Below are positions 1 through 64,000 of a DNA stretch of 64,000 nt, piece by piece. Source of the DNA: a virus. The notes under the pieces were generated by a model, which worked only from the letters and a program-made list of their open reading frames with translations, was not told where the DNA came from and searched no databases. Numbering within the stretch: position 1 is the stretch's first letter; each line of letters begins with the position of its first letter. The stretch is taken from the IMG/VR virus record IMGVR_UViG_3300032050_000029, positions 1 to 64,000 of that record. The stretch is one strand, 5' to 3'. Made by a program: the position numbers and the translations under genes.

Positions 1-381
1 CTCCTTCATACCAAAAAGATTATTATTCTCGAGAAATACTTTACTCCGCCAACGACCTGTTTCAATAATAGATTGGGCCATAACAATATGAGGGAATTTG
101 ACATTTAATTCCTTTAACATACTGGCCAATTGTTCTTTATTAAAAGGGTCTGCTTGTTTAACAATTACAAGCTTTTCATATTCAGTAAGTCCTTTTATCA
201 TACGATCCTTTTCAATGTACCTACCAATAAGAATAGACGAAAAAGATACCGCGGAAAGAACCAGCAAAGATAACATAATAATCTTAAGCTTGCTTAATGG
301 GTAATGAATTAAACGATCACGATCATATACGCAAAGTAATGCTCGTTTTGTTCCAAAAAGAAGTTTATTAATTGTTTTCAT
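1..381 (-). CDS. Membrane-anchored glucosaminidase-type peptidoglycan hydrolase (partial, C-terminus off window)
   Basis: Open frame of 127 codons running off the left edge; the ATG is at 381-379. After about 30 residues comes a hydrophobic segment (about 34-50, LKIIMLSLLVLSAVSF), so the protein is probably inner-membrane anchored. The last visible part contains PHIVMAQSIIETGRW and NNNLFGMKE, the typical opening of the glucosaminidase (LYZ2/FlgJ-like) family, where the E of the IIETG-like motif is the catalytic acid. It would cleave peptidoglycan glycan strands for lysis or entry. The start overlaps the end of the PspC-like gene by 14 bases. The catalytic domain is cut by the window, so completeness cannot be judged. 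Confidence 0.75.
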   Translation of the reverse strand, partial: MKTINKLLFGTKRALLCVYDRDRLIHYPLSKLKIIMLSLLVLSAVSFSSILIGRYIEKDRMIKGLTEYEKLVIVKQADPFNKEQLASMLKELNVKFPHIVMAQSIIETGRWRSKVFLENNNLFGMKE

Positions 382-556
382 AATCATCATTTTTACGTTT
401 TACAAAAATCCAAAGTGCAATATAAATCCAAAATGCATATGGGAACACAAAGAGAAATCCTATTCTCCAAAGAATTGATGGAATACCGGACCACTCGCCA
501 AGTCCTTCACATACGCCGCCAATATAACCATTTCCTAGATAGAGGTTTTTATTCAT
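368..556 (-). CDS. PspC-domain small membrane protein
   Basis: 62 residues. The N-terminal part (LYLGNGYIGGVCEGLGEW) followed by one hydrophobic stretch (about 30-50, ending ALWIFVKRK) matches the PspC family pattern: a G-x-x-GG-VC-x-GLAE-like motif and one membrane helix ending in a basic tail. PspC proteins sense or buffer inner-membrane stress in bacteria. Here it lies just upstream of a lysis-type hydrolase, so a role in membrane integrity during late infection is possible but is inference. Confidence 0.75.
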   Translation of the reverse strand: MNKNLYLGNGYIGGVCEGLGEWSGIPSILWRIGFLFVFPYAFWIYIALWIFVKRKNDDYENN

Positions 557-565
557 ATAGATAGT

Positions 566-1036
566 TTAGAAATTACCAGGTGCTACTTGAAAACAGATCA
601 ATCCATTTTCTCTCCACATTTTTACTACTTTATCGCGATCATCAAATACACAGAGAATTGATTCTTTCTTTTCTCCAGGAAATAATTCATCCAACCAGTT
701 CTTCTTAAGTTTATCATCTGCCATGAATTGCCACAGATGACCAGTCGGTCTCATGCGAATAAAATCAAATGGGACATTATATTTAGTTAGCCATTGTAGA
801 GTGGCTTCCTCTGTTGCTTTACTGCGGCCTGACAGAATTATAATTTTACAACCAGTTGCCTTGAGTGATTGTGCGCATGTGATTACTGCTTCATTAGGTT
901 TATCTAATGAAATGTTTTCTGGATCAAAAAACTTTGACCAATTAATTTTACCGTCAAGTTTAGTGGATAATTTACGACGGTCCTCAATGTCAGCAATTGT
1001 ACCATCAAGGTCAAAGATTACAATGTTCTTATTCAT
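566..1036 (-). CDS. Polynucleotide 3'-phosphatase, HAD family (T4 Pnk C-terminal-domain-like)
   Basis: 156 residues. The HAD nucleophile motif FDLDGT lies at 8-13, motif II is IILSGRS, and the acidic motif is near CVFDDRDKVVKMWRENG. The end, LICFQVAPGNF, closely resembles the C-terminus of the T4 polynucleotide kinase phosphatase domain (..ECWQVASGDF), and the spacing fits. No kinase P-loop is present, so this would be a stand-alone phosphatase removing 3' or cyclic phosphates, usually before RNA ligation in tRNA repair. A class A promoter lies 25 bases upstream. Family placement is by motif memory; other HAD nucleotidases are the alternative. Confidence 0.8.
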   Translation of the reverse strand: MNKNIVIFDLDGTIADIEDRRKLSTKLDGKINWSKFFDPENISLDKPNEAVITCAQSLKATGCKIIILSGRSKATEEATLQWLTKYNVPFDFIRMRPTGHLWQFMADDKLKKNWLDELFPGEKKESILCVFDDRDKVVKMWRENGLICFQVAPGNF

Positions 1037-1060
1037 CCGTATTTAATTTGTTACGGAAAA

Positions 1061-1089
1061 AATATAACAGGAAAGTAAAGACTCTGAAA
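1061..1089 (-). promoter_or_regulatory. Class A phage promoter
   Basis: On the minus strand TTTCAG (1089-1084), 17 bases, TATATT (1066-1061), with CTGT directly before the -10. It precedes the 3'-phosphatase gene, and its -35 lies just inside or after the bS21 3' end. Five other copies have the same boxes and the same spacer. Confidence 0.7.
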
Positions 1090-1094
1090 GAGTA

Positions 1095-1295
1095 CTAAGA
1101 ATTTTTTTCTTTGTCTGAGCGAACCTTTTGGCGAAAGATAGCATCCTTTATTTCTTCTCTTCTTTTAACAGAAGGTTTAGTAAAGGTCTTTCTCTCTTTA
1201 AGTTCTTCAATCACTTTACATTGCCGAGATTTGTTTTTATATCTCTTTAGCATTTTGTCGATCGAATCTCCGTTTTGCTTGTTTATAATAATCAT
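1095..1295 (-). CDS. rpsU: Ribosomal protein bS21 (phage-encoded)
   Basis: 66 residues from the ATG at 1295. The sequence MIIINKQNGDSIDKMLKRYK, then FTKPSVKRREEIK and AIFRQKV, follows the bS21 pattern found in Bacteroidetes (MIIIPVK.G..IDRALKR.K...F.KPSVKRR....AIY.Q). bS21 sits near the anti-Shine-Dalgarno on the 30S subunit, so a phage copy could retune host translation. Residue 54 is Phe where, as I recall, Flavobacterium bS21 has a Tyr contacting the 16S 3' end. An in-frame earlier start at 1343 is rejected because it lies inside the tRNA-like element at 1299-1386, which ends only 3 bases before this ATG. Confidence 0.85.
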   Translation of the reverse strand: MIIINKQNGDSIDKMLKRYKNKSRQCKVIEELKERKTFTKPSVKRREEIKDAIFRQKVRSDKEKNS

Positions 1296-1298
1296 AGT

Positions 1299-1386
1299 GT
1301 GGGAGGCAGGGATCGAACCTATCGCGTCACGGTTAAGGGCCAACGTCTTGCCTCCTTAACTTGCTCTGCCACTGAGCTACTCCCAC
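1299..1386 (-). tRNA. Aberrant tRNA or tRNA-like element directly upstream of bS21
   Basis: 88 bases with a perfect 7-bp acceptor stem (GTGGGAG/CTCCCAC), a perfect D stem (GCTC/GAGC) and a T arm GG-TTCGATC-CC whose stem has a mismatch and a wobble pair. The anticodon arm is abnormal. A 7-bp stem GTTAAGG/CCTTAAC encloses 15 bases; counted as a normal 5-bp stem, the loop would be 19 bases instead of 7, and no convincing anticodon can be assigned. The arm contains AAGGAGG (1357-1351), a perfect Shine-Dalgarno sequence. It could be a decayed tRNA, a tRNA with a small insertion, or a regulatory tRNA mimic in the bS21 leader. Confidence 0.55.
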
Positions 1387-1391
1387 AGGTT

Positions 1392-1446
1392 CCTCCGGCG
1401 TACCCTTTCGGTTACGGAGGCGTGTTACGTTATGGGCTTACCCATA
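1392..1446 (-). other. Two adjacent RNA hairpins upstream of the tRNA-like element
   Basis: Hairpin one, 1392-1420, pairs CCTCCG with CGGAGG, with a further ACC/GGT pairing around a CGAAAG-like loop on the minus strand. Hairpin two, 1431-1446, is a perfect TATGGG/CCCATA stem with a 4-base loop. No U-run follows, so neither looks like a standard terminator. With the tRNA-like element they form about 150 bases of structured RNA between the lipoprotein stop and the bS21 start. Confidence 0.5.
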
Positions 1447-1473
1447 AGAGGCTTTACACGGCACACTGATACA

Positions 1474-1647
1474 TTACTTAACAGCAGTTGTATCGGCTGG
1501 GGTTTCGAGCATAGTTGAGTCAACAACGGCTGTGGTATCAACAGCAGTTGAGTCAGCTCCACTAGAAACAGCAGTGTCGGCGTTACCACCGCATGAAGCC
1601 AAAGCGAATACGCTAACGGCGATCATGATTGCAAAGAATTTCTTCAT
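1474..1647 (-). CDS. Small Bacteroidetes-type lipoprotein
   Basis: 57 residues from the ATG at 1647: MKKFFAIMIAVSVFALASC is a type II signal peptide with lipobox LASC, followed by GGNADTAV and a low-complexity Ser/Thr/Asp/Val tail with repeated DSTAVDTTAVV-like units. This looks like the many small host lipoproteins of Bacteroidetes. The longer in-frame start at 1773 would read through the tRNA-Gly gene and is rejected. Possible roles are superinfection exclusion at the envelope or spanin-like function in lysis; neither can be shown. Confidence 0.8.
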   Translation of the reverse strand: MKKFFAIMIAVSVFALASCGGNADTAVSSGADSTAVDTTAVVDSTMLETPADTTAVK

Positions 1648-1691
1648 AGCTTTCTTTTTTTTTGTTTTTAATCTGGGCTTATTCCCATTGA

Positions 1692-1763
1692 GCGGAAGAC
1701 GAGGTTCGAACTCGCGACCTATAGCTTGGAAGGCTATCGCTCTACCAACTGAGCTACTTCCGC
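1692..1763 (-). tRNA. tRNA-Gly (TCC)
   Basis: 72 bases. Acceptor GCGGAAG/CTTCCGC, D arm GCTC...GAGC, anticodon stem ATAGC/GCTAT with loop CTTCCAA (anticodon TCC), T arm with loop TTCGAAC. All stems pair. It lies just upstream of the lipoprotein gene and probably shares its transcript. Confidence 0.92.
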
Positions 1764-1787
1764 GGACTACCATTCTTTGACTGTTAA

Positions 1788-2153
1788 TTATTTTTCTTTA
1801 ATTGGTTTGTGTTGTTTTACAGGTTCACAACCTTCAAGATACATTTTTGATAAACGATCTTCAAGTTTATCTAACCTTGAATCCAAGTTACGATAAAGTT
1901 CATTGAATTCCTGATCAATACGAAGATGAATATCATTCATATCGTTATTTAATTCTTTACGAGTTATATCAACATGTTGATGTAACCTTTCAATTTCACG
2001 ACCTAAGTCATTGTTAAGTGAATCAATTCCACCCCAAACGGAGTGAGCTTCATCCGCTGCAGATGCAGCTTTTTTCCATACACTAAACACACCCACAACA
2101 CCTAATGCTACAAGCACCGTGAGCACACCTAGTACAAAATAAATTGTTTCCAT
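1788..2153 (-). CDS. Single-pass membrane protein with coiled coil
   Basis: 121 residues. One N-terminal membrane helix (about 4-26, YFVLGVLTVLVALGVVGVFSVW) is followed by a long charged helical region with heptad spacing (about 45-110, such as LDSRLDKLEDRLSKM) and a basic tail. No family recognised. It could be a spanin-like or scaffold protein, but nothing catalytic is visible. Confidence 0.7.
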   Translation of the reverse strand: METIYFVLGVLTVLVALGVVGVFSVWKKAASAADEAHSVWGGIDSLNNDLGREIERLHQHVDITRKELNNDMNDIHLRIDQEFNELYRNLDSRLDKLEDRLSKMYLEGCEPVKQHKPIKEK

Positions 2154-2220
2154 AATAGTCTAGTTTTTTTGATGTCAAAGAACGGAAGTCTGTATATTTA
2201 TATGGCTAGACCTTCAATTG

Positions 2221-2246
2221 GTTTACAGTAAAACTTTACTGTAAAC
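2221..2246 (-). terminator. Perfect 12-bp inverted repeat at the 3' end of the gene at 2236
   Basis: GTTTACAGTAAA (2221-2232) and TTTACTGTAAAC (2235-2246) are exact inverted copies with a 2-base centre, overlapping the stop codon. No T-run follows on the minus strand, so it may be an RNA processing or stability hairpin, or a DNA-binding palindrome, rather than an intrinsic terminator. Confidence 0.5.
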
Positions 2247-2490
2247 TAAGTTCGGCTTCTTTAATGTACTTATCATAGTAATCAGCACCGCAAATACGAT
2301 CGGCTACCACCTCAGCCCAGTCTGGTCTTACTTGATATCTTTTGCCATTTACTGTTCCAATAATGCGGCCTTCCATTGGCTTGTCTCCAAATACTGGAAG
2401 AACATTACCTTCGCGGTCAGTCTTACCTTGTGGGTGTGGGATGATAGTATCCCGTTGAATCCATTTTACTTTGTCTCCGATTTTAAACAT
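2236..2490 (-). CDS. Conserved-looking small protein, SH3/KOW-like
   Basis: 84 residues. It begins MFKIGDKVKWIQRD and has a later segment GRIIGTVNGKRYQVRPD, the short beta-strand spacing of SH3-like barrels. The middle is rich in Pro, Gly and Asp; the C-terminus is acidic and helical. It is followed by the two tRNA genes on the 5' side. Function unknown. Confidence 0.65.
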   Translation of the reverse strand: MFKIGDKVKWIQRDTIIPHPQGKTDREGNVLPVFGDKPMEGRIIGTVNGKRYQVRPDWAEVVADRICGADYYDKYIKEAELSLQ

Positions 2491-2510
2491 ATTATTTGAT
2501 TTTAAGTTTG

Positions 2511-2582
2511 TACCCTCACCAAGAATCGAACTTGGAATAGAAGCTTAGAAGGCTACTGTTATATCCATTTAACTATGAGGGC
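2511..2582 (-). tRNA. tRNA-Arg (TCT)
   Basis: 72 bases: acceptor GCCCTCA/TGAGGGT (one G-T pair), anticodon stem GTAGC/GCTTC with loop CTTCTAA (anticodon TCT), T stem CCAAG/CTTGG with loop TTCGATT. The D arm GTTA...TAAC pairs. It reads AGA, a codon common in this AT-rich genome. Confidence 0.9.
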
Positions 2583-2589
2583 AATTTGG

Positions 2590-2675
2590 TACCGCCTGCC
2601 GGAATCGAACCGGCACGACCTTTTCGGGTCGAGGGATTTTAAGTCCCTTGTGTCTACCTGTTTCACCAAGGCGGC
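2590..2675 (-). tRNA. tRNA-Leu (TAA)
   Basis: 86 bases with a long variable arm (CGACC-CGAAAA-GGTCG), typical of a class II tRNA. Acceptor GCCGCCT/AGGCGGT, anticodon stem AGGGA/TCCCT with loop CTTAAAA (anticodon TAA), T stem GCCGG/CCGGC. It reads TTA, frequent in AT-rich genes. Confidence 0.93.
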
Positions 2676-2682
2676 AACTGTT

Positions 2683-2865
2683 TTATTTAATCCATTCCAT
2701 GTGGGCTAATTGGTATGCAACGATTTTATCCATTCCAGGATCTTCTGCCATGTACTTATTGGCCCATTCAATAACCTCTGCTCGTAACCCACATGCAGAT
2801 GCTTCTTGTAAGATTTCTTCAATCCATTGAGCTTCTTGTTCTGGTGTAATTGAAAAGATATCCAT
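2683..2865 (-). CDS. Small helical acidic protein, unknown
   Basis: 60 residues, probably all helical (SITPEQEAQWIEEILQEA at the start, KIVAYQLAHMEWIK at the end). Its ATG overlaps the stop of the next gene upstream by one base, so the two are co-translated. Family not recognised. Confidence 0.6.
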   Translation of the reverse strand: MDIFSITPEQEAQWIEEILQEASACGLRAEVIEWANKYMAEDPGMDKIVAYQLAHMEWIK

Positions 2866-3089
2866 TATGAATTAGATTTAGAAGATGTCATACTTCCTTT
2901 AAAGAAGATTGATGCCAAAAAGTTTAAACCGAAGGCTTGCCAAAATCCGATTGGTTTTGCAAAGGTTACTGCAGGTACTAGGCAGTAGTTCCAAAGAATT
3001 TGAGTTGGCCAAGCCATGATTATTGATAAAAGGACAAAGCCTAATATTAGCAGAATGCCTACGGCAAGTACTGGATATTTATCTTTCAT
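2865..3089 (-). CDS. Small membrane protein, two predicted membrane segments
   Basis: 74 residues from the ATG at 3089 (MKDKYPVLAVGILLILG). Hydrophobic segments lie at about 5-28 and 35-62. I prefer this start to 3122 because the upstream gene stops at 3091 and the two would then abut. The tail is Ser/Lys-rich (KGSMTSSKSNS). No family recognised. Confidence 0.6.
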   Translation of the reverse strand: MKDKYPVLAVGILLILGFVLLSIIMAWPTQILWNYCLVPAVTFAKPIGFWQAFGLNFLASIFFKGSMTSSKSNS

Positions 3090-3090
3090 A

Positions 3091-3384
3091 TTATGCAGTT
3101 TGAATGTCTTGGAAATAATCAAAATAGAAACCGTAACCGGCTTTCTTTAATTCAACAGAGACAAGGTGGGCAATATGAACTCGGGGTTCAGTATCATAAA
3201 TCTCTCCGTATGTTTTTGAAATAGCAGCCTGTCCTTCTTCAAGCATTTGAGAGAACTCCTCGGCAGTGTACCTACGTTTAGAATGAATCTTTTTAGTAAT
3301 ATTATTTACTAGGCGTTGGCAGGCACGATTACCAGCCGATGTAAACATTTCGAAGTCGTTTACCTTAGTTGTAGTGTTGTACAT
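3091..3384 (-). CDS. Small protein, unknown function
   Basis: 97 residues from the ATG at 3384. Basic in the middle (NNITKKIHSKRRYTAEEF), then helical and ending FYFDYFQDIQTA. The longer frame upstream (to 3486) overlaps the class A promoter and another small gene, so it is rejected. The promoter sits 25-53 bases upstream. Function unknown. Confidence 0.65.
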   Translation of the reverse strand: MYNTTTKVNDFEMFTSAGNRACQRLVNNITKKIHSKRRYTAEEFSQMLEEGQAAISKTYGEIYDTEPRVHIAHLVSVELKKAGYGFYFDYFQDIQTA

Positions 3385-3408
3385 TTTATTTTTATTTGTT
3401 ACAGAAAA

Positions 3409-3437
3409 AATATAACAGGTCCAGAAAGGTTCTGAAA
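3409..3437 (-). promoter_or_regulatory. Class A phage promoter
   Basis: TTTCAG (3437-3432), 17 bases, TATATT (3414-3409), with CCTGT before the -10, on the minus strand. It sits between the small membrane gene ending at 3441 and the gene starting at 3384. Confidence 0.7.
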
Positions 3438-3440
3438 GAT

Positions 3441-3620
3441 TTATTTTCTCATGCCCCAAAAAAATACTAAAACATAGTACGGCCACATTGCTATCCAGGT
3501 AAGTCTTTCAAATATGCCAGTTTCTTCTGTCATATCAAACTTTTTCATTAAGACCTCAAAGCACATAGCACACACGGTGCCTATTGTAAGATAATATAAT
3601 AGGATTGTTGAAAACGGCAT
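3441..3620 (-). CDS. Small two-helix membrane protein
   Basis: 59 residues: MPFSTILLYYLTIGTVCAMC is one hydrophobic segment, LTWIAMWPYYVLVFFWG a second, with a charged loop (MKKFDMTEETGIFER) between them. The ATG overlaps the thioredoxin stop codon by one base (TAATG), which supports translational coupling. The stop lies only 3 bases before the class A -35 box. Unknown function; a holin-like or envelope role is possible. Confidence 0.65.
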   Translation of the reverse strand: MPFSTILLYYLTIGTVCAMCFEVLMKKFDMTEETGIFERLTWIAMWPYYVLVFFWGMRK

Positions 3621-3910
3621 TAGTTTGGATTGATTAGGTCAGTAAGTTGTTGATCACTTAAAACTCCAACACTACGATTTTTTACTTCACCTTCTTCAAG
3701 ATAAACTAGTGTAGGAATGCTTCTTACACCAAATGCGCTAGCCATTTCACCATCTTCATCTACGTTACAAAAATAGACTTTAACTTCTTCATTAGTATTT
3801 CCAAGATTTTCAATTCTTGGTTTTGAAACCTTACAAGGTCCACACCAATCTGCATAAAAGTCTATAAGTACCTTTCCGCTCTTTAACTCTGCTTTATCTT
3901 CAGTGATCAT
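3620..3910 (-). CDS. Thioredoxin
   Basis: 96 residues, the usual thioredoxin length. The active site is FYADWCGPCK (Cys-Gly-Pro-Cys) at about 18-27 and the cis-proline segment is VRSIPTLVYLEEGE. It would reduce disulphides, and in phages may support ribonucleotide reductase or polymerase processivity. It has no signal peptide, so it is cytoplasmic. Confidence 0.93.
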   Translation of the reverse strand: MITEDKAELKSGKVLIDFYADWCGPCKVSKPRIENLGNTNEEVKVYFCNVDEDGEMASAFGVRSIPTLVYLEEGEVKNRSVGVLSDQQLTDLINPN

Positions 3911-3954
3911 AACTTCAATTTATTTTTATATGATTGTTCAACATTTGGTTTACT

Positions 3955-4578
3955 TTATTCCCATAGGTGATTATCAATTCCATTGCCTCTTCTGCTTTTA
4001 TAACCTAAGTATCCACTATGATGTCTTTTGGCATATTCATCATTAGTAAAATCAATCTCTTTCATAGTACCATATACAAGACAATCACCAATAACCGACA
4101 TAACTGTAGTTGACACAGTAGGAGTTAATCCAAGAGGACATATTTCTTCAGTTTCTCCAGTAAGTAGAGTTACATCTGCATATTTACCAAGATGAGAATG
4201 TTCATTTCTTGTTATGGCAATAATAGGAATATCCTGATAGAGATTTTTTGAAAGACTAACTAATTCAACAATCTCACGAGTCTTACCGCTATTTGAAATG
4301 AGTAACATTATATCATTCTTCTGTAGAATACCTAGATCACCGTGTTGTGCTTCGCTTGGATGAAGATACACGGCAGGGGTTCCTGTGGAACTAAATGTAG
4401 TTGCAATGTTTAGTGCAATCTGTCCAGCCTTTCCCATTCCACTACAAACAAGTTTACCACCTCTTCTATGTACTCTTTCAACAATGAGTGAGATGGCTTT
4501 GTTATAGTTTTCAGTAATTGGAATGTTAGAGACTGCGGCAGCTTCTTTGGTGACGATATCTTTGTATTGATCTAACAT
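3955..4578 (-). CDS. kdsD: SIS-domain sugar isomerase, arabinose-5-phosphate isomerase-like (KdsD/KpsF/GutQ)
   Basis: 207 residues. It contains VCSGMGKAGQIALNIATTFSSTG, HPSEAQHGDLG and LLISNSGKTREIVEL, the conserved motifs of the KdsD/GutQ SIS domain, and ends DDHL-like with the ..RHHSGYLG segment. The two C-terminal CBS domains of cellular KdsD are absent, as in the single-domain forms. It would interconvert ribulose-5-phosphate and arabinose-5-phosphate, the first step towards CMP-Kdo. A KdsB-like gene at 49.6-50.3 kb supplies the last step. The acyltransferase gene at 4584 lies directly upstream, 5 bases away. Confidence 0.85.
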   Translation of the reverse strand: MLDQYKDIVTKEAAAVSNIPITENYNKAISLIVERVHRRGGKLVCSGMGKAGQIALNIATTFSSTGTPAVYLHPSEAQHGDLGILQKNDIMLLISNSGKTREIVELVSLSKNLYQDIPIIAITRNEHSHLGKYADVTLLTGETEEICPLGLTPTVSTTVMSVIGDCLVYGTMKEIDFTNDEYAKRHHSGYLGYKSRRGNGIDNHLWE

Positions 4579-4583
4579 ATAGT

Positions 4584-5066
4584 TTATATATCATTGGTGT
4601 CTTTAGCCGCTGCCAATTCTTCCCATTCATTTCTAAATTTCACAAATTCTTCAATTCCACCACTAATTGGATTAACTAGAACACTTGTTAGTTTTACTTT
4701 TTCAACATATTCATTAACGGTACATACCAGTTTTGCAGGATTTCCAACAACTATTGTATTTGGTTCAACATCTCTTGTCACAACAGAACCTGCACCAATG
4801 ATAGCACCATCACCAACAGTAACGCCTGGCATAATAATTGCATTTAGTCCAACAAATACATTATCACCTATAACTGTTTTCTTAACAGCAACCTTTCCTA
4901 TATGATTAATCATTGAAGAGTCATGAGCCAAGACCCAGGAACCTGGCGCAGATATAAAGTTTTCACCAATACTTATTGCATTAGGTATTAGTGAATCAAT
5001 TCTAGTATTTTCAACCTTATAACTAATACTGTCTTGTGAAAATGCCGGGTGATCAAATATGTTCAT
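4584..5066 (-). CDS. Left-handed beta-helix acyltransferase (hexapeptide repeat)
   Basis: 160 residues with hexapeptide repeats from about 30 to 115 (VIGDNVFVGLNAIIMPGVTV, GDGAIIGAGSVVTRDV, NTIVVGNPAKLV), the typical end of a LbH coil in sugar O-/N-acetyltransferases. The substrate is unknown. Its position beside the KdsD-like gene suggests acetylation of a surface or nucleotide sugar. The C-terminal about 35 residues are helical. Confidence 0.85.
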   Translation of the reverse strand: MNIFDHPAFSQDSISYKVENTRIDSLIPNAISIGENFISAPGSWVLAHDSSMINHIGKVAVKKTVIGDNVFVGLNAIIMPGVTVGDGAIIGAGSVVTRDVEPNTIVVGNPAKLVCTVNEYVEKVKLTSVLVNPISGGIEEFVKFRNEWEELAAAKDTNDI

Positions 5067-5086
5067 ACTTTTATTATTTTATTAAG

Positions 5087-5159
5087 TACTCCTAACGGGA
5101 CTCGAACCCATAACCTTGATCGTATAAGGATCCTGCTCTAACCATTGAGCTATAGGAGT
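5087..5159 (-). tRNA. tRNA-Ile (TAT)
   Basis: 73 bases: acceptor ACTCCTA/TAGGAGT, D arm GCTC...GAGC, anticodon loop CTTATAC (anticodon TAT) on a GATC/GATC stem, T arm GGG-TTCGAGT-CCC. It decodes ATA directly, a rare choice in cells, which usually use a modified CAT tRNA. It suits an AT-rich phage. Confidence 0.85.
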
Positions 5160-5166
5160 GGTCCGA

Positions 5167-5391
5167 TTAGGCCGCCACTACATCAAGCGATGCATCCAGG
5201 TGGAAGTGATATCCCCAAGAAGTTTTGCAAACGGTATAGGTACCGTGTTGCTTCTCAATTTGAAAAGGACCGCATTCACGGCTTTTAATTGAGAGTCCTT
5301 GGCGAACAACAGAACTTCCAGTAGGAAGGGACCAAAGTTTGTAAGTTTTACCGGCTACCGGTGAACTAACAAAATAAGGATTGGTTTCCAT
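5167..5391 (-). CDS. Small protein, unknown
   Basis: 74 residues, beta-rich pattern (TYKLWSLPTGSSVV, TYTVCKTSWGYHFHLD) with two Cys. It lies directly downstream of a gap before the small-gene block and next to tRNA-Ile. No family recognised. Confidence 0.55.
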   Translation of the reverse strand: METNPYFVSSPVAGKTYKLWSLPTGSSVVRQGLSIKSRECGPFQIEKQHGTYTVCKTSWGYHFHLDASLDVVAA

Positions 5392-5413
5392 TATTGCAAT
5401 TTGTTAAGGTTAA

Positions 5414-5701
5414 TTAGTTAATGTATGATACGATCTCGGTTCTCCATGAGTTAGGTCTTATTCCGCTTTCAAGAGCAGCGGCAAAGGCATATGCCTCTTC
5501 ATAAGTATCAAAGGTAATTGTGATCCGGTTTAGATCTTCTGTACCTAGAGCATAATGTCGTACTGGAGACCACCATAACCTAATACCCAGTAGCTTTTGC
5601 TGTCTCTGGATGTAGTAGTGTGTTTCGCAGTCCAATCCCATGTCATTGGTATAGGTTGCTCTGCAGATCCTAAATTTCCTATCTGATTTCCTCTTTCTCA
5701 T
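5414..5701 (-). CDS. Small protein, unknown
   Basis: 95 residues. Very basic start (MRKRKSDRKFRICRATY), then a region with THYYIQRQQKLLG and ITFDTYEEAYAFAAALESG, which resembles the strand-helix pattern of small phage proteins that fold like dsRNA-binding or host-interaction domains, though I cannot name one. Base composition is more GC-rich than in the sugar genes. Confidence 0.55.
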   Translation of the reverse strand: MRKRKSDRKFRICRATYTNDMGLDCETHYYIQRQQKLLGIRLWWSPVRHYALGTEDLNRITITFDTYEEAYAFAAALESGIRPNSWRTEIVSYIN

Positions 5702-5707
5702 TTTCTT

Positions 5708-5818
5708 TTAGTTTTTGATTAGTCCGTTAGTGGTCTTCCCAGTCTGTAGCACATTTTTAGCATTCCCCTGGCGGTCGCACATCTGCAGCACATAGACCAC
5801 TCTACTCTTCTTCCTCAT
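5708..5818 (-). CDS. Very small basic protein
   Basis: 36 residues from the ATG at 5818 (MRKKSRVVYVLQMCDRQGN). The start overlaps the end of the membrane gene at 5802 by 17 bases, a common arrangement here. The longer frame to 5899 is entirely inside the neighbour and is rejected. Weakly supported. Confidence 0.35.
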   Translation of the reverse strand: MRKKSRVVYVLQMCDRQGNAKNVLQTGKTTNGLIKN

Positions 5819-6068
5819 GCTTGTCTGGTTCTTGTCTAATAGTTTTCTCGCCCTTGGCCTTGGAATCGGTAAAGGGATAGTCTGGGTACCAGTTGTCAAA
5901 TGAGTCGCCCCATGATCCAGTCTGACCGGTTGAACCGGTCCCTCCAGCCCTTCTCTTTCTCTTAAACCACAGGTACCCCATTACCGCAACTGCTAAAGCA
6001 AATGCTATCCCTGTTACCAGACATAGCAGCAGCAGAGATCCAGCCCAGGTTATCCAAGCCATGACCAT
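5802..6068 (-). CDS. Single-pass membrane protein with acidic tail
   Basis: 88 residues. The membrane segment is at about 4-34 (WAGSLLLLCLVTGIAFALAVAVM), then basic KRKRR, a Gly/Thr/Ser linker (GGTGSTGQTGSWG) and an acidic end (DKHEEEE). ATG choice is between 6068 and 6062. It is part of a chain of four tiny overlapping membrane genes (5802-6500). Confidence 0.5.
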   Translation of the reverse strand: MVMAWITWAGSLLLLCLVTGIAFALAVAVMGYLWFKRKRRAGGTGSTGQTGSWGDSFDNWYPDYPFTDSKAKGEKTIRQEPDKHEEEE

Positions 6069-6214
6069 CCAAGATTAATACCCACCAAGTTAACCACCAT
6101 TAGGGCCACTCCGCCAAGCAGAGCAATTGCGATGGCTCCTAACCAGGCGTACATAACCCCAGTAAGAACCTTTTCCCCAAGGCTTAACCTTCTCTTTTCC
6201 AGATTCCCATCCAT
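6050..6214 (-). CDS. Small membrane protein
   Basis: 54 residues from the ATG at 6214 (MDGNLEKRRLSLGEKVLTG). Charged N-terminus, then a long hydrophobic stretch (AWLGAIAIALLGGVALMVVNLVG). It overlaps the genes on both sides by about 19-31 bases. Unknown function. Confidence 0.45.
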   Translation of the reverse strand: MDGNLEKRRLSLGEKVLTGVMYAWLGAIAIALLGGVALMVVNLVGINLGWSWLG

Positions 6215-6378
6215 AAAATACTGTTTGCAGTCCATCCCAGGGAACAGACTAGGTGTAACCAAAACGGTAGACCGGTAACACCACATTGTGCGTCAACCAA
6301 AGCCATCCCGCCATACGATACTGCCAGTAGTCCACTCAGGCCACTAACAGATCCACTTATCCACTTATTTTTACTCAT
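6184..6378 (-). CDS. Small membrane protein, two hydrophobic segments
   Basis: 64 residues from the ATG at 6378, which overlaps the stop of the upstream gene as ATGA. Hydrophobic segments are at about 10-30 (GLSGLLAVSYGGMALV) and 40-58. Unknown function. Confidence 0.45.
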   Translation of the reverse strand: MSKNKWISGSVSGLSGLLAVSYGGMALVDAQCGVTGLPFWLHLVCSLGWTANSILWMGIWKREG

Positions 6379-6500
6379 GATCCACATTTACTAATTAATA
6401 CCAAACATGCAGTTACCACCAGACCTATTACAGACCAGTAGGCAACCAGTTCATTTCTCCGTACCCTCTCGGGGCTTCTTCCTTGCCAATCGTTACTCAT
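6375..6500 (-). CDS. Very small single-pass membrane protein
   Basis: 41 residues from the ATG at 6500 (MSNDWQGRSPERVRRNELVA) followed by one helix (YWSVIGLVVTACLVLI). Chosen over the 6563 start because the extra residues lack a plausible fold. Its stop overlaps the next start (ATGA). Confidence 0.4.
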   Translation of the reverse strand: MSNDWQGRSPERVRRNELVAYWSVIGLVVTACLVLISKCGS

Positions 6501-6581
6501 ATCTTTAAAGTTGCAAAAAAGGAGAGCAGCGTACCAGGGAAAACCGCCTGGTAACCCCAGCACACTGCCTCCGCTGGCGGA

Positions 6582-6818
6582 TTAACCAACCAGTTGGACA
6601 TTAATCTGGCGACCACGACCACGGTCATATGCCGCGTTCATGATACGCTCGTTTGAGTACTTGCCGTTGAGTACATCACTGACATGAGTGGTACTGTAAC
6701 CGGTTCTTCCTGCAAGGGTAGTCACATCACCGTTGCGTTTGCGTTGATTGTAGTTAGCCAGCTTTTGCATGTAGCTTAACTTCTGGTAGACACTTGGTCT
6801 GTTCATGTTGTTTGCCAT
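6582..6818 (-). CDS. Putative helix-turn-helix DNA-binding protein
   Basis: 78 residues. The middle, DVTTLAGRTGYSTTHVSDVL, then NGKYSNERIMNAAYDRGRG, has the spacing of a Cro/C1-type HTH: helix 2 LAGRTGYS, recognition helix TTHVSDVLNGK. Basic overall. It has its own class B promoter 36-64 bases upstream and lies next to a palindrome-rich non-coding region, so a regulator acting nearby is plausible. Confidence 0.6.
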   Translation of the reverse strand: MANNMNRPSVYQKLSYMQKLANYNQRKRNGDVTTLAGRTGYSTTHVSDVLNGKYSNERIMNAAYDRGRGRQINVQLVG

Positions 6819-6853
6819 TTTGTTATGGTTTTGTTGTTAACGAATTTATAGTA

Positions 6854-6882
6854 ATTATATGCTTAGCATGAAAAAGGTTTCA
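6854..6882 (-). promoter_or_regulatory. Class B phage promoter
   Basis: On the minus strand TGAAAC (6882-6877), 17 bases, TATAAT (6859-6854), with AGCA before the -10 and CCTTTTT after the -35. It precedes the HTH gene. Confidence 0.7.
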
Positions 6883-7668
6883 CGGTTTCCACTAGGGCGG
6901 TTCTACCGGACCCGAAATTTTTCTGGACTAAAAGTGTCCGGAATAGACCTAGTTCCAGACCGGGTTCTGGATTCCGGCCGGAAATTTTTCTAGACTAGAC
7001 CTGCCCATGGGCCTGGACCCACATCTGGCTGGCAAGCATATTTTACACTCTAAGAGAACCGTTCTCTTTGGGACCCTCGAGAGAAATCCCAAGAGATCCA
7101 CTAGTCAGCCCTCCACACCGGCCATACAGGTCCCTAGGGACCGGTCCACACTCTAGCTATAATAGGGCCACCGCTCCATGATCAGGTCCACTATAGCTTA
7201 GATTACTATATACAGGTGGATCCATGTCTAGAGCCTGTAGCAAGCAGTCTAGGGCCTGTAGTGGCCTGTAGGGCGGTAGTAGACCCTAGGGTGGCAGTAG
7301 GGCCTGTAGACCTGGTAGACAGTGATTATGCTCTCTAGGGTGTTTTTTGGCTAAGCTGCCGGGTGGTGGTGTTAGCTGAGGCTAGACCCTCTGTGGCTTG
7401 TAGCGCCTATATTACCCTAATTACCTTGAATTGGGCCTTCTAGCACCCTTCTAGATGTGAATCTAGACGGAATCTAGCGCCACTACCCACTAGAAGCCCT
7501 CTAGAGTGTGAAAATATGTGTGTTTTTAGGCACTTCTAGACCTAGTCCTGCTAGAGGCCGCTCTAGAGTGTGTCTAGAAGTGCCTAAAAATGTGTGTATT
7601 TTGGGCTTATCCAGGGAACCCTTGCTTCGCCAATACAGCAGATTTCTTATCAAGGGTTTTTAGAGCAC
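6883..7668. other. Non-coding, CTAG-rich, palindrome-rich region
   Basis: No credible gene in about 790 bases. CTAG occurs about 23 times (3-4 expected by chance); since CTAG carries TAG on both strands, all frames are stopped. Perfect palindromes include 7052-7068 (AAGAGAAC, 1-base centre), 7129-7142 (GGTCCCTAGGGACC) and GGACCGGTCC. Imperfect direct repeats occur around 6915 and 6980 (GAAATTTTTCT). It is bounded by the promoter at 6854-6882 and the terminator at 7669-7694, so it is probably not part of an mRNA. Candidates are a replication origin, a recombination or packaging site, or a regulator-binding array. Confidence 0.6.
7523..7590. repeat. Nested inverted repeat (18-bp arms)
   Basis: TTTTTAGGCACTTCTAGA at 7523-7540 is exactly inverted at 7573-7590. 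The 32-base centre itself holds CTAGAG-GCCG-CTCTAG, giving a cruciform within a cruciform. The 12-mer CTCTAGAGTGTG also appears as a direct repeat at 7499-7510 and 7561-7572. Confidence 0.85.
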
Positions 7669-7694
7669 AAAAAAGGGACCCTTTTGGGGTCCCT
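7669..7694 (-). terminator. Intrinsic terminator of the DUF932-like gene
   Basis: On the minus strand AGGGACCC, a 5-base loop, GGGTCCCT, then six T. It lies 35 bases beyond the stop of the gene at 7730. It shares the AGGGACC stem with hairpins at 20366 and, in part, 48540. Confidence 0.88.
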
Positions 7695-7729
7695 GCCTGG
7701 GGTAAACGGATAAACCAGGACTTAGTATA

Positions 7730-8887
7730 TTAACGGTCTCCGCGTACACGAGCGGCTTCAGCAGCAGTAAGGAGTTCGCGAGTAGCGAATGGATCCACCT
7801 TAAGGAGACCTTCAGTATCGTATTGCTTTTTAGTTAGGATATTACCGGCGGTTACCATTAGATTCCCTGTACGGCTTGGATCCAGGTTATACCTTGTATC
7901 GTTAGATGCAAAATTGGTCATACCATTTACGACATCCCAGACACTCATTCCACTCTTAGCATTTTTCAATTGCATTTGAGTAAAGGTAGAAGGTTCTGTA
8001 CCTGCCATTTCATAGGCTTTCATTGCGCGGTCGATAGGAATATACCTTTGGATATAGTCGTAGTCAACCTGTTCGCCTGTGGAAAGGATTGCCGATACGG
8101 CTTTTTGCATTTCGGCCAGAGAGGCATCGGTATTAACAGCTTTGCGGATGTTATCAGCGAGGCCAACTGGTTGGAACCCGGTAGATGCCATTTGGATCAT
8201 ATGTTCGTTGAACTCATGGATACTCTTATCGTTTAGACTGTGTAAACCATAGTTCTCTGCGAATGCAGTTGATGTCATACCATTGGTACAAATCAGACGA
8301 TTCAGATATGGACTAACCTCGAGACCACGGGTAGGTGTATTGCGGAAGGTTACTCCAGTTTGGAAGATTTCCTTATCCATACCAGGTACACGTAGAATAC
8401 CATGCGGTGATACACAGTTGATTTGAGATCCACCATACGCAGAGGAACCAACGTGAGTTACTCCCAGATTGTATTGGTCAATATAGCGGGATGCAAAATC
8501 GAAGAAAGATTCTTGCGAGATTGAGGCATACCCTGCAGGTAGAATATCAGTAATCTTACGAGTGGATGGATCCACCAATAAGGTTACCGTTTGATCATTG
8601 GCAGTGGACTTTGCCGTTTTCATCATTGTTACCAATTGACGAAGTCCATCATTACCGAACCCTTCAGAGAAGCGTTTAGCGAAGGCCTTTGGAATACGAA
8701 GGCGGCCAAGTAGTTTGGAGAATGCCTTATCGGTAACTTCAATGGTAATACCATCGATTTGAATGTGGTTGTTGTCAACCACGTTGAATTCACTTAGTGT
8801 GATTTCTTTACGGATGAGTTCCTTACCGATGGCTTCCGATTTAGCCTGGTTAAACATTTCGGTTGAGAGAGTTGTAATTGATGCCAT
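7730..8887 (-). CDS. DUF932-like phage protein
   Basis: 385 residues. Features reminiscent of the DUF932 (phage/plasmid TIGR03299-type) family are ILPAGYASIS around residue 115 and a central GVTFRNTPTRGLEVSPYLNR with LICTNGM. The function of that family is unknown; members occur in phages and plasmids near replication genes. It is expressed as a single unit with its own class A promoter (8912-8940) and terminator (7669-7694), suggesting substantial separate expression. No catalytic motif is visible, and the family call is moderate. Confidence 0.55.
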   Translation of the reverse strand: MASITTLSTEMFNQAKSEAIGKELIRKEITLSEFNVVDNNHIQIDGITIEVTDKAFSKLLGRLRIPKAFAKRFSEGFGNDGLRQLVTMMKTAKSTANDQTVTLLVDPSTRKITDILPAGYASISQESFFDFASRYIDQYNLGVTHVGSSAYGGSQINCVSPHGILRVPGMDKEIFQTGVTFRNTPTRGLEVSPYLNRLICTNGMTSTAFAENYGLHSLNDKSIHEFNEHMIQMASTGFQPVGLADNIRKAVNTDASLAEMQKAVSAILSTGEQVDYDYIQRYIPIDRAMKAYEMAGTEPSTFTQMQLKNAKSGMSVWDVVNGMTNFASNDTRYNLDPSRTGNLMVTAGNILTKKQYDTEGLLKVDPFATRELLTAAEAARVRGDR

Positions 8888-8911
8888 ATTGCGATTTATT
8901 TTTATACTTTA

Positions 8912-8940
8912 ATTATAACAAGTTGTTTCAGTTTCTGAAA
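8912..8940 (-). promoter_or_regulatory. Class A phage promoter
   Basis: TTTCAG (8940-8935), 17 bases, TATAAT (8917-8912), with ACTTGT before the -10. It is the best match to the class consensus and drives the DUF932-like gene. Confidence 0.75.
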
Positions 8941-8981
8941 GAGTTTTTTCTCTAGGATGAGGTTTTTCTCACCTACTGTAT

Positions 8982-9272
8982 TTATCCGATTACCTCCAAC
9001 ATTGAAGCGGTGATTGTCCATTTCGATCCTGGTTTGCCAGCCTCGGCACAAATAACATTCTTTGGATTGATCTTCTGTACAATGAAGGTCTTACCGTATG
9101 CTTTAGGATGGTTAACTTTGCAATTGGCACCTACATAAAGTTGGCTTTTTGCACGTTGCATATCCATTGATTTGCGGTAGTTGATTTGTCCTACAATGGC
9201 AGAGTGTACCTTACGAAGTTCTTCGGTTGACATTGTTGAGATTTGTTCGATAAATTGTTTTGTAATTTCCAT
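8982..9272 (-). CDS. Small protein with SH3/KOW-like C-terminal half
   Basis: 96 residues. The N-terminal half is helical (FIEQISTMSTEELRKVHSAI). The C-terminal half has LYVGANCKVNHPKAYGKTFI and VQKINPKNVICAE, an SH3/KOW-like beta pattern. Preceded by a class C unit and the leader AAACGGATATG. Function unknown. Confidence 0.6.
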   Translation of the reverse strand: MEITKQFIEQISTMSTEELRKVHSAIVGQINYRKSMDMQRAKSQLYVGANCKVNHPKAYGKTFIVQKINPKNVICAEAGKPGSKWTITASMLEVIG

Positions 9273-9375
9273 ATCCGTTTATTTAATTATAGTATAAATA
9301 TAAAACAATTTTTTGGGATAAAAAAATATTTTAGAGACTTTTTTCTCTCTGGTGTGAAAAAAGTTATTAACAATT
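9273..9375 (-). promoter_or_regulatory. Class C conserved intergenic unit, copy 1
   Basis: Minus-strand order: AATTGTTAATAACTT, a T-run, a short hairpin-like CTCTC stretch, an AT tract, ATCCCAAAAAATTGTTTTA, TATTTATACTATAAT, then AAACGGATATG. The overall layout matches five other copies at 10930, 11479, 26097, 26444 and 28406. Confidence 0.7.
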
Positions 9376-9633
9376 CTAGATCCGCTCCAACATACCTTTT
9401 AGATAATCCAACTCTTCAGTATAGATCCTGATTACATTGACGGTGGCTGCACGGCGTTTATCAGCAACCTCATCAATGGTTTCTCCTTCCTCTAAATAGA
9501 AATTATACTTACCACTATCCATCCGCTCTAGATCATCCTTGTATAGTTTGATCATATCTTTGCAGCGATCAATCCGTGTGAGGAGTGATGAGCGGATCAG
9601 CTGCATGTCTTTGTTTGAAAATTCTTGTATCAT
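9376..9633 (-). CDS. Coiled-coil small protein
   Basis: 85 residues, almost wholly helical, with two charged helices (SSLLTRIDRCKDMIKLYKDD and NVIRIYTEELDYLKGMLERI) joined by an acidic loop. Its ATG follows the leader AAACGGATATG. It lies directly after the ATPase gene at 9653. Unknown function. Confidence 0.6.
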   Translation of the reverse strand: MIQEFSNKDMQLIRSSLLTRIDRCKDMIKLYKDDLERMDSGKYNFYLEEGETIDEVADKRRAATVNVIRIYTEELDYLKGMLERI

Positions 9634-9652
9634 ATCCGTTTAGTTTAAATGT

Positions 9653-10528
9653 TTAGGCTTCAGTTTCAGTTTCAGTGGTTTCAGAACCAAGGCCGAATAG
9701 TTTATCAAATTCAAGGCCTTGGGCTTTTACCAATTCCTTTTCCTTCTTTTTCAGTTCCTTCAAGGATTCTGATTTTTTGAATCGTTCCGTGTCGTAGTTC
9801 ACATCACCGGCAGCACTGAGATCAAAGAACATTTGTTTTCCTACATGACCTCGGCGATTCTTAGAGAATACTACATACCTTTCATCCTGACTGCGTTCAT
9901 CCACGAATCGGATCTCCATCATACCAGTGGTCATATGTTTTAGTTTATTACTTCCAACGAATGTACCACCTTTGTTAACCTGTTGGATATTGAGGAATGA
10001 GGTAAATTTACCGGCTTTGTTACCGCCGAGGTTGTGGCCATACATTAAATCCAATAACCACTTCTCTGAACCATTACTCGTCATGTGTGCATGTTCACGG
10101 ATTGTCTGTTGCAGTTCAATGAAGGAGTCAATCAGTACCAGGTCATATCCTTCATCAAGGATTTCTCGTAGTACACGGCGAGGATCTTCTCCATCCTCGA
10201 GTTCCTGTGGAAAGAAGATATCCAGGTTACCAAATTTAGGATAACGTTGTACATATAGGTAAAGATCCACCTGGTTCATCTCAGCCGAGATGAAGAGTAC
10301 CTTTGAGCCATGCTTTTGAGCATTTGCGATAATATCCAGAGTAACTGTACTCTTACCGACTCCAGGGTCTCCAACCACCATCCAGTTGGTTGCCTTAGGA
10401 ACACCGCCATCGATACTAAATAGTCCATCCAAGGGGGTTCCTGTTTTGTGGGCGTCGAATAGGCCTTCAGCATATTTGACATCCTTGATCTGCGTTAAGC
10501 GATTTTGCAAAGTTTCCGTTTTTGCCAT
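9653..10528 (-). CDS. RecA/DnaB-fold ATPase (RadA- or helicase-like)
   Basis: 291 residues. The Walker A motif GDPGVGKST is at 53-61, Walker B is GYDLVLIDSF at about 140, then INIQQVNKGG-like and SKLKHMTTGMMEIRFVDE, and the basic SKNRRG motif, as in RadA/DnaB RecA-like cores (..F.K.R.G). There is no zinc finger, Lon-type or primase-binding domain. The C-terminus is an acidic-basic helix tail (KELKKKEKELVKAQ). It could be a replicative helicase core, a recombination ATPase or a KaiC-like protein. Confidence 0.8.
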   Translation of the reverse strand: MAKTETLQNRLTQIKDVKYAEGLFDAHKTGTPLDGLFSIDGGVPKATNWMVVGDPGVGKSTVTLDIIANAQKHGSKVLFISAEMNQVDLYLYVQRYPKFGNLDIFFPQELEDGEDPRRVLREILDEGYDLVLIDSFIELQQTIREHAHMTSNGSEKWLLDLMYGHNLGGNKAGKFTSFLNIQQVNKGGTFVGSNKLKHMTTGMMEIRFVDERSQDERYVVFSKNRRGHVGKQMFFDLSAAGDVNYDTERFKKSESLKELKKKEKELVKAQGLEFDKLFGLGSETTETETEA

Positions 10529-10529
10529 A

Positions 10530-10754
10530 TTATTTGTATATAGTTAAGTTGTTTAACATTGATGAGGTACCTTCAAATCCAGGGATGTCCTTTTTCGTAA
10601 TCTCCATTTGGCGGCCAGTGAAGTAGTCCAGTTTGGATTTGATGTATGGGATCCGGTCGGCTTCTCCCAGATAGGCGGCTTCTGCCAATGCAGTGGCCCA
10701 GTATTGGATTTTAGGTAGATACCCTTGTGGATGTTTCTCTGCGAATGGGTTCAT
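10530..10754 (-). CDS. Small protein, unknown, coupled to the ATPase
   Basis: 74 residues, mostly helical (KIQYWATALAEAAYLGEADR). One base separates it from the ATPase start, so the two are likely co-expressed and possibly partners. No family recognised. Confidence 0.6.
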   Translation of the reverse strand: MNPFAEKHPQGYLPKIQYWATALAEAAYLGEADRIPYIKSKLDYFTGRQMEITKKDIPGFEGTSSMLNNLTIYK

Positions 10755-10755
10755 A

Positions 10756-10929
10756 TTACTTACCAGATTTAGTTTCCATTTCCTTACAGCGTTTTACCAT
10801 CTCCTGGAACTTTTCAACAGCGTTCCATACAGGTACGCAGAATGCTTTTAGTAATTGACCGTTAGAGTCCTTAACCATTAGTAGATCATTTTTTAATTCG
10901 ATCTGGTAGTTTTTAGTGGTTTGTATCAT
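10756..10929 (-). CDS. Small protein, unknown
   Basis: 57 residues: MIQTTKNYQIELKNDLLMVK, then QLLKAFCVPVWNAVEKFQ and a charged tail. ATG at 10929 after AAACGGAATATG; one base separates its stop from the next start. Well supported by spacing. Confidence 0.6.
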   Translation of the reverse strand: MIQTTKNYQIELKNDLLMVKDSNGQLLKAFCVPVWNAVEKFQEMVKRCKEMETKSGK

Positions 10930-11022
10930 ATTCCGTTTATTTAATTATAGTATAAATTTAATACAAAAAATTGGGATTTGAAAATTTTTGGGAGACTTTT
11001 TTTAGAGAAGTTATTAACAATT
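10930..11022 (-). promoter_or_regulatory. Class C conserved intergenic unit, copy 2
   Basis: Contains AATTGTTAATAACTT (its TAA is the stop codon of the upstream gene), an AT tract, ATCCCAATTTTTTGTATTA, AATTTATACTATAAT and a leader AAACGGAATATG. Confidence 0.7.
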
Positions 11023-11478
11023 TGCGAATAGATCCAATTGGCGGAGGTTAGCCACGCGGTAGGCAGCCTGGACAGTACGGCCAATATGTTTTGCCTTTGT
11101 GGTCCAATCCTGGATTTGACCGTCAATGATTGCGAGGGCATGGCCGCTTACCAGTACCAGGTAGTGTCCTTTACCGTAGCGGTTGTAGAATCCACGGATA
11201 TTAAGGCCACGAACCTGACCGCGGCGGTTAACATAGGTATGGTTAACTCCTTGAATCTCCAGGCCTAAGTGAGCCAGGCGGTTTCTCTGGTTTAACTGGT
11301 GGATGGTTCCCTGTACCCCTTTAGTACCTTTGCGTTCCTTACGGCCAAATTCGGCGGAAGCGATCTGGTGGGCTTCATTATAGGAGATCCCTGCGGCCAT
11401 TGCCAGGGCACGTACGAAACAGTCGTTAGTTTCTTTTAGGTCTTTTGCTAGTTGGGGTTGATCAGTGTAGTTTACCAT
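11014..11478 (-). CDS. Papain-fold/C39-like cysteine peptidase-like protein
   Basis: 154 residues. The N-terminal NDCFVRALAMAAGISYNEAH resembles the nucleophile-Cys helix of C39/NlpC-like peptidases. Later GHYLVLVSGHALAIIDGQIQ supplies a His and an Asp in the usual order (Cys about 20, His about 113, Asp about 118). A small number of phage proteins of this size have the same layout. Whether it is active, and its target, are unknown. Confidence 0.5.
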   Translation of the reverse strand: MVNYTDQPQLAKDLKETNDCFVRALAMAAGISYNEAHQIASAEFGRKERKGTKGVQGTIHQLNQRNRLAHLGLEIQGVNHTYVNRRGQVRGLNIRGFYNRYGKGHYLVLVSGHALAIIDGQIQDWTTKAKHIGRTVQAAYRVANLRQLDLFANC

Positions 11479-11582
11479 ATCCGTTTATTTTATTTGTATA
11501 GTATAAATTTAATACAAATAATTGGGATAAAAAAATCTAGCATAGACTTTTTTCTCTCTAGAGAGAAAAAGTTATTAACAAT
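11479..11582 (-). promoter_or_regulatory. Class C conserved intergenic unit, copy 3
   Basis: GTTAATAACTTTTT, then the hairpin CTCTCTAGAGAG (1-bp symmetrical), ATCCCAATTATTTGTATTA, AATTTATACTATA, then AAACGGATATG at 11478. Confidence 0.7.
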
Positions 11583-11933
11583 CTACTTGTAGTCCTTACG
11601 CCACTGGTTGAGGGCGCGAGCCACGTATTGTCCTTCTGTGATTCCACTAGAGTCGCGTTCACTGCGAGGTTGGGCCCAGTATCTTCGTTTTGCTTCTGTG
11701 CGGGTTAGTTCCTTGGCAGCCTTGTACTGGGGATCGCGATGTTCGCGGCGGATCTCTTCCAGTTCACTTTCCCAGTCCTTGCCATAGGCGGCCTTTAGTT
11801 GATCTACTAGCGAATTACCTGCGTACTTCTCAGGTTCTCTGCCAGCCTTTGCCCGGTCACTGCGTTCTATGTGGCTAATAATTTTGTTCATTGCGCGTTC
11901 GCCGCGGCTTTCTCCGATGTATCCTTTTCCCAT
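11583..11933 (-). CDS. Basic protein, unknown
   Basis: 116 residues with many Arg, Lys and Glu (KNIIS, RRYWAQPRSERDSSG). The first 14 residues are Gly-rich (MGKGYIGESRGERAM). It has its own class A promoter at 11953-11981. No family recognised. Confidence 0.6.
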   Translation of the reverse strand: MGKGYIGESRGERAMNKIISHIERSDRAKAGREPEKYAGNSLVDQLKAAYGKDWESELEEIRREHRDPQYKAAKELTRTEAKRRYWAQPRSERDSSGITEGQYVARALNQWRKDYK

Positions 11934-11952
11934 AGTGGTAGTATTTATAGTA

Positions 11953-11981
11953 AATATAACAAGCCAGTAGGGATTCTGAAA
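11953..11981 (-). promoter_or_regulatory. Class A phage promoter
   Basis: TTTCAG (11981-11976), 17 bases, TATATT (11958-11953), with GCTTGT before the -10. Confidence 0.72.
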
Positions 11982-12541
11982 GACTCTTGCTTCGCCACTA
12001 CAGGGATTTGGGTGTCAAGTGTGCCTGAGGGAGTGGATCTGTACTCATAGTACTCGTTGTACCTGAGGGTCTCGTATTTCAGGGGAGTAGATGGTGTGTC
12101 TTGTTGCTCGGCCGGATTTGGATTGACCCAAGAGACATGGGCTACCGGTGATCTTGTCAGTTGAAGTAGTTGAGTACTTTGAGTGGAAAAGCGGTATCTA
12201 GATAGATCTAGAGTCCCTGGTAGTCCCTATATATCTACTAGATCTGGAAGGTGGACCAGAGAGCCAGATTAGAGACTACCGGATTCGCAACCGCGACGAC
12301 TGGTAATCCCTAGTGGACCACGGGAATGAGCATACTGAGTCTATATAGGGTTAGAGTAACGGGATCCTTTTAGTATTACAGATGGTGTGGATGTTTGGGA
12401 TCTAGAGGTAGTGGATAGGGTGGTTTGAGCCGTTTGAGCTCTACTAGTAGTATAAGGGGATTTAGGGGGTTTTTGGGAAGAGCGGCTTGCTTGAGAGAGC
12501 GGGTGTGCTCCATGTGCTGCCTTTTGAAGACTTTGAATTGA
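11982..12541. other. Second non-coding CTAG-rich region
   Basis: No credible gene in about 560 bases. Seven CTAG sites against about two expected. It carries TTGCTTCGCC-A-CTACAG near 11988, an 18-base element shared (one mismatch) with 7621-7638 in the first region. GATCTAGA and ACTAGT-like palindromes recur around 12198-12212 and 12441-12449. A minus-strand frame at 12376-12624 is rejected as it overlaps the metallopeptidase. Confidence 0.5.
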
Positions 12542-13156
12542 CTAGATACCAGACTCTTCGAATGCTTGACGCATTCTAGCAGATAGCTGGTCGTATCGCA
12601 TATTGAACTTAGAGGAACATGCATTTAGAACCCGCTTGTTTGAATAGGGAGTGTTACCTGGCTTACACCACCGTCTCGAGGTCAACATCCAATTATAGAA
12701 TAGGATGTATGCATTGGCACCTTGTGTGTATCTCTCTGTGTTAATTGGCAAACCCCAATCCTTAATTAACTGTACTGTCCTCTTTTCATTGTCCAGTTCC
12801 AGATCTCTAGAAACGGCCATCCACTTTTCAATGTTCTTCTTAGACTTTCCATTTAACCACTCTTCAATATGAGCCATTGACAACCCAGCTTTAGACCAAA
12901 TAGGAATCTTTTCGTCCCATTGGGTAAAGTGACCAAATTCATGTACCAGGACTCCATCTGCTACTGGATTGAGCATGGCTACTGCCAGTTTCCGGTTCTC
13001 TTCATCAAAGTATCCAGAACATTTCATACCTTGCCCTAGCCTTAGGTATCCTACAGGTCTTAACTCTACCTTTATACCAGCGCGTTTACATTCTGCTTTT
13101 ACATGAGCAATAAAGGCTTTCCATTTAGGATGGTTGAGTTTGTTGGCAACTGTCAT
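12542..13156 (-). CDS. Zincin-type metallopeptidase
   Basis: 204 residues with VLVHEFGHFTQ (HExxH) at about 90-100; the third ligand is probably an Asp/Glu in the following helix (DLELDNEKR), like IrrE-type or minimal gluzincin proteins. It would cut a host or phage protein in the cytoplasm (no signal peptide). The C-terminus is Cys-rich and helical. Confidence 0.75.
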   Translation of the reverse strand: MTVANKLNHPKWKAFIAHVKAECKRAGIKVELRPVGYLRLGQGMKCSGYFDEENRKLAVAMLNPVADGVLVHEFGHFTQWDEKIPIWSKAGLSMAHIEEWLNGKSKKNIEKWMAVSRDLELDNEKRTVQLIKDWGLPINTERYTQGANAYILFYNWMLTSRRWCKPGNTPYSNKRVLNACSSKFNMRYDQLSARMRQAFEESGI

Positions 13157-13157
13157 A

Positions 13158-13424
13158 CTATTCAGTTTCGTCTGAGATAATAGTTCCGTACTCGGCGGCA
13201 GCTTCAGGGTTTCTTTTAGAGAAGATTACATATGCACGATTAAATCTAAACAGCTCCACCTCAATAGGCCAAATGGCTGCATCTAGGGAATCGGCACGGT
13301 TTGTTTGTATTTGAAGTTCTTGCCTGGTTTGTACCAGCTTTTCTTCTGTTTGATAGAGTTCAAATGAAAGACCTGCAATGGCTCCAACCATTGCAGCAAT
13401 CAGAACTCCTATACGGGTATTCAT
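13158..13424 (-). CDS. Single-pass membrane protein with coiled coil
   Basis: 88 residues: N-terminal membrane segment (GVLIAAMVGAIAGLSF) and a heptad helix (LYQTEEKLVQTRQELQIQTNR), ending acidic. Orientation suggests a short cytoplasmic tail and a periplasmic coiled coil; it could be a spanin. Class B promoter upstream. Confidence 0.6.
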   Translation of the reverse strand: MNTRIGVLIAAMVGAIAGLSFELYQTEEKLVQTRQELQIQTNRADSLDAAIWPIEVELFRFNRAYVIFSKRNPEAAAEYGTIISDETE

Positions 13425-13437
13425 ATGGTTGTTTAGT

Positions 13438-13466
13438 ATTATATGCTTAGACCGGAAAAGGTTTAC
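13438..13466 (-). promoter_or_regulatory. Class B phage promoter
   Basis: GTAAAC (13466-13461), 17 bases, TATAAT (13443-13438), with AGCA before the -10. Confidence 0.7.
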
Positions 13467-13852
13467 AGCTTTACCTCTATCATATAGATCTTTTGGGTTC
13501 TTTGATCTATATGAAATGTTAGGCTTTCATAAAGCTTAAGATCATCGTTAATATCTTCAACAGCTATGTAAAAGGTATAGCCCTTGGTGGTACTTCCTGT
13601 AAAACGAGATTTCCCTTTTTGTAAAATCTTCCAAACTCTTTTACTCACTGCATCTGGTGACAAGTAAGAAGTTACCCATCTGTTATTTTTCTTTTCAACT
13701 ACAAATTCTACTGTATCACTACAGAAGGATTTTACATGACCCATCATAATGTGGTTTGCGGTAGTTTCAGAATCGTAACGGGGAATGTTAACATACTGGG
13801 CTGATACCAGTGAAGGAATTGCTAATAATATTGCAAATAATAGGTTTTTCAT
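13463..13852 (-). CDS. Secreted periplasmic protein
   Basis: 129 residues with a classical signal peptide (MKNLLFAILLAIPSLVSAQ, cut after SA). The mature part is a beta-rich small domain (TTKGYTFYIAVEDINDD, LTFHIDQRTQKIYMIE). Host-like secretion signals are rare in phages; a role at the envelope (superinfection exclusion or lysis) is inference. Confidence 0.65.
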   Translation of the reverse strand: MKNLLFAILLAIPSLVSAQYVNIPRYDSETTANHIMMGHVKSFCSDTVEFVVEKKNNRWVTSYLSPDAVSKRVWKILQKGKSRFTGSTTKGYTFYIAVEDINDDLKLYESLTFHIDQRTQKIYMIEVKL

Positions 13853-13858
13853 TTGAAT

Positions 13859-13887
13859 ATTATATGCATTAACCTAAAAAGGTTTAA
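13859..13887 (-). promoter_or_regulatory. Class B phage promoter
   Basis: TTAAAC (13887-13882), 17 bases, TATAAT (13864-13859), with TGCA before the -10. It overlaps the 3' end of the head-leader gene at 13884. Confidence 0.7.
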
Positions 13888-14450
13888 CGTAATTCGCGGT
13901 CAATTTGCTGGGATTGTTTTTGATCCTCGCGCTTTAGTTTCTGTAGAATACGGGCAATTTCATCGTCAGCTATCCTGATTGTAGCATCGGTTGCCTTCAT
14001 GCGGACATCTAGTTTAATCTTTTCTACATACCTCTGTAGTTTATCCGATATCTGACCAAGATTGTCCATTTCATCAGATATTGCAGTTTCGCGGTCTTGT
14101 AGAGATTTGATCTTCATTTCCTTAATCCTGTCTAGGTCAGTTGTATCAAGGTCTCCCTGTTGAGATGAATAGTCCTGTCCTTGTTCCGCTGCTTTAAGTT
14201 CATCCTTAAAGGCATCTACCTGGTCTTCCTGGATCTCAAGTTTCATTAACTCCACCTTTGTCTTAAATAGATCATCGGCGAGTTTATCAAGAGCACGTTT
14301 GGTTTTATTATCAACAAAGAGATTACGAATAAATCCAAAGAAACCTTCGTTAATAATTCCAGAAAGTTCTTCATGAGAAACCTTACCCTCTAGGATCTGG
14401 TAGGTTTCTTCCACTAATTGGAATTTTTCGTATGTCTTTATATGTTTCAC
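13884..14450 (-). CDS. Head-leader protein with coiled coil
   Basis: 188 residues with a GTG start (KHIKTYEKFQLVEE) that overlaps the stop of the upstream membrane gene (GTGA). Its beginning matches the capsid-targeting-like leader, with a further putative cut site at GIINE (residue 35). The rest is long charged helices with a basic end. An internal head protein is the best guess. Confidence 0.7.
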   Translation of the reverse strand: MKHIKTYEKFQLVEETYQILEGKVSHEELSGIINEGFFGFIRNLFVDNKTKRALDKLADDLFKTKVELMKLEIQEDQVDAFKDELKAAEQGQDYSSQQGDLDTTDLDRIKEMKIKSLQDRETAISDEMDNLGQISDKLQRYVEKIKLDVRMKATDATIRIADDEIARILQKLKREDQKQSQQIDRELR

Positions 14451-14554
14451 TTAAAAGCTCTAATAATTTTACCAAGTATAATAAGAGGTAACATCATTAT
14501 AGTTCCTTGTAAAACAAATAAGGCAGCAGCAATATTACCTAGAGTACTTATCAT
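14447..14554 (-). CDS. Very small single-pass membrane protein
   Basis: 35 residues: MISTLGNIAAALFVLQGTIM continues into a hydrophobic helix, then a basic tail (GKIIRAFK). The stop TGA overlaps the GTG start of the next gene (GTGA), typical of coupling. Not large enough for most gene finders, but the overlap supports it. Confidence 0.5.
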   Translation of the reverse strand: MISTLGNIAAALFVLQGTIMMLPLIILGKIIRAFK

Positions 14555-14568
14555 TTGTTTATATATTC

Positions 14569-15816
14569 TTAGAGCCAGGTACCTGCATAAAAGTGATTAC
14601 CGAATGCTTCAGGGTGGTCTTGCATAATACGATCCGGCATGTAAGGACTTGGATCGCCAACACGATTACGATAAAATGACCAGTAAGGTAATTGCGTATA
14701 TCCACCTACATCATTCCAATTAATGAGTTGTTGACTAACAAGACCTAATACAAAAGGCCCTGTTGGCATTACTCCTTCACCGTATGTAATACTAAGATCT
14801 ACCTTTTTGCATTCTTCCATACATTTTATCCATAAAGGATGGTTTGGAACACCTCCCATAAATGCAGACATCATATAGAAAGGGCCATTGTCAGGTAAAT
14901 CATTACATAAAACAATAGGATGGTTTATTGATAATTCATTAAGAGTGCGAATAGGTGTTACATCAGCATCTAGGTAATATCCACCCCACTTATTCATTAC
15001 ATAGAATCTAATAAAATCAGAAGCCTGTGATGGATTAACTACTTTATTTATGACTTCTAAATAATCTTTATCAAAATACTTTTCTGTCATCTTATCATTA
15101 GTCCATATCATATATTCCCAATCCGGCATAAGAGACTTCCACTTATTAACATTATCAATAAAATACTGTGGCGGCTCTTGTTTACCAACCCATATCATAT
15201 GAAGTATTTTAGGGATATCTTTAGTTATAGATTTAGTTTTCTTATATGCTATAAAATTATCCCAGACATCACCAGTTCCAAGATGGGTATGTATCTTAGT
15301 TAAACCTGGAAACTCTATCTCTTCGTAAATAGGCATATAGTTTATATGAACATCTTCAATAATGTATATGCCATCATCAGCAAGATTATTTACTAATTCA
15401 TATGCAGATATAATTTGATGATCAATTAGATGAGAACCATCATCAATAATAAAATCAAATTGTTTATTTACTTTTTTTGTAAACTTTCTAATACTATCAA
15501 CGGAGGATTGGTCTACTACATCTGTAATAATTCTATCGTCAGAGAACATAACGGATTCCTCTATATCAACTGCATATATGGTTGCATTAGGAAAAAAGTC
15601 TCGCCACCCTTTAATACTTGCGCCTGGTACATAACCTTTTATACCAACACCACCTTCCATGATAGGAACTGTACCAATTCCAATTTCTAATACATTCTTC
15701 GCAGATTTTCTAATATCTTTTAGAATGTTAAAATAAGCCGGTGAGTATGTATGTAAAACGGTAGGGCATTTATCCGCTTTATACTTTTCAAATAAATTAC
15801 ATAATTCTGTTTTCAT
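14569..15816 (-). CDS. Methyltransferase-glycosyltransferase fusion
   Basis: 415 residues, two domains. The first about 200 hold a class I SAM methyltransferase (VLEIGIGT near residue 42, then IDDGSH), like small-molecule or sugar O-methyltransferases. From about 205 (PKILHMIWVGKQEPP) comes a glycosyltransferase of the OCH1/sugar-binding DXD type (ASDFIRFYVMNKWGGYYLDADV; DAD metal site). The pair would add and methylate a sugar on a surface glycan. An unusual fusion. Confidence 0.75.
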   Translation of the reverse strand: MKTELCNLFEKYKADKCPTVLHTYSPAYFNILKDIRKSAKNVLEIGIGTVPIMEGGVGIKGYVPGASIKGWRDFFPNATIYAVDIEESVMFSDDRIITDVVDQSSVDSIRKFTKKVNKQFDFIIDDGSHLIDHQIISAYELVNNLADDGIYIIEDVHINYMPIYEEIEFPGLTKIHTHLGTGDVWDNFIAYKKTKSITKDIPKILHMIWVGKQEPPQYFIDNVNKWKSLMPDWEYMIWTNDKMTEKYFDKDYLEVINKVVNPSQASDFIRFYVMNKWGGYYLDADVTPIRTLNELSINHPIVLCNDLPDNGPFYMMSAFMGGVPNHPLWIKCMEECKKVDLSITYGEGVMPTGPFVLGLVSQQLINWNDVGGYTQLPYWSFYRNRVGDPSPYMPDRIMQDHPEAFGNHFYAGTWL

Positions 15817-15820
15817 TTTA

Positions 15821-16195
15821 TTATTTTTTTTGAAAATATTTAATCATTATATGTGCTGATTTGTAATTGGTTGCAAGTGGTATGTCATGTACATCACATA
15901 CTCTCATTAACATTTGGATGTCAGGTTCATGTGGGTGTTTATCAAGAGGATCTCTAAAAAAGATTACACCTGTAATTTCCCCTCTTGTCACCATTGCACC
16001 TATTTCGGCGTCTCCACCAAGAGGGCCGCTGTTTACTCTTTCTACTTTATCAACACCGGCATGTGTGATCATTGTACCGGTTGTACCGGTTGCAACAATG
16101 TTAACATTACTTCTGTTAAAGAAATCTAGTCTTTTCATAACGAAGGCAACCATATCGGCCTTTTTACCATCATGGGCTATTAATGCAATTTTCAT
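15821..16195 (-). CDS. mgsA: Methylglyoxal synthase
   Basis: 124 residues with the family signatures IALIAHDGKK, ATGTTGT, NSGPLGGDAEIGA (catalytic Asp) and DPLDKHPHEPDIQMLMRVCD, then IPLATNYKSA. It would convert dihydroxyacetone phosphate to methylglyoxal. Cellular enzymes are about 150 residues; here the C-terminal tail is shorter. Its start overlaps the end of the membrane gene at 16192. Why a phage would make a toxic ketoaldehyde or drain triose phosphate is unclear; an altered specificity is possible. Confidence 0.85.
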   Translation of the reverse strand: MKIALIAHDGKKADMVAFVMKRLDFFNRSNVNIVATGTTGTMITHAGVDKVERVNSGPLGGDAEIGAMVTRGEITGVIFFRDPLDKHPHEPDIQMLMRVCDVHDIPLATNYKSAHIMIKYFQKK

Positions 16196-16491
16196 AAGTA
16201 CGGTGTTACAAATTGTGCAAGCTTATATCCAGTAAATGCTCCTAATGCAGCAGAAACAGGAAATACAATAAATTTACCTAATGATGTTACATATTTTGGT
16301 CGATTGACAACACGACCAACAAAAAAGTAATATGCCAGATAACTTAAAAGCACAGCGATATCAACTTTATTTGAAATGAATACTACAATAACGGATCCTA
16401 TGAAACCGTATGTAAAGTTTTCAATTACTGCTCCACCTATTTCTTTTTTCGGAGTTTCTTTATACTCTTTCTTAATCTTTTTTATGCTCAT
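16192..16491 (-). CDS. Small membrane protein
   Basis: 99 residues, basic N-terminus (MSIKKIKKEYKETPKKE) followed by three hydrophobic segments (FTYGFIGSVIVVFI, IAVLLSYLAYYFFVG, FIVFPVSAALGAFTG). It overlaps both neighbours by 4 and 20 bases. GtrA-like flippase proteins (surface glycan export) are similar in size, but the match is not clear. Confidence 0.55.
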   Translation of the reverse strand: MSIKKIKKEYKETPKKEIGGAVIENFTYGFIGSVIVVFISNKVDIAVLLSYLAYYFFVGRVVNRPKYVTSLGKFIVFPVSAALGAFTGYKLAQFVTPYL

Positions 16492-17215
16492 CCCATTTAG
16501 GTGTTAAGGTTGCTTTACAGTCTCTATAGATAGTTCCCTCAAATTTAGTCCAATATTCTGGGTCGGCTTGACCTACCAAGATTTCATATCCCATTCTACC
16601 TAATCTTTCAATTATCTGAAATGATTTCGTAGTATCATTATGTGCATTGGTTTCAAACATAATCTTTTCTGGTAATTTAACAGAGTCAAGTTCCCATAGA
16701 TCATCCAATATTGATTCTAAAAGATCGGCATCTATTCCTTCAGTATCAAGCTTAATGTACTTAATACCACCTATATTAAATTCTTTTACAAGATTATAGA
16801 ATGATATGCTAGGTACATGTTCTATAGAAACTAATCCTTCTTCAAGAAGGTTTCTACCTTTAGGAGTATCAGGTCCTTTCCAAGCAGAATGCCATTTATC
16901 AAACTCTTCTATTGTCTCAAAATAATCTAAATGATGATCATGAGGATGACCTATAGAATTACACCCTCTCATCCATTCAAATAACCCATGTTTCTTTATT
17001 ACCTCAGGTTTAATGTAATAAATTGGAACAGGTTCACTGTCTCCAAATAAGAGTGCTGCATTAACTTTTATTACATTTTCTTTATTGGGTAAATTATCGA
17101 GGTAGGTCTTAATTGGTTCAATGACCATGCCTACCTCTGATTCTTTACAGGATTCCATGATAGTGTTAAAATCACTACTACCTACCTCAAGAAAGTCTAG
17201 GTAAAGTTTACTCAT
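16472..17215 (-). CDS. FkbM-family methyltransferase
   Basis: 247 residues. Begins LYLDFLEVGSSDFNT, then VIEPIKTYLDNLPNKENVIK and YIKLDTEGIDADLLES, the FkbM pattern for SAM binding and the acidic site. These usually methylate sugars of LPS/exopolysaccharide. Sits in a sugar-modification run. Confidence 0.82.
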   Translation of the reverse strand: MSKLYLDFLEVGSSDFNTIMESCKESEVGMVIEPIKTYLDNLPNKENVIKVNAALLFGDSEPVPIYYIKPEVIKKHGLFEWMRGCNSIGHPHDHHLDYFETIEEFDKWHSAWKGPDTPKGRNLLEEGLVSIEHVPSISFYNLVKEFNIGGIKYIKLDTEGIDADLLESILDDLWELDSVKLPEKIMFETNAHNDTTKSFQIIERLGRMGYEILVGQADPEYWTKFEGTIYRDCKATLTPKWDEHKKD

Positions 17216-17321
17216 GGCTTCCTCTCAATACCTTCCAAATTAATTCAATAAGACTGTTTGCCTTAATTTTTTTACCTTCAACATTAAGAAGGTACTTTGA
17301 CTTGATTTTTAAGTTCTTCAT
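17208..17321 (-). CDS. Very small basic protein
   Basis: 37 residues: MKNLKIKSKYLLNVEGKKIK, then ANSLIELIWKVLRGSHE. It starts inside the end of the cytidylyltransferase and ends over the FkbM start. Length and overlap make it uncertain, but it fills a gap. Confidence 0.4.
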   Translation of the reverse strand: MKNLKIKSKYLLNVEGKKIKANSLIELIWKVLRGSHE

Positions 17322-17721
17322 TATAAATTCGTTTTCTAAGTTCAGTGCTAGAGAAAGAGTGATCACGTTTATTATAAATGATCTCTATGCCACGATTACT
17401 GCATATCTCTCTAGCGGTAAATTGTTTACTTTGATATTCATCGCCTATAATCCTAACATGAATATCAAATGTTAGGAAGATATCTTCAAGATCCTTTTCA
17501 GTTTCGTATGGTACTATTTGGTCAACCCATTTACATGCGGCAAGTTGAATGTATCTTTCAACTACTGACTGTATAGGCTTATTCTTATTAGGCCTATCTA
17601 TAGTAGGATTTGTTTGAAGAGCAATAATAAGATAGTCGCAATGACCTTTTGCCTCCTCTAACATTTTAACATGCCCTGCATGAAATAGGTCAAATGCAGA
17701 ACATGTAATTCCTATCTTCAT
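17284..17721 (-). CDS. Nucleotidyltransferase, glycerol-3-phosphate cytidylyltransferase-like
   Basis: 145 residues. SAFDLFHAGHVKMLEEAK holds the HxGH motif, and SSTELRKRI is the second conserved motif of the TagD/PCT-like superfamily. It would use CTP to make a CDP-alcohol (glycerol or similar) for surface polymer decoration. Exact alcohol unknown. Confidence 0.82.
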   Translation of the reverse strand: MKIGITCSAFDLFHAGHVKMLEEAKGHCDYLIIALQTNPTIDRPNKNKPIQSVVERYIQLAACKWVDQIVPYETEKDLEDIFLTFDIHVRIIGDEYQSKQFTAREICSNRGIEIIYNKRDHSFSSTELRKRIYNEELKNQVKVPS

Positions 17722-17999
17722 ATAAACATATGTTTATCGTCAAGCTTACCTTTAACGAATTGATTAATAATATGTAATTGGAGTTCAGTTTCATGATAAG
17801 CCATAGCTTTAACATAATCCCATAGGCAAAGTTCAGGAGCAAATGGGTGAGGTTGGGATAATGCCCATCTCTTAGCATCTCTAAATCCTTTTACAGAATA
17901 AGGGAATACTTCTTTAGGTTTCTTAACAAATAGTGATCTCAAAAATCTCATGAGGCGGTTTTTTGTTTTATTTATTTGCATCACTATCCTTTTTGCCAT
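17718..17999 (-). CDS. Basic helical protein, unknown
   Basis: 93 residues, basic N-terminus (MAKRIVMQINKTKNRLMRFL) then a Trp/Pro-rich middle (RWALSQPHPFAPELCLWDYV). Its stop overlaps the cytidylyltransferase start. Unknown function. Confidence 0.55.
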   Translation of the reverse strand: MAKRIVMQINKTKNRLMRFLRSLFVKKPKEVFPYSVKGFRDAKRWALSQPHPFAPELCLWDYVKAMAYHETELQLHIINQFVKGKLDDKHMFI

Positions 18000-18002
18000 T
18001 AT

Positions 18003-18161
18003 TTACTCATTTTCTTTAATGCGACCCCAACTTATCTCAATTGACCCCCTAAGCCATGATAGGCTTAAATACTTATAACCCGCAAACATTGGATCTAAAA
18101 CGATTGCAATTGTAGGAATAAGATAAAGTCTATCCCAATAAGGTACATATTCAATTTTCAT
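18003..18161 (-). CDS. Small protein with one hydrophobic segment
   Basis: 52 residues: MKIEYVPYWDRLYLIPTIAI, then VLDPMFAGYKYLSLSWLRG. One possible membrane segment; the tail is charged (RIKENE). Its ATG is 11 bases after the neighbouring stop, and its stop 3 bases before the next ATG. Confidence 0.5.
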   Translation of the reverse strand: MKIEYVPYWDRLYLIPTIAIVLDPMFAGYKYLSLSWLRGSIEISWGRIKENE

Positions 18162-18172
18162 AATTTTTATTT

Positions 18173-18850
18173 TTATATAAAGTCTATTGAATTTGTTTCT
18201 GGATCCCAGTCAACAGTAATACCATTCGTTACCTGTTCATATCTTTCATTAAGAACAGCGGCATTAACAAAATGTATTCCATTATCTTTCTTATATCCTC
18301 CACTTCCATGAATATGACCAAATACATGAATCTTTGGTATAATGTTATCAACATAGATACGAAGCATTTCGCAGCCTAAGTTAGGTTCATTATAAGGTGC
18401 ACCGCTTATATCTAGGTGACCTTGTGGTGGACCGTGTGTGATGAGAATGTCAGTATCTGGAGGAATCATTGACCATTTTTCTTCAATATCTTCGCCTCCT
18501 CTTGGTAGATTAAATGCCCAATTATAAAACTCTGGCTGCCAAGGACTTCCATAAATCTTAATTCCATCTACATCAACCCAGTCGTCTTCAAGATATGTAA
18601 TAGAAGGGAATCCTTCAAGTATTTCATCCATTCTTATTGGATGGTTTTCAAACATACGATCATGATTACCTGCAATAAAGATAAGCTCTTTATAATCCTG
18701 TTTTTCAAACCACATAAGAAAGTCATGGACATCATTTAGGTTATATCCGCTATTCATAAGATCTCCACTATGAATAAGAATATCTCCACCTGGAAGATCC
18801 AACATTCTATGTTTCGTATGTGTATCGCTTATAAATGTTATTCTTTTCAT
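18173..18850 (-). CDS. Calcineurin-like metallophosphoesterase
   Basis: 225 residues with a full set of metal ligands: FISDTHTKH (DxH), HSGDLMNSG (GD), IAGNHDRMF (GNHD), ITHGPPQGHLD (H) and VFGHIHGSGG (GHxH). The length and motifs fit class III single-domain phosphoesterases (dinucleoside polyphosphate or cyclic nucleotide substrates). Substrate unknown. Contrast with the degraded version at 62666. Confidence 0.88.
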   Translation of the reverse strand: MKRITFISDTHTKHRMLDLPGGDILIHSGDLMNSGYNLNDVHDFLMWFEKQDYKELIFIAGNHDRMFENHPIRMDEILEGFPSITYLEDDWVDVDGIKIYGSPWQPEFYNWAFNLPRGGEDIEEKWSMIPPDTDILITHGPPQGHLDISGAPYNEPNLGCEMLRIYVDNIIPKIHVFGHIHGSGGYKKDNGIHFVNAAVLNERYEQVTNGITVDWDPETNSIDFI

Positions 18851-19086
18851 AGTTGTGATATTTTAAGTTCTATTTCTGATGTTTCTTCACGAGTAAGTCC
18901 TTCGCAATAGAAGCGGCCCATACCAAATTTTGATTTAATTTGACTATAACTAAACCCAGGCTTTTGTATGAATTCTTGGAATCTTTTATCAAGCCATTGA
19001 ATAAATTCGGCATCTCCAACAGCAAGGCCATAATGCCCTTCTTCTAAGTATTGCTTATACTTTTCGTTAAACTCCCGTATTGTCAT
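18847..19086 (-). CDS. Small protein, unknown
   Basis: 79 residues; EEGHYGLAVGDAEFIQWLDK then FSYSQIKSKFGMGRFYCEG. Its stop overlaps the phosphoesterase start by 4 bases, suggesting coupling. No family recognised. Confidence 0.55.
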   Translation of the reverse strand: MTIREFNEKYKQYLEEGHYGLAVGDAEFIQWLDKRFQEFIQKPGFSYSQIKSKFGMGRFYCEGLTREETSEIELKISQL

Positions 19087-19744
19087 TTTCTTTTTGATTT
19101 TCTAATTCTTCTAATTGTTCTTCAAATCGTTTAATGCTTCCCCAAATGATTGATGCATTAGGATCCAATTTTAAGATCTGCTCAACAAGTTCTTTTTCTC
19201 TACCTCTAGAATAGAAGCCACGTTCAATATCATCGGCTAAATTTTGTAGGTGGGTAGGTCCTGAAATACTAATCCGCAGATCATAAGAAGCCCATTTAGT
19301 TTTCCAATCCCAGAATAAGATACCTTTGGTTAAGTACCTGTGTAGGTCGTGCAAAGCCCTATTACGTACTCTCACTAATGACTTATCATTACCAAAAACA
19401 TGTAAGAATCGTAAGAACCAACGTGGACACCAAGTAGGTTTAGCTTCATAATCCATAGCAAGAACCAGCGGATAAAGTGCTCTGTAGTATTCACTATCCT
19501 CTTTATAGAATGTGATATTTAAGTATCCGTATTTTTCCAATTTCTTTGGAAAGAAAATGTATCTTAAGTCTGACCATTCAAGGTTACGAGTATGAATCAT
19601 TCCTTTCTTACGGCCTCTCCAAAATAAAAGACTCTGTCCAAAGTCTTTAGCCTTTTCCTTAAAGGATCTCTTATCCTTTACATAAAACTTACTCTCTTTT
19701 GATTTTGCATTTCTCATAGCATATCTCTTAATATTAGCAATCAT
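19067..19744 (-). CDS. Protein of unknown function, basic and Trp-rich
   Basis: 225 residues, basic N-terminus (KDKRSFKEKAKDFGQSLLF) and a middle rich in Trp and Arg (TWCPRWFLRFLHVFGNDK). The C-terminus is an amphipathic helix (WGSIKRFEEQLEELENQKEN). It overlaps the following gene by 20 bases. No motif I can name. Confidence 0.55.
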   Translation of the reverse strand: MIANIKRYAMRNAKSKESKFYVKDKRSFKEKAKDFGQSLLFWRGRKKGMIHTRNLEWSDLRYIFFPKKLEKYGYLNITFYKEDSEYYRALYPLVLAMDYEAKPTWCPRWFLRFLHVFGNDKSLVRVRNRALHDLHRYLTKGILFWDWKTKWASYDLRISISGPTHLQNLADDIERGFYSRGREKELVEQILKLDPNASIIWGSIKRFEEQLEELENQKENDNTGV

Positions 19745-19745
19745 A

Positions 19746-19940
19746 TTACTCTCCTTTTAGTTTTTGATTAAACAGTTCTTTTGCTTTGTCCGGGTTACCA
19801 TCTTCATCCCAAAGATTATCAATAATAAACATGGCTTCTTCTGTATTACAGCGGTTCTCAATAACATCAATATATGTTTCAACATCAACACCTAAACCAG
19901 TTGCAAACATGTCATCCATTATATCATACAGTCCTAACAT
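19746..19940 (-). CDS. Small acidic protein, unknown
   Basis: 64 residues, strongly acidic (DIMDDMFATGLGVDVETYID). It overlaps the upstream receiver-like gene by 17 bases. Could be a partner of the basic protein downstream; inference only. Confidence 0.5.
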   Translation of the reverse strand: MLGLYDIMDDMFATGLGVDVETYIDVIENRCNTEEAMFIIDNLWDEDGNPDKAKELFNQKLKGE

Positions 19941-20349
19941 TTTCTACATTCTTTTTAAAGTTTTCAATTAAACCCTTTATGTTCTCTGCGCCTACTGGGT
20001 TAGCAGATTGAATTCTATACTCTGGCATTGAATGTTTACCATCCAAGCAGAATTCAACCAACCATTTGGCACAATCAAAACCGCTTAAAGTTTCTCTCTT
20101 TAATGACCGGGCCTTTCTCTTACTCATACCGCTAGATACGCGGTCTTTGGCAAGATCTTCACCCAGATCATGATCAAAACAGATTACCGTTGGTAAACCA
20201 TTGAATTTGATCCACTTAGTAAAATCGTTATAATTCTTTACCCATACAATATCATAATGGGTTGGGTTAACACCAGATACCGCAATCCAATTCCACCAAA
20301 TGCTATCCTTTGGATCTCTGATATCATCTAACCATAATAAAGTTTCCAT
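19924..20349 (-). CDS. Receiver-like protein (cyclic-phosphate processing REC-like)
   Basis: 141 residues: LLWLDDIRDPKDSIWW at the start and VICFDHDLGEDLAKDRV in the middle, ending SANPVGAENIKGLI. This is the arrangement I recall for the receiver-derived domain linked to RNA repair or cyclic phosphate processing. With the stand-alone 3'-phosphatase (566-1036) it suggests RNA end healing. It has a class B promoter and a hairpin between promoter and gene. Family call from memory. Confidence 0.5.
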   Translation of the reverse strand: METLLWLDDIRDPKDSIWWNWIAVSGVNPTHYDIVWVKNYNDFTKWIKFNGLPTVICFDHDLGEDLAKDRVSSGMSKRKARSLKRETLSGFDCAKWLVEFCLDGKHSMPEYRIQSANPVGAENIKGLIENFKKNVENVRTV

Positions 20350-20365
20350 ATAACAATAATAACAA

Positions 20366-20392
20366 AGGGACCAGGTTTTTGAAACGGTCCCT
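20366..20392 (-). promoter_or_regulatory. Hairpin at the 5' end of the receiver-gene transcript
   Basis: AGGGACC/GGTCCCT stem (7 bp) with an AAACG...CCT loop on the minus strand, followed by TTTGTTATTATTG. It lies downstream of the class B promoter and upstream of the gene start at 20349, so it would be near the 5' end of that mRNA. It could be an attenuator, a weak terminator for the upstream gene or a stabilising 5' hairpin. Confidence 0.55.
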
Positions 20393-20397
20393 CTATT

Positions 20398-20426
20398 ATT
20401 ATATGAAAAAAATGTAAAAAGTTTAA
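20398..20426 (-). promoter_or_regulatory. Class B phage promoter
   Basis: TTAAAC (20426-20421), 17 bases, TATAAT (20403-20398), with TCA before the -10. Confidence 0.7.
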
Positions 20427-20432
20427 TGAATG

Positions 20433-21281
20433 TTAATCTAAAACATCCCAGATCTTAGCGTACTTTTCTTTAAAGTCTTCGCCATAGGTTTCATCCCAGA
20501 TTCTTGCCAATTCGCGACGATCAACGTTTTGACGATTCTTAAGAATCTTTGCTACTTTAGGATAAGCAGAAACAAAGTCTTCATTATACAGTTCTTTCCA
20601 ATGATCATGAATGCCTTTCTTAACATCTTCACCTTCATTCATACTTTCATTCTTAGCGTTATCATATATAGATTTTAACCAAGATTCAAATTCCTTAACA
20701 TCACCTGCGGTATCTAAACCTTTATAACGATTATCGGTCTTAAATGCTTTAAGAAAATCTTTAAAGTTTTTGGCTTCTTGAGCTAATAGGTCAATCTCGG
20801 ACATAACACCTTCTGAGATAACTAATTCGACATCACGGTCTTTACCAGCAATTGCCACATTAAGTTCTTTCTCTAGGCCTTTCTTTTGAGCGGTGAGGTC
20901 CTTAAGTCTTTGTAAAAATGATGCCTCGGCTTTTTTATCACCAGATTCTTTAGCGGCTTTCCAATTAGTAACAATTTCAGCCATATCATTTATGATCTTG
21001 GTTCTGTCTTTTTCAATCTTTTCAATTGTACGACCTTCATTAACAGTAGATTCTGCTAAATTATTTTTAAGATAGTCTAAGTCAATATCAATCTCTATAC
21101 TCGTATTTGCTTTTTTGGCTTTTTCATTATGAGGCTTAACCATGAGTTTATCATACTTAATCTTTGTTACCTTCCAGTCTTCACCGTCTTTAAAGGAAAT
21201 AACATCACCAACTTTATAGTCTTTAATTGATAGGTCTTTTGCTTCATTAATAAATGAATCAATGTGTTTAATATGTTTCAT
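20433..21281 (-). CDS. Head-leader polyprotein-like protein
   Basis: 282 residues. Leader MKHIKHIDSFINE|A (putative cut after residue 13), then three more (L/V/I/M)-x-E sites with Gly or Ala after: STVNE|G at 82, ISE|G at 157, ESMNE|G at 216. The four pieces are about 60-75 residues each: a beta-rich SH3-like piece (YKVGDVISFKDGEDW), a coiled coil, a helical piece and a final KEKYAKIWDVLD piece. It looks like one chain cut into small internal proteins in the head. Confidence 0.75.
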   Translation of the reverse strand: MKHIKHIDSFINEAKDLSIKDYKVGDVISFKDGEDWKVTKIKYDKLMVKPHNEKAKKANTSIEIDIDLDYLKNNLAESTVNEGRTIEKIEKDRTKIINDMAEIVTNWKAAKESGDKKAEASFLQRLKDLTAQKKGLEKELNVAIAGKDRDVELVISEGVMSEIDLLAQEAKNFKDFLKAFKTDNRYKGLDTAGDVKEFESWLKSIYDNAKNESMNEGEDVKKGIHDHWKELYNEDFVSAYPKVAKILKNRQNVDRRELARIWDETYGEDFKEKYAKIWDVLD

Positions 21282-21297
21282 AGTAAATTACTTATTC

Positions 21298-21747
21298 TTA
21301 AATTTGATTTATACCAAAGTACTCCAAAAACTCTGGTGAAAGTTGTTCTTCTTTTGTAGGTTTTTCTATAGCTTGTGTTATCTTATCAATAAACGCACTT
21401 TTTAGTTTGCTAATATCAAGATACGGCCCAGTGAAACTTAGATCTTTTGGCTGTTTATCCAATTCCTCGAGTTGAACACTAATAGGAAAAGATCTAGAAG
21501 ATCCGCCAGAAGAAAATATGTAGAATCTTTTTCTGTCAGATCCTTCTAATTCATTTACATCAACACCGTTACTTATATCACCATACTTCGGAACCCAAAT
21601 TCCGGTTGCCGTTTGATTGTTAATTTTTACAGAAAACTTAATACCTTGCCTTTGCGTAGTATACGCTTTCTTATCAATCGGAGTATATGCAATTTTTAAT
21701 TTAACGGCTTCATTTAAGAAACTTTCAAATGTTTGTATGTGCTTCAT
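21298..21747 (-). CDS. Head-leader protein
   Basis: 149 residues from the ATG at 21747: MKHIQTFESFLNE|A is the clearest copy of the leader, then a beta-rich domain with KIAYTPIDKKAYTTQ and SGGSSRSFPISVQLEEL. The extra 17 residues of the longer frame are rejected because the leader would no longer be N-terminal. Unknown mature function. Confidence 0.75.
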   Translation of the reverse strand: MKHIQTFESFLNEAVKLKIAYTPIDKKAYTTQRQGIKFSVKINNQTATGIWVPKYGDISNGVDVNELEGSDRKRFYIFSSGGSSRSFPISVQLEELDKQPKDLSFTGPYLDISKLKSAFIDKITQAIEKPTKEEQLSPEFLEYFGINQI

Positions 21748-21757
21748 GGTAAAATAT

Positions 21758-22345
21758 TTATTCGTTATCCTGAAGTACCTTGGCAAACGATTTAGCATCA
21801 GTTACCTCTTCTCCAAATAGTTCAATTGTTTCATCATTAAGATTGATATAAATCTCAGATCCTTGGTGTTTCATATCAAGAATAATTGTATCATAATTCT
21901 TTCCAATTGCAGTACCACCCGAGATTCTTTTACCGGCTTTCTCTGCCCAGGTTGCAGCTTTCTTTACAAGACTAACTGCATAAGAACCCTTTCTCTTTGC
22001 AAAATCCATGATATTTGAAGGTACACTTGCGGCTTCACCAATCATAGATTCATTTTTATCGTACCATTCTTTGGCAAGTTTAACCAGTTCATCGTATGTG
22101 TATTTACCGGTAAGTGCATCACCTACGATAGTTTTACTCGATTCATTATCATACATAGATACATTATCAAATCCAACACCCGATGATCCTTTTTTTGGAT
22201 CAAATCCTAGTTCAGTACCAATTGTTTTAGAAAGACTAATATTACCACTAAATTGATCACTATAGCGCAGTTTTCCTTTATTTTGGAATCGCCTTGCGTT
22301 TGTGTTTTCGTTTAGAAATTCTTCGTATTCTCTAATATGTTTCAT
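21758..22345 (-). CDS. Head-leader protein
   Basis: 195 residues: MKHIREYEEFLNE|N leader; a second site ESMIGE|A near residue 102 divides the rest into two pieces. The last piece has a beta-rich segment (KNYDTIILDMKHQGSEIYIN). Unknown mature function. Confidence 0.72.
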   Translation of the reverse strand: MKHIREYEEFLNENTNARRFQNKGKLRYSDQFSGNISLSKTIGTELGFDPKKGSSGVGFDNVSMYDNESSKTIVGDALTGKYTYDELVKLAKEWYDKNESMIGEAASVPSNIMDFAKRKGSYAVSLVKKAATWAEKAGKRISGGTAIGKNYDTIILDMKHQGSEIYINLNDETIELFGEEVTDAKSFAKVLQDNE

Positions 22346-23112
22346 ATGTTATCAATTATGTTTGTTATTGTGTAACTAGGCCATGGGTTATCATAATTAA
22401 CATCAAATACCACAGTTTGTGGAATTGTAACAATAGGGTCAAGACCTAAAGATACTATATCATATGTTTTATGATAATGTTCATTATTCCAATGTAATGC
22501 AGCTCCGTCTGAATAATCGCATACCGCTCTAAATGTTATTGACTTAAAAGTATAAGTAATTTCTAAAGTTGGGCGGTCAGAGCACGTATACTTATTTGTA
22601 TAAAAATCTACAGCATAATGCTTTCCTTGAATGCCGTGAAATTCCAAATCATATTGTGATGCATCTTTTGAAACTTCTTCACTTACATTAGTATCTTCTT
22701 CAGAATAAACCTGTTCGTAATTGGCACTTACATTAGCTTCTTTATAAGATGCATCAGCAGAAACAGAAAAGTCAGTTGAATTATCAACTACAGTTTTGTT
22801 TGCATAAACATTTTTATCATACTTGTGAATAGTTTGCTTCCAGATTTCACCTTCAACAATTTCTATATGGGCTGGGGCATTTTGCGGTGGTGCCTTACTT
22901 ATCACCGTGTGGGTGTTTAGATATTCCTGTGATTTAGCATCTAGGTTACTTGAAGAATAAGTTAAACTAAAACCATCAGGATCGGAGTCAGTTACTTTTG
23001 TTTTTGTACCACCTTTTCCACTATTACAAACATCTTTTTGCTTGTTTTGCTTAATACATTCATTATAGATATACTCACCGTATTCTTGAATGCTGTTAAA
23101 TCTTAATGCCAT
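22342..23112 (-). CDS. Beta-rich protein, unknown
   Basis: 256 residues starting MALRFNSIQEYGEYIYNE, a form that only loosely recalls the head leader. It has four Cys and a long beta-strand pattern (DFSVSADASYKEANVSANYE, LEITYTFKSITFRAVCDY, IVTIPQTVVFDVNYDNPW), reminiscent of structural or adhesive virion proteins. Its stop overlaps the upstream leader protein start by 4 bases. No family recognised. Confidence 0.55.
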   Translation of the reverse strand: MALRFNSIQEYGEYIYNECIKQNKQKDVCNSGKGGTKTKVTDSDPDGFSLTYSSSNLDAKSQEYLNTHTVISKAPPQNAPAHIEIVEGEIWKQTIHKYDKNVYANKTVVDNSTDFSVSADASYKEANVSANYEQVYSEEDTNVSEEVSKDASQYDLEFHGIQGKHYAVDFYTNKYTCSDRPTLEITYTFKSITFRAVCDYSDGAALHWNNEHYHKTYDIVSLGLDPIVTIPQTVVFDVNYDNPWPSYTITNIIDNI

Positions 23113-23127
23113 TATGTAATTTTATTT

Positions 23128-23514
23128 TTAGATCAATCCTTTAGGAATTGATTTTCCGGCTCCACTTCCACCTTTTCTACGAATTGCTTCTAATTCTTCA
23201 ATTGCAGTCTGATGGTTCTTTAGGTAAGTGAGTAACACACCTGTTATACGATCAGGATCAGCCAAAGATAAAATCTTTGCAATAGAGTAATGAGCTAATT
23301 TATGGTTCTTTTGAGCCATTTTAGCATCAGCAAGCATTTGTTCCAAAAGTCTTACAATTTGATCACGATGACCTTGTAGAGAATTTACTCCACCAATACC
23401 CCTATTATGAATTTCAATAGAGGAAGGATCTGCACCATCAAAGTTTGGATCCTTATCGTTTTGTACTACATTTTGTACAAATGATTCTGATATGAAGTCT
23501 TTATAGCTTTTCAT
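23128..23514 (-). CDS. Head-leader protein
   Basis: 128 residues. MKSYKDFISE|S, shaped almost exactly like the 10-residue T4 internal-protein leader (MKTYQEFIAE). The remainder is helical with KAIRRKGGSGAGK-like basic end. It starts one codon overlap with the next gene's stop. Unknown mature function. Confidence 0.7.
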   Translation of the reverse strand: MKSYKDFISESFVQNVVQNDKDPNFDGADPSSIEIHNRGIGGVNSLQGHRDQIVRLLEQMLADAKMAQKNHKLAHYSIAKILSLADPDRITGVLLTYLKNHQTAIEELEAIRRKGGSGAGKSIPKGLI

Positions 23515-23816
23515 TATTTAATTCCTTTAATTCCGCTATTGCCACTCGTCTTCTTTGGTCTTCCAGGTTTTTTAACACCTTTAATACCAGATGTACCGCT
23601 CGGTTTTGGCTTTGGTTTAGTTCCAGAGATACCAGATGTACCGCTCGGTTTAGTTCCAGAGATACCAGATGTACCGCTCGGTTTAAACCCAGAGATACCG
23701 CTTGGTTTATGTGGTTCGGAATATCCTACTAATGTTGAACTCTTTTTACCACTAAACGTAGTATATATTGTTGCAATAACAGCTGCAATCAATAAAATAA
23801 TAAGAACTGTATTCAT
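23514..23816 (-). CDS. Membrane-anchored repeat protein
   Basis: 100 residues: an N-terminal helix (MNTVLIILLIAAVIATIY) and then low-complexity repeats GTSGISGTKPS, with GISG, PKPKPSG and KK units. It is coded by about 33-base tandem repeats (23587-23705). A flexible, positively charged tail outside or inside the membrane is the likely form. Repeat copy number may vary. Confidence 0.6.
   Translation of the reverse strand: MNTVLIILLIAAVIATIYTTFSGKKSSTLVGYSEPHKPSGISGFKPSGTSGISGTKPSGTSGISGTKPKPKPSGTSGIKGVKKPGRPKKTSGNSGIKGIK
23587..23705. repeat. About 33-bp in-frame tandem repeat within the gene at 23514
   Basis: Three close copies of the unit ATACCAGATGTACCGCTCGG (plus-strand reading) code for the GTSGISGTKPS unit. 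It could expand or contract by slippage or recombination. Confidence 0.7.
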
Positions 23817-23838
23817 TTGTACTAATTTATTTTATATA

Positions 23839-24144
23839 TTAGGACAATGACAGTTCGGTTTTAATTTGGGTTATATGTTTACATTGACCGCGGAATTTTC
23901 CGGCTGGGCAGTCACAAGTGAGTGCGTTTTCTCGCCGTGTCACCGTGTATGTATTTCCAGTGGATCCTGTCACCGTGAAGGTTTCCTTTTTTAGATTTGC
24001 ATAAGGATTAATATGTTCCACATCTTCGAATGTAACATCATCTTCGACAGGAATCCAGCCAGGAAACAGATACCGCTGACCACCTACCACTGCAAATGCC
24101 GGTGGATAAATGTGTTCAATGCGGTATCTGTATTTCTTAGGCAT
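23839..24144 (-). CDS. SWIM-type zinc finger protein
   Basis: 101 residues. The C-terminal CDCPAGKFRGQCKH fits the SWIM zinc-binding pattern (CxC...CxH), preceded by a beta hairpin (TFTVTGSTGNTYTVTR) seen in many SWIM domains. Such domains bind nucleic acid or protein. N-terminal YRIEHIYPPAFAVVGG is unknown. Confidence 0.8.
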   Translation of the reverse strand: MPKKYRYRIEHIYPPAFAVVGGQRYLFPGWIPVEDDVTFEDVEHINPYANLKKETFTVTGSTGNTYTVTRRENALTCDCPAGKFRGQCKHITQIKTELSLS

Positions 24145-24424
24145 GTTCGGATATGGTTTTCATCAATTCTTCAATCTCTTTTCTGCTTAACCAACCTTGG
24201 ACATCATCACCGAATCCAAATTGATTAGTAACGAATTCACCGTCCTGGTCAAAAACAGCAATTTCAAATGCTTCATAATCATCAGCAGAATCAAAATCGG
24301 TTCTAGGAGTTGAATATGCGAATTGACCTGCCACAACAGATAGTTCATATCCGTTAGGAAAGAATGTACGAGACTTCACTCCTCCGTGTGGGTGGGGTGT
24401 AAAGATAATATCAGAGAATTTCAT
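24137..24424 (-). CDS. Small protein, unknown
   Basis: 95 residues, beta-rich start (DIIFTPHPHGGVKSRTFFPN) and an acidic middle. Its stop overlaps the SWIM protein start by 8 bases. Class A promoter upstream at 24443-24471. Confidence 0.55.
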   Translation of the reverse strand: MKFSDIIFTPHPHGGVKSRTFFPNGYELSVVAGQFAYSTPRTDFDSADDYEAFEIAVFDQDGEFVTNQFGFGDDVQGWLSRKEIEELMKTISEHA

Positions 24425-24442
24425 TTTGTTTTAATTTATAAA

Positions 24443-24471
24443 ATAATAACAAGTTTCTTTATGTTCTGAAA
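24443..24471 (-). promoter_or_regulatory. Class A phage promoter
   Basis: TTTCAG (24471-24466), 17 bases, TATTAT (24448-24443), with ACTTGT before the -10. Confidence 0.7.
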
Positions 24472-24473
24472 GA

Positions 24474-24947
24474 TTACCAAGAAGATTGGTAATAAACATC
24501 ATAAGGTAGATTACCACCTTGATCCATATCGGCTAGGATAGGTTCAATGAATTTGAGAGTATCTTCAATATCTCTAAAGTAATACTCATCATATTCAGTC
24601 CCACCAAAAAAGAATCCATCAGCGGTAGGTAAAAGTTCTCCTGCTTTAGAATTATCTGCCAAGACTTCTTTACAGGCCGTGGATAACTCTTCTAACTGTC
24701 TAGGTGAAACCCATGCCTTTTGGCATTCATCCTTACCTTCTTGTACATTATCGACAAACCAATTATGAATATGATTTGCTTTACGCCAATAACCAGCCTC
24801 TTCCTCAAGGTATTTGATTTTGGTCGTGTCAATGTATGAAGGGGTTTCTCCACCCTGCGTGACGGTCACTGTGTGTTGTTTTTCTTCTGGAGTATGATCC
24901 CAGTTTTTAACGTAATGTTTTTTGGTAAGATACATGTCTAATCCCAT
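24474..24947 (-). CDS. MGLDMY-type conserved phage protein
   Basis: 157 residues from the ATG at 24947 (MGLDMYLTKKHYVKNW). The opening MGLDMYL followed by YLEEEAGYWRKANHIHNWFV is familiar from many unrelated phages and a few bacteria; function unknown. The extended frame to 25004 would overlap the neighbour and lacks the motif, so it is rejected. Confidence 0.7.
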   Translation of the reverse strand: MGLDMYLTKKHYVKNWDHTPEEKQHTVTVTQGGETPSYIDTTKIKYLEEEAGYWRKANHIHNWFVDNVQEGKDECQKAWVSPRQLEELSTACKEVLADNSKAGELLPTADGFFFGGTEYDEYYFRDIEDTLKFIEPILADMDQGGNLPYDVYYQSSW

Positions 24948-24966
24948 AGTTTCTATTTTTAGCTGT

Positions 24967-25470
24967 TTAAGAAAATTCAGTTGAAGTTGATACTCGGAGA
25001 CCATCTATAATTGTATCATAATATGAAGGTCCCCATGTTTTATGTCCTAATTCTCGTTGGTGTTTTTCATATTCTGCATTATGTACCCAACCGTCAGGTT
25101 GTCCCCAATCAAGAGCCATTTGAATAAACTCTTCAGTGGGAATCTCTTCGCCGTACTCATTAACAACACGGCCTGCGCGAATAAATTCCAATAGAGATTC
25201 TTTATGATGATAATGGCGGTTCTTATGAAAATTCCAACAGAACTTCCATCCACATGATCTCTTGCCTAAATGGACACTCATACCTTCTGTAAACTCTGAC
25301 CAAGGACTGTCATATTCCCATGAATAATCAGAGTCATGAGTTGGTATTGTATTAAATCCTCGTTCAATGTTACCTGGTGTCATTTCCATCTCTGCTACTC
25401 TTTTCATAAGAAGGGCTTTTCTCTCCTCCACTTCAGAGGCAAGAGGTATACGATAGTAATTAGTTCCCAT
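24967..25470 (-). CDS. MGTNYY-type conserved phage protein
   Basis: 167 residues: MGTNYYRIPLASEVEERKAL, then HLGKRSCGWKFCWNFH and a mid-sequence GRVVNEYGEEIPTEEF. The MGTNYY start and the HLGK.S.GW segment are recurrent in phage proteins of unknown function; a Cys/His cluster (C..C, H..H) suggests metal binding. Confidence 0.65.
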   Translation of the reverse strand: MGTNYYRIPLASEVEERKALLMKRVAEMEMTPGNIERGFNTIPTHDSDYSWEYDSPWSEFTEGMSVHLGKRSCGWKFCWNFHKNRHYHHKESLLEFIRAGRVVNEYGEEIPTEEFIQMALDWGQPDGWVHNAEYEKHQRELGHKTWGPSYYDTIIDGLRVSTSTEFS

Positions 25471-25798
25471 TGTTCTTACGATAAGAAATTACAGAAGTTG
25501 TTAACTTTCCAAGCTGTTCCCAATGACTCATCATAACTCGTTCATTACGGCCTTGGGTTCTTTTCACTGGATTTAGTTGATATGTTACATTCTGCATTGT
25601 ACCCCTGTACCACATTCTACGACGATGAGTACGACGAATGTAACCATTTGTGTGTAGTGTGTACATGGCAGATGTTACCGGGTCAATATATGCAATTGTA
25701 CCATTCTTCTCATGGCGAGAGTTGGTTGCATTAAGAAGGCCAATCTCTTCGGCCACAGATTCTACCGCTTCGCGGAATTGGTGAGTGAAAGTATTCAT
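25460..25798 (-). CDS. Basic protein, unknown
   Basis: 112 residues from the ATG at 25798 (MNTFTHQFREAVESVAEEIG). The middle is strongly basic (YIRRTHRRRMWYRG), suggesting nucleic-acid binding. The longer frame to 25981 is a shadow of the gene at 25800. Its end overlaps the MGTNYY gene start by 11 bases. Confidence 0.55.
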   Translation of the reverse strand: MNTFTHQFREAVESVAEEIGLLNATNSRHEKNGTIAYIDPVTSAMYTLHTNGYIRRTHRRRMWYRGTMQNVTYQLNPVKRTQGRNERVMMSHWEQLGKLTTSVISYRKNNGN

Positions 25799-25799
25799 A

Positions 25800-26096
25800 T
25801 TATGCATATTGGGTTTGTTCATATTGAGCACGTACACGATTTTCAAAATCCTCGGTGGATAGTTGAAAAGGTTCAGTAAAGAGGACTTCGTGGTCGATGT
25901 ATTCAAACTTCTCGTGGCCGTTTGATTCATTAGCCACCATGTCAGCGAGAACCGCCTTAAGATTAGGCACATACATAACAAGGTCAGCGTCGGCCTTGAT
26001 CATAAATTCAAAACCGCCTTTAGGTTTCCAATGAGGACTAGTAGAATCACCGTAGTTCTCGTAATACTGGGTTGTGATGCGAATGGTTGTATCCAT
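25800..26096 (-). CDS. Small protein, unknown
   Basis: 98 residues: IRITTQYYENYGDSTSPHWK and KPKGGFEFMIKADADLVMYV, a short beta pattern resembling phage conserved proteins of this type, and an acidic helical tail. Preceded by a class C unit and leader AAACGGAAATATG. Confidence 0.6.
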   Translation of the reverse strand: MDTTIRITTQYYENYGDSTSPHWKPKGGFEFMIKADADLVMYVPNLKAVLADMVANESNGHEKFEYIDHEVLFTEPFQLSTEDFENRVRAQYEQTQYA

Positions 26097-26185
26097 ATTT
26101 CCGTTTTTAATTTATATAAATATAATACAAATAATTGGGATTTGAAAATAGTTTGGGAACTTTTTTCAAAAAGTTATTAACAATT
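26097..26185 (-). promoter_or_regulatory. Class C conserved intergenic unit, copy 4
   Basis: AATTGTTAATAACTT, T-run, AAATCCCAATTATTTGTATTA, TATTTATATAAAT, leader AAACGGAAATATG. Confidence 0.65.
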
Positions 26186-26443
26186 TCGTAAACCCAGTTT
26201 AGCGATTCCATAGCTTACCGCCACCTCGGTCCATTGTACTTCATTAGCGAAGTTCTTTTTGTTGTAGCGGATAAAACCATCATAGACCGGTTTTTCTATA
26301 GTCTCCCCCTTTTTTAGTCTTTCCCATGTATCCTGGTCTACTGAGATCTCCTGGGCTGCGGCGTAATGTACTGGGGTTACCTCGCGGCCTGAGTGGATTA
26401 CTATATCCTCTACGACTTTTAACTTGTATTCTCTGTGTACCAT
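26177..26443 (-). CDS. Small protein, unknown
   Basis: 88 residues: VHREYKLKVVEDIVIHSGRE and YDGFIRYNKKNFANEVQW. The stop codon lies inside the class C GTTAATAAC element, so the protein ends ..NC as in the gene at 11014, which points to copying of the whole unit with the gene end. Unknown function. Confidence 0.6.
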   Translation of the reverse strand: MVHREYKLKVVEDIVIHSGREVTPVHYAAAQEISVDQDTWERLKKGETIEKPVYDGFIRYNKKNFANEVQWTEVAVSYGIAKLGLRNC

Positions 26444-26534
26444 ATCCGTTTATTTAATTATAGTATAAATTTAATACAAATAATTGGGATAAAAAAATAT
26501 TTTAGTGACTTTTTTCAAAAAGTTATTAACAATT
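26444..26534 (-). promoter_or_regulatory. Class C conserved intergenic unit, copy 5
   Basis: AATTGTTAATAACTTTTTT, ATCCCAATTATTTGTATTA, AATTTATACTATAAT and AAACGGATATG. Confidence 0.7.
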
Positions 26535-26734
26535 TAATAAAATTCTTGACGAAAAGTTTCTTCTATTGATTGGCATTGTGATATTCCATAAGATGTCTTA
26601 TCTGTCATATAGAGCACATAATCAGAGTCATACTTCTCGATTTCGGTAACTTCTTTAATAGCCCTTTCAGTTGGAATAACCACATTCTTTGCATACTTAA
26701 ATGCATTGGAGTTTTGTAAGTCAGAGAAGTTCAT
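26534..26734 (-). CDS. Small protein, unknown
   Basis: 66 residues: MNFSDLQNSNAFKYAKNVVI, then an acidic EVTEIEKYDSDYVLYMTD. Short beta-rich fold; located directly after the MGADIH gene. Unknown function. Confidence 0.5.
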   Translation of the reverse strand: MNFSDLQNSNAFKYAKNVVIPTERAIKEVTEIEKYDSDYVLYMTDKTSYGISQCQSIEETFRQEFY

Positions 26735-26740
26735 GCTCTT

Positions 26741-27313
26741 TTAATTATCAAACCAAAATACTACACGAACCTCGTTTTCACCTTCATCCTCTAAGGCTTT
26801 CATTGAAGCCAATAAAGCCATCCATTCAACTGGTGGTTTGGTGATCTTTTGATCCCATTCTTTAGATGCTTTTTTAGCATAGATCTTATAAGCCTTCTTA
26901 AGCTCTTCTATACTCATCCATGTGTGTGAGTGCCAATCTGGATGTTCAATATGCGTAGGTTCACCATTTTCATTAATGATGATTTGTCTACCCCAGGTTT
27001 CCCATTTAGTTGCCTTTTCAAGAGTTACGAAACCTTCCCATTCTTTGTCTTCATGCTTCTTAGGATAGATGTGCATAAATGCATCACTGGCTGTAGTCCA
27101 ACTCATCATGTCTTTAGGTAATTTACCTTTGGGATGAAACGATTCGTCATACTCACCGCGGACGCCTGCCAAGATGGCAAACATGATATAGTTACGACCA
27201 GGATTTACTCGGTTACCATAAGCCAACCAATAAGGCTTTTCACCTCGAGCATCTCGCTCTTTAGCTTGTTTTTTGTTTCTGTACTCAACGTACATATGAA
27301 TATCTGCTCCCAT
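26741..27313 (-). CDS. MGADIH-type conserved phage protein
   Basis: 190 residues: MGADIHMYVEYRNKKQAKER, then WLAYGNRVNPGRNYIMFAIL and ESFHPKGKLPKDM. The MGADIH start and the GRNY...GVR segments recur in phage proteins of unknown role. It is the third protein here starting MG(L/T/A)(D/N)-x-Y/H, the others at 24474 and 24967. Confidence 0.65.
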   Translation of the reverse strand: MGADIHMYVEYRNKKQAKERDARGEKPYWLAYGNRVNPGRNYIMFAILAGVRGEYDESFHPKGKLPKDMMSWTTASDAFMHIYPKKHEDKEWEGFVTLEKATKWETWGRQIIINENGEPTHIEHPDWHSHTWMSIEELKKAYKIYAKKASKEWDQKITKPPVEWMALLASMKALEDEGENEVRVVFWFDN

Positions 27314-27315
27314 AA

Positions 27316-27492
27316 TTACTTTTCTATAAGGTCCATCATATCACTATATGCAAGTTCACATTCATGGCTTTCAGATCCACCTTCCTCAATCTCTGATACT
27401 GCCAAGTAATAAAACTCCATAAGGTCATCCTTAAGTTCGGGATTCTTTGTGATTAATTCTTTTGTCTTTTCTTTAAGTTGTGCTAGATTCAT
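27316..27492 (-). CDS. Small acidic helical protein
   Basis: 58 residues from the ATG at 27492 (MNLAQLKEKTKELITKNPEL). Acidic, all helix; its start overlaps the next stop by 4 bases (ATGA-type). Unknown function. Confidence 0.5.
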   Translation of the reverse strand: MNLAQLKEKTKELITKNPELKDDLMEFYYLAVSEIEEGGSESHECELAYSDMMDLIEK

Positions 27493-27734
27493 GATAAGTA
27501 ACAATTAAGTTCATACCCACCGTTTCCCATGCGGTAGAGTTGAATGTGTAACCAAAATTTTGCTTCATTGCCAGTGCGGTCTAAAGTAAGTGGGAATGAA
27601 TACTTCACCGTGTGCCCATATCCAACATGTTCAGTCCATAGGCGGTCTTCATAGATTACAGAGTAACCTTTTTTCTTTGCATACTGTTCGGCTTCTATCA
27701 GAGCAGCTGCTTGAGTTGCGTGGTATACTTGCAT
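27489..27734 (-). CDS. Small protein, unknown
   Basis: 81 residues: VYHATQAAALIEAEQYAKKK, then KYSFPLTLDRTGNEAKFWLH. An alpha/beta small fold. Its start overlaps the previous stop by one base. Unknown function. Confidence 0.5.
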   Translation of the reverse strand: MQVYHATQAAALIEAEQYAKKKGYSVIYEDRLWTEHVGYGHTVKYSFPLTLDRTGNEAKFWLHIQLYRMGNGGYELNCYLS

Positions 27735-27985
27735 TATTTTCGGAGTTGAGGCCAGTTTTTAATTAACATTTCGCATAGTTCATAATCTTCTCTTTCTTGG
27801 AACAGATAGAGAAAAGCCTCGGCGATCTTAACATCGTTAAAGTCTCTGTTTGGATCTTTTGGTACTTTACCATCAAGAAGTTCCAATACATTAAGATCAT
27901 GTAAGAGTTCAGTGGTTTCATACTTACTCATTCCAATTAGGAATGCATCCAAAGAATCTTTAGTTATGTACTTTGTATTTGTCAT
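27734..27985 (-). CDS. Small helical protein
   Basis: 83 residues, mostly helix (YITKDSLDAFLIGMSKYETT; AEAFLYLFQEREDYELCEML). Overlaps neighbours by one and four bases. Unknown function. Confidence 0.5.
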   Translation of the reverse strand: MTNTKYITKDSLDAFLIGMSKYETTELLHDLNVLELLDGKVPKDPNRDFNDVKIAEAFLYLFQEREDYELCEMLIKNWPQLRK

Positions 27986-28200
27986 ATGCAGTCAAAGTTA
28001 TATTCAGAGATTTCAAAAAGATTACCATCACAGAATTCAATCAGAAGATCATTGACTCTTACTAAGGCCATACCTTCGTTATAGTCTAATAAGTTGTCAA
28101 TGGTTATCAACTCTAGGTCAATGTTATAGTCTTCAATTAGTTGAATAAAATCGGCCGCAGTGCGTTGTTGGGCCCATGCCCGGATTACAAGAGGTGTCAT
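27982..28200 (-). CDS. Small acidic protein
   Basis: 72 residues from the ATG at 28200 (MTPLVIRAWAQQRTAADFIQ). I prefer this start to 28224 because the upstream gene ends at 28202. Acidic C-terminus (FCDGNLFEISEYNFDCI). Unknown function. Confidence 0.5.
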   Translation of the reverse strand: MTPLVIRAWAQQRTAADFIQLIEDYNIDLELITIDNLLDYNEGMALVRVNDLLIEFCDGNLFEISEYNFDCI

Positions 28201-28201
28201 A

Positions 28202-28405
28202 TTATTTAGATTGAGATTTTTCAAAAGATGCGAATAATCCTATGGTACCAAGCATTACAGCTATACCGAAGAATGCAATTTCATTAAGTACATCGGCAAA
28301 TTCGATGTAGGATAGAATCTTACCAGTTGCAGTCATATAGGCCACAGTAAATGATACGATACTCAGAATTAGAGGGTTGCGGTTGATTTTGATTTTGTTT
28401 TCCAT
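28202..28405 (-). CDS. Small two-segment membrane protein
   Basis: 67 residues: basic start (MENKIKINRNPLILSIVSFT) and two hydrophobic segments (about 10-30 and 42-60). Preceded by a class C unit and AAACGGATATG. Unknown function. Confidence 0.55.
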   Translation of the reverse strand: MENKIKINRNPLILSIVSFTVAYMTATGKILSYIEFADVLNEIAFFGIAVMLGTIGLFASFEKSQSK

Positions 28406-28515
28406 ATCCGTTTTATTTTATATAAATATAATACAAATAATTGGGATAAAAAAATTTTTAGGAAACTTTTTTCTCTCTAGAGTGAAAAAAACTGAAAAAA
28501 GTTATTAACAATTTG
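28406..28515 (-). promoter_or_regulatory. Class C conserved intergenic unit, copy 6
   Basis: AATTGTTAATAACTTTTTT, a longer T-rich part with CTCTCTAGAG-like symmetry, ATCCCAATTATTTGTATTA, TATTTATATAAAATAAAA and AAACGGATATG. Confidence 0.65.
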
Positions 28516-28541
28516 AAAATCACCCACACCGGGTACACCTC

Positions 28542-29129
28542 TTACTTATAACTCCCACCACCTATCCATAAAACGAGAGATTTTCTCGTACCGGCAGTAA
28601 CTGGAGTAACCCTATGTAAAATGTAGGATGGAAAAATGATTACAGCACCTTTCTTCTTAGGAAGAGTTTCTGGTTCAATACCACCTCTTAACATTTGAAA
28701 ATCTCCACCTTCATATTCAGAACCATCTGACAATTGAACTGTAATACTTATCTTTCTTTGATTAAGAGGATCACCACCACCTACATCAAGGTGAAAATCG
28801 TAATGGCCACCGTCTTCATAGTATTCCGTGTATTGGATTTGCTCCTTTAACTCACCTAATTCAAAATGCCAAAGTACATCATTGGCTTCAGAAACCATGT
28901 GGGCAAGTTTTTCGTAGATCCACCTATACTTATCATCAAAAGGGATCCATCCAACTGCACTCTTTCGCATTGCCTCATTAATGATACCGCTATCACTAAC
29001 AGTTGCATTTTCCAAATTGAATGAAGACGACATTCTCTCTATACGAGTGATCTCTTCATCAGTAAATCCTCCATCAAACCAATACCAATTGGTAGGATCA
29101 GGAGAAACGGGTTTTTGAAATTTAATCAT
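28542..29129 (-). CDS. 2OG-Fe(II) oxygenase, prolyl-4-hydroxylase type
   Basis: 195 residues. HYDFHLDVGGGDPLNQRKIS supplies the H-x-D iron ligands, SDGSEYEGGDFQMLRGG follows, and ILHRVTPVTAGTRKSLVLW supplies the third His and the 2OG-binding Arg. It belongs to the PKHD-type hydroxylases common in T4-like marine phages. Substrate unknown; it could hydroxylate a protein or a base. Confidence 0.88.
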   Translation of the reverse strand: MIKFQKPVSPDPTNWYWFDGGFTDEEITRIERMSSSFNLENATVSDSGIINEAMRKSAVGWIPFDDKYRWIYEKLAHMVSEANDVLWHFELGELKEQIQYTEYYEDGGHYDFHLDVGGGDPLNQRKISITVQLSDGSEYEGGDFQMLRGGIEPETLPKKKGAVIIFPSYILHRVTPVTAGTRKSLVLWIGGGSYK

Positions 29130-29142
29130 ATATAGTATTTAT

Positions 29143-29778
29143 TTAGTCCCACCATCCTTTAAGGCCGCTACCGTCAAACCACTTATAATAGTGATCATCC
29201 TTTCGTCTTTCTTCTGGTGTTAAATGTTTTACTGTTTTTTCGTAATCTTTATAATATTGACCTTCTAAAAGTTTCCAAAGTTCTTTCCATTCTTGTTCTT
29301 CAAGTTTTCTAGCATACTCATAAACCTTGCTGTTATGATTCCTTTCTTTCGGGGTTTCATTATCAACTAATTGGTAATATCCTGGGTGATCTTTGGCATC
29401 TTCAAATTCAAATCCATGAAATATTACTTTACCGTGTTTAGCCTCAGACATTTCAATATAACTGTCTTCACTAATATGTTTTAAGATTTCAACAACTCGT
29501 TTCATTGCTGTAACCTTCTTTAGTCGAGATTCATCAATCTCGAGCCCCTTTAATTCAACATTAGTTACAATGTCATTAATTGCAATTTCCATGAACTTTA
29601 AAGTTCCACTATAATCCCACCAATAATGCTTAGAAAGAGCTGCTCTGAATTTCCAAACATTTTTCCAAAAATGAGGAACATCATAGCAAATCCAAGACCA
29701 TGCTTTATTATACCACCTATTGGCTCTAATTATCTTTTCTATTGATTTACTAAAACTATCTGCAAATTTGACTTCCAT
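29143..29778 (-). CDS. Conserved-looking phage protein, unknown
   Basis: 211 residues with many Trp and Lys. EIIRANRWYNKAWSWICYDV near the start and HLTPEERRKDDHYYKWFDGS at the end. The pattern of helices suggests a soluble alpha protein. No motif I can name. Confidence 0.55.
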   Translation of the reverse strand: MEVKFADSFSKSIEKIIRANRWYNKAWSWICYDVPHFWKNVWKFRAALSKHYWWDYSGTLKFMEIAINDIVTNVELKGLEIDESRLKKVTAMKRVVEILKHISEDSYIEMSEAKHGKVIFHGFEFEDAKDHPGYYQLVDNETPKERNHNSKVYEYARKLEEQEWKELWKLLEGQYYKDYEKTVKHLTPEERRKDDHYYKWFDGSGLKGWWD

Positions 29779-29783
29779 GTCTT

Positions 29784-30053
29784 TTATTTTAAGGTATCTT
29801 TTATAGGTAAAGACTGGGTTTCTACTCTTTTTGTATCTATCTGAGGCACTTTTTCATAGACTTTAATTTTTATCGTATCAACCACAGTTTTCTTTACCTC
29901 AATAGTATCATAAATAACTTTATCATCTTTCTGTAAAAAACTCTTCTCTACGCGATTTGATCCTATATGCCAAATGTATGCAAAAATGACCATAGTTATA
30001 GGCAATGTAATCATGCCTAAACCAAAGATAAATAGGACTCTAAACTTATTCAT
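29784..30053 (-). CDS. Single-pass membrane protein
   Basis: 89 residues: N-terminal hydrophobic helix (VLFIFGLGMITLPITMVIFA) and a lysine-rich beta tail (TIKIKVYEKVPQIDTKRVE). Overlaps the neighbour by 8 bases. Could be a spanin or envelope protein. Confidence 0.5.
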   Translation of the reverse strand: MNKFRVLFIFGLGMITLPITMVIFAYIWHIGSNRVEKSFLQKDDKVIYDTIEVKKTVVDTIKIKVYEKVPQIDTKRVETQSLPIKDTLK

Positions 30054-30477
30054 TTACGATATTTTTATATATGTTTGATAGTGAATGTTTCACATTTGAG
30101 CGGATTTCAGTTTCCATTTGCATTCTGCGTTTTTCAACTTCATTATCAAATATTTTTGAAACTCTACCAAATGCCTTGGCTTCAAGAGGTATGTTATAAC
30201 TATATGAATGATTTACAATAGTCATTCGAAGATCCTCTATAATGATAAAGAGTTGATTATCATCACTCTTAATATATCTTTTTCCTGAGATTGGAGATAT
30301 GAGAAGAACTGTATCTTCTTTTGATATTAGTTTTCTACAAATTGAAACTGCCTCAGATTCATATTCTCCATGCTTAGGCTGATTCTTACTAGGATCAAGG
30401 GCTTTAATAACTTTTATTGCAAGTTTTTGTAAAACTCTTTTACTAGTGTGATAGTAATAAGGTGATAGTGTTTTCAT
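30046..30477 (-). CDS. Protein of unknown function
   Basis: 143 residues, charged, beta in the middle (LLISPISGKRYIKSDDNQLF, IIEDLRMTIVNHSYSYNIPL) with a helical basic end. It starts just after the UvsE stop. No family recognised. Confidence 0.5.
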   Translation of the reverse strand: MKTLSPYYYHTSKRVLQKLAIKVIKALDPSKNQPKHGEYESEAVSICRKLISKEDTVLLISPISGKRYIKSDDNQLFIIIEDLRMTIVNHSYSYNIPLEAKAFGRVSKIFDNEVEKRRMQMETEIRSNVKHSLSNIYKNIVNE

Positions 30478-30485
30478 AAATGAAT

Positions 30486-31424
30486 TTAGAATGGTAAGTA
30501 TTCGGTTAGTAATTGATGATGTGTTTCTTTGTATCGTAAGACAGCCACTTCTTTGGCTTTTGCCTCTACCTCGATATCAACATCATGACCGTAGTCATTG
30601 ATCTGTTCATAGATAAAGTCAGCATGTGCCTGTGCTTTAGCCTCATTGTTCTCAAAGGTACGTCGGCATGAAGAATAGTGAAAGAGCGGTTTGATACCAT
30701 GATGATGCCATGTAGACATTGCCAATTCAAAGGCTTCTCTTTCTGAAAGACCACCGTCATTGAAACGGTGATGGTGGTAGTCAAATGTAATAGGTACCTT
30801 TACCGCCTGAAAGATGCCGTCATAAAGATCTTTTACTGAATACATACTTCCCTTATCGTCATTCTCCACAACCAGGCGGGATTGTGCCGAATCCGAGAGT
30901 AGTAGATAATTACTCGCCCATCTAGACAGTGTATCTATCTTACTGTTATATACACCATTACAGTGGATGTTGATGGGATACAGGTGAGATTGAGGGAGAC
31001 CCATTAGATCCATGATCTCCGCATGTTGGTTAAGTTCTTTGATTGTTTTCCGTACAAGTGTTGGATTAGGAGAACCTAAAACATTGAATGGGCCTGGATG
31101 AAAGGATAGCCTTTGGCCATACTTAAGAGCAAGATTACCTGCTCCACGAAGAAGAATTGAAATTTTACGATAATCTGGAAGGTCTTTGATTTCGTACTCT
31201 GACATCCAAGGAAACATATCAGAAGACATGCGATAAACCTTGAAACCGTTTTGATCATTCCATTTGATGATCTCTACTAGGTTGCGAGCATTAAGTAAAG
31301 CCAATTGACTTACATGTTCCAATCCCTTCTCATCATACGTGCGACGTATGCAGCTGTTATTGACCGAAACCCTTTTAGGTCGAAGGTTTAGGTTGATACA
31401 GCAATATCCTAAATTTGTTGCCAT
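30486..31424 (-). CDS. uvsE: UV damage endonuclease UvsE/UvdE
   Basis: 312 residues. LGYCCINLNL, RLSFHPGPFNVLGSPNP, YPINIHCNGVYNSK, VENDDKGSMYS and ITFDYHHHRFNDG give the metal-binding pattern of the UvdE TIM-barrel endonucleases (like endonuclease IV). It cuts 5' to UV photoproducts and abasic sites. Class A promoter upstream at 31442-31470. Confidence 0.92.
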   Translation of the reverse strand: MATNLGYCCINLNLRPKRVSVNNSCIRRTYDEKGLEHVSQLALLNARNLVEIIKWNDQNGFKVYRMSSDMFPWMSEYEIKDLPDYRKISILLRGAGNLALKYGQRLSFHPGPFNVLGSPNPTLVRKTIKELNQHAEIMDLMGLPQSHLYPINIHCNGVYNSKIDTLSRWASNYLLLSDSAQSRLVVENDDKGSMYSVKDLYDGIFQAVKVPITFDYHHHRFNDGGLSEREAFELAMSTWHHHGIKPLFHYSSCRRTFENNEAKAQAHADFIYEQINDYGHDVDIEVEAKAKEVAVLRYKETHHQLLTEYLPF

Positions 31425-31441
31425 TACTCTTTGTTTAATTA

Positions 31442-31470
31442 AATATAAACAAGGTTTGGCATATCTGAAA
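31442..31470 (-). promoter_or_regulatory. Class A phage promoter
   Basis: TTTCAG (31470-31465), 17 bases, TATATT (31447-31442), with CCTTGTT before the -10, driving uvsE. Confidence 0.7.
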
Positions 31471-31473
31471 GTT

Positions 31474-31581
31474 TTAGATAAACAATCTTATTACCCAAAC
31501 CCAAAAAGATATGCCGGTTATAAATGCCGCAATCCAAAACCAACCCACCCAGGATATTCCTAAGAAGCCTCCTTTTTTCAT
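31474..31581 (-). CDS. Very small membrane protein
   Basis: 35 residues: MKKGGFLGISWVGWFWIAAF, then ITGISFWVWVIRLFI. Nearly all hydrophobic. Its ATG overlaps the stop of the next upstream gene (ATGA). Too small for most gene callers. Unknown function. Confidence 0.45.
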   Translation of the reverse strand: MKKGGFLGISWVGWFWIAAFITGISFWVWVIRLFI

Positions 31582-32837
31582 AAGTCACATAATAGTTCGC
31601 CTGGATAGTTCTTTCTATTTGAACTCTTAATTGCTCTTAACCAGGCTCTCGTTACATAAATGTTATTATCTGCAAAAAATTGAGTAGGATATGCAGTTTG
31701 CAAATCCCTAGCTTGAAACTTTATATCTTTATTATAGATATAGTCCATTTGTTGCTGTCTTGTGTAATACCAAAAACTATTTTGATTCCAATAACTAACA
31801 TGTGTAGGATCCTGCCATGCACCTCGGCCATCAGTTGAAGGTACCTCAATAAATGCCCATGCACCATCAGCAAGTACTCTATGAATTTCTGACATTGTAT
31901 GATGCTTGTCTACAAGATGTTCAATTACATGGGACGCATTAATTACCCCAATCTCACCATCTTTAAATGGCCATTTTTTATTTAAGTCAGCCGTAATGTC
32001 ACCGTTTGTAATATCAACAGATTCATAACCTGGACGAGGATAAAGACCGCCGCCAATATCAATTTTTCTAAGTCCTTTTAGATCGGCATCTCTTTCTGCT
32101 AATCTTTGTTGCCATTGATTAAACATTTGCCAGGTACCATCTTGGATAGCTTTATTTCTTTCTAACCAAGTATTATCTCCATGAACCCTATAGATGTAGA
32201 GAACCTTTGGGATATGTTTAAACTTAGTAACTAGGTATGTTCTAATCATTAAGTCCTGGTCATCAAGAATAGAAAGATTTACATCATGGCCGCCGATCTG
32301 ACGATAAACATCGGCTTTCCATGTTCTTACATGATCTGGTGCAAAAAAGATCATTGATATTGCACCGCCGTCCGCGGGGAACCCATCATGTGCAATTAAC
32401 TTTTTACCCTTCCAATCAAATTCACGGTAAGTCCAACCCATTGCCTGATTAAAGGGAATAGTGTTATCTCCTAAGATTGCATCATCGCTATAAACAAATC
32501 CTACATCAGGATTTTCTTTATATGCTTTGGCCAATTCATCTAGGCAATTAGGTAATAGAATATCGTCATGATCAACTTCAACTAATACATCGCCTGTACC
32601 TAAATGAAATGCTTTATTCTTTTGATAACCTACATTAGGACTAAGGTCACATTTCTTATCAATGTAGATTTTTACTTTACCATCAGAAGTAATTTCTTCA
32701 GGTAAATCAGATTTAGAAACAGAACCATTAAGATAAAGAATCCACTCCCAATCTTTATAGGTCTGCTCTTTTATTGAATCATACAGCTCTTTAATAAAAG
32801 TAGGTCTGTGTGTAGGTGTTATTATACTAAATTTCAT
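31578..32837 (-). CDS. Glycosyltransferase (family 2)-methyltransferase fusion
   Basis: 419 residues. N-terminal GT2 domain: KFSIITPTHRPTFIKELYDS, then VDHDD (DxD) at about 94, and LDDQDLMIRT. The C-terminal about 150 residues hold a SAM methyltransferase (KIDIGGGLYPRPGYESVDI, INASHVIEHL, MSEIHRVLADG, FIEVPS). This is a single enzyme that would add a sugar and methylate it, or modify a surface glycan. Confidence 0.82.
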   Translation of the reverse strand: MKFSIITPTHRPTFIKELYDSIKEQTYKDWEWILYLNGSVSKSDLPEEITSDGKVKIYIDKKCDLSPNVGYQKNKAFHLGTGDVLVEVDHDDILLPNCLDELAKAYKENPDVGFVYSDDAILGDNTIPFNQAMGWTYREFDWKGKKLIAHDGFPADGGAISMIFFAPDHVRTWKADVYRQIGGHDVNLSILDDQDLMIRTYLVTKFKHIPKVLYIYRVHGDNTWLERNKAIQDGTWQMFNQWQQRLAERDADLKGLRKIDIGGGLYPRPGYESVDITNGDITADLNKKWPFKDGEIGVINASHVIEHLVDKHHTMSEIHRVLADGAWAFIEVPSTDGRGAWQDPTHVSYWNQNSFWYYTRQQQMDYIYNKDIKFQARDLQTAYPTQFFADNNIYVTRAWLRAIKSSNRKNYPGELLCDL

Positions 32838-32849
32838 AAATTTATTTTA

Positions 32850-33830
32850 TTAATATGCGTCAAAGAAGAACATATGAAATAGTCTTCCTGATTCTTTTGA
32901 TTTTCCAAAGTATGATGTGGCTGCATGTATTAGGCTTGCATCCCACATAGCAAATCGATTGTACTTATTACCGATTCTATCAATTTCTTCCCATTTAGAA
33001 GGATCTAAAAAGTCATCATGTTCTCCACCTACAACTCTTTTATCGAAGTCTCTCATTTCTTCTTCGCTCTTCCACCCACCATATTTTGCAGGATTCTTAT
33101 CCAACCAAGTTTCTTTTCTGTGGCGATAAAAAGATGTACCTGCTTCAGGTGGTGCATCAGGTGTTAAGAAAACTACACCTGCAAATCTTTGTGAGTCATA
33201 ATGATAAACAATAGGATCGGTTGGGGTGCAATATTGAAATACACCATTATGAGGTTGGCTTGTCCAATTACGAATCTTCTTTCCTAAAACTTGTTCTATT
33301 TTTTCACGAGTGCCTTCTACTATGTATTTTAATTCTGTTCTCTTTCCTTTATGATAACCACTAGGATTAAAATCAAGAGTTAACGCCAACTCACGAATGA
33401 TATCAGGATTTTCATAAAAGTTATCTATTGCAACTATAGCAGGGTGAGCATTATCATTTACTTTAGTTAAAGGTCCTTTAGTTACGATCCGATAATCTGC
33501 AATAGGTATTTTTTCAACTAATACCCATTTACCTTTAATCTTTGCCTCAAGAATAACCTCTCCTTCTATATCAGATTTAAATGTTATACTAAAACCTGAA
33601 TTACTTGAGTTAGGAGTAAAGTCCGAATACACAGAACCGACATCTGATCTTAAGATAGGATATTTGATAGAGGCGTCATAAACAGTTTTTCTATCTAATG
33701 ATACCAATCTTAAATCATCAATTTTTGTTTCTTCACCAAAAATCCATCCTCTTAAGAGGTAAGATTCATACGAAATGTATTCATTTTCATCTAAATAAAA
33801 CTTTACCTTTTCAATTGAACACGAATGCAT
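32850..33830 (-). CDS. 2OG-oxygenase-like protein (DUF6445-type)
   Basis: 326 residues. The first about 130 form a beta domain. From ~131 (PAIVAIDNFYENPDIIRELA) comes a prolyl-hydroxylase-like fold with IVYHYDSQRFAGVVFLTPDA, containing HYD (metal ligands), and MWDASLIHAATSYFGKSKES with the second His and RLFHMFFF. It resembles the DUF6445 oxygenase-like family found in sugar gene clusters. Activity is not proven. Confidence 0.6.
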   Translation of the reverse strand: MHSCSIEKVKFYLDENEYISYESYLLRGWIFGEETKIDDLRLVSLDRKTVYDASIKYPILRSDVGSVYSDFTPNSSNSGFSITFKSDIEGEVILEAKIKGKWVLVEKIPIADYRIVTKGPLTKVNDNAHPAIVAIDNFYENPDIIRELALTLDFNPSGYHKGKRTELKYIVEGTREKIEQVLGKKIRNWTSQPHNGVFQYCTPTDPIVYHYDSQRFAGVVFLTPDAPPEAGTSFYRHRKETWLDKNPAKYGGWKSEEEMRDFDKRVVGGEHDDFLDPSKWEEIDRIGNKYNRFAMWDASLIHAATSYFGKSKESGRLFHMFFFDAY

Positions 33831-33868
33831 ACTTTATTTTATTTTTATATGTAGTTTTTCTAATTTGT

Positions 33869-34846
33869 TTATTCATTACAATATTTTAGAATAGTTGGCA
33901 TATATCTTTCATATTCTTTTGGAAAATTTTCAGCAAACTGCGCGTCTAATTCTTTCGTTAAATCGATTCTGCTTTTTTCGTTTTCTGGAAGCTTCATAGT
34001 AGCCTTCCATCCCCAAAGATGAGTAATACCAGGATTTTTCATTTTTGATGAATCACCAATCCATCCTTGCAAGCCTGCGTCATATTCTAAATCCATTATG
34101 GACTTTACGGAATAACCTCTAGTATTTGCAACAGCTGCAGCAACCCTTTGTTCAATAAATGTTATTAATGAAGATGAATGAATCGTATATGCATATCTTT
34201 CAAAACCATGTGTACTAACATTCTGTGGATCAAAGTTATTATTCCTAGCAAATGAAGTTGCAATATCAAAAACTTCTTTACAAAATTCAGGTTTATTAAC
34301 AGCAAGTACTGCCACATTCAATGAATGATTTAAGAATCTTAAATCAGGATACTTTACAAACCTATCCTTAAACATATCCCAATTAAAATAGTTAGGATAA
34401 TAGACAGGTGTGGTTCGATTTTGTACATTATCATTTATAAAATCAGAATGTTCAATATGAGAGCATATAATATCATGGGTTGTGTAATCATACGGTTCAT
34501 TTTGAAACAGGTCAAGATCAACACTAACAAATGGAGTTTTCTGCAATGAGTTAACATACATTTTTGCATATGCCCAGAAGGTATCATGATTTATATCTTT
34601 TGCAAAACCTTCAGTGACTGTCTTTGTATCAATTTCATCCCACAGACCAAGTAATCCTAACTTCTTTATGTAGTCATAAAAATTACTGTCACAATATAAC
34701 TTTATAGGTCCTTGAAACTTTTTCCAATAAAGACAAGATAGAATCATTGTAATTGATTCAAATCTCATCATATCATGAATCTTAGTAGTACCTCGCCTAT
34801 TAGTTGGAGTATAAACGGTATGTATGCCTAATGTATTTTGGGTCAT
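33869..34846 (-). CDS. Glycosyltransferase-like protein
   Basis: 325 residues; FVSVDLDLFQNEPYDYTTHD holds a DxD-type motif, typical of GT-A enzymes, and TNRRGTTKIHDMMRFESITM is an early helical segment. The C-terminus ends with SRIDLTKELDAQFAENF. It lies in a run of sugar genes and abuts thymidylate synthase. Family uncertain. Confidence 0.55.
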   Translation of the reverse strand: MTQNTLGIHTVYTPTNRRGTTKIHDMMRFESITMILSCLYWKKFQGPIKLYCDSNFYDYIKKLGLLGLWDEIDTKTVTEGFAKDINHDTFWAYAKMYVNSLQKTPFVSVDLDLFQNEPYDYTTHDIICSHIEHSDFINDNVQNRTTPVYYPNYFNWDMFKDRFVKYPDLRFLNHSLNVAVLAVNKPEFCKEVFDIATSFARNNNFDPQNVSTHGFERYAYTIHSSSLITFIEQRVAAAVANTRGYSVKSIMDLEYDAGLQGWIGDSSKMKNPGITHLWGWKATMKLPENEKSRIDLTKELDAQFAENFPKEYERYMPTILKYCNE

Positions 34847-34847
34847 A

Positions 34848-35966
34848 TTAATTATTTAACGGTGCCTTAATACCAGGCTGCGATTCATATTTACCTAGTT
34901 GAATATCTTCTTCAATAAGACACTTACAGAATGAATTACTGTTGAATTTATTTAATCCATCCATGAATGATTGCCAACTAATTGGGCCTTCCCCACATTC
35001 ACCGCCAACAGTAGGCCACCATTCCGTGTTAATATTTAGTTTAGGTAATTCAAATGATTCTCTGGTGATTTGTTTTTCTGCTGCTTCAATATGATTTAGA
35101 TAGAGATGTGTATCTCCAAGATTGCCTATTAATTGGTCAGGTACCATGTTCATTAATTTTGCAATGATCTCTAATAAAAGACCATAAGAAGCAATATTAA
35201 ACGGTAAACCTAAGAATGTATCTACTGAACGTTGATTCCACATAAGAGAGATTGCTCTGTATTTTCCAGGATTAACAATCTTTTCTTCACGTGTAGTTGG
35301 TCTTGTATAAACTTGAAACCCATAATGACAAGGTGGAAGAACCATTTGATCAATTTCTGCAACATTCCATGAGTTAACCATTAATCGTCTAGAATCTGGA
35401 TTACGTTCAAGATCATTAAGAAGACGACGAATCTGATCATACCAAAGGGAACCATGTCCAGTTTTACCATCATCATTTTTATATTTCATCCAACCTTGCC
35501 ATTGTCTCCATTGTTTACCATAAACTGGACCTAAATCTCCGAGTTGGTAACCTGTTAAATCTGGAATAAAATGAGTAGCGGGATTTTTAATCTTCTCAAT
35601 CCAATCTCGATCATCTTTATAGTTCTTAATTCCTTGGATAAATTGTTCCATCGACATTGGATCTACGCCATGTGCAATACATTCCTTTTCATATCCTTTA
35701 TATGCATCGCCGTTCCAAATATTACAGTCATTATCAATTAAGAACTTAATATTAGTATCACCACGAAGAAACCAGATGAGCTCAGTTACAATTCCTTTCC
35801 AATACATTTTCTTTGTAGTTAAAAGAGGAAACCCATCCGCCATATTATGACGAATAGTATAACCAAAAATTGACTTGGTTCCTACGCCGGTCCGGTCTTC
35901 TTTTGTAACACCATGTTCCAAAATCGTTTTAAGAAGATCCTGATATTGTTTATCTAAATTATTCAT
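34848..35966 (-). CDS. thyA: Thymidylate synthase (ThyA type)
   Basis: 372 residues versus about 264-316 in cellular enzymes. Active site is LPPCHYGFQVY with Cys213; RTGVGT, GKQWRQWQGW, RRLMVNSWN, GLPFNIASY and IGNLGDTHLYLNH are all conserved. The extra length is mainly in residues about 90-175. It makes dTMP for phage DNA. The end overlaps a small membrane gene by 8 bases. Confidence 0.95.
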   Translation of the reverse strand: MNNLDKQYQDLLKTILEHGVTKEDRTGVGTKSIFGYTIRHNMADGFPLLTTKKMYWKGIVTELIWFLRGDTNIKFLIDNDCNIWNGDAYKGYEKECIAHGVDPMSMEQFIQGIKNYKDDRDWIEKIKNPATHFIPDLTGYQLGDLGPVYGKQWRQWQGWMKYKNDDGKTGHGSLWYDQIRRLLNDLERNPDSRRLMVNSWNVAEIDQMVLPPCHYGFQVYTRPTTREEKIVNPGKYRAISLMWNQRSVDTFLGLPFNIASYGLLLEIIAKLMNMVPDQLIGNLGDTHLYLNHIEAAEKQITRESFELPKLNINTEWWPTVGGECGEGPISWQSFMDGLNKFNSNSFCKCLIEEDIQLGKYESQPGIKAPLNN

Positions 35967-36150
35967 TTTTGTTCTTTTTCCAATCTAAGTAAAATCCTAT
36001 ACCTACAATAATATTCATACCTATGCTCATAATGATTTCATGAATGTCTTCATAAATGGATGTCATAAGGTGAATGTGACCAACCATCCAAAACGGTATG
36101 GCCATGTTTTGACTTATCCAGATAAGAGTGAATTCAACAAATCTTTTCAT
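35959..36150 (-). CDS. Small membrane protein
   Basis: 63 residues, two hydrophobic segments (FTLIWISQNMAIPFWMVGHI and IIMSIGMNIIVGIGFYLDW), Lys-rich end. Its start abuts the carbamoyltransferase stop at 36150. Unknown function. Confidence 0.5.
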   Translation of the reverse strand: MKRFVEFTLIWISQNMAIPFWMVGHIHLMTSIYEDIHEIIMSIGMNIIVGIGFYLDWKKNKNE

Positions 36151-38018
36151 TACCTATTAAAGTATGAATTTCTAATTATTAATTTATTACCAATACATAC
36201 AGCATCAAGATTACATGTCCAAAAAGTTTTTAACGCATCGTATGGTGTTTCAACCACAGGTTCATGTGCACCATTAAATGATGTATTCAGAATCACAGGG
36301 ACTCCAGTCCACTCTTCAAATTTAGTTATAAGCTTATGATAGAAAGGATTAATGTCTTCTCTTACTGCTTGTATTCTTGAAGTATTATCAATATGAACTA
36401 CAGCAGGAATCTTTTCCCTCCACTCTTCTTTAACATTACAGGTGACTAACATGTAGGGAGAGAATGCAGTTATATCAAATATAGAAGATACTCTTTCTGC
36501 TAAAACAGATGGTGCAAAAGGTCTAAACCATTCCCTGCTCTTAATATGCATATTTACATAATTCTGCATCCAAGGTTTAATTGGAGATGCCAAAATAGAA
36601 CGATTACCTAATGCACGAGGGCCAATTTCAGATCCTTCTCTGTGCATACCAATTACTTTATTAGCATTTAATAAATCTGTGATATGAGTAATTAATACAT
36701 TTTCATCAGTATGATCAAAAACAGTAAAATGATTAATTCTAGTATGATCTTCTTTAACAAACCTTTGGAAGTCTCTTTCTATTTCAAGTTGGGTATATGT
36801 CTTTCCTAAATAAGGGGAAAGAAAATAGTTGTTTGTTATCTCCATAACCTGTTGATATGCATACCATGCGCATCCTAATGGAATACCGCTATCATCAGCA
36901 GGTGGTACAAAATAACAATTATCAAATTCTCCACTGTTAATGATAAGTTCATTTGAATTACAGTTTAGGAATGAGCCACCAGACAGGCAGATGTTTTTTG
37001 ATCCTGATAATTTTTTGGCTCTTTTTGCAACAGTTAAACACATCCTTTCCTGTTCACGTTGAAATACTGCTGCAATATTTGCTTTTTCTGCAAAATTTGA
37101 ATCTGTACTTACTCCAGGATATACTTTATAGATTTCACCGGCCTCGTTGGTAAATGTATGATTAAGATCATCATATTTACATAAGTATGGTTGAGTTTCA
37201 ACCCAGTCTTTATTACCAAATGAAGCCAATCCCATTAGCTTTCCTGCACTTGATGCAGGCCAGTTATTATTAGGATCTTTTTCATTGTACTTATAAACAA
37301 GTTTCATAGTGGCATATGCATAAACATGGCCAATATTAAATCTTTCTTTATTCTTAAAGTCATTAAGTGGTGGATGTGGCTGAAGAACAAAGTCTTTTTC
37401 TAATTCCTTAAACCCATTTAAGGTAAAATGATATATAGAAGTTCCTTCTGCCCAAAATCTATCTTTAGGAGCATTACTTAAATACTCTGGGTTATTTTTT
37501 ACAAACCCTTCATATGCAGGTGTACCTGGTATAATTCCATTTCCGTTTGCATCAGCAACAACCACTGCAGCTTCATCCAATCCTGAACTAAAGAAAGTTG
37601 AATATGCATGAGCTTCATGATGATTTAAGAATTTTAGTTTACTTAATGGCTGTCTTAATAAGTATTGAAATTCATTTTCAATGTCTGCAATAGGTTGTGC
37701 TCCAACCTCGGCTGTGTTATATGCATACATATCAACATCGTCGTAGCTTAGTCCTGCATAATCAAGACAGTAATTAATTGATGCCAACGGAATTGAATGA
37801 TCCCAAGGCTTATCATGTTTAAGTCGTGATAATCTTTCCTCGGAGATACCAACCGAAATACTTCCATTGATGATAAGTACTGCTCCTTTATCATGCCCAA
37901 CGGAAAAACCTAATGCAATACCAGGTTTCATTGGATCTCTTGGGGTTTTCATTGCAGCTGCTAAAAATTCTTCCTCTGTCATTTTAGTAATCTTATTAGG
38001 TCTAGGGTTTGTTTTCAT
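36150..38018 (-). CDS. Carbamoyltransferase (NodU/CmcH/TobZ family)
   Basis: 622 residues from the ATG at 38018. LGFSVGHDKGAVLIINGSI, ISEERLSRLKHDKPWDHS (YrdC-type ATP half), NHHEAHAYSTFFSSG, LSGGSFLNCNSNE, GIPLGCAWYAY and REGSEIGPRALGNRSILASP are the hallmark motifs, ending VVETPYDALKTFWT. It would carbamoylate a sugar or small molecule. In phages this family may modify DNA bases or surface sugars. A start 11 codons upstream (38051) is possible. Confidence 0.9.
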   Translation of the reverse strand: MKTNPRPNKITKMTEEEFLAAAMKTPRDPMKPGIALGFSVGHDKGAVLIINGSISVGISEERLSRLKHDKPWDHSIPLASINYCLDYAGLSYDDVDMYAYNTAEVGAQPIADIENEFQYLLRQPLSKLKFLNHHEAHAYSTFFSSGLDEAAVVVADANGNGIIPGTPAYEGFVKNNPEYLSNAPKDRFWAEGTSIYHFTLNGFKELEKDFVLQPHPPLNDFKNKERFNIGHVYAYATMKLVYKYNEKDPNNNWPASSAGKLMGLASFGNKDWVETQPYLCKYDDLNHTFTNEAGEIYKVYPGVSTDSNFAEKANIAAVFQREQERMCLTVAKRAKKLSGSKNICLSGGSFLNCNSNELIINSGEFDNCYFVPPADDSGIPLGCAWYAYQQVMEITNNYFLSPYLGKTYTQLEIERDFQRFVKEDHTRINHFTVFDHTDENVLITHITDLLNANKVIGMHREGSEIGPRALGNRSILASPIKPWMQNYVNMHIKSREWFRPFAPSVLAERVSSIFDITAFSPYMLVTCNVKEEWREKIPAVVHIDNTSRIQAVREDINPFYHKLITKFEEWTGVPVILNTSFNGAHEPVVETPYDALKTFWTCNLDAVCIGNKLIIRNSYFNR

Positions 38019-38232
38019 ATCTGTTTTCTTTATTGTGGCAAATACTTCCAATTATTTGGTATGCTTCATATAATTTCATATTTGCTTCTTCTAATTTTTC
38101 TGCAAATTCTTTTTCTGCCTTAGTCACAGGGTGATGTATTAAAAAGGTATCTATCATATCACATATCATGGCGGATCTATCTAATGCTTCATGATAATGA
38201 AATGCATCTAATTTTTCTTTAAAGCTACTCAT
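38002..38232 (-). CDS. Small helical protein
   Basis: 76 residues, all helix (FKEKLDAFHYHEALDRSAMI, then KAEKEFAEKLEEANMKLYEA). Overlaps both neighbours (about 17 and 4 bases). Unknown function. Confidence 0.5.
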   Translation of the reverse strand: MSSFKEKLDAFHYHEALDRSAMICDMIDTFLIHHPVTKAEKEFAEKLEEANMKLYEAYQIIGSICHNKENRYENKP

Positions 38233-38510
38233 AAAATAGACTTTCCAAAAAATACATTAATTGCATGTTTTTGTACAGAATCTGGTTCGTCATCACCTAA
38301 GAGTAATTCAATTCTTTCTATGATTTCTTTTTCTGTTACAATGTGACTATCATAATCTGGAATAAGTCCTTCAGTTGGACCCCAGCTTGACCATGAGTAC
38401 CATCTTTGGTCTTCATATAATCCTAAGTGATGAACAGCAATAAATTGATCATCAAGATTAATACTTAGAGTATTTTCTTTAGTTGAAGTAATACGTTGAA
38501 TTAAATTCAT
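38229..38510 (-). CDS. Small protein, unknown
   Basis: 93 residues: NLDDQFIAVHHLGLYEDQRW, SWSSWGPTEGLIPDYDSH, then an acidic helical end. Overlaps neighbours by 4 bases. Unknown function. Confidence 0.5.
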   Translation of the reverse strand: MNLIQRITSTKENTLSINLDDQFIAVHHLGLYEDQRWYSWSSWGPTEGLIPDYDSHIVTEKEIIERIELLLGDDEPDSVQKHAINVFFGKSIL

Positions 38511-39559
38511 AATAGATGTGGTTTTGCTTCGTTAATACCAGAGTTAGTTACAACAACATAATCTGGGTGGTATGTTTTAATTGAATCAGCACCTGCATAT
38601 GAAAAGGCAGAACGAATACCTTCAAGTAATCCCTTAACAATAAACTTAACACCACCTTTATAAGGAATAACTGTTGATTCACCTTCAACATTTCTTTGTT
38701 CTTGGCCGTGTGCCGATTTTGTTTCCAATGATGCAGATCCTCTATATCTTTTATACAATCCTTTTCTGCTTTCAATAATATTACCAGGTGATTCATCAGT
38801 ACCGGCAATAAGAGATCCTAGCATAACATTATCTGCACCTACGGCCAATGCTTTTGCAATATCACCGCTCTCACGAATACCTCCATCTGCCATAATTGGT
38901 ACCGATGAAACTGCTGCGATATCTTCAATGCAGGTTACATTAGGAATTCCAAACCCTGTCTTAATTCTTGTAGTGCAAAGTGACCCTCCACCAATACCTA
39001 CTCTTAACCCATCTGCACCAGCATCTTGTAGTCTTTCAGCGGCTTCAACTGTTGCGATGTTACCTGCAATAATATCAATACTATAATGTAAGTTAGCTTT
39101 ACACCACTTAATCATATCAATTACATTCTGATGATCTCCATGAGCAACATCAATAAGTAATACGTTTGCTCCTGCATCAGTAAGTTTTAAGGCTCTTTCC
39201 TTATCATTTTCGCTAACACCAATTGCAGCCATGATTGGGATATTATCTTCATTGTCCCAATCTGTCATTAAGTGCCCTTCACCATTTTCCCCAAAACATT
39301 GATAAACAGTTTTTCTAACCATCATAACTTGTTCATCTATGGAGTTAAAGCGATGAATACATCCAACGCCACCCATACGAAACATTTTCACCGCCATATC
39401 AACTTCACAAACAGTATCCATAGGTGATGCTACAATAGGAATAAGTAGGTCATATCTTTTACTTAGTTTGGTTCTTAATGATATTTGATTTCTTGACCTA
39501 ATGTTTGAAAACTTTGGTACAAGTTGAATGTCATCGTAAGTAAGGTAAGTAGGATTCAT
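38507..39559 (-). CDS. IMP dehydrogenase/GMP reductase family enzyme
   Basis: 350 residues, a TIM barrel: YLTYDDIQLVPKFSNI, VASPMDTV, GAGADGLRVGIGGGSLCTTR (the catalytic Cys loop) and MADGGIRESGDIAKALAVGA. The two CBS domains of bacterial IMPDH are absent, which fits either a minimal IMPDH or a GMP reductase. The flap part (EGESTVIPYKG) looks nearer to GMP reductase. It would alter guanine-nucleotide pools. Class B promoter upstream. Confidence 0.85.
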   Translation of the reverse strand: MNPTYLTYDDIQLVPKFSNIRSRNQISLRTKLSKRYDLLIPIVASPMDTVCEVDMAVKMFRMGGVGCIHRFNSIDEQVMMVRKTVYQCFGENGEGHLMTDWDNEDNIPIMAAIGVSENDKERALKLTDAGANVLLIDVAHGDHQNVIDMIKWCKANLHYSIDIIAGNIATVEAAERLQDAGADGLRVGIGGGSLCTTRIKTGFGIPNVTCIEDIAAVSSVPIMADGGIRESGDIAKALAVGADNVMLGSLIAGTDESPGNIIESRKGLYKRYRGSASLETKSAHGQEQRNVEGESTVIPYKGGVKFIVKGLLEGIRSAFSYAGADSIKTYHPDYVVVTNSGINEAKPHLL

Positions 39560-39587
39560 TAATTAAAAGGTAAAATTGTCATTTATT

Positions 39588-39616
39588 TTTATATGCAAAA
39601 TAAGCAAAAGGTTTAA
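39588..39616 (-). promoter_or_regulatory. Class B phage promoter
   Basis: TTAAAC (39616-39611), 17 bases, TATAAA (39593-39588), with TGCA before the -10, driving the IMPDH/GMP reductase gene. Confidence 0.65.
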
Positions 39617-41637
39617 CCCTTTTCAATCTTTATTGATTCTTTGGAGACTCCAGCCTTGATAGTATCTCCAGGTTTTAATTCTCCTTTTAGAATCATTTCT
39701 GCAATAGGATTTTCAATCAGTCTTTCTAAGGTTCTTTTCAGTGGACGGGCTCCAAACTTAGGATCGTATCCTTCATTGATAATGATCTCCTTGGCTGCTT
39801 TACTTATCTTAAAATCATATTCACCTACTTCAAATAGGTTATCTTTAAGATCATTACATTCATTATTTAGAATGTAAAATACATCTTCCTTACTTAACTT
39901 ATTAAAGATAATGATTTCATCTATACGATTTAAGAACTCTGGCGAAAATTTATGATTAAGTGCTTTCTTTAAAACTTCCTTTTCAGCATGAGACTTTTCA
40001 GCAATAGTCGTAGATGGTCTAAAACCAATGCCTTCACCAAACTCTTCAAGTTTTCTACTTCCTGTATTTGATGTTAAGATAACTAAACAGTTTCTAAAAT
40101 CAATAGTCCTACCAAGAGAATCGGTAAGCCTCCCATCATCTAACATTTGCAAGAGCACATTAAACACTTCTGGATGAGCTTTTTCTACTTCATCAAATAA
40201 TATAACAGAGTGTGGTTTTCTCTTTACCTGCTCCGTTAGAAACCCACCAGACTCGTGTCCAACATATCCAGGAGGGGATCCAATTAACTTGGAGATAGAA
40301 TGAGGTTCCATATACTCTGACATATCTACTCTAATAAGACTGTCTTCTGAACCGTACATGTAATTTGCGATCTCTTTTGCCAATTGAGTTTTACCAACCC
40401 CAGTTGGTCCTAAAAAGATAAAGTTACCTACGGTACGATCTCTCTTTCTAATACCTACGCGATTTCTTTGAATTGTTATTGAAATTTTATCAATGGCTTC
40501 TTTTTGTCCAATGACTCTGGAAGAAAGATGATCATTAAGACCAATCAGATTTTTATTTTCCTTATCATTAATTTTTTCTAAAGGAATTCCTGTGCCTTTT
40601 GAAACCACCTTAAGAACATCATCGGTTGTAATTTCAAGTTTACTTTCAGAGATTTCTTTTTTCCAGATTGTGTATTCTTTTTGAATCTGGTCTTTAAGTT
40701 GTATACAGACATCTCTTTCACGAGCCGCGGCTTCATAATCTTGCCGCCCTACTGCTTCATTTTTATCTGCTTCTTTTTTATGAAGTTTTTCCTCAAGACT
40801 CTTAATCTTTTTAGGAATCTTCATATTATTTAAGTGCTTAAAGGAACCAACTTCATCAAGAATATCCACCGCTTTATCAGGTAAAAATCTTTCCATGATA
40901 TATTGGTCGGCTAATTTAACAATTAAAGAAATGATTTCCTCTGAATATGAAACATTATGAAATGATTCATATTTATGCTTAATATTAGTTAAGATAGTAA
41001 CCGTTTCGTCTGTTGATGCAGGTTCTATAACGACCTTTTGAAACCTACGATCCAATGCACCATCCTTTTCGATATTTTCTCTAAACTCATCAAATGTGGT
41101 TGCACCAATACAGCGGATTTCTCCACGAGCCAATGCCGGTTTAATAATGTTTGATGCATCCAAGGATCCTGAAGTTCCACCTGCCCCTACGAGGGTATGA
41201 AGTTCATCTATGAAAATAATTACATGAGGATTAGCAACTAATTCATCAACGATGGCCTTCATTCTTTCTTCAAACTGACCACGGTATTTAGTACCAGCAA
41301 CTATAGTTGTTAACTCTAATGTATAAATGATTTTTCCTTGGAGAGAAGCAGGAACATTACCTTCAATCATTCTCATTGCCAAGCCTTCAACAATTGCAGT
41401 TTTACCAACACCAGGTTCTCCAACCAGGACCGGGTTATTTTTTCTACGTCTACCAAGTATTTGGATAACTCTAAGAATTTCATCTTCTCTACCAATAACT
41501 GGATCTAACTTACCTTCTGTGGCAAGCTTAGTAATATTGGTTCCGTATGCCTCTAGAACCTGTAGAGAAGATCTCTTAAACTTTTGTTGTTTAATAGGTT
41601 CTCTTTCCGTATTATCTTCTGGATATATTTCGCCCAT
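39613..41637 (-). CDS. ClpC/ClpA-type AAA+ unfoldase without N-domain
   Basis: 674 residues. First AAA+ module: P-loop GEPGVGKT at 73-80, VIIFIDELHTLVG. Middle linker has the UVR-like motif NEAVGRQDYEAAARERD typical of ClpC. Second AAA+ module: GPTGVGKTQLAKE, VILFDEVEKAHPEVFN and LLQMLDDGRLTD. Before the C-terminal domain an IGF tripeptide (GEGIGFRP) may be a ClpP-docking loop. The N-terminal domain that binds adaptors in cellular ClpC is missing. It likely unfolds proteins and may recruit host ClpP. Class B promoter upstream at 41654. Confidence 0.88.
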   Translation of the reverse strand: MGEIYPEDNTEREPIKQQKFKRSSLQVLEAYGTNITKLATEGKLDPVIGREDEILRVIQILGRRRKNNPVLVGEPGVGKTAIVEGLAMRMIEGNVPASLQGKIIYTLELTTIVAGTKYRGQFEERMKAIVDELVANPHVIIFIDELHTLVGAGGTSGSLDASNIIKPALARGEIRCIGATTFDEFRENIEKDGALDRRFQKVVIEPASTDETVTILTNIKHKYESFHNVSYSEEIISLIVKLADQYIMERFLPDKAVDILDEVGSFKHLNNMKIPKKIKSLEEKLHKKEADKNEAVGRQDYEAAARERDVCIQLKDQIQKEYTIWKKEISESKLEITTDDVLKVVSKGTGIPLEKINDKENKNLIGLNDHLSSRVIGQKEAIDKISITIQRNRVGIRKRDRTVGNFIFLGPTGVGKTQLAKEIANYMYGSEDSLIRVDMSEYMEPHSISKLIGSPPGYVGHESGGFLTEQVKRKPHSVILFDEVEKAHPEVFNVLLQMLDDGRLTDSLGRTIDFRNCLVILTSNTGSRKLEEFGEGIGFRPSTTIAEKSHAEKEVLKKALNHKFSPEFLNRIDEIIIFNKLSKEDVFYILNNECNDLKDNLFEVGEYDFKISKAAKEIIINEGYDPKFGARPLKRTLERLIENPIAEMILKGELKPGDTIKAGVSKESIKIEKG

Positions 41638-41653
41638 GTTTCAATGTATATTA

Positions 41654-41682
41654 ATTATACCCATGGATTGAAAATGGTTTAA
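41654..41682 (-). promoter_or_regulatory. Class B phage promoter
   Basis: TTAAAC (41682-41677), 17 bases, TATAAT (41659-41654), with TGGG before the -10. It precedes the ClpC-like gene. Confidence 0.7.
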
Positions 41683-41691
41683 GAAAGACTT

Positions 41692-42033
41692 TTAATTAGG
41701 AACAGCTGATATTTTGATAGTCAGGATATTTGAACCTTTGATTAATCTATGATAAATTCCTTTTGGAATCATAATTATTTTATTTGGCTCCAATGATTGG
41801 GGTAACTCATCATCAAATTGAAACTGCCAATCATTTTCGCCAGTTGCTTCAATCCAACGATCTTCATCATCCCAATGCCACTTAAATAAGTGGTCTTCAT
41901 ATTGTGGGTGGAAATTTCGTATTCTTGTGTTCTTATCAACTTTCGTATCAACGAAAGGTTTTCTTGTATCATCCATCTGCTCAATAATTCTGGACGCAGT
42001 TAGATCTTTACATTTACAATTTTTACAACACAT
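41692..42033 (-). CDS. Cupin-like protein with N-terminal Cys cluster
   Basis: 113 residues. Begins MCCKNCKCKDLTASRII (four Cys in eight residues, a likely metal site), then WHWDDEDRWIEATGENDWQF and NKIIMIPKGIYHRLIKGSN, giving a cupin-type barrel with possible metal ligands (H-x-W, PxGxxH). Probably a small metal or sugar-binding protein. Confidence 0.6.
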   Translation of the reverse strand: MCCKNCKCKDLTASRIIEQMDDTRKPFVDTKVDKNTRIRNFHPQYEDHLFKWHWDDEDRWIEATGENDWQFQFDDELPQSLEPNKIIMIPKGIYHRLIKGSNILTIKISAVPN

Positions 42034-42044
42034 TTAATACTTTT

Positions 42045-42596
42045 TTAGATTTGCTTAAACCAAATTTTTTCTGAACTAATCTTAAAGTCTGGAACTAACT
42101 CCTTAACTGCTTGAGCTACACCAGAAGAATTATAAAAATCATGACCAGATATCATACCACCCGGTTTGATCTTTGGTAGCCAATTTTTAATATCTTTACT
42201 AACAGATTCATAATCATGACCTGCATCTATAAAAACAAAGTCTATGCTATGATCTTCGAATTTAGATGCCATATCCCAAGAACAACCTTTAATATCTGTT
42301 ATGACATCTCTAACGCCTTCTCTCTTCAGAACTTCATTATAGATTTCATAAATATAAGGAACTTCTTTTAGATAACCCCAATCTTCTTTTGAGGTATTTT
42401 CAAATAAATCAACTGCATAAACTTTAAAATCTTTTTTAGATTCTTTTAGCTTTTTTGCAAGATAAGAAATTGAATGACCTTTCCAAACCCCAACCTCCAC
42501 AAATATCTTATAATCTTTTTGTGAAACCTCGGTATAAAAATTAGGATAGTTAAACCAAAAATTTGTTTGTAAATTATCTAAGATAATGTTTTTCAT
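42045..42596 (-). CDS. Class I SAM methyltransferase
   Basis: 183 residues: IFVEVGVWKGHSISYLAKKL (motif I), AVDLF and FVFIDAGHDYESVSKDIKNW (motif IV area), PGGMISGHDF. It resembles small-molecule or glycan methyltransferases of the Methyltransf_24 type. It sits just downstream of the cupin-like gene. Confidence 0.82.
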   Translation of the reverse strand: MKNIILDNLQTNFWFNYPNFYTEVSQKDYKIFVEVGVWKGHSISYLAKKLKESKKDFKVYAVDLFENTSKEDWGYLKEVPYIYEIYNEVLKREGVRDVITDIKGCSWDMASKFEDHSIDFVFIDAGHDYESVSKDIKNWLPKIKPGGMISGHDFYNSSGVAQAVKELVPDFKISSEKIWFKQI

Positions 42597-42899
42597 CTAA
42601 TCCTTTTTATTTAATAGGTCTTCTCTCCCTAATTGTTTATAAACTTCTTTACGAGTCTTTTCCATCTTTTCCGCATATGCAGGATCATCATTACGATTAA
42701 AAACAACCTGCTGTGTGAGTGAACCGCTTATTCTTTTTAGATCGCCTTTTCTTGACTTAATAAGCCAAGCGGCGAGGTCCTTTGGTGAAAGATCTTTAAA
42801 ACGACCTTCTGCATCAGGAGCATCTGAATCATGCCAATCAGGAGCACCTTTAGGTTTTCCTTCAAATAGGAACGATTCGTATGCCTTAATGAATTTCAT
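42597..42899 (-). CDS. Head-leader protein
   Basis: 100 residues: MKFIKAYESFLFE|G leader. The remainder includes SPKDLAAWLIKSRKGDLKRI and a charged helical end (EKMEKTRKEVYKQLGREDLL). It begins a run of eight leader proteins up to 48492, with overlapping or touching ends. Confidence 0.7.
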   Translation of the reverse strand: MKFIKAYESFLFEGKPKGAPDWHDSDAPDAEGRFKDLSPKDLAAWLIKSRKGDLKRISGSLTQQVVFNRNDDPAYAEKMEKTRKEVYKQLGREDLLNKKD

Positions 42900-43315
42900 T
42901 ATTTAAGAGTAAGAAGATACTTTAACTTATCAAGTTCAGCAATAATCTCATCGATGATATTCTTAATTTCGGTATTACCGCCAGCCAATTCAGTTCCTTG
43001 CCCTAAGAATAAAGCATATGCTTTTTCTAAAAATATCGCAATGTTTTCTTCACTATAACCAGATAATTCAATTTCAGCTTCCATAAAAGAAGGTCTTCCA
43101 TGAATACCAATTAAAGATTCTGATAACTTATCAACTAATGTAAGATAGGTATCATAAAATCCACCAAATGCGCTATGTTGTGCAAATGATTCTGTTTGCC
43201 AATGAAATATATGGGCCTGATCTCTAAGTCCTAACATAGCAACAAAGAATGAGCCATAAATGTCTTGTGCTTCTCCGAAGTTTTCGTTTAAGAAATTATT
43301 AAATGATGTAATCAT
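42899..43315 (-). CDS. Dps/ferritin-like protein with head leader
   Basis: 138 residues. MITSFNNFLNE|N is the leader; then a four-helix-bundle-like sequence with IFHWQTESFAQHSAFGGFYD, resembling Dps-type or phage DUF5856-type proteins (the HWQ..S..H segment matches the ligand-bearing helix of such proteins). A DNA-binding or iron-binding protein packed with the genome is an attractive interpretation. Family from pattern memory. Confidence 0.65.
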   Translation of the reverse strand: MITSFNNFLNENFGEAQDIYGSFFVAMLGLRDQAHIFHWQTESFAQHSAFGGFYDTYLTLVDKLSESLIGIHGRPSFMEAEIELSGYSEENIAIFLEKAYALFLGQGTELAGGNTEIKNIIDEIIAELDKLKYLLTLK

Positions 43316-43318
43316 AGT

Positions 43319-43912
43319 TTAGTCTTTTATTGTTTTATCCCAGGCTGACATAAAGTCTGAACCGTCGATTTTGAAATATGATACGATATCAGCTACCTTA
43401 TCGTTCATTGACATTTCAACAGCATCTTCGTACTTATCTCCTGTAATTTCTTTATAGTGTTTGTGAATTGCTTTTGCCAAATCTTCTGGGTTAGGATATG
43501 CCATAATGTTTTCTTTCTTAAGAATAGCAATTGCATTCTTTAATGAAGTAGATTCATTAAGAGATTCTTCAACACTTCTTTTAGGCTTTCCAGTTTGTAT
43601 AATAGATTCTACCTCATCATATAATTCCTCGGCCTTTTTAATATCCTTCTTAGGTAGTCTAAATTTTCCCTTTGATGTATTAATCCAAAAATAGTCTTGT
43701 GATGGATTAGCATTTACAGAAAAAGATTCGGCACCAGTCATAAAAGGTATACTTCTACCCTGAACTGCCCATGACATAATATTAACAGTACTTGATGGAC
43801 TATTAATTAATTTAGCAAACTTATCAAGAATCTTATCACCGGTAGTTTTGTCTCCATCAGGATATGCAATCTTTTCAGTGATAAATTCATTATATTTTTT
43901 AAAGTATTTCAT
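43319..43912 (-). CDS. Head-leader protein with one internal cut site
   Basis: 197 residues: MKYFKKYNEFITE|K leader at 13; internal ESLNE|S at residue 120. First piece about 107 residues with WAVQGRSIPFMTGAESFSV; second piece helical (NPEDLAKAIHKHYKEITG). Unknown mature functions. Confidence 0.72.
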   Translation of the reverse strand: MKYFKKYNEFITEKIAYPDGDKTTGDKILDKFAKLINSPSSTVNIMSWAVQGRSIPFMTGAESFSVNANPSQDYFWINTSKGKFRLPKKDIKKAEELYDEVESIIQTGKPKRSVEESLNESTSLKNAIAILKKENIMAYPNPEDLAKAIHKHYKEITGDKYEDAVEMSMNDKVADIVSYFKIDGSDFMSAWDKTIKD

Positions 43913-43913
43913 A

Positions 43914-45392
43914 TTACATTAATGATTTAACAGACTTTAAGAATTTTGGATGATCTTTCTTTGGAATAAATTCAGAAAGAAGGTAATCAACAAAATCATT
44001 GGCTGTATCAAATGTCTGGGTTGCAAGTAAATGTCCGCCTACTTCCTTAGAAAACTTTGAACCTATATCTATAATCTTATATGCATCATTATCAGAAAGC
44101 TCTTCATTAAGTTTCTTAGGTCTATTTAATACTGGATATTTTTTACCATTAAATTCAAACTCCTCGGCATCTTCATCAATTGCTTTTGCACGGGCAGCAA
44201 GGAATGCATTACCTTCAGTAATAGTTTCCTTTAAAGCCTTTTGAAAATCTTCAGTATCAGGAATAAGATCCTCGGCACTTAGTGCCTTTGCTCTCTTAAC
44301 AATAAATTTAGCAGTAGCGGATTGATCCTTTGAGCGGCCGTATGCCTGAATAGCATTTTTAAGATCCTCTAAGTCTTTAATTGGAAATGAACCATCAGGT
44401 AAGGCTAAGCCTTTATCAGCCATATCTTTTCTTTCTTCATCAGAGTATTCACGTTCGTTAAGAGATTCATTAGTTTCAATCGCACCTAATTGTTTATCGT
44501 ATTTAGATATAAAGAACTCAAGTTTTTCAACCTCTCTTTGAATTTGATCTAATGCCTTTCTCCATTTTAGGTCAACTGTCTTTTTATTAAGATCAGATAT
44601 CTTATTCTTAAGATCATTAAACTCAGGTTCTACTATATCAAAGATAAGAGCTTCACCTTCAGTGATGGATGTTTCCCTTTCATAAATTCCAACATTGATT
44701 GATTTATCTGCTTTAAAATCTACAAGAGTAGCCCCAATAAGTTCCCCAATCTTTTCCCAAGTACCACGTTGACTCATATAACTGGACATTCTAACTTCAT
44801 ATCCTTTACCAGATTTTGAAACCTTTTTTATTGCATTACCAGATATACCCAGTTCTTCAACTGCCATTTCCAAATCATATTTGAAGTCTGACATATTACC
44901 GTTATAGGCTTCATTAACCGATTCTCTGATACCAAGATCTTCTTTTGCAAGTTTAATTGCAGTATCATAATAAAGCTTAGTGCCTTGATCACTAGTTGAA
45001 TTAAGAGCCTTTGTAAGTTCTTTAATGTTATCGTTTCCATCAAAATTAAATTTCTTTAAGGCATTAGGGGAAACTCTAAAGAAGTCAGATAGTCTTGAAA
45101 TAACTTCATCTTTAATTTTAGGATTTACTTCTTCATTAACCGATTCACCAACATAGATAACTTTCTTACCCATGTTTCTGGCTTTAAGAGATGCCCATTT
45201 AACAGCATCGGTATAGTTCATTGCAGAAGGAGTAAAAATAGGTTCATCACCAATTGGATCAAGGTAAAATGCCCACATTCCATTTCCACGCGGTTTTTTA
45301 CCATGTACTCTTTCGTAGCGTCTAGTACTAACCTCTACACCTTCGTATTTTTCCTGGAGTTTAAACTCACTGTATGATCTAAAATGTTTCAT
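43914..45392 (-). CDS. Head-leader polyprotein-like protein
   Basis: 492 residues with leader MKHFRSYSEFKLQE (14) and six internal sites of the (V/I/L)-x-E type: SVNE at 87, SVNE|A at 161, SITE|G at 245, SLNE at 313, TITE|G at 393 and KLNE at 430. Pieces are about 40-84 residues. One piece has DGSFPIKDLEDLKNAIQAYG, another FEFNGKKYPVL, both of which I recall from phage prohead-type proteins. Best explained as a string of small head proteins released by a prohead protease. Confidence 0.75.
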   Translation of the reverse strand: MKHFRSYSEFKLQEKYEGVEVSTRRYERVHGKKPRGNGMWAFYLDPIGDEPIFTPSAMNYTDAVKWASLKARNMGKKVIYVGESVNEEVNPKIKDEVISRLSDFFRVSPNALKKFNFDGNDNIKELTKALNSTSDQGTKLYYDTAIKLAKEDLGIRESVNEAYNGNMSDFKYDLEMAVEELGISGNAIKKVSKSGKGYEVRMSSYMSQRGTWEKIGELIGATLVDFKADKSINVGIYERETSITEGEALIFDIVEPEFNDLKNKISDLNKKTVDLKWRKALDQIQREVEKLEFFISKYDKQLGAIETNESLNEREYSDEERKDMADKGLALPDGSFPIKDLEDLKNAIQAYGRSKDQSATAKFIVKRAKALSAEDLIPDTEDFQKALKETITEGNAFLAARAKAIDEDAEEFEFNGKKYPVLNRPKKLNEELSDNDAYKIIDIGSKFSKEVGGHLLATQTFDTANDFVDYLLSEFIPKKDHPKFLKSVKSLM

Positions 45393-45395
45393 ATA

Positions 45396-46751
45396 TTATA
45401 GATATCTTTGTGCCATTCTTTCCCAATTGTTTAGACCTGCCTGTTTGAAACCTGCAGCCTTAACAAAGGTTCTCATTGAGACGTCTTTTGCGCGTTTCAT
45501 AAATTCAAAAATTTCTTCTTTATCTTTGAGAGGCATATCTCTTGGTTCAAGATCTGGTAAAAGAATCTTAATTCTTTCCATTAGAGTCATATCATCAGGA
45601 TTAACGTCAATTAAGATTGATCTTGAACGAATAGCTCCATCAGGGTCAGCTTTATCTTTAGGAAGGTTTGAGATAAATACCACTCTACCGGCAAAATCAA
45701 AATATGCAGGAACTAATCCATTTTCAATTGCATTAAATTCACCTTCTGGATTATTTTCAAAATCTTTAGGGTCAAATACTAATCCACTCTTCTTAAGATA
45801 AGAAATTCTTCTGGTCTTTTTAGTATCAAGAGCGGCCTTTAAGATGTTACGACCATTTTCATCACGGAATACAGCATCACAGTCATCAAATACAAGAACT
45901 TGATTTCTGTATTGATACATTTTCTTATACATCATAATAACTGATACTGCTCCGGACACAACGATAAAGTCATCATCCTCAATAAGACCTTCATCTTTTA
46001 ATGCTTTAGTAACAGAGAATGTTTTACCAGTACCTGCTCTACCTGAAACCATTAGGGAAGTAAATGCACCAGCAGCAAGTCTTCTAGTAATTTCATAAAG
46101 GTCATCTAATGTTTCATCCAATAGTTTAACCTTATCTTGCAAAGTTAATTCGTTTGCCTTTACTGCAGGATTCTCATCTTGAGGAACATTTACATTTCTC
46201 TTAAGTTGTAGGATCATACCGTATGATACTCCCATATCTCTTGCAATAGCAGCGCCGCTTTCGCCTTTATCCAATCTGCTTAAGATTGTTTTCTGCTCAG
46301 CTGGTGAGAAAGATTTAGTTGCTTCATTAAGAGTAGATTCAGTTAATGATTCTACTTCTGTTGCATATGAAGGTTCATTGACTAATTTAACAAATTCATT
46401 AAGTAATGCAACAATTGGGAATGTTTCACTACTAACAGAAAAATCAGCCGTTTGTGAAGCAGCATCAGAAAAATAGTCCAATTGACCAACTACACCAGGA
46501 AAACGACCAGCCCCGCCGCTAATTCTAACCGCAGAACTATCTTTATCACTATAAAGCATAATGCCCGGGGTTCCATTTGAATATACCAGGAACGGGAATT
46601 TCTTAAATGCCTTACCGGTTTTCTTATTTAAGAAGTTTGTAATAATATCAGCGGCCTGATTCAATTTGGCATCATTTTGAACTGTTGTCATTGAAGTAGC
46701 AAAAGCTTCATTAATTTTCTTAAATTCCGAATAATTAGGAATATGTCTCAT
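45396..46751 (-). CDS. AAA+ ATPase with head leader and HTH
   Basis: 451 residues: leader MRHIPNYSEFKKINE|A (15), an N-terminal piece to TLNE|A at 143, then an HTH-like segment (SFSPAEQKTILSRLDKGESG, then IARDMGVSYGMILQLKR) and an AAA+ domain with Walker A GRAGTGKT (237-244) and Walker B VLVFDDCDAVF, plus sensor-like RVVFISNLPKD. An ATPase carrying a capsid leader is unusual; it may be injected to act on host DNA. Role unknown. Confidence 0.75.
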   Translation of the reverse strand: MRHIPNYSEFKKINEAFATSMTTVQNDAKLNQAADIITNFLNKKTGKAFKKFPFLVYSNGTPGIMLYSDKDSSAVRISGGAGRFPGVVGQLDYFSDAASQTADFSVSSETFPIVALLNEFVKLVNEPSYATEVESLTESTLNEATKSFSPAEQKTILSRLDKGESGAAIARDMGVSYGMILQLKRNVNVPQDENPAVKANELTLQDKVKLLDETLDDLYEITRRLAAGAFTSLMVSGRAGTGKTFSVTKALKDEGLIEDDDFIVVSGAVSVIMMYKKMYQYRNQVLVFDDCDAVFRDENGRNILKAALDTKKTRRISYLKKSGLVFDPKDFENNPEGEFNAIENGLVPAYFDFAGRVVFISNLPKDKADPDGAIRSRSILIDVNPDDMTLMERIKILLPDLEPRDMPLKDKEEIFEFMKRAKDVSMRTFVKAAGFKQAGLNNWERMAQRYL

Positions 46752-46778
46752 ATCTTTTTTTATTATTTGTTTATTTAT

Positions 46779-47321
46779 TTACCAAGGTTCAGTGCTACTT
46801 AAACCTAACTGTTTTCCAAACAAGCTTGGACCATAACATGCCCAGAAACCTGCCTTATTAGGATCCATCTTTTCTGCTTTATCGCAACCATGCCTTGCCC
46901 AAAAAGATGCAGCCCGACCTGGATCATCATTCTTTACAGTAAGATTAGGATCACCCCATTCAATCTTTCTTGCAACCACATCGCCATTTTCATTAGTTCT
47001 ACCAGTATTACGATAAACGATAAACTTTTTATTTCCACCTCTTTCTGGTGAATCGAGTTTTACCTTAGTAGTTCTTCCGGTTTTACGGTCAGTATAAACA
47101 GCGGGTTTTCCAACCTCGAGATTTTTTGCCATCCAACCGCTCTTTCCGTTTAGGATGATATTTCCTTTATCCCAATATTGTTTTACTTCTTCAAATAGAT
47201 TGGCATATGAATCTGAACCTAAGCGATAAACACTGTTTGTTAAATCCAAACCATTTTCTATATGATATTTAAGTCCCTCGGAGACTTTATGATAATCATT
47301 AAAGTTTTTTACAAATTTCAT
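46779..47321 (-). CDS. Head-leader protein
   Basis: 180 residues: leader MKFVKNFNDYHKVSE|G (15). The rest has a basic patch (YTDRKTGRTTKVKLDSPERG) and ARHGCDKAEKMDPNKAGFWA with conserved-looking Cys. No further cut site. Unknown function. Confidence 0.65.
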   Translation of the reverse strand: MKFVKNFNDYHKVSEGLKYHIENGLDLTNSVYRLGSDSYANLFEEVKQYWDKGNIILNGKSGWMAKNLEVGKPAVYTDRKTGRTTKVKLDSPERGGNKKFIVYRNTGRTNENGDVVARKIEWGDPNLTVKNDDPGRAASFWARHGCDKAEKMDPNKAGFWACYGPSLFGKQLGLSSTEPW

Positions 47322-47323
47322 AA

Positions 47324-47770
47324 TTACTTAATAGGGTTTGGATTGTTTGCAGCATCCAGATTTTTTTCTTGCCATCCGTAAGATATCTTATCATCGGTTA
47401 TAGGACCACCCTTTGCCCATGTATAACAAGAGCGGGCAGAATGGCATTTAAAGTGATGCATCCAACAATAACCTAATCTTCCATCGCCATCACTAATTTC
47501 ACCTGGCATACATTCTAACATACGAGGAGATATGTCAAAAGCCACACAATTTCCACATGTAGATGCTTTAGCTGCATCAACACTGGTATTCCAATGATCT
47601 GCTAAATGTTCCCAATAACCTGCAGGTTCATCTACATTAAGAGGTCCATAATCAATAAAATCTGCATGAATTGCTCTATCACGATTTTTGGTATTAACTT
47701 CTAAATCTTTAGTTGGTACAGGACATGAAGTAGCTTCTTTAAATTCTTCAAATAGTTTTATTGTTTTCAT
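47324..47770 (-). CDS. Cys-rich head-leader protein, HiPIP-like
   Basis: 148 residues: start MKTIKLFEEFKEATSCPVPT; then CGNCVAFDISPRMLECMPGE and GYCWMHHFKCHSARSCYTWA. The spacing of CxxC followed by two further Cys loosely recalls high-potential iron-sulphur proteins, and the C-terminal W is also typical. The leader is weaker in this copy. Iron-sulphur binding is only a suggestion. Confidence 0.6.
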   Translation of the reverse strand: MKTIKLFEEFKEATSCPVPTKDLEVNTKNRDRAIHADFIDYGPLNVDEPAGYWEHLADHWNTSVDAAKASTCGNCVAFDISPRMLECMPGEISDGDGRLGYCWMHHFKCHSARSCYTWAKGGPITDDKISYGWQEKNLDAANNPNPIK

Positions 47771-48492
47771 TATCCTTTTTTTAGATTTTTATCATGACCA
47801 CCTTTAATTACTTCTTGTGCTACATCAGCATCGGCACCATAAGCGCCTTTAGGTCCATTCTTTTGAGGATCTTTAATAGGACGACCCCATGTTCCTGGTG
47901 CTTGAGTTAAAAATGAATTAACTCTAGCATAACCCCACTGTTCTTGTCCTGCACCAGGTCTATGACCACTTTTCCATGCAGCCATTCCACGACGCATTAC
48001 TATTCTAAGAAGCGGTAAAGGAACACCTGTTTCCTCGCTCTTTTTCTTTAACCCAGTTTCAATAGCATCATTATCAATCGGCGAACGATCCCCACCTGCG
48101 TCATCCTCATTAATCATAAATGGAAGAATACTAAAATCCTTGATCTCTTTTTCTATTTTAAGATCATTTTCTTTAAGCTTTTGATAGAGTTCCCAATTAA
48201 TGATAGATTCATTTTTAGTGTCCTTTTCATCATCAGCATAGATATCCTGATAATTCTTAGTATGTTTAGAAGGTTTTAGGAGTTTCTTTCCTTTGGTGTC
48301 GCCTGGTAATTCTTTATAAGCAGAAGGATCATTATCAGGTTTAGCAGCCTGGTCTTTCATTTGATCCACTTTCTTGCGGGCAGTTGAGGTTGATATACCT
48401 TTAAAGTATCCGTGGCCTTTTATTTTATCCTCGAAGTCTTTTTCTTCTTTCTTTTCAGTTAAGAAGTTAACAAACGTTTTAATAAATTTCAT
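47770..48492 (-). CDS. Head-leader protein with DUF5824-like C-terminal domain
   Basis: 240 residues: leader MKFIKTFVNFLTE|K (13), a disordered charged middle, MINE|D at residue 129, and a C-terminal domain with VMRRGMAAWKSGHRPGAGQE and QWGYARVNSFLTQAPGTWGR, which resembles DUF5824 proteins from large phages and giant viruses. Unknown biochemical role. A terminator lies 44 bases upstream. Confidence 0.7.
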   Translation of the reverse strand: MKFIKTFVNFLTEKKEEKDFEDKIKGHGYFKGISTSTARKKVDQMKDQAAKPDNDPSAYKELPGDTKGKKLLKPSKHTKNYQDIYADDEKDTKNESIINWELYQKLKENDLKIEKEIKDFSILPFMINEDDAGGDRSPIDNDAIETGLKKKSEETGVPLPLLRIVMRRGMAAWKSGHRPGAGQEQWGYARVNSFLTQAPGTWGRPIKDPQKNGPKGAYGADADVAQEVIKGGHDKNLKKG

Positions 48493-48535
48493 GTTAGGAT
48501 ATCTTTTTTTATTTATTCATCATAACATAGAGAAA

Positions 48536-48557
48536 TAAAAAGGGACCGAAGTCCCTT
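48536..48557 (-). terminator. Intrinsic terminator with TTCG tetraloop
   Basis: On the minus strand AAGGGAC-TTCG-GTCCCTT then TTTTATTT. It follows the gene ending at 48556 and precedes the head-leader block, so it separates two transcription units. Confidence 0.88.
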
Positions 48558-48804
48558 ATTTTTTAATTTCTTCTATTCCTAATTCTTGATGAATCCGTTT
48601 GGTAACTTCTTCGGCAATTTTTGCCTGACCAAACATTGTCCATTCACCATCTGATAAAATCTTATTAATGTCAGATGCTAGTCCGGTTTCTAGGATTAAA
48701 GAGTCAACCTTACCGGTATACCATTTAATAACCCGGTCAGACCCGCCTTCATTAAATAGGCGAATAACCTGTTGATTATCTATGTATCTTTTATGGAATC
48801 CCAT
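48556..48804 (-). CDS. Small protein, unknown
   Basis: 82 residues: MGFHKRYIDNQQVIRLFNEG, then KWYTGKVDSLILETGLASDI; helical with an amphipathic end. Start abuts the stop of the gene above by one base. Unknown function. Confidence 0.5.
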   Translation of the reverse strand: MGFHKRYIDNQQVIRLFNEGGSDRVIKWYTGKVDSLILETGLASDINKILSDGEWTMFGQAKIAEEVTKRIHQELGIEEIKK

Positions 48805-49379
48805 TATGCTTCAGTTACTGGGTCTACTTCATTAGCAATAGATACAGTCTCTGTAGATTCTTCAATATCATTGATGATATTAGGATCTGCTAATTGATCA
48901 TCAATTTGAGATAGCTTAGCATGATTTTCACGAAGTTGTTGATTATCTTGGTGGGCACGTTGTACAGCACCGGCCAAAGTTTCTCCACATACAGCCATTA
49001 ATTCAATAAAGGCTTTGGCTTCATGGAATCCATTTCCGGTCATTTTAGTAACCATTGACCAAAGAATAGTTACATTGGCAGATCTTAATTGGATCTTACC
49101 ATCCCAATCCTTTGTCTTAATAATGATATCTTTCTGCTCGCGAAGATTATGATATAACATAACCAAGCCAGTTGCAGTGGTATGACCCCAAGGAGCATCC
49201 TTTTCAAGAAATTTAACAAGACGATCAAAAATCTTTTTGTTGTTAAGATCAATGGTATACTCTCTTTCCTGCATTTCTTTAAGAAGCTTTTCATTAAGCT
49301 CCATAAGTTCCTTTTGTTTAGCAATTAATTCGCTTTTCTTTAAAGGCTCTTGTACTACTGTTTCTTCGTTGTTTTCCAT
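48804..49379 (-). CDS. Coiled-coil protein, unknown
   Basis: 191 residues, long charged helix (KSELIAKQKELMELNEKLLK...), a globular middle (WGHTTATGLVMLYHNLREQK and ANVTILWSMVTKMTGNGFHE) and an acidic tail (DIEESTETVSIANEVDPVTE). Possibly a structural or scaffolding protein; not recognised. Confidence 0.5.
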   Translation of the reverse strand: MENNEETVVQEPLKKSELIAKQKELMELNEKLLKEMQEREYTIDLNNKKIFDRLVKFLEKDAPWGHTTATGLVMLYHNLREQKDIIIKTKDWDGKIQLRSANVTILWSMVTKMTGNGFHEAKAFIELMAVCGETLAGAVQRAHQDNQQLRENHAKLSQIDDQLADPNIINDIEESTETVSIANEVDPVTEA

Positions 49380-49381
49380 GT

Positions 49382-49609
49382 TTATTTTTCTGTTTGAATT
49401 TGTGGAGGAATTGGGTTAAAGTCTTTATTTACATGATCGCATTTTAAACATGCAAGTGTATCCATCGGAATTAAACGAGCGTTGCCATCAGGTGAAATAA
49501 GTGGACTTAATCTTCTTAAAAAGAAGATTGGTCTAAATGTATTGTTACCACAGCTTTCACAAACAACTTCCGTTGTGTTATTAATATCTAAGTTCATTTG
49601 CTGTTGCAT
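49382..49609 (-). CDS. Zinc-ribbon-type small protein
   Basis: 75 residues from the ATG at 49609 (MQQQMNLDINNTTEVVCESC). CESCGNNTF and CLKCDHVN give a four-Cys zinc ribbon, which suggests binding to nucleic acid or RNA polymerase. The longer 49666 start would overlap kdsB and is rejected. Unknown role. Confidence 0.65.
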   Translation of the reverse strand: MQQQMNLDINNTTEVVCESCGNNTFRPIFFLRRLSPLISPDGNARLIPMDTLACLKCDHVNKDFNPIPPQIQTEK

Positions 49610-49625
49610 AATACAGTATTTAGTT

Positions 49626-50345
49626 TTATATTGATTGTTTTCTATTTTGTTTAAGATATGTTTCAATCATTTTTAAGTCTTCTGGTGTATCAACACCTTT
49701 AGCAGCATGAAGAACTGTATTACATACAAATGATATTCCAGAATCTGCCCATCTTAACTGTTCTAAAGATTCTGCAATCTCATTTTCTGTTTGTGTTTTA
49801 AGCTTTACTATCTTTTCTACAATCTCCTTAGGAAATGCATATGCCCCAATATGCTTTTCTACATCAGGACTAAAAAGATAAGAACTGCTCCTGGTAAACA
49901 TTACAACCTTTTTACCAGACTTAATGAGTTTTACTACATTTCTATTGGTTAGTTCTTCTTTGGATAAAAGAGATGATAATGTAGAAACTGATTGTGTGTT
50001 TCTATTTGCCAGATTAATAAGAGAGTTAATATCTCTAAATGATATACCAGGTTCATCGCCTTGTATGTTTATAAGAATATCATATGATAGATCTTTAGCA
50101 GCTTCTAATACGCGATCTGTGCCGGTTTTACATTCACCTGTCATTATACATTTACCACCAAATTCATTAACCTTAGTGCGGATTCTTTCATCGTCTGTTG
50201 CCACATAGACTTCATCTGCCAATGATTTTTTACATTCTTCATAAACCCATTGGATCATTATTTTATCTAAGATCTTAACAAGTGGTTTTGCAGGTAGTCT
50301 AGTTGATCCCCATCTTGCAGGGATAATTATAATTGTCTTTTTCAT
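49626..50345 (-). CDS. kdsB: 3-deoxy-manno-octulosonate cytidylyltransferase (CMP-Kdo synthetase)
   Basis: 239 residues: IIIIPARWGSTRLPAKPLVK, VYVATDDERI, MTGECKTGTDRVLEAA, NIQGDEPGIS, GAYAFPKEI and GISFVCNTVL-type segments all fit KdsB. It links Kdo to CMP for LPS. With the KdsD-like enzyme at 3955, two of the four Kdo steps are present. KdsA and KdsC are not seen in this window. Overlaps the next gene by 4 bases. Confidence 0.88.
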   Translation of the reverse strand: MKKTIIIIPARWGSTRLPAKPLVKILDKIMIQWVYEECKKSLADEVYVATDDERIRTKVNEFGGKCIMTGECKTGTDRVLEAAKDLSYDILINIQGDEPGISFRDINSLINLANRNTQSVSTLSSLLSKEELTNRNVVKLIKSGKKVVMFTRSSSYLFSPDVEKHIGAYAFPKEIVEKIVKLKTQTENEIAESLEQLRWADSGISFVCNTVLHAAKGVDTPEDLKMIETYLKQNRKQSI

Positions 50346-50935
50346 AATAAAATTTGTTTACATTTATCTAAAAAACTTTTTGTTACTCTTCTTCCTTCAA
50401 AATGATGATATATTTTATTTGCATAAGTAGTTCCTATACCAAACATTTTACCATCTTTAAATTTCCATTTAGGAATTTCAACGTGGCTTGGGTACATTAA
50501 CACTACTGGCATATTCTTTTCTCTTGCTCTATAGGTTAATTCTCCACCAACATCCCAAATTTTAGTTCCTTGAAAACTAGGTCTTCCTAACTCTTCATAT
50601 GTCTTTTTTGAAAAAGCAATAAAGGCCGGGCTTGCATAATCAGGCGCACCTGGTATATGATTAGGATTTTGTGCTACTGAATATAATCCCATATTCTTTA
50701 ATGCCCAGTCTCGTGCTTCTTTAATCACATCTTTATTTAGAGGAATGCAATCAATATCAAATACTATTGCATATTCCCAATTACTATTTCTTAAATGAGA
50801 ATCTACCGTATGGGCATGACCCTCCCATACTTTAGGTTTAATTTGTATAATCTTTTCTCCAAATTTTTCGAATACCTTTCTTTGGTTTTCTACAACTTCA
50901 TGTGGAATAACATCATTATAAACAGTTATTATCAT
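50342..50935 (-). CDS. Glycosyltransferase-like protein
   Basis: 197 residues: AIVFDIDCIPLNKDVI (DxD-type), then SPAFIAFSKKTYEELGRPSF and VGGELTYRAREKNMPVV. GT-A fold likely. It would make a sugar transfer in the Kdo/LPS run. Family not certain. Confidence 0.6.
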   Translation of the reverse strand: MIITVYNDVIPHEVVENQRKVFEKFGEKIIQIKPKVWEGHAHTVDSHLRNSNWEYAIVFDIDCIPLNKDVIKEARDWALKNMGLYSVAQNPNHIPGAPDYASPAFIAFSKKTYEELGRPSFQGTKIWDVGGELTYRAREKNMPVVLMYPSHVEIPKWKFKDGKMFGIGTTYANKIYHHFEGRRVTKSFLDKCKQILL

Positions 50936-50941
50936 ATTCTT

Positions 50942-51505
50942 TTATTTTTTTCCATTAGGTTTTACTTTATTATATCCTCCCATTGGAGCAACATAAAAAA
51001 TATCTTTTGTAACCTTTATTCTATCGGTTTTATTAATTACTCTTTCTAAGAAATGCCAATCAGGTGTTTTAACAGAACAGTCAAATAACCATTTATATTG
51101 AAGATAAAATGAAGTCTTTATTGCAAAATTACAACCAACATTTCCGCTATGTAAACAGCACCCCTTTGATGTAGTTTCAGAACATTTATTACATACCCTA
51201 GGAATCACCTTAGGTGGATAATATGGGTTAGACGCATCCTGTGACATTCTAAAAACAACAACATCGAAATTATTATCAAGCTGTTTACTAAATCCTTTAA
51301 CTAAATAGTCGTCGTCATCTAGAAAAATAATCCAATCACTATCTTTAACTTGAGATAATCCTGCATTTCTATTACCACAACCTCTACCATCCTTAACATG
51401 ACTAATGGCAAAAATATTATGATTTGTGCCTTCATCTGTTATAGATTTTATAGCTCTATCTAACGTATCTCTATGTAAAGTTGGAATAATATAATCAATC
51501 TTCAT
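50942..51505 (-). CDS. Glycosyltransferase, family 2
   Basis: 187 residues: DYIIPTLHRDTLDRAIKSIT and DWIIFLDDDDYLVKGF (DDDD metal site) with CGNRNAG. Short compared with typical GT2 proteins (over 250), so it may be a minimal domain. It is part of a four-gene glycosyltransferase cluster (50342-53666). Confidence 0.75.
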   Translation of the reverse strand: MKIDYIIPTLHRDTLDRAIKSITDEGTNHNIFAISHVKDGRGCGNRNAGLSQVKDSDWIIFLDDDDYLVKGFSKQLDNNFDVVVFRMSQDASNPYYPPKVIPRVCNKCSETTSKGCCLHSGNVGCNFAIKTSFYLQYKWLFDCSVKTPDWHFLERVINKTDRIKVTKDIFYVAPMGGYNKVKPNGKK

Positions 51506-51509
51506 ATTA

Positions 51510-52184
51510 CTACTTTACATTATTATTTTTCATCATTTCAGAATAATCACGATGTGCATTTTGGATATCGCTATGACTTGGTCTTTGCCAAGCAATCGGA
51601 GGATGATATGCGTATGTTTCTAGATTAGGTTGAATATATGCACCTAGATATGTATCAATAGGACAATCAAAATACGGCTTCTTTTCCAATACAGTATCTA
51701 AAATCAAATCATACGCAGTATGATTCACTGCATAACATGTAGTTGTTATAATTCTTTTTGCCTTAACAAAAAACTTATTAAATTTTTCAGGAACAAATTT
51801 ACCACCACGTGTTTCATGAACACCACCAAAGTATAAAAGATCCCATTTATTAGGTAATGTTTTTATAGACTCTTCAAACATTTTATTCAAATCGTCTATA
51901 AAATCGCAATCATCTTCGATGATTAAAACATTTTTCCAACCGTTTTGTTTTGCTAAACTATAAACATTAACATGACTTGCAATACAACCCATAGCGCCGG
52001 CAAACGATGTTTCTTTACCTTCAAAGTTATCACTTTTCCATCCCATAGGATTTCCATCAATCGCATTAAATCTACTTACCTTAATGTTATGTTTCTTAAA
52101 TTGTTTCTGCATTTCTTCCCATCTATCATTACGCTTAGCGAGATTGATACAGATTACTTTATCGAAGTATTCATTAATTTTCAT
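51510..52184 (-). CDS. LPS-type glycosyltransferase, family 25
   Basis: 224 residues: VICINLAKRNDRWEEMQKQF, SRFNAIDGNPMGW, GAMGCIASHVNVYSLAKQNG, VLIIEDDCDF and YFGG. These match GT25 (LgtB/LpsA-like) motifs, which add Gal or similar sugars to LPS. Confidence 0.85.
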   Translation of the reverse strand: MKINEYFDKVICINLAKRNDRWEEMQKQFKKHNIKVSRFNAIDGNPMGWKSDNFEGKETSFAGAMGCIASHVNVYSLAKQNGWKNVLIIEDDCDFIDDLNKMFEESIKTLPNKWDLLYFGGVHETRGGKFVPEKFNKFFVKAKRIITTTCYAVNHTAYDLILDTVLEKKPYFDCPIDTYLGAYIQPNLETYAYHPPIAWQRPSHSDIQNAHRDYSEMMKNNNVK

Positions 52185-52190
52185 AAATAA

Positions 52191-53666
52191 TTATATCTTA
52201 TTTCTTAATTTTCTACTAGCCTGAAAATGTTCAATAATAGGTACTGCATTAGGATATAATGCTCTCATACTATCAAATATAAATGTGTATTCGGCAGGTA
52301 GATTATCAGTCTTAATCTTTCCTTCACTTTCCATTTCTTTAATCACTGCGCCTAAGTTCCATTGTTCAAATGTTTTTGCATTAGGACCTTCGCTTATGTT
52401 AATTCTCTGCCATCTTTTACAGAGTTCTCTGGTCTTATTATTATTTGCCATAAAAATAGTACCGCTTAGGCATTCATCCTTTCTCCATCTAAAGTCTTGC
52501 CACCTAACTGCAATATCATAGTTATAGTTTTCAAAAAGAACCGGTTTACTGTGTACTATGGCATCAGAGTCAACATATAAAAGATTTTTTCCTTGATGCT
52601 TATTTAACATGTCTTCCATAAACTTAGCCTTAAATCTGGTGTTTGCCTGCCAATCACCAAGATTCTTAACACCTACTACGTCGTGATTAAGACCTAATCT
52701 ACTAAGAGATCTGATTAATTTTTTGGCTTCATCTTCATACGGAGTGTTAAGTGTATAGTATGCAACAATTACCAGATCAGATAGAGAAGATGTTGTGTTA
52801 ATGACTTCTTTAGGCGGTTCTTGTAGTTCTACTTTATCAACACCACTCACAGTTTTTACCAAAGGTATCACCGCCTCTAATGGAGTAGGTGTCATTGTCA
52901 TTATCTTGGTTGAACTCTTTGAAGATAATTTAGAGATAGAGGCTACAAGATTTGCTGTATATGTACCTAATCTTTGTCTAAATGTTTCTGATGGAACTTT
53001 AGGATATGCTCCATGAAAATGAGTTTCTGCATGAATATTAGTATTTCCTAAATCAAATCCTAATAAGTAGATTTCACGATATCCCGCCAGGATTGCAAAT
53101 TGAATTGCACAATACCCACTATTATCCCCATGACAAAATTCCTTAAGAGAAAGACCAAACCCTGTTCTATCATGTGTACTAACGTCTGACTCAATAATAG
53201 ATGTAAAGTGTTCAAGCCCAGCATACCTAAGGTTATTCCTAACATCAACATAAGATCCATTTATCTCCTGGATATACTTATGTCCCTTATTAATTATAAA
53301 ATGGCTACTCTTTGCCTTGGATGTAATATTTTGTACAGGTGCACCAACCTTGCCAAAAAAGCTATAATCCATTGTGATAAAGAATGTAGGATTTCTTACC
53401 AGATCGATTGACTTATTTACACAAATAACATCTTCACCATTTAGAAATGAAAGATTTACATCTTTAATTGAAGGACCACCGCCTAGAATAAAAACTCTTG
53501 TAGAACTCTTTGCAGAAAAACTTGTTCTCTTATTTATAGGTACACTAGGTCCATTATTTATTTGTGGTACTTGCCTTTGTGGTTGTACCTGGTTTGTAAC
53601 CTGTATTGGCCTATTGGGTTGTACTCTAGTTGGGTTAACAATTATTTTAGGAATTCTCCTTTTCAT
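52191..53666 (-). CDS. DUF115/6-HMP-PPK-like plus glycosyltransferase fusion
   Basis: 491 residues from the ATG at 53666 (MKRRIPKIIVNPTRVQPNRP). After a Pro/Gln-rich linker comes FILGGGPSIKDVNLSFLNG, then GFDLGN and IHAETHFHGAYP, as in DUF115-type sugar-transfer-related domains (GGGPS). The last about 180 residues hold a GT-A-like domain with NLLYVDSDAIVHSKPV. The start at 53756 would place the terminator inside the gene, so it is rejected. Confidence 0.7.
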   Translation of the reverse strand: MKRRIPKIIVNPTRVQPNRPIQVTNQVQPQRQVPQINNGPSVPINKRTSFSAKSSTRVFILGGGPSIKDVNLSFLNGEDVICVNKSIDLVRNPTFFITMDYSFFGKVGAPVQNITSKAKSSHFIINKGHKYIQEINGSYVDVRNNLRYAGLEHFTSIIESDVSTHDRTGFGLSLKEFCHGDNSGYCAIQFAILAGYREIYLLGFDLGNTNIHAETHFHGAYPKVPSETFRQRLGTYTANLVASISKLSSKSSTKIMTMTPTPLEAVIPLVKTVSGVDKVELQEPPKEVINTTSSLSDLVIVAYYTLNTPYEDEAKKLIRSLSRLGLNHDVVGVKNLGDWQANTRFKAKFMEDMLNKHQGKNLLYVDSDAIVHSKPVLFENYNYDIAVRWQDFRWRKDECLSGTIFMANNNKTRELCKRWQRINISEGPNAKTFEQWNLGAVIKEMESEGKIKTDNLPAEYTFIFDSMRALYPNAVPIIEHFQASRKLRNKI

Positions 53667-53701
53667 CTGCAGGTTCTTAATTTTATTATTTATCTGTAAG
53701 C

Positions 53702-53732
53702 AAAAAAAGAGGATCTGATTACTCAGATCCTC
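53702..53732 (-). terminator. Intrinsic terminator of the gene at 53758
   Basis: GAGGATCTGA and TCAGATCCTC form a perfect 10-bp stem with a 4-base loop, followed on the minus strand by seven T. It lies 26 bases downstream of the stop and before the ATG at 53666. Confidence 0.9.
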
Positions 53733-53757
53733 GATCAAAACTAAGATCTTAACCACC

Positions 53758-53982
53758 TTATGCTTTTTCTACTACCGGTTGAATAGTCTCTTCTTGAGTT
53801 TCATTAATAACAGGATCCTGGCCATTTTCTTGGTTAACCGGTACAAACGCTTTAATTGCTTTAGAAACTAATTCTGCATCTTCAAGCGTGAATGCTCCTT
53901 TTGACTGTGCAATACGAGCGGCCTGGATTAAAACATTGACTGCCTGTGCTTGGGTTAATTCCTGAGGATTTTGATTTTCCAT
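53758..53982 (-). CDS. Small protein, unknown
   Basis: 74 residues, Gln/Glu-rich start (MENQNPQELTQAQAVNVLIQ) then a helix with AARIAQSKGAFTLEDAELVS and an acidic tail (ETQEETIQPVVEKA). This monocistronic gene with its own terminator may be abundant. Not recognised. Confidence 0.6.
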   Translation of the reverse strand: MENQNPQELTQAQAVNVLIQAARIAQSKGAFTLEDAELVSKAIKAFVPVNQENGQDPVINETQEETIQPVVEKA

Positions 53983-54024
53983 ATCTATTGTTTTTTATTT
54001 ATATACAAGTTTACTTATCTTGTT

Positions 54025-54387
54025 TCAAATAATTTCAATAATGTTTTCAGGATCTTTACCAATAGGAACTACAATTGATAAGATACCATTCTCAACAGAT
54101 GCCTTTACTTTTTTAACATCAGCATCTTCTGGTAGAGTAAATGTTTTGTCAAAAGCAGAAGTCCAATGATTTTCTTTTTCACAGATAACATTAAGACGGC
54201 CTTTGATGATCTTAACCTTTAGGTCTTCTTTAGTTAAACCAGGTACTGCAATTTCCAACTTATAACCATCATCAGTTTTTTCTGAATAGTGATTACCTAA
54301 TGAAGTTACTGTTGTTGACCATGTAGGCCAATCTTTAAATGTGTCCTTTAGCAGATCATCAAAATGATTTGAATTGTAATAAAACAT
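54025..54387 (-). CDS. Small heat-shock protein, Hsp20/alpha-crystallin
   Basis: 120 residues: YKLEIAVPGLTKEDLKVKII, then GRLNVICEKENHW, FTLPEDADVKKVKASVENGI and LSIVVPIGKD. The alpha-crystallin domain is complete and ends in the IxI-type tail. It prevents aggregation; common in cyanophage-like T4 relatives. Confidence 0.9.
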   Translation of the reverse strand: MFYYNSNHFDDLLKDTFKDWPTWSTTVTSLGNHYSEKTDDGYKLEIAVPGLTKEDLKVKIIKGRLNVICEKENHWTSAFDKTFTLPEDADVKKVKASVENGILSIVVPIGKDPENIIEII

Positions 54388-54538
54388 AGCTTAATTTTTT
54401 TTTAGTTTTTTATTATAATAGAGTTTCCCCTATTTGTTTATTATAACTATAAAAACCATGCAAAACTATATTTTTAAGAAAACACTACAAAAAATGTCAT
54501 GGATTTCATGAAAACTCAAAAGTGTCTATGACAATAAG

Positions 54539-54682
54539 TCAGCGACCTTGACCTCTATATGGCTTAACGTAATTCTTTGATTTCTTATTCTTAGACTGTT
54601 TAGTCTTAGCCTGAACCCCAGGTCTACATACCTTAGGTTTACTTTTGAAAGAATTTGTTACACCGGCTTTAGCTTTTGCCAT
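54539..54682 (-). CDS. Small very basic conserved phage protein
   Basis: 47 residues: MAKAKAGVTNSFKSKPKVCR, later SKNKKSKNYVKPYRGQGR. The KSKNY.K.Y.GQGR end is familiar in short basic phage proteins of T4-like marine phages. Likely binds nucleic acid. Its stop lies just outside the T-rich non-coding part at 54388-54538, where no other gene or clear promoter is seen. Confidence 0.6.
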   Translation of the reverse strand: MAKAKAGVTNSFKSKPKVCRPGVQAKTKQSKNKKSKNYVKPYRGQGR

Positions 54683-54699
54683 TTCATATTTTCTATTTT

Positions 54700-55581
54700 T
54701 TAGAGGCTTGTTAACATATCCATCAATTCTTGCTGAGGGAACATATCAACTTTATCTTTTCTTGTATTGGTATGAGTCCAAAGTCCTTTGGCTTTACCAT
54801 AATAAGCATCTTCATTCCATTCAAATGCGGCAGCACCATTCTCCTTAATTAAAGCAGGTAATCCTGATCTAACATCAATGTTGTCTCTTTCAGCAATCCA
54901 AAGAATCCAAAGTCTTAATGATTCAATTTGAGCGTCTGAATAGCGATGCCATATTTTATGACCACGGAACGGCTTTGCTAATTCAACAGTTTGTGATTGT
55001 GTAACTTGAGTACCTGCATATGTTTTACCATTTACTACATACCCAAAATTACATACCTCAATTCCTACTGAATTCTTATGCATTTTTTGAGATCCACATT
55101 GACCTAAGTGCCATCCATAATTTCCTTCAGGAAATGCTTGGACCATTACACCATCGTACTTATCGTCATTACCTCTAACCGAAGGGCCTCCTAGAACAAA
55201 TTCAGTTGCGATTTTTCCACGAGTATCCTTTGCCCAGCTATCAATAGTGTTATAAGGATTATGCCATCCTGCGGTATGGTGAAGGAATACCCATTCAGGT
55301 TTAATAGGACCTGGCAGGTATTCATCAGTAGGCATATAATAGCGATTAACTATTAATCCATTTGATGTCGTATAAACTTTTTCCGAAGCATCAGTAGTAG
55401 CAACACCCATAGCGTTCCAAGTGGCAGGACCCACAATACCATCAGCGGTAAGACCATTTGCGGCTTGCCATTTTTTAACAGCGGCTTCAGTTCCTGGTCC
55501 AAAATTCCCGTCATCTTTAATACCAAGGAATCTTTGTAATTCTTTAACATCATTTCCCTTGGAGCCTTTCTTTAATATCAT
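54700..55581 (-). CDS. Endolysin: N-acetylmuramoyl-L-alanine amidase with peptidoglycan-binding domain
   Basis: 293 residues. N-terminal PG-binding_1 domain about 1-58 (LKKGSKGNDVKELQRFLGIK, then GPATWNAMG) and an amidase_2 domain from about 90: VFLHHTAG (zinc His), YGWHLGQCG and SVGIEVCN. A later His (RGHKIWHRYS) is probably a further zinc ligand. No signal peptide, so a holin or other export route is needed. Confidence 0.9.
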   Translation of the reverse strand: MILKKGSKGNDVKELQRFLGIKDDGNFGPGTEAAVKKWQAANGLTADGIVGPATWNAMGVATTDASEKVYTTSNGLIVNRYYMPTDEYLPGPIKPEWVFLHHTAGWHNPYNTIDSWAKDTRGKIATEFVLGGPSVRGNDDKYDGVMVQAFPEGNYGWHLGQCGSQKMHKNSVGIEVCNFGYVVNGKTYAGTQVTQSQTVELAKPFRGHKIWHRYSDAQIESLRLWILWIAERDNIDVRSGLPALIKENGAAAFEWNEDAYYGKAKGLWTHTNTRKDKVDMFPQQELMDMLTSL

Positions 55582-55596
55582 AATGGTTCATTTTTT

Positions 55597-56310
55597 CTAT
55601 TTATTAGGCTTTCCGCCATTTCTTCTTAAATTCTCTTCTTCATAAATATCAATAAGAGTATCAACAATAGGATCTCTGTGATTTTGAAATAGAGTAATTG
55701 CAGCAAGATGCTTTATTTTCTTTGCGCAATTGTACAAAAATCTAAAGCCGGAGTCACTCTTATTCTTTAAGTCAACCTGGCCATCATCTCCACAGATAAT
55801 CATTTTGGAACGAAGACCTACCCTAGTAACAATCATTTCCATTTGTTCATTGGTAACGTTTTGTGCTTCGTCAACAATAACACACGAGTCAAGAAATGTT
55901 CGGCCTCTCATAAATGAAACTGGCACAATTTCAATTTGACCACTTTGAATAAAGGGATCTATTTTATCCTTACCGTACAAAAGATACATGTTTTGATAAA
56001 TTGGTTGTACCCATGGATCCATCTTTTGGTGAAGATCACCTGGTAGGAATCCTATTTCTTCTTTTGATACAGTAGGTCTTGTAATAATTACTTTTTCAAA
56101 ATGCCTACGGAATAAACCGTCAAGGGCAATTTGACATGCTAATAGCGTTTTACCACTACCTGCTTTACCAGCAAGGAGTGTTATAGTATTTGCTAAGATT
56201 ATATCTTTTGCAGATTTTTGTTCTTCGTTTAGAGGTATCTTAAATTTTATTGGGTTTTTTATAGTTCGTTTTTCACGAAACACTTCATCATCATAGGTTC
56301 TAGCTGGCAT
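55597..56310 (-). CDS. phoH: PhoH-like ATPase
   Basis: 237 residues. LLAGKAGSGKTLLACQIALD is Walker A, VIITRPTVSKEEIGFLPGDL the classic PhoH motif, SCVIVDEAQNVTNEQMEMIV Walker B and GDDGQVDLK the sensor. Likely an RNA helicase-type ATPase. Frequent in marine phages. Confidence 0.95.
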   Translation of the reverse strand: MPARTYDDEVFREKRTIKNPIKFKIPLNEEQKSAKDIILANTITLLAGKAGSGKTLLACQIALDGLFRRHFEKVIITRPTVSKEEIGFLPGDLHQKMDPWVQPIYQNMYLLYGKDKIDPFIQSGQIEIVPVSFMRGRTFLDSCVIVDEAQNVTNEQMEMIVTRVGLRSKMIICGDDGQVDLKNKSDSGFRFLYNCAKKIKHLAAITLFQNHRDPIVDTLIDIYEEENLRRNGGKPNK

Positions 56311-56352
56311 ACCTTTTTATTTTTTTGAGTTAATAAGTTCATAAGTATATAC

Positions 56353-57018
56353 TTATGGCTTAGGATTGTAATGTTTAACTGGGGAGATTTCTTGTTTGGA
56401 CGCCACTACATCTTCTTTAGTTTCAGTGACTTCAGGTGTTATGGTAACATGACCTACCTTTGAATCACCTATGATAGATGAGGCTTCCACTTTTTCTTCC
56501 ACTACAGTAAGGGCTTCTATTTGTGGTTCTGTAGGTACCTCGGCCGGTTTATTTTCAATTGCCGCCTGTAGAGGTTCCTCAGTTTTTTCAGGTCTAATAT
56601 AATCAACCAATGATTTAATGAATCCTAGAGCCACAATAGGTAATACGGCTCCACTCACAATTGAGAGAATTCTTTTTTGGAATATAGGCTCTTCCTCTTC
56701 AAGACCAAACAGTTCTATCCAAGGCATATAGTTTTCAAGATTTACAAATGCATGAAATGAATTTGCCATCATTTGGAATCCGGTTAAAAGTAGGAATAGA
56801 GTCCATACCATTGTTTTATTTGTCTTATCCAAGATAATAATAGCAGCAAGAGAAGCAGCTGCACCCAATTCAAATCCAATAGCAAGAGCCCAGTTCATAA
56901 TGCCATTATGAGCTAGGTCAAAAAATGCAACAGAGTTAATCATAGAGATTGTAGCTACTAAGAAATAAAGACTACAAAAGATACCTATGATAAAATAATG
57001 AACGAGTTTATTTTTCAT
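56353..57018 (-). CDS. Four-helix membrane protein with acidic cytoplasmic tail
   Basis: 221 residues. Hydrophobic segments at about 7-29, 38-60, 67-88 and 122-145. The remainder is a Glu-rich, disordered tail (KTEEPLQAAIENKPAEVPTE). Could be a host-like membrane protein or holin-type protein; not recognised. Confidence 0.6.
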   Translation of the reverse strand: MKNKLVHYFIIGIFCSLYFLVATISMINSVAFFDLAHNGIMNWALAIGFELGAAASLAAIIILDKTNKTMVWTLFLLLTGFQMMANSFHAFVNLENYMPWIELFGLEEEEPIFQKRILSIVSGAVLPIVALGFIKSLVDYIRPEKTEEPLQAAIENKPAEVPTEPQIEALTVVEEKVEASSIIGDSKVGHVTITPEVTETKEDVVASKQEISPVKHYNPKP

Positions 57019-57039
57019 GACTTAGTTTTAATATTTATT

Positions 57040-57108
57040 TCAGATTAAATCTGTGTGTATCCGTAATATACTATTTAACCAACCACCTTTCCATTCAAAA
57101 TTATTCAT
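57040..57108 (-). CDS. Possible 22-residue peptide in the gap before the fibre gene
   Basis: MNNFEWKGGWLNSILRIHTD then LI. An ATG-to-stop frame in the otherwise empty 57019-57113 interval, with Trp/Gly-rich content that is not random-looking. Evidence is weak. Confidence 0.2.
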   Translation of the reverse strand: MNNFEWKGGWLNSILRIHTDLI

Positions 57109-57113
57109 CTATA

Positions 57114-59390
57114 TTAATAAATTTTAGTTAGCACGAATATATCGGTGTAAATACTATTATTTGCATTGTTGCTAGACCACTGTGCGGTTACATCCAGAGT
57201 ATTAGATGTTGTGGTATCAAATGTTGTAGTATTAATTGTATTAAAACCAAAACCTTCTTGTGAACCGCTTGCAAGTTTAAGAATATGCATTTGACCTAAT
57301 GTTGCTATTCCAGCAGTACCAGCACCACCTATAGCTCTAATTGTAAAATCTATTGTTAGATTCCACACCTGGTTAGTTATACCGCTACCAGGCATAGTTA
57401 ATGGCCCGCTATCTGCAAGAACCACACTTCCACTTTTAATTCTAAGTCTAAGTGTATTACCATTTTGGGCAGACATAATACCACTCATATTTGCGGTAAA
57501 ACTATCACCTACTGCAAATCCATTAGCAGGAACAGATAAAGTTCCAACCCCACTGCCTAAAATACTCAACTCCGTTGTAGTGGCTGTAACTGGAGTTGAG
57601 TTTGCTATCTGTGAAAATAGGCCTGCGCTGGAACTTGCCTGTGGGCCAGTTGATCCAATAAATCCAGTTGATCCTATTAGTCCAGTTGCTCCAGTAAAAC
57701 CTTGCGGACCAGTTGGGCCAGGTATTCCGTTTAAACCGGATGTGCCAGTTGCACCGGTGGCTCCAGTAAAACCCGTTCCAGTGGCTCCAGTAAAACCTGT
57801 TCCAGTTGCTCCAATTAGACCCGGATCCCCTTGGGTTCCAGTGGCCCCAGTAGAACCCATTCCAGTTGCTCCAATAAAACCCATTCCAGTTGCTCCAATT
57901 AGACCTGGGTCACCTTGAGCACCAGTTGCGCCAGTAGAACCTAAACCTGTTGCTCCAATAAAACCTGGATCACCCTGGGTTCCAGTTGCACCAGGATCGC
58001 CCTGTGTGCCAGTTGCGCCGGTTGCACCTTTTTGCGTATATGTTACTTGTTGAGCAGTTAAAATTACAGATGGTACAGCTGGGCGAGTAGGACTAAATGT
58101 TACGGGTATGTACGTAAGTTCAATATCAGTATTAGGACATGACCAATAGAGTTCAATGTAGTCTCCTGCATTTAGTTTTAGTTGATAATTCCATGCAGCA
58201 ACATCCTTTGCCCCAGAGCTCGGTCCTGAAATGAACAAAATGGTGTTAGAGTCAGGGATTGATACTCCATTTTTTGCAAACCAAATATCAACCTCTGCCG
58301 CTAAAGGAGCGGCAAGTATTCTATTAACCTGTGCAGAAAATTGTATATTATAAACACCTTCATATGCAAATGTTAGTTCCGTGTTATTTTGAATAGAAAC
58401 ACCATTTGAATCTGGGTCAGTGTTATTAAATGACATTACATTAACGGCATTAGGTGTTGGATTGGTTTGTGTTTGTGTACTCCAAAAACTACCCCAATAA
58501 CCTAATGTACCACCTGCACCTTGGGGGCCGGTTGCACCTATACCGGTTGCACCAATAAATCCTTGATTACCTTGCGATCCGGTTGAACCAGTAAATCCTT
58601 GATTACCTTGCGATCCGGTTGAACCAGTAAATCCTTGAGTTCCTGTTGCACCAGTTGAACCAGTAAATCCTTGATTACCTTGCGATCCGGTTGAACCAGT
58701 AAATCCTTGTGTTCCTGTTGCACCAGTTGAGCCTTCTCCAGCCAAACCTTGCACACCAGTTGCCCCGTGAATACCTGTTGCTCCAGTTGATCCTATTGCG
58801 TATCCTATACCACTACTACCAGGCTGAGGTGGAATGTATCCAGGAAAACATCCGCTATCTCCACCGTTTTTTGCAATTTTTGAATTAAGAATATTTGCAA
58901 TTAGTAAACATGGAATGCCAAACGTTTCACCATCCGCTCCGGTTGGTGTAGGTACTCCAGTTAAAATTCCTTGCTCACCTGTTAATAAACATTCCTTTAA
59001 TATGATCTCTGCAGAAACAGCACCAGGTGAAGTTAATGTACAGTTAGTTGATAAGCATATTCTAACAAGACCCTTATTTACAATATGACCACCTGTTGTA
59101 GTGTATTGTAAAATCTCAATATCAAATCCTTTTGATCCAGTAGGAACACCAGGATACCAAAAATTTGCAACAACGCATTCAAATTCATTCGTTAATTGAA
59201 TTTGCATTTCGCAAAAACGATCTAGGTCAAGAGGTTGACCATCAGCACCAAAAAACTGAATATCAATACACGCGGATGTACCTTGCATTATATACTTAAT
59301 GCAATCTACTTGTGCTATAATTCTACCGCAAATGGTAAGAGCACACGATGGATCACTTGGCGTTGGTACACCTGGTATGATATTTGCCAT
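57114..59390 (-). CDS. Collagen-like fibre protein
   Basis: 758 residues. Layout: beta-rich N-terminal domain (1-190, many Cys); collagen Gly-X-Y block one (about 200-300, [16 protein letters not shown]-type); C1q/jelly-roll-like domain (about 300-460, [17 protein letters not shown]); collagen block two (about 462-605); C-terminal beta domain to 758. It resembles collagen-like tail or capsid fibres in large phages and may bind a host surface. The repeats are coded by near-identical DNA (58553-58731). Confidence 0.85.
58553..58731. repeat. Tandem repeat within the collagen-like gene
   Basis: Repeats built from AATCCTTGATTACCTTGCGA and TCCGGTTGAACCAGT on the plus strand, in units of about 36-54 bases, coding for [12 protein letters not shown]. 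Copy number could change by recombination and alter fibre length. Confidence 0.8.
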
Positions 59391-59677
59391 TATTTACCTT
59401 GTAATATTTTGATCTCTTTTTCAATTTCGTTTTGACGCTGTACATCCAACATCTTACGATCTGTTGCTTGGATCATTCTTTTCTCTGCATTTAAGCCTTC
59501 AATCTTTACATCAGCCGCAGAGGGAAGCTTATTAATCAATTCAGTGTTTGCTTTAGATTCCTTTTTAAGTCTCTCTAATTCGCTATCAACTCCGCATGAT
59601 TTAAAGTACAAAAGAATCAAAAGAACTGTGATAACTTTTGATCCATTTTTTGCAAAAAATAAATTAATCTTTTCCAT
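59390..59677 (-). CDS. Membrane-anchored small protein, coiled coil
   Basis: 95 residues from the ATG at 59677 ([20 protein letters not shown]). One membrane segment then a heptad helix ([20 protein letters not shown]) with a Cys near the membrane (FKSCGV, not a convincing lipobox). The longer 59803 start overlaps the leader-protein gene upstream and is rejected. Its stop overlaps the fibre start by one base. Confidence 0.55.
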
Positions 59678-59681
59678 ATCT

Positions 59682-59987
59682 TTACTTTGTTTTGAATTCT
59701 TGTTTTGCTTTACTCTTCTCTTTTTTACCTGGAGGTACTCTATGGTAATTTTGAGTTGACCAAGGATCATCTTCCTGACATTGACAATCGTCTTTATGTT
59801 CACTGCATCGTGGGCAATAATCAGATTTATCGTCTAAGTAATCTTGTGCATCCTTTTCGGTCTTTTTATCTGATTCATTATCAGTTTCAATGTCCTCAAT
59901 ATGCTTAGCTGCCTTATGTCTAGTTTGGTCTAATTCCTCAGATAGAAATCTAGCAAAAAAAGTCTCGAATGTCTGAATATGTTTCAT
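59682..59987 (-). CDS. Head-leader protein with Cys cluster
   Basis: 101 residues: MKHIQTFETFFARFLSE|E (17), a longer version of the leader. A CPRCSEHKDDCQC cluster (about 57-69) suggests a zinc knuckle; the C-terminus is basic (GKKEKSKAKQEFKTK). It could be a DNA-binding internal protein. Confidence 0.68.
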   Translation of the reverse strand: MKHIQTFETFFARFLSEELDQTRHKAAKHIEDIETDNESDKKTEKDAQDYLDDKSDYCPRCSEHKDDCQCQEDDPWSTQNYHRVPPGKKEKSKAKQEFKTK

Positions 59988-59994
59988 ATTACGT

Positions 59995-60828
59995 TTACTT
60001 TTTTACTACCAATGCGGCATCTCCAGGTTCTACACCACCATATTTAAGATTTTTGGCTGAATAGTCTGTGTTGTATTCTGGAGTAGATGTTTTAGCAGGA
60101 TCTTCGATCCACACAATTACCACACCGTCTTTATATGCGCATGCTTTCAATACTCCCCAAGTTTCTTCCTTTACAGGGCTCTCTTTTCTGTATTGGTCTC
60201 TAACAGCGTCAATTGCAGTGTTGTCATCGGGTCCGTGCTTAAGGTATTTAGTAACCTTGGCACCAACCACAGATTCAATAAAACTTGCAAGTTCTCTTAC
60301 AACATCACCTCTCCCACTTACATAATCATTCACAAGTCGGTCAGCAAAAGCTCTTACAGAAGAAGCAGGACCTGGTTGTACAGGTATCAGTTCAGGTGTG
60401 TAAGAATCGTAAAGTTTATCTAGCAATGCAATTGTCTTGTTGATTGCTGCAACTGCTTCAGATTCATTTGATACTTGCATTACAAGAGGATGAGAGTATC
60501 TAAACTTAACAAGCTTGAACCCTATACCTTCCATTGCCCTTTCGAACTCTTTGAGGAAAGACGCGTCAATCTTTCCGCTCTTATCTCCGCGTTTCCAGTT
60601 AGTCAAATTCCGAATTGCTTTGTCTATTTCGGGAGATCTCAAGAAGCTGTCTTTGTCGCGAATGTCGGCAAAATCTTGTTTATCCGAAGGAGCTACTGCA
60701 GCTTCCAGGCTGTGGCCTCCTCCGTATTGTTGTCTCAAATTGATCTGAAGGAAGTATGGTCCTCCAGACACTGCTTCATTTAATATGCTTTCATTTAAGA
60801 AGCTCTCGAATGTTTGTATGTGTTTCAT
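59995..60828 (-). CDS. Head-leader protein
   Basis: 277 residues: MKHIQTFESFLNE|SILNE|A, a leader with two potential cut sites (13 and 18). The rest has IDASFLKEFERAMEGIGFKL and a C-terminal GVVIVWIEDPAKTSTP. A clean, well-supported member of the leader family. Unknown mature function. Confidence 0.7.
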   Translation of the reverse strand: MKHIQTFESFLNESILNEAVSGGPYFLQINLRQQYGGGHSLEAAVAPSDKQDFADIRDKDSFLRSPEIDKAIRNLTNWKRGDKSGKIDASFLKEFERAMEGIGFKLVKFRYSHPLVMQVSNESEAVAAINKTIALLDKLYDSYTPELIPVQPGPASSVRAFADRLVNDYVSGRGDVVRELASFIESVVGAKVTKYLKHGPDDNTAIDAVRDQYRKESPVKEETWGVLKACAYKDGVVIVWIEDPAKTSTPEYNTDYSAKNLKYGGVEPGDAALVVKK

Positions 60829-60844
60829 TCATTATTTTGTTTTT

Positions 60845-61588
60845 TTATATATTCTGAGGTAATGGATTGAGTTTATGATACTCCTTTACTAGGGATAAGA
60901 ATTTCTTACCATATTCTTGAATATCATCCCAGGTAAGTTCAAAAACCTGAGGCTCATCATTTTCTACACCTATCCAGATTTCTCCACCGTCCGGTTTTTT
61001 ACCGGTCATTTCCCAATATGCTAGAAAATATGCAGCAATCTGCATAAAATAGTTTTCTATCCATTCTTTTTTCTTTCTCTTACGAGATGTCTTAAAGTCT
61101 AGAATGAGTAGATGAGATAAAACATTCTCGTAAATATTATCTACTCTACCTGCATACCCTCCCATCTGGTGGGAGTAGATCGTCTCCTCGATACTTATAA
61201 CCTTACCAATCTTACTGAAGAGATCATTATTATAAAAACTATAGAATAATTTTCTGCCAACCTCTAATTCATCTTCAGTAAAACCTTCTGCTTCAACAAA
61301 AGTAATGATTTTTTCCTGTGCTTCTCTAAGCCTTTCTTTTTGAGTTTCTTTTTCTGAACCTAAATAATATTCAATCATTTGATGCATGATTGTACCACGA
61401 TTAGCAGAAAACTTAGAGATCTTATCTGCCTCGGCTTCACCAATGTTTTTTCTCCACTTATCAAGTCCAGATGAATCTGTCATTGATCCTAAGATGGTTG
61501 TAACTGATGGGTACTTATGTTCACCTATAACATAGTATCGTTTTCCATTTATTGTCTCGGTCTGTAAAAGAGATTCTTTTGTTGCCAT
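60845..61588 (-). CDS. PD-(D/E)XK exonuclease, MGME1/RecB-like
   Basis: 247 residues. The catalytic core is GRVDNIYE then LLILDFKTSRK (D...DxK) with YFMQIAAYFLAYWEMTG as the helix after it; YPSVTTILGSMTDSS is the N-terminal motif of this family. Acts on single-stranded DNA ends; T4-like phages often carry such an exonuclease. Confidence 0.85.
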   Translation of the reverse strand: MATKESLLQTETINGKRYYVIGEHKYPSVTTILGSMTDSSGLDKWRKNIGEAEADKISKFSANRGTIMHQMIEYYLGSEKETQKERLREAQEKIITFVEAEGFTEDELEVGRKLFYSFYNNDLFSKIGKVISIEETIYSHQMGGYAGRVDNIYENVLSHLLILDFKTSRKRKKKEWIENYFMQIAAYFLAYWEMTGKKPDGGEIWIGVENDEPQVFELTWDDIQEYGKKFLSLVKEYHKLNPLPQNI

Positions 61589-61592
61589 GTTT

Positions 61593-62033
61593 TTAGAATA
61601 ACCAATTAAAGGCAGAAGTAATGCTGCCCCAATAACTGGAAAGTAAAAGATATACTAATCTTAATAATAAGAAAAGTCCGCCTGTCTTAAATAATGATAT
61701 AAGAAATGGCCAAAGCTTAATATAGTCTCTATCGGGTGATAGGATTAAAAGATATGCTTCAGCATCTTGTAAATCAACTAGTTCTGGTGCAATAGCATCG
61801 GCTATTCCCATATTAAGAAACATCGAGTCATATTCACGAAGTTTCATAAGTACATAACCTTCTCTGGAAAATGGTTGATTAACCACTTCTTCAGGCAGAT
61901 TAATAACGGTATAAATTCTACCGACCCAATCTACCCTAAAGCCATTTTCTTTTAGGAGCCCCTCATTTTCCAATGCAATAGCTCTTACCTTTCGCCAGAT
62001 GTTTATTTCATTGATGAGATTAAAAATATACAT
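61593..62033 (-). CDS. Membrane protein, unknown
   Basis: 146 residues. N-terminal cytoplasmic domain of about 90 residues (INEINIWRKVRAIALENEGL, then DSMFLNMGIADAIAPEL) and one or two C-terminal hydrophobic segments (FLISLFKTGGLFLLLRLVYL). Unknown function. Confidence 0.5.
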   Translation of the reverse strand: MYIFNLINEINIWRKVRAIALENEGLLKENGFRVDWVGRIYTVINLPEEVVNQPFSREGYVLMKLREYDSMFLNMGIADAIAPELVDLQDAEAYLLILSPDRDYIKLWPFLISLFKTGGLFLLLRLVYLLLSSYWGSITSAFNWLF

Positions 62034-62052
62034 AGTTCTTTATTTTATCTAT

Positions 62053-62679
62053 TTATGCTTCAGAAAAGAGTTTCATTTTCTCTAACTGTTTCTGAATTAT
62101 TTTTCTACCTCGGAAAATGCGATTCTTTACCGTCTGTAGATTGATATCTTTTTCATGTTCTACCATGATATCAAGAATATCGTTATATGATTTATGATTA
62201 AGGAATCTCTCTATCATGTATCTCTTATACATTGGAGGTAATGCATTAATCGCTTCTTTAGTTAGTCTTACCTGTTCGGTTAAGATATCTTCCTCTGCCC
62301 AGAAATCATCCTCGGTTTTTACATGCATTTCTGGTTCAAGGAAACCATCTCTTGCCGGAGGTTCAACACCTGCATCGGTAAATACATTAATACTTATCTT
62401 TTTATTGCGGAACCTAATCCATCCAATGCATTCATTATATGCAATACGATAGGCCCATGTAGTTATTTGGTAAGATTCATCATATTGATCAATCTTTAAG
62501 TAAACATTTGTTAATGTGGTTGATACAATATCATCAGCCACCGCCGGATCTCTTACGATGTTATTTACATAAGACCATAATCCTGGTCTCATCTTTTTGT
62601 AAAGTTCATTGTAAATTCTTTCTGAGCGAGTTTTCTTAAACTCAATTGCCAGTTCTTTGTAGGTTTTAGATTTTGCCAT
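62053..62679 (-). CDS. RNA polymerase sigma factor, ECF-like
   Basis: 208 residues from the ATG at 62679. Region 2: RPGLWSYVNNIVRDPAVADD and then TWAYRIAYNECIGWIR. Region 4: INALPPMYKRYMIERFLNHK and a helix-turn-helix with QTVKNRIFRGRKIIQKQLEK. Two regions with a short linker suit ECF sigma. It could direct the class A or class B promoters. Longer start at 62733 overlaps the next gene and is rejected. Confidence 0.85.
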   Translation of the reverse strand: MAKSKTYKELAIEFKKTRSERIYNELYKKMRPGLWSYVNNIVRDPAVADDIVSTTLTNVYLKIDQYDESYQITTWAYRIAYNECIGWIRFRNKKISINVFTDAGVEPPARDGFLEPEMHVKTEDDFWAEEDILTEQVRLTKEAINALPPMYKRYMIERFLNHKSYNDILDIMVEHEKDINLQTVKNRIFRGRKIIQKQLEKMKLFSEA

Positions 62680-63211
62680 TTGTAAATTCTTTAATTGCCG
62701 AAAATTTAATTGGTGAATAATTCCAAAAATCAATGCAAACGTTTACACGATTGGATGATCTTAGATCTGTCTTATGTGAAAAGACGGTATGTCCATGAAA
62801 ATGAATAGTCCCTGATGATTTTCCATTCCATACTTCCAACGGATAGTGACAGAGAATAGAATCAAATTGAGGAAGTTCAATAATTTGTTGATCAAGAACC
62901 TCAACGTTTTCAAACTCATCGGCTACTTCCAGTAGAGATTCATCAGAATTTCCAATCATGAAAAAGATTTTGCCTTTAAGCTTTTTCAAAACAGTTCTTG
63001 CGGTATGTGGATCCCACGCAAAATTACCTAAGTGAAAAACGAGGTCAGATGATTTGACCTGCTTATTCCAGTTTTTGATGAATTGATCATTCATATCATC
63101 AATACTTGAAAACTGGGTACGCCTTGCAATATCAAGGATTTGTGGCCTTCCAAACCACGTATCCGATGTAATGTAAAAATCAGAGATTTCTCTTAATTGT
63201 TCTTCAGACAT
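62666..63211 (-). CDS. Degenerate metallophosphoesterase-like protein
   Basis: 181 residues with the fold of small phosphodiesterases but lost ligands: DTW at the DxH position, HLGNFAW for the GD motif, MIGNSDE for GNHD and FHGHTVF for GHxH. LCHYPLEVW keeps one His. It may bind the same ligand or RNA without cleaving it, or use other metals. Overlaps the sigma gene by 14 bases, hinting at joint control. Confidence 0.75.
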   Translation of the reverse strand: MSEEQLREISDFYITSDTWFGRPQILDIARRTQFSSIDDMNDQFIKNWNKQVKSSDLVFHLGNFAWDPHTARTVLKKLKGKIFFMIGNSDESLLEVADEFENVEVLDQQIIELPQFDSILCHYPLEVWNGKSSGTIHFHGHTVFSHKTDLRSSNRVNVCIDFWNYSPIKFSAIKEFTNGKI

Positions 63212-63298
63212 ATCATTGTTTTAAGACAGTATAAAAATACCATCAGTACAAATATAAAACAAAAAAACGAGATTTGAAAATTTTTCGTAGACTTTTTT
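63212..63298 (-). promoter_or_regulatory. Degenerate class C-like intergenic stretch
   Basis: AAAAGTC, GAAAATTTTTC, then TCAAATCTCG and TTTGTTTTATATTTGTA on the minus strand resemble the class C middle block, but GTTAATAAC and the AAACGGATATG leader are absent. A weak promoter for the gene at 62666 is possible. Confidence 0.35.
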
Positions 63299-64000
63299 CT
63301 ACTTTTTTACAGAAAATCTTTTCTTATCGCGTTCCAGTGTTCTTTCAATCATTTCCTTTGAGTATTCGTCTAGTTTTTGAAGAGATTTTTCATCTAGGGG
63401 TTTACCATAGAAGTCTTCATATACTTTCTTATAGATTTCAACTGTGCTATCGAAAGGTACACCGGGCTGGGCATTTGACTCAATAACATAGATCTTACCT
63501 TCTTTATCCTTCATCATATCAAAACAGATGTAAGGAAACTTTTCAAATATTTTGCAGTATTTTTCTAAAACCTTTTTATAGTCTTCTGGAATATTATCAA
63601 CATTTCTCTTAGCATAATTAAATTCCATTTCCTCATCGGTCTTACCATCACCAGATTTTGCCTTACTGTTTGCAGGTGTTCTTTCCATCCAAAAAATAGG
63701 TTGACCTTTAAAGTTAAAGAATCTCATTTCCTCTACCTTATCTACATATTCAGAAAAAGTGTCAAATATCTTTTCATCAAGTTCTTCCATTAATTCAGGC
63801 TTCTTAATAACCTGAATTCCAATACCGCTATGACCATTTGCAGGCTTTGCAATGATAGGAAAGTTTAATTTCTCTAAAGCCTCGTTTTTTGAGTAAACGG
63901 TCTTAGGTACATTTTCATCTTCACCTACAAGTTTATGAAACTCTTTCTTTGATCCAGATAGTGGAATATACTTAGGATGATTATAGATGTTTTCCTCTTT
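63299..64000 (-). CDS. ATP-grasp enzyme (partial, N-terminus off window)
   Basis: Open frame of at least 233 codons to the right edge. FPIIAKPANGHSGIGIQVI is the ATP-grasp nucleotide loop, and FPYICFDMMKDKEGKIYVIE followed by SNAQPG supplies the metal-binding D...E.N. It fits RimK-like or D-Ala-D-Ala-type ligases. Substrate is unknown. The internal ATG at 63790 is not the true start, because conserved sequence extends upstream of it. Confidence 0.8.
   Translation of the reverse strand, partial: KEENIYNHPKYIPLSGSKKEFHKLVGEDENVPKTVYSKNEALEKLNFPIIAKPANGHSGIGIQVIKKPELMEELDEKIFDTFSEYVDKVEEMRFFNFKGQPIFWMERTPANSKAKSGDGKTDEEMEFNYAKRNVDNIPEDYKKVLEKYCKIFEKFPYICFDMMKDKEGKIYVIESNAQPGVPFDSTVEIYKKVYEDFYGKPLDEKSLQKLDEYSKEMIERTLERDKKRFSVKK

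Follow-up and report, generated by a model that had tools for sequence, protein, structure and literature searches.

The product of the gene at 43914-45392 is probably a phage-head cassette polyprotein, in which a leader would package the chain, an S77 protease would cut it, and the pieces would become internal head proteins that are probably ejected. It lies in the window, by which we mean the whole stretch of viral DNA analysed, 64,000 nucleotides long (positions 1 to 64,000 of IMG/VR record IMGVR_UViG_3300032050_000029). The analysis shows cut-type sites, leaders, a protease gene and an exchange of pieces that takes place at those sites. We infer packaging, cutting and ejection, and the steps would run as follows. 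The leader would act like a T4 capsid-targeting sequence and take the whole chain into the prohead core, where the phage's own prohead protease, of the S77 (T4 gp21) type, would cut after Glu at (V/I/L)-x-E, mostly in the contexts ES(V/L)NE and (T)ITE. Cutting would remove the leader and free about seven small proteins inside the head. The freed pieces would stay with the DNA and probably be ejected into the host at infection like T4 Ip1-3, and the cut sites would double as borders for cassette exchange between genes and phages.

The evidence also leans slightly towards a more general mode of multi-cargo head loading, in which one leader imports up to a dozen or so proteins, the protease frees them and the sites serve as standard joints. 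An earlier note on this DNA had proposed that several small effectors are delivered from one leader. One leader carrying several cargo proteins is the best explanation of the data, while the role as host effectors takes its plausibility from the analogy with T4. Our best guess, given this analogy with T4 Ip1-3 and the fast change of the pieces, is that they are early host-takeover or anti-defence proteins. If the proposal is true, a DNA phage uses a polyprotein strategy like that of RNA viruses, loading its numerous cargo proteins in equal quantity with a single targeting tag, and a leader followed by ES(V)xE joints would be a simple sequence rule for finding many head-packaged phage proteins. 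The contents of phage heads besides DNA would become directly testable by peptide mapping.

Leader, sites and predicted pieces

The six (V/I/L)-x-E sites reported in the earlier note are all present, at 87 (GESVNE↓E), 161 (RESVNE↓A), 245 (TSITE↓G), 313 (NESLNE↓R), 393 (KETITE↓G) and 430 (KKLNE↓E), and its report of the same context in the proteins at 20433, 43319 and 45396 was verified (Table 1). The spacing, described there as even, is not so, the pieces measuring 73, 74, 84, 68, 80, 37 and 62 aa. After cutting, pieces would begin with, for example, AYNGNMSDFK, GEALIFDIVEPEFNDLK, GNAFLAAR and ELSDNDAYK. The predicted new N-termini are K15, E88, A162, G246, R314, G394 and E431, and the chain of about 56 kDa would yield products of 8.3, 8.4, 9.3, 8.0, 9.0, 4.2 and 7.0 kDa. 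The leader of the 43914 protein, with its predicted cut at KLQE↓K, differs from the T4 leader in that the gap between the Phe and the cut motif is one residue longer.

To this protein two AlphaFold2 models were fitted from shallow alignments (15 sequences for the whole protein), the mean pLDDT being 67.0 for residues 81-320. In the whole-protein model, which is poor (mean pLDDT 62.5), five of the six sites fall in putative linkers, largely as the proposal of cut sites between domains would have it: low-confidence segments (pLDDT<50) at 75-89, 154-164, 233-255, 294-315 and 423-430 hold sites 87, 161, 245, 313 and 430, while site 393 lies inside a predicted helix (381-406, pLDDT about 73-82). 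M2 forms a folded block in the predicted models. M5 at any rate constitutes a separate domain, since it matches an 80-aa stand-alone viral protein as well as parts of larger proteins in the viral library, and recurs in the C-terminal part of the capsid maturation proteases of actinobacterial (Gordonia and Microbacterium) phages.

Searches for solved structures resembling the models gave no PDB match below E 0.07, and none by sequence either. When the window protein and 16 relatives were scanned against Pfam and PHROG, the pieces received no curated function and no enzymatic domain over the cut-off, and the hallmark of polyvalent proteins, enzymatic or toxin-type domains in one chain, was not found in these scans. 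In these chains, a single stretch passed a Pfam cut-off, one of Dockerin type in relative L063. A Gig2-like Pfam match at residues 255-358 was discarded, as it is below the cut-off and crosses site 313. A cellular origin of the pieces was rejected, a single scan of 84,980 prokaryote genomes having turned up no relative.

Leader and head genes were surveyed across the 64-kb window and the stretch 92001-111999 of the record, where 15 proteins fit the leader pattern (aromatic-x-x-Phe, then hydrophobic-x-Glu). The 43914 gene belongs to a run of eight nearly touching minus-strand leader genes (42597-48492), with leaders such as MKFIKAYESFLFE↓G, MITSFNNFLNE↓N and MKYFKKYNEFITE↓K. The C-terminal piece of the 43319 protein is part of a longer chain in related locus L006. 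From its sites, the ATPase-like part of the 45396-46751 protein is predicted to be freed inside the head. The sequence TATATAAA stands 22-29 nt ahead of the protease, portal-like and other head-region genes, and AATAAATAAA is its variant; the placement of the two gives a weak hint of late expression.

Table 1. Features of the window considered here (arrow, predicted cut; L numbers, related loci)
Feature	Position	Strand	Remarks
Putative cassette polyprotein gene	43914..45392	minus	492 aa, pI 5.4
Capsid-targeting-like leader, residues 1-14, MKHFRSYSEFKLQE	45351..45392	minus	Tyr-x-x-Phe then Leu-x-Glu
M1, residues 15-87, end GESVNE	45132..45350	minus	orthologues only in L004, L005
M2, residues 88-161, end RESVNE	44910..45131	minus	between sites in L104, L106, L108, L111/L112, L005
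M3, residues 162-245, end TSITE	44658..44909	minus	also in L010/L051, L006, L008 (see text)
M4, residues 246-313, end NESLNE	44454..44657	minus	in L005, L096-L099, after VSE↓G and VYE↓G
M5, residues 314-393, end KETITE	44214..44453	minus	conserved domain
M6, residues 394-430 (GNAFLAARAK...), end KKLNE	44103..44213	minus	25 independent upstream contexts
M7, residues 431-492	43917..44102	minus	in L004, L005
Second putative cassette polyprotein gene	20433..21281	minus	282 aa; leader MKHIKHIDSFINE↓, four pieces, sites 82, 157, 216
Leader gene	43319..43912	minus	site EESLNE↓S at 120
Leader gene	45396..46751	minus	sites 138/143 (ESLTE↓S, ESTLNE↓A) before AAA-type ATPase-like region (phrog_1250, weak AAA_16)
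Leader gene, DUF5856 / Dps-like	42899..43315	minus	capsid-targeting-like leader
Leader gene, MKFIKAYESFLFE↓G	42597..42899	minus	
Leader gene, MKFVKNFNDYHKVSE↓G	46779..47321	minus	
Leader gene, MKTIKLFEEFKEA	47324..47770	minus	
Leader gene, MKFIKTFVNFLTE↓K, DUF5824	47770..48492	minus	starts the eight-gene run
Leader gene, MKHIQTFESFLNE↓SILNE↓A	59995..60828	minus	TATATAAA 23 nt before
Leader gene, MKHIQTFESFLNE↓A (from internal Met)	21298..21798	minus	
Leader gene, MKHIREYEEFLNE↓N	21758..22345	minus	
Leader gene, MKSYKDFISE↓S	23128..23514	minus	
Leader gene, MKHIKTYEKFQLVEE	13884..14450	minus	
AATAAATAAA, late-promoter-like (weak)	46770..46779	minus	28 nt before 45396 start codon
AATAAATAAA, late-promoter-like (weak)	48508..48517	minus	25 nt before 47770 start codon

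Head genes and exchange of pieces

The full record of 121,978 bp carries a Peptidase S77 match over the Pfam cut-off (PF03420, G000:102270-102617; also phrog_207). The match lies within a 576-aa protein, the rear part of which repeats (L/V)-(A/S/G)-E every ~17 residues and looks like a fused scaffold. The protease gene is adjoined by a portal-like 549-aa protein, named from place and size only, and by the major head protein (phrog_138), which carries LINE↓A (residue 9) and NLNE↓S (residue 46) in its N-terminal region. Among phage records, the nearest capsid proteins are those of an uncultured phage and of Prevotella, Sphingomonas (PAU), Tenacibaculum and Chryseobacterium phages, which points, short of proof, to a host among the Bacteroidota. 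In the cultured phage PAU, proteins annotated as internal capsid proteins start with leaders of the type found in the window, MKTISKLYEAKLNE↓A and MKSLTNLYENKLNE↓A. At L073 (8953-10683), an S77 protease is fused to a scaffold-like region, in which (L/V)-(A/S/G)-E recurs about every 17 residues, possibly as many self-cut sites.

Conservation of the sites in homologues, on which the earlier note had staked its proposal, was found. The decisive evidence is this comparison: relatives differ by whole inserted, lost or swapped pieces of ~40-90 aa with their borders at the sites, and the sites are retained. L005, which is 48% identical to the window protein, lacks the stretch between sites 161 and 245 (M3) and carries added pieces at sites 87 and 313. 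In L004, the stretch between sites 87 and 313 is replaced, the shared pieces being 96-100% identical. At the 20433 locus, the leader Glu of the L074 orthologue is separated from what is otherwise the next piece by one additional piece, and in L077 one piece is missing and the leader is joined directly to GRSIEK, which in the window sits after the internal site ESTVNE. Several uncultured relatives (L014, L019, L034, L067/L101, L105, L108) are strings of 640-1029 aa, with consecutive pieces of ~50-90 aa joined by ESVVNE↓A, ESLTE↓G and similar sites.

About eight piece families directly follow a leader in some proteins but an internal site in others, namely M3 and the AKDLS, GRTIEK, SMSSY, GKKIQ/ERNIT, AKVDY/AATDL, AARIG and ATLNG kinds. 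M3, for example, comes right after the leader in L010/L051 (MKHLNNFESFVNE↓S) and after internal sites in L006 and L008. Leader ends and internal sites are thus equivalent joints. The short GNAF piece (M6) occurs in three tandem copies in the N-terminal part of the L104 and L105 polyproteins, with x-x-Glu before each copy.

This fast gain, loss and swap of pieces among close relatives suits accessory cargo better than the chief rival, a core or scaffold protein of the T4 gp22/gp67 kind, whose protease-cut products would serve assembly (core building, DNA condensation) and be expelled or kept, and would not be host effectors. A scaffold-like region is moreover already present, fused to the protease, and the 43914 gene sits among the eight leader genes, ~50 kb from the capsid genes. 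An assembly role is therefore unlikely, though it deserves weight: in T4, gp21 breaks core proteins down into several fragments (PMC9026906), M5 lies also within the actinobacterial phage proteases named above, M6 occurs in very many related chains, and most pieces of the 43914 protein are acidic, whereas the T4 internal proteins are basic.

Borders, contexts and the extended motif

Local alignments between such proteins end at sites in both partners in 149 of 973 cases, against 4.5 expected from rotated sites (max 14 of 200). The same border test gave 82/525 vs 2.4 (max 10 of 500) once redundant ends had been merged and the window group left out. Many alignment ends lie off strict sites, some of them perhaps because they fall at looser ones (VYE↓G, LDE↓E, IKE↓S). 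In the upstream contexts of M6 (n=25, independent), P1 is Glu in 25/25 and P3 is V/I/L/M in 23/25, with P2 and P4-P10 variable, a pattern that equals the known rule of T4-type prohead proteases. The P1 Glu can also be read as the first turn of M6 itself, so that the M6 contexts alone are no proof of cutting. Over 201 contexts of all pieces, with the register uncorrected, P1 is Glu in 67% and P3 is V, I, L or M in 67%.

Bare (V/I/L)-x-E is found at 17 places in the 492-aa protein, and leader proteins show no enrichment for it (16.0 vs 18.4 per 1000 aa), from which it follows that the six sites of the earlier note had been picked by their longer context. The bare motif was accordingly discarded as the signal. 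The extended motif ES(VILMTF)1-2-x-E occurs at 2.77 per 1000 aa in leader proteins vs 0.25 elsewhere (9 vs 5 sites). Because this motif was defined on the window, a held-out test was carried out on loci from other contigs, excluding the window and its closest relatives. In these loci, 372 sites were found vs 56 in shuffled proteins. When the P1 Glu was swapped the excess was gone (ES[h]xK, 86 vs 70 shuffled; ES[h]xD, 35 vs 48 shuffled), and the order-changed control SE[h]xE gave 83 vs 57 shuffled. The held-out loci have 2.90 motif sites per 1000 aa in leader ORFs vs 0.85 in other ORFs, with a Fisher p of 1.5e-28 that is overstated because many ORFs are related to each other. The longer ES(V..)xE context is not due to chance. 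KS[h]xE is also in excess in the held-out loci (156 vs 63 shuffled).

At the ES(V)xE sites of L002-L125, codon use is skewed relative to the background of the same genes (Val GTA 76% vs 37%, Thr ACT 89% vs 51%), so part of the conservation may be at the DNA level. This skew, together with the fall of exchange breakpoints at the motif, would fit sites that are never cut, with ES(V)xE acting as a conserved linker or DNA recombination joint in a beads-on-a-string protein and its conservation reflecting module shuffling only. We regard this as quite improbable, since at M6 only the P1 Glu and hydrophobic P3 are kept, which is a protease rule and unlike a DNA repeat, the internal sites are interchangeable with the leader end, a real cut site in T4, and the N-terminal region of the capsid protein has the same motif. 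Hardly credible is a chance origin with selection by the reader, in which six convenient sites were chosen from the many (V/I/L)-x-E offered by a Glu-rich phage proteome, as the count and lack of enrichment of the bare motif would allow; it is refuted for the extended motif, since the held-out loci show both its enrichment and a link to module borders far stronger than that of rotated sites.

Known systems, cultured relatives and other genes

Precedents exist for internal proteins targeted by a leader, for S77 proteases cutting after Glu and for core proteins cut at several places (PMC9026906, PMC10052503). In T4 IPIII, the first ten residues suffice for packaging, with residues 4 and 7 acting in targeting and 8 and 10 in processing (PMC9026906). 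T4 Ip1-3 have the leader alone in common, and each blocks one type IV restriction enzyme (PMC12373910). Like the system proposed here, T4 Ip1, Ip2, Ip3 and Alt combine a short leader of aromatic-x-x-Phe and a hydrophobic-x-Glu cut with variable accessory genes and an S77 protease. In T4, however, each leader carries one protein, whereas here about seven pieces in the window protein, or more in relatives, stand behind one leader. T4 gp22 and gp67 likewise receive multiple gp21 (S77) cuts after Glu in one head protein, as is predicted here, but their fragments are mostly scaffold scraps, whereas the present pieces are separate domains that recur and change places from one protein to another.

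In phiKZ and SPN3US, head proteins are cut by gp21-like proteases after a short x-x-Glu, and some propeptides are cut more than once. Of the 14 mapped SPN3US sites, 13 serve to take off N-terminal propeptides and the remaining one a C-terminal propeptide (PMC10052503); multiple mature proteins are not freed from one chain there, in contrast to what is predicted for the 43914 chain. Polyvalent proteins, in the parts of the source consulted (PMC5512222), similarly carry many domains per chain, are thought to be injected, are built as mosaics and have a proposed role in host conflict. The same parts describe many large enzymatic domains, with peptidase domains of their own proposed for processing, and describe no leader with repeated prohead-protease sites. 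In the literature searched, mostly papers open without subscription, no prior account of an exchangeable cargo chain under one leader was found.

Among 50,697 phage records, L034, L014, L122 and the 20433 protein had no match. The nearest cultured lead is immuto26A_192 of Flavobacterium phage vB_FspM_immuto_2-6A, which shares stretches with related loci and has two strong sites. In sampled stretches of Tenacibaculum phage PTm1 and Sphingomonas phage PAU, which have related capsids, and of the Flavobacterium phage immuto, the motif occurs at the background rate, so the polyprotein system is not general.

Several other genes of the window were assigned in passing. KDO/heptose-type sugar genes at 3955-4578, 49626-50345 and 17284-17721 comprise a KpsF/KdsD-like isomerase, a KDO cytidylyltransferase and an rfaE-type nucleotidyltransferase, and several glycosyltransferase-like genes lie beside them. 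A methylglyoxal synthase (15821-16195) scores over the curated cut-off of two models, and a UV damage endonuclease UvsE (30486-31424) over that of one model. The gene at 57114-59390 encodes a protein of collagen-like Gly-x-y repeats, probably a fibre.
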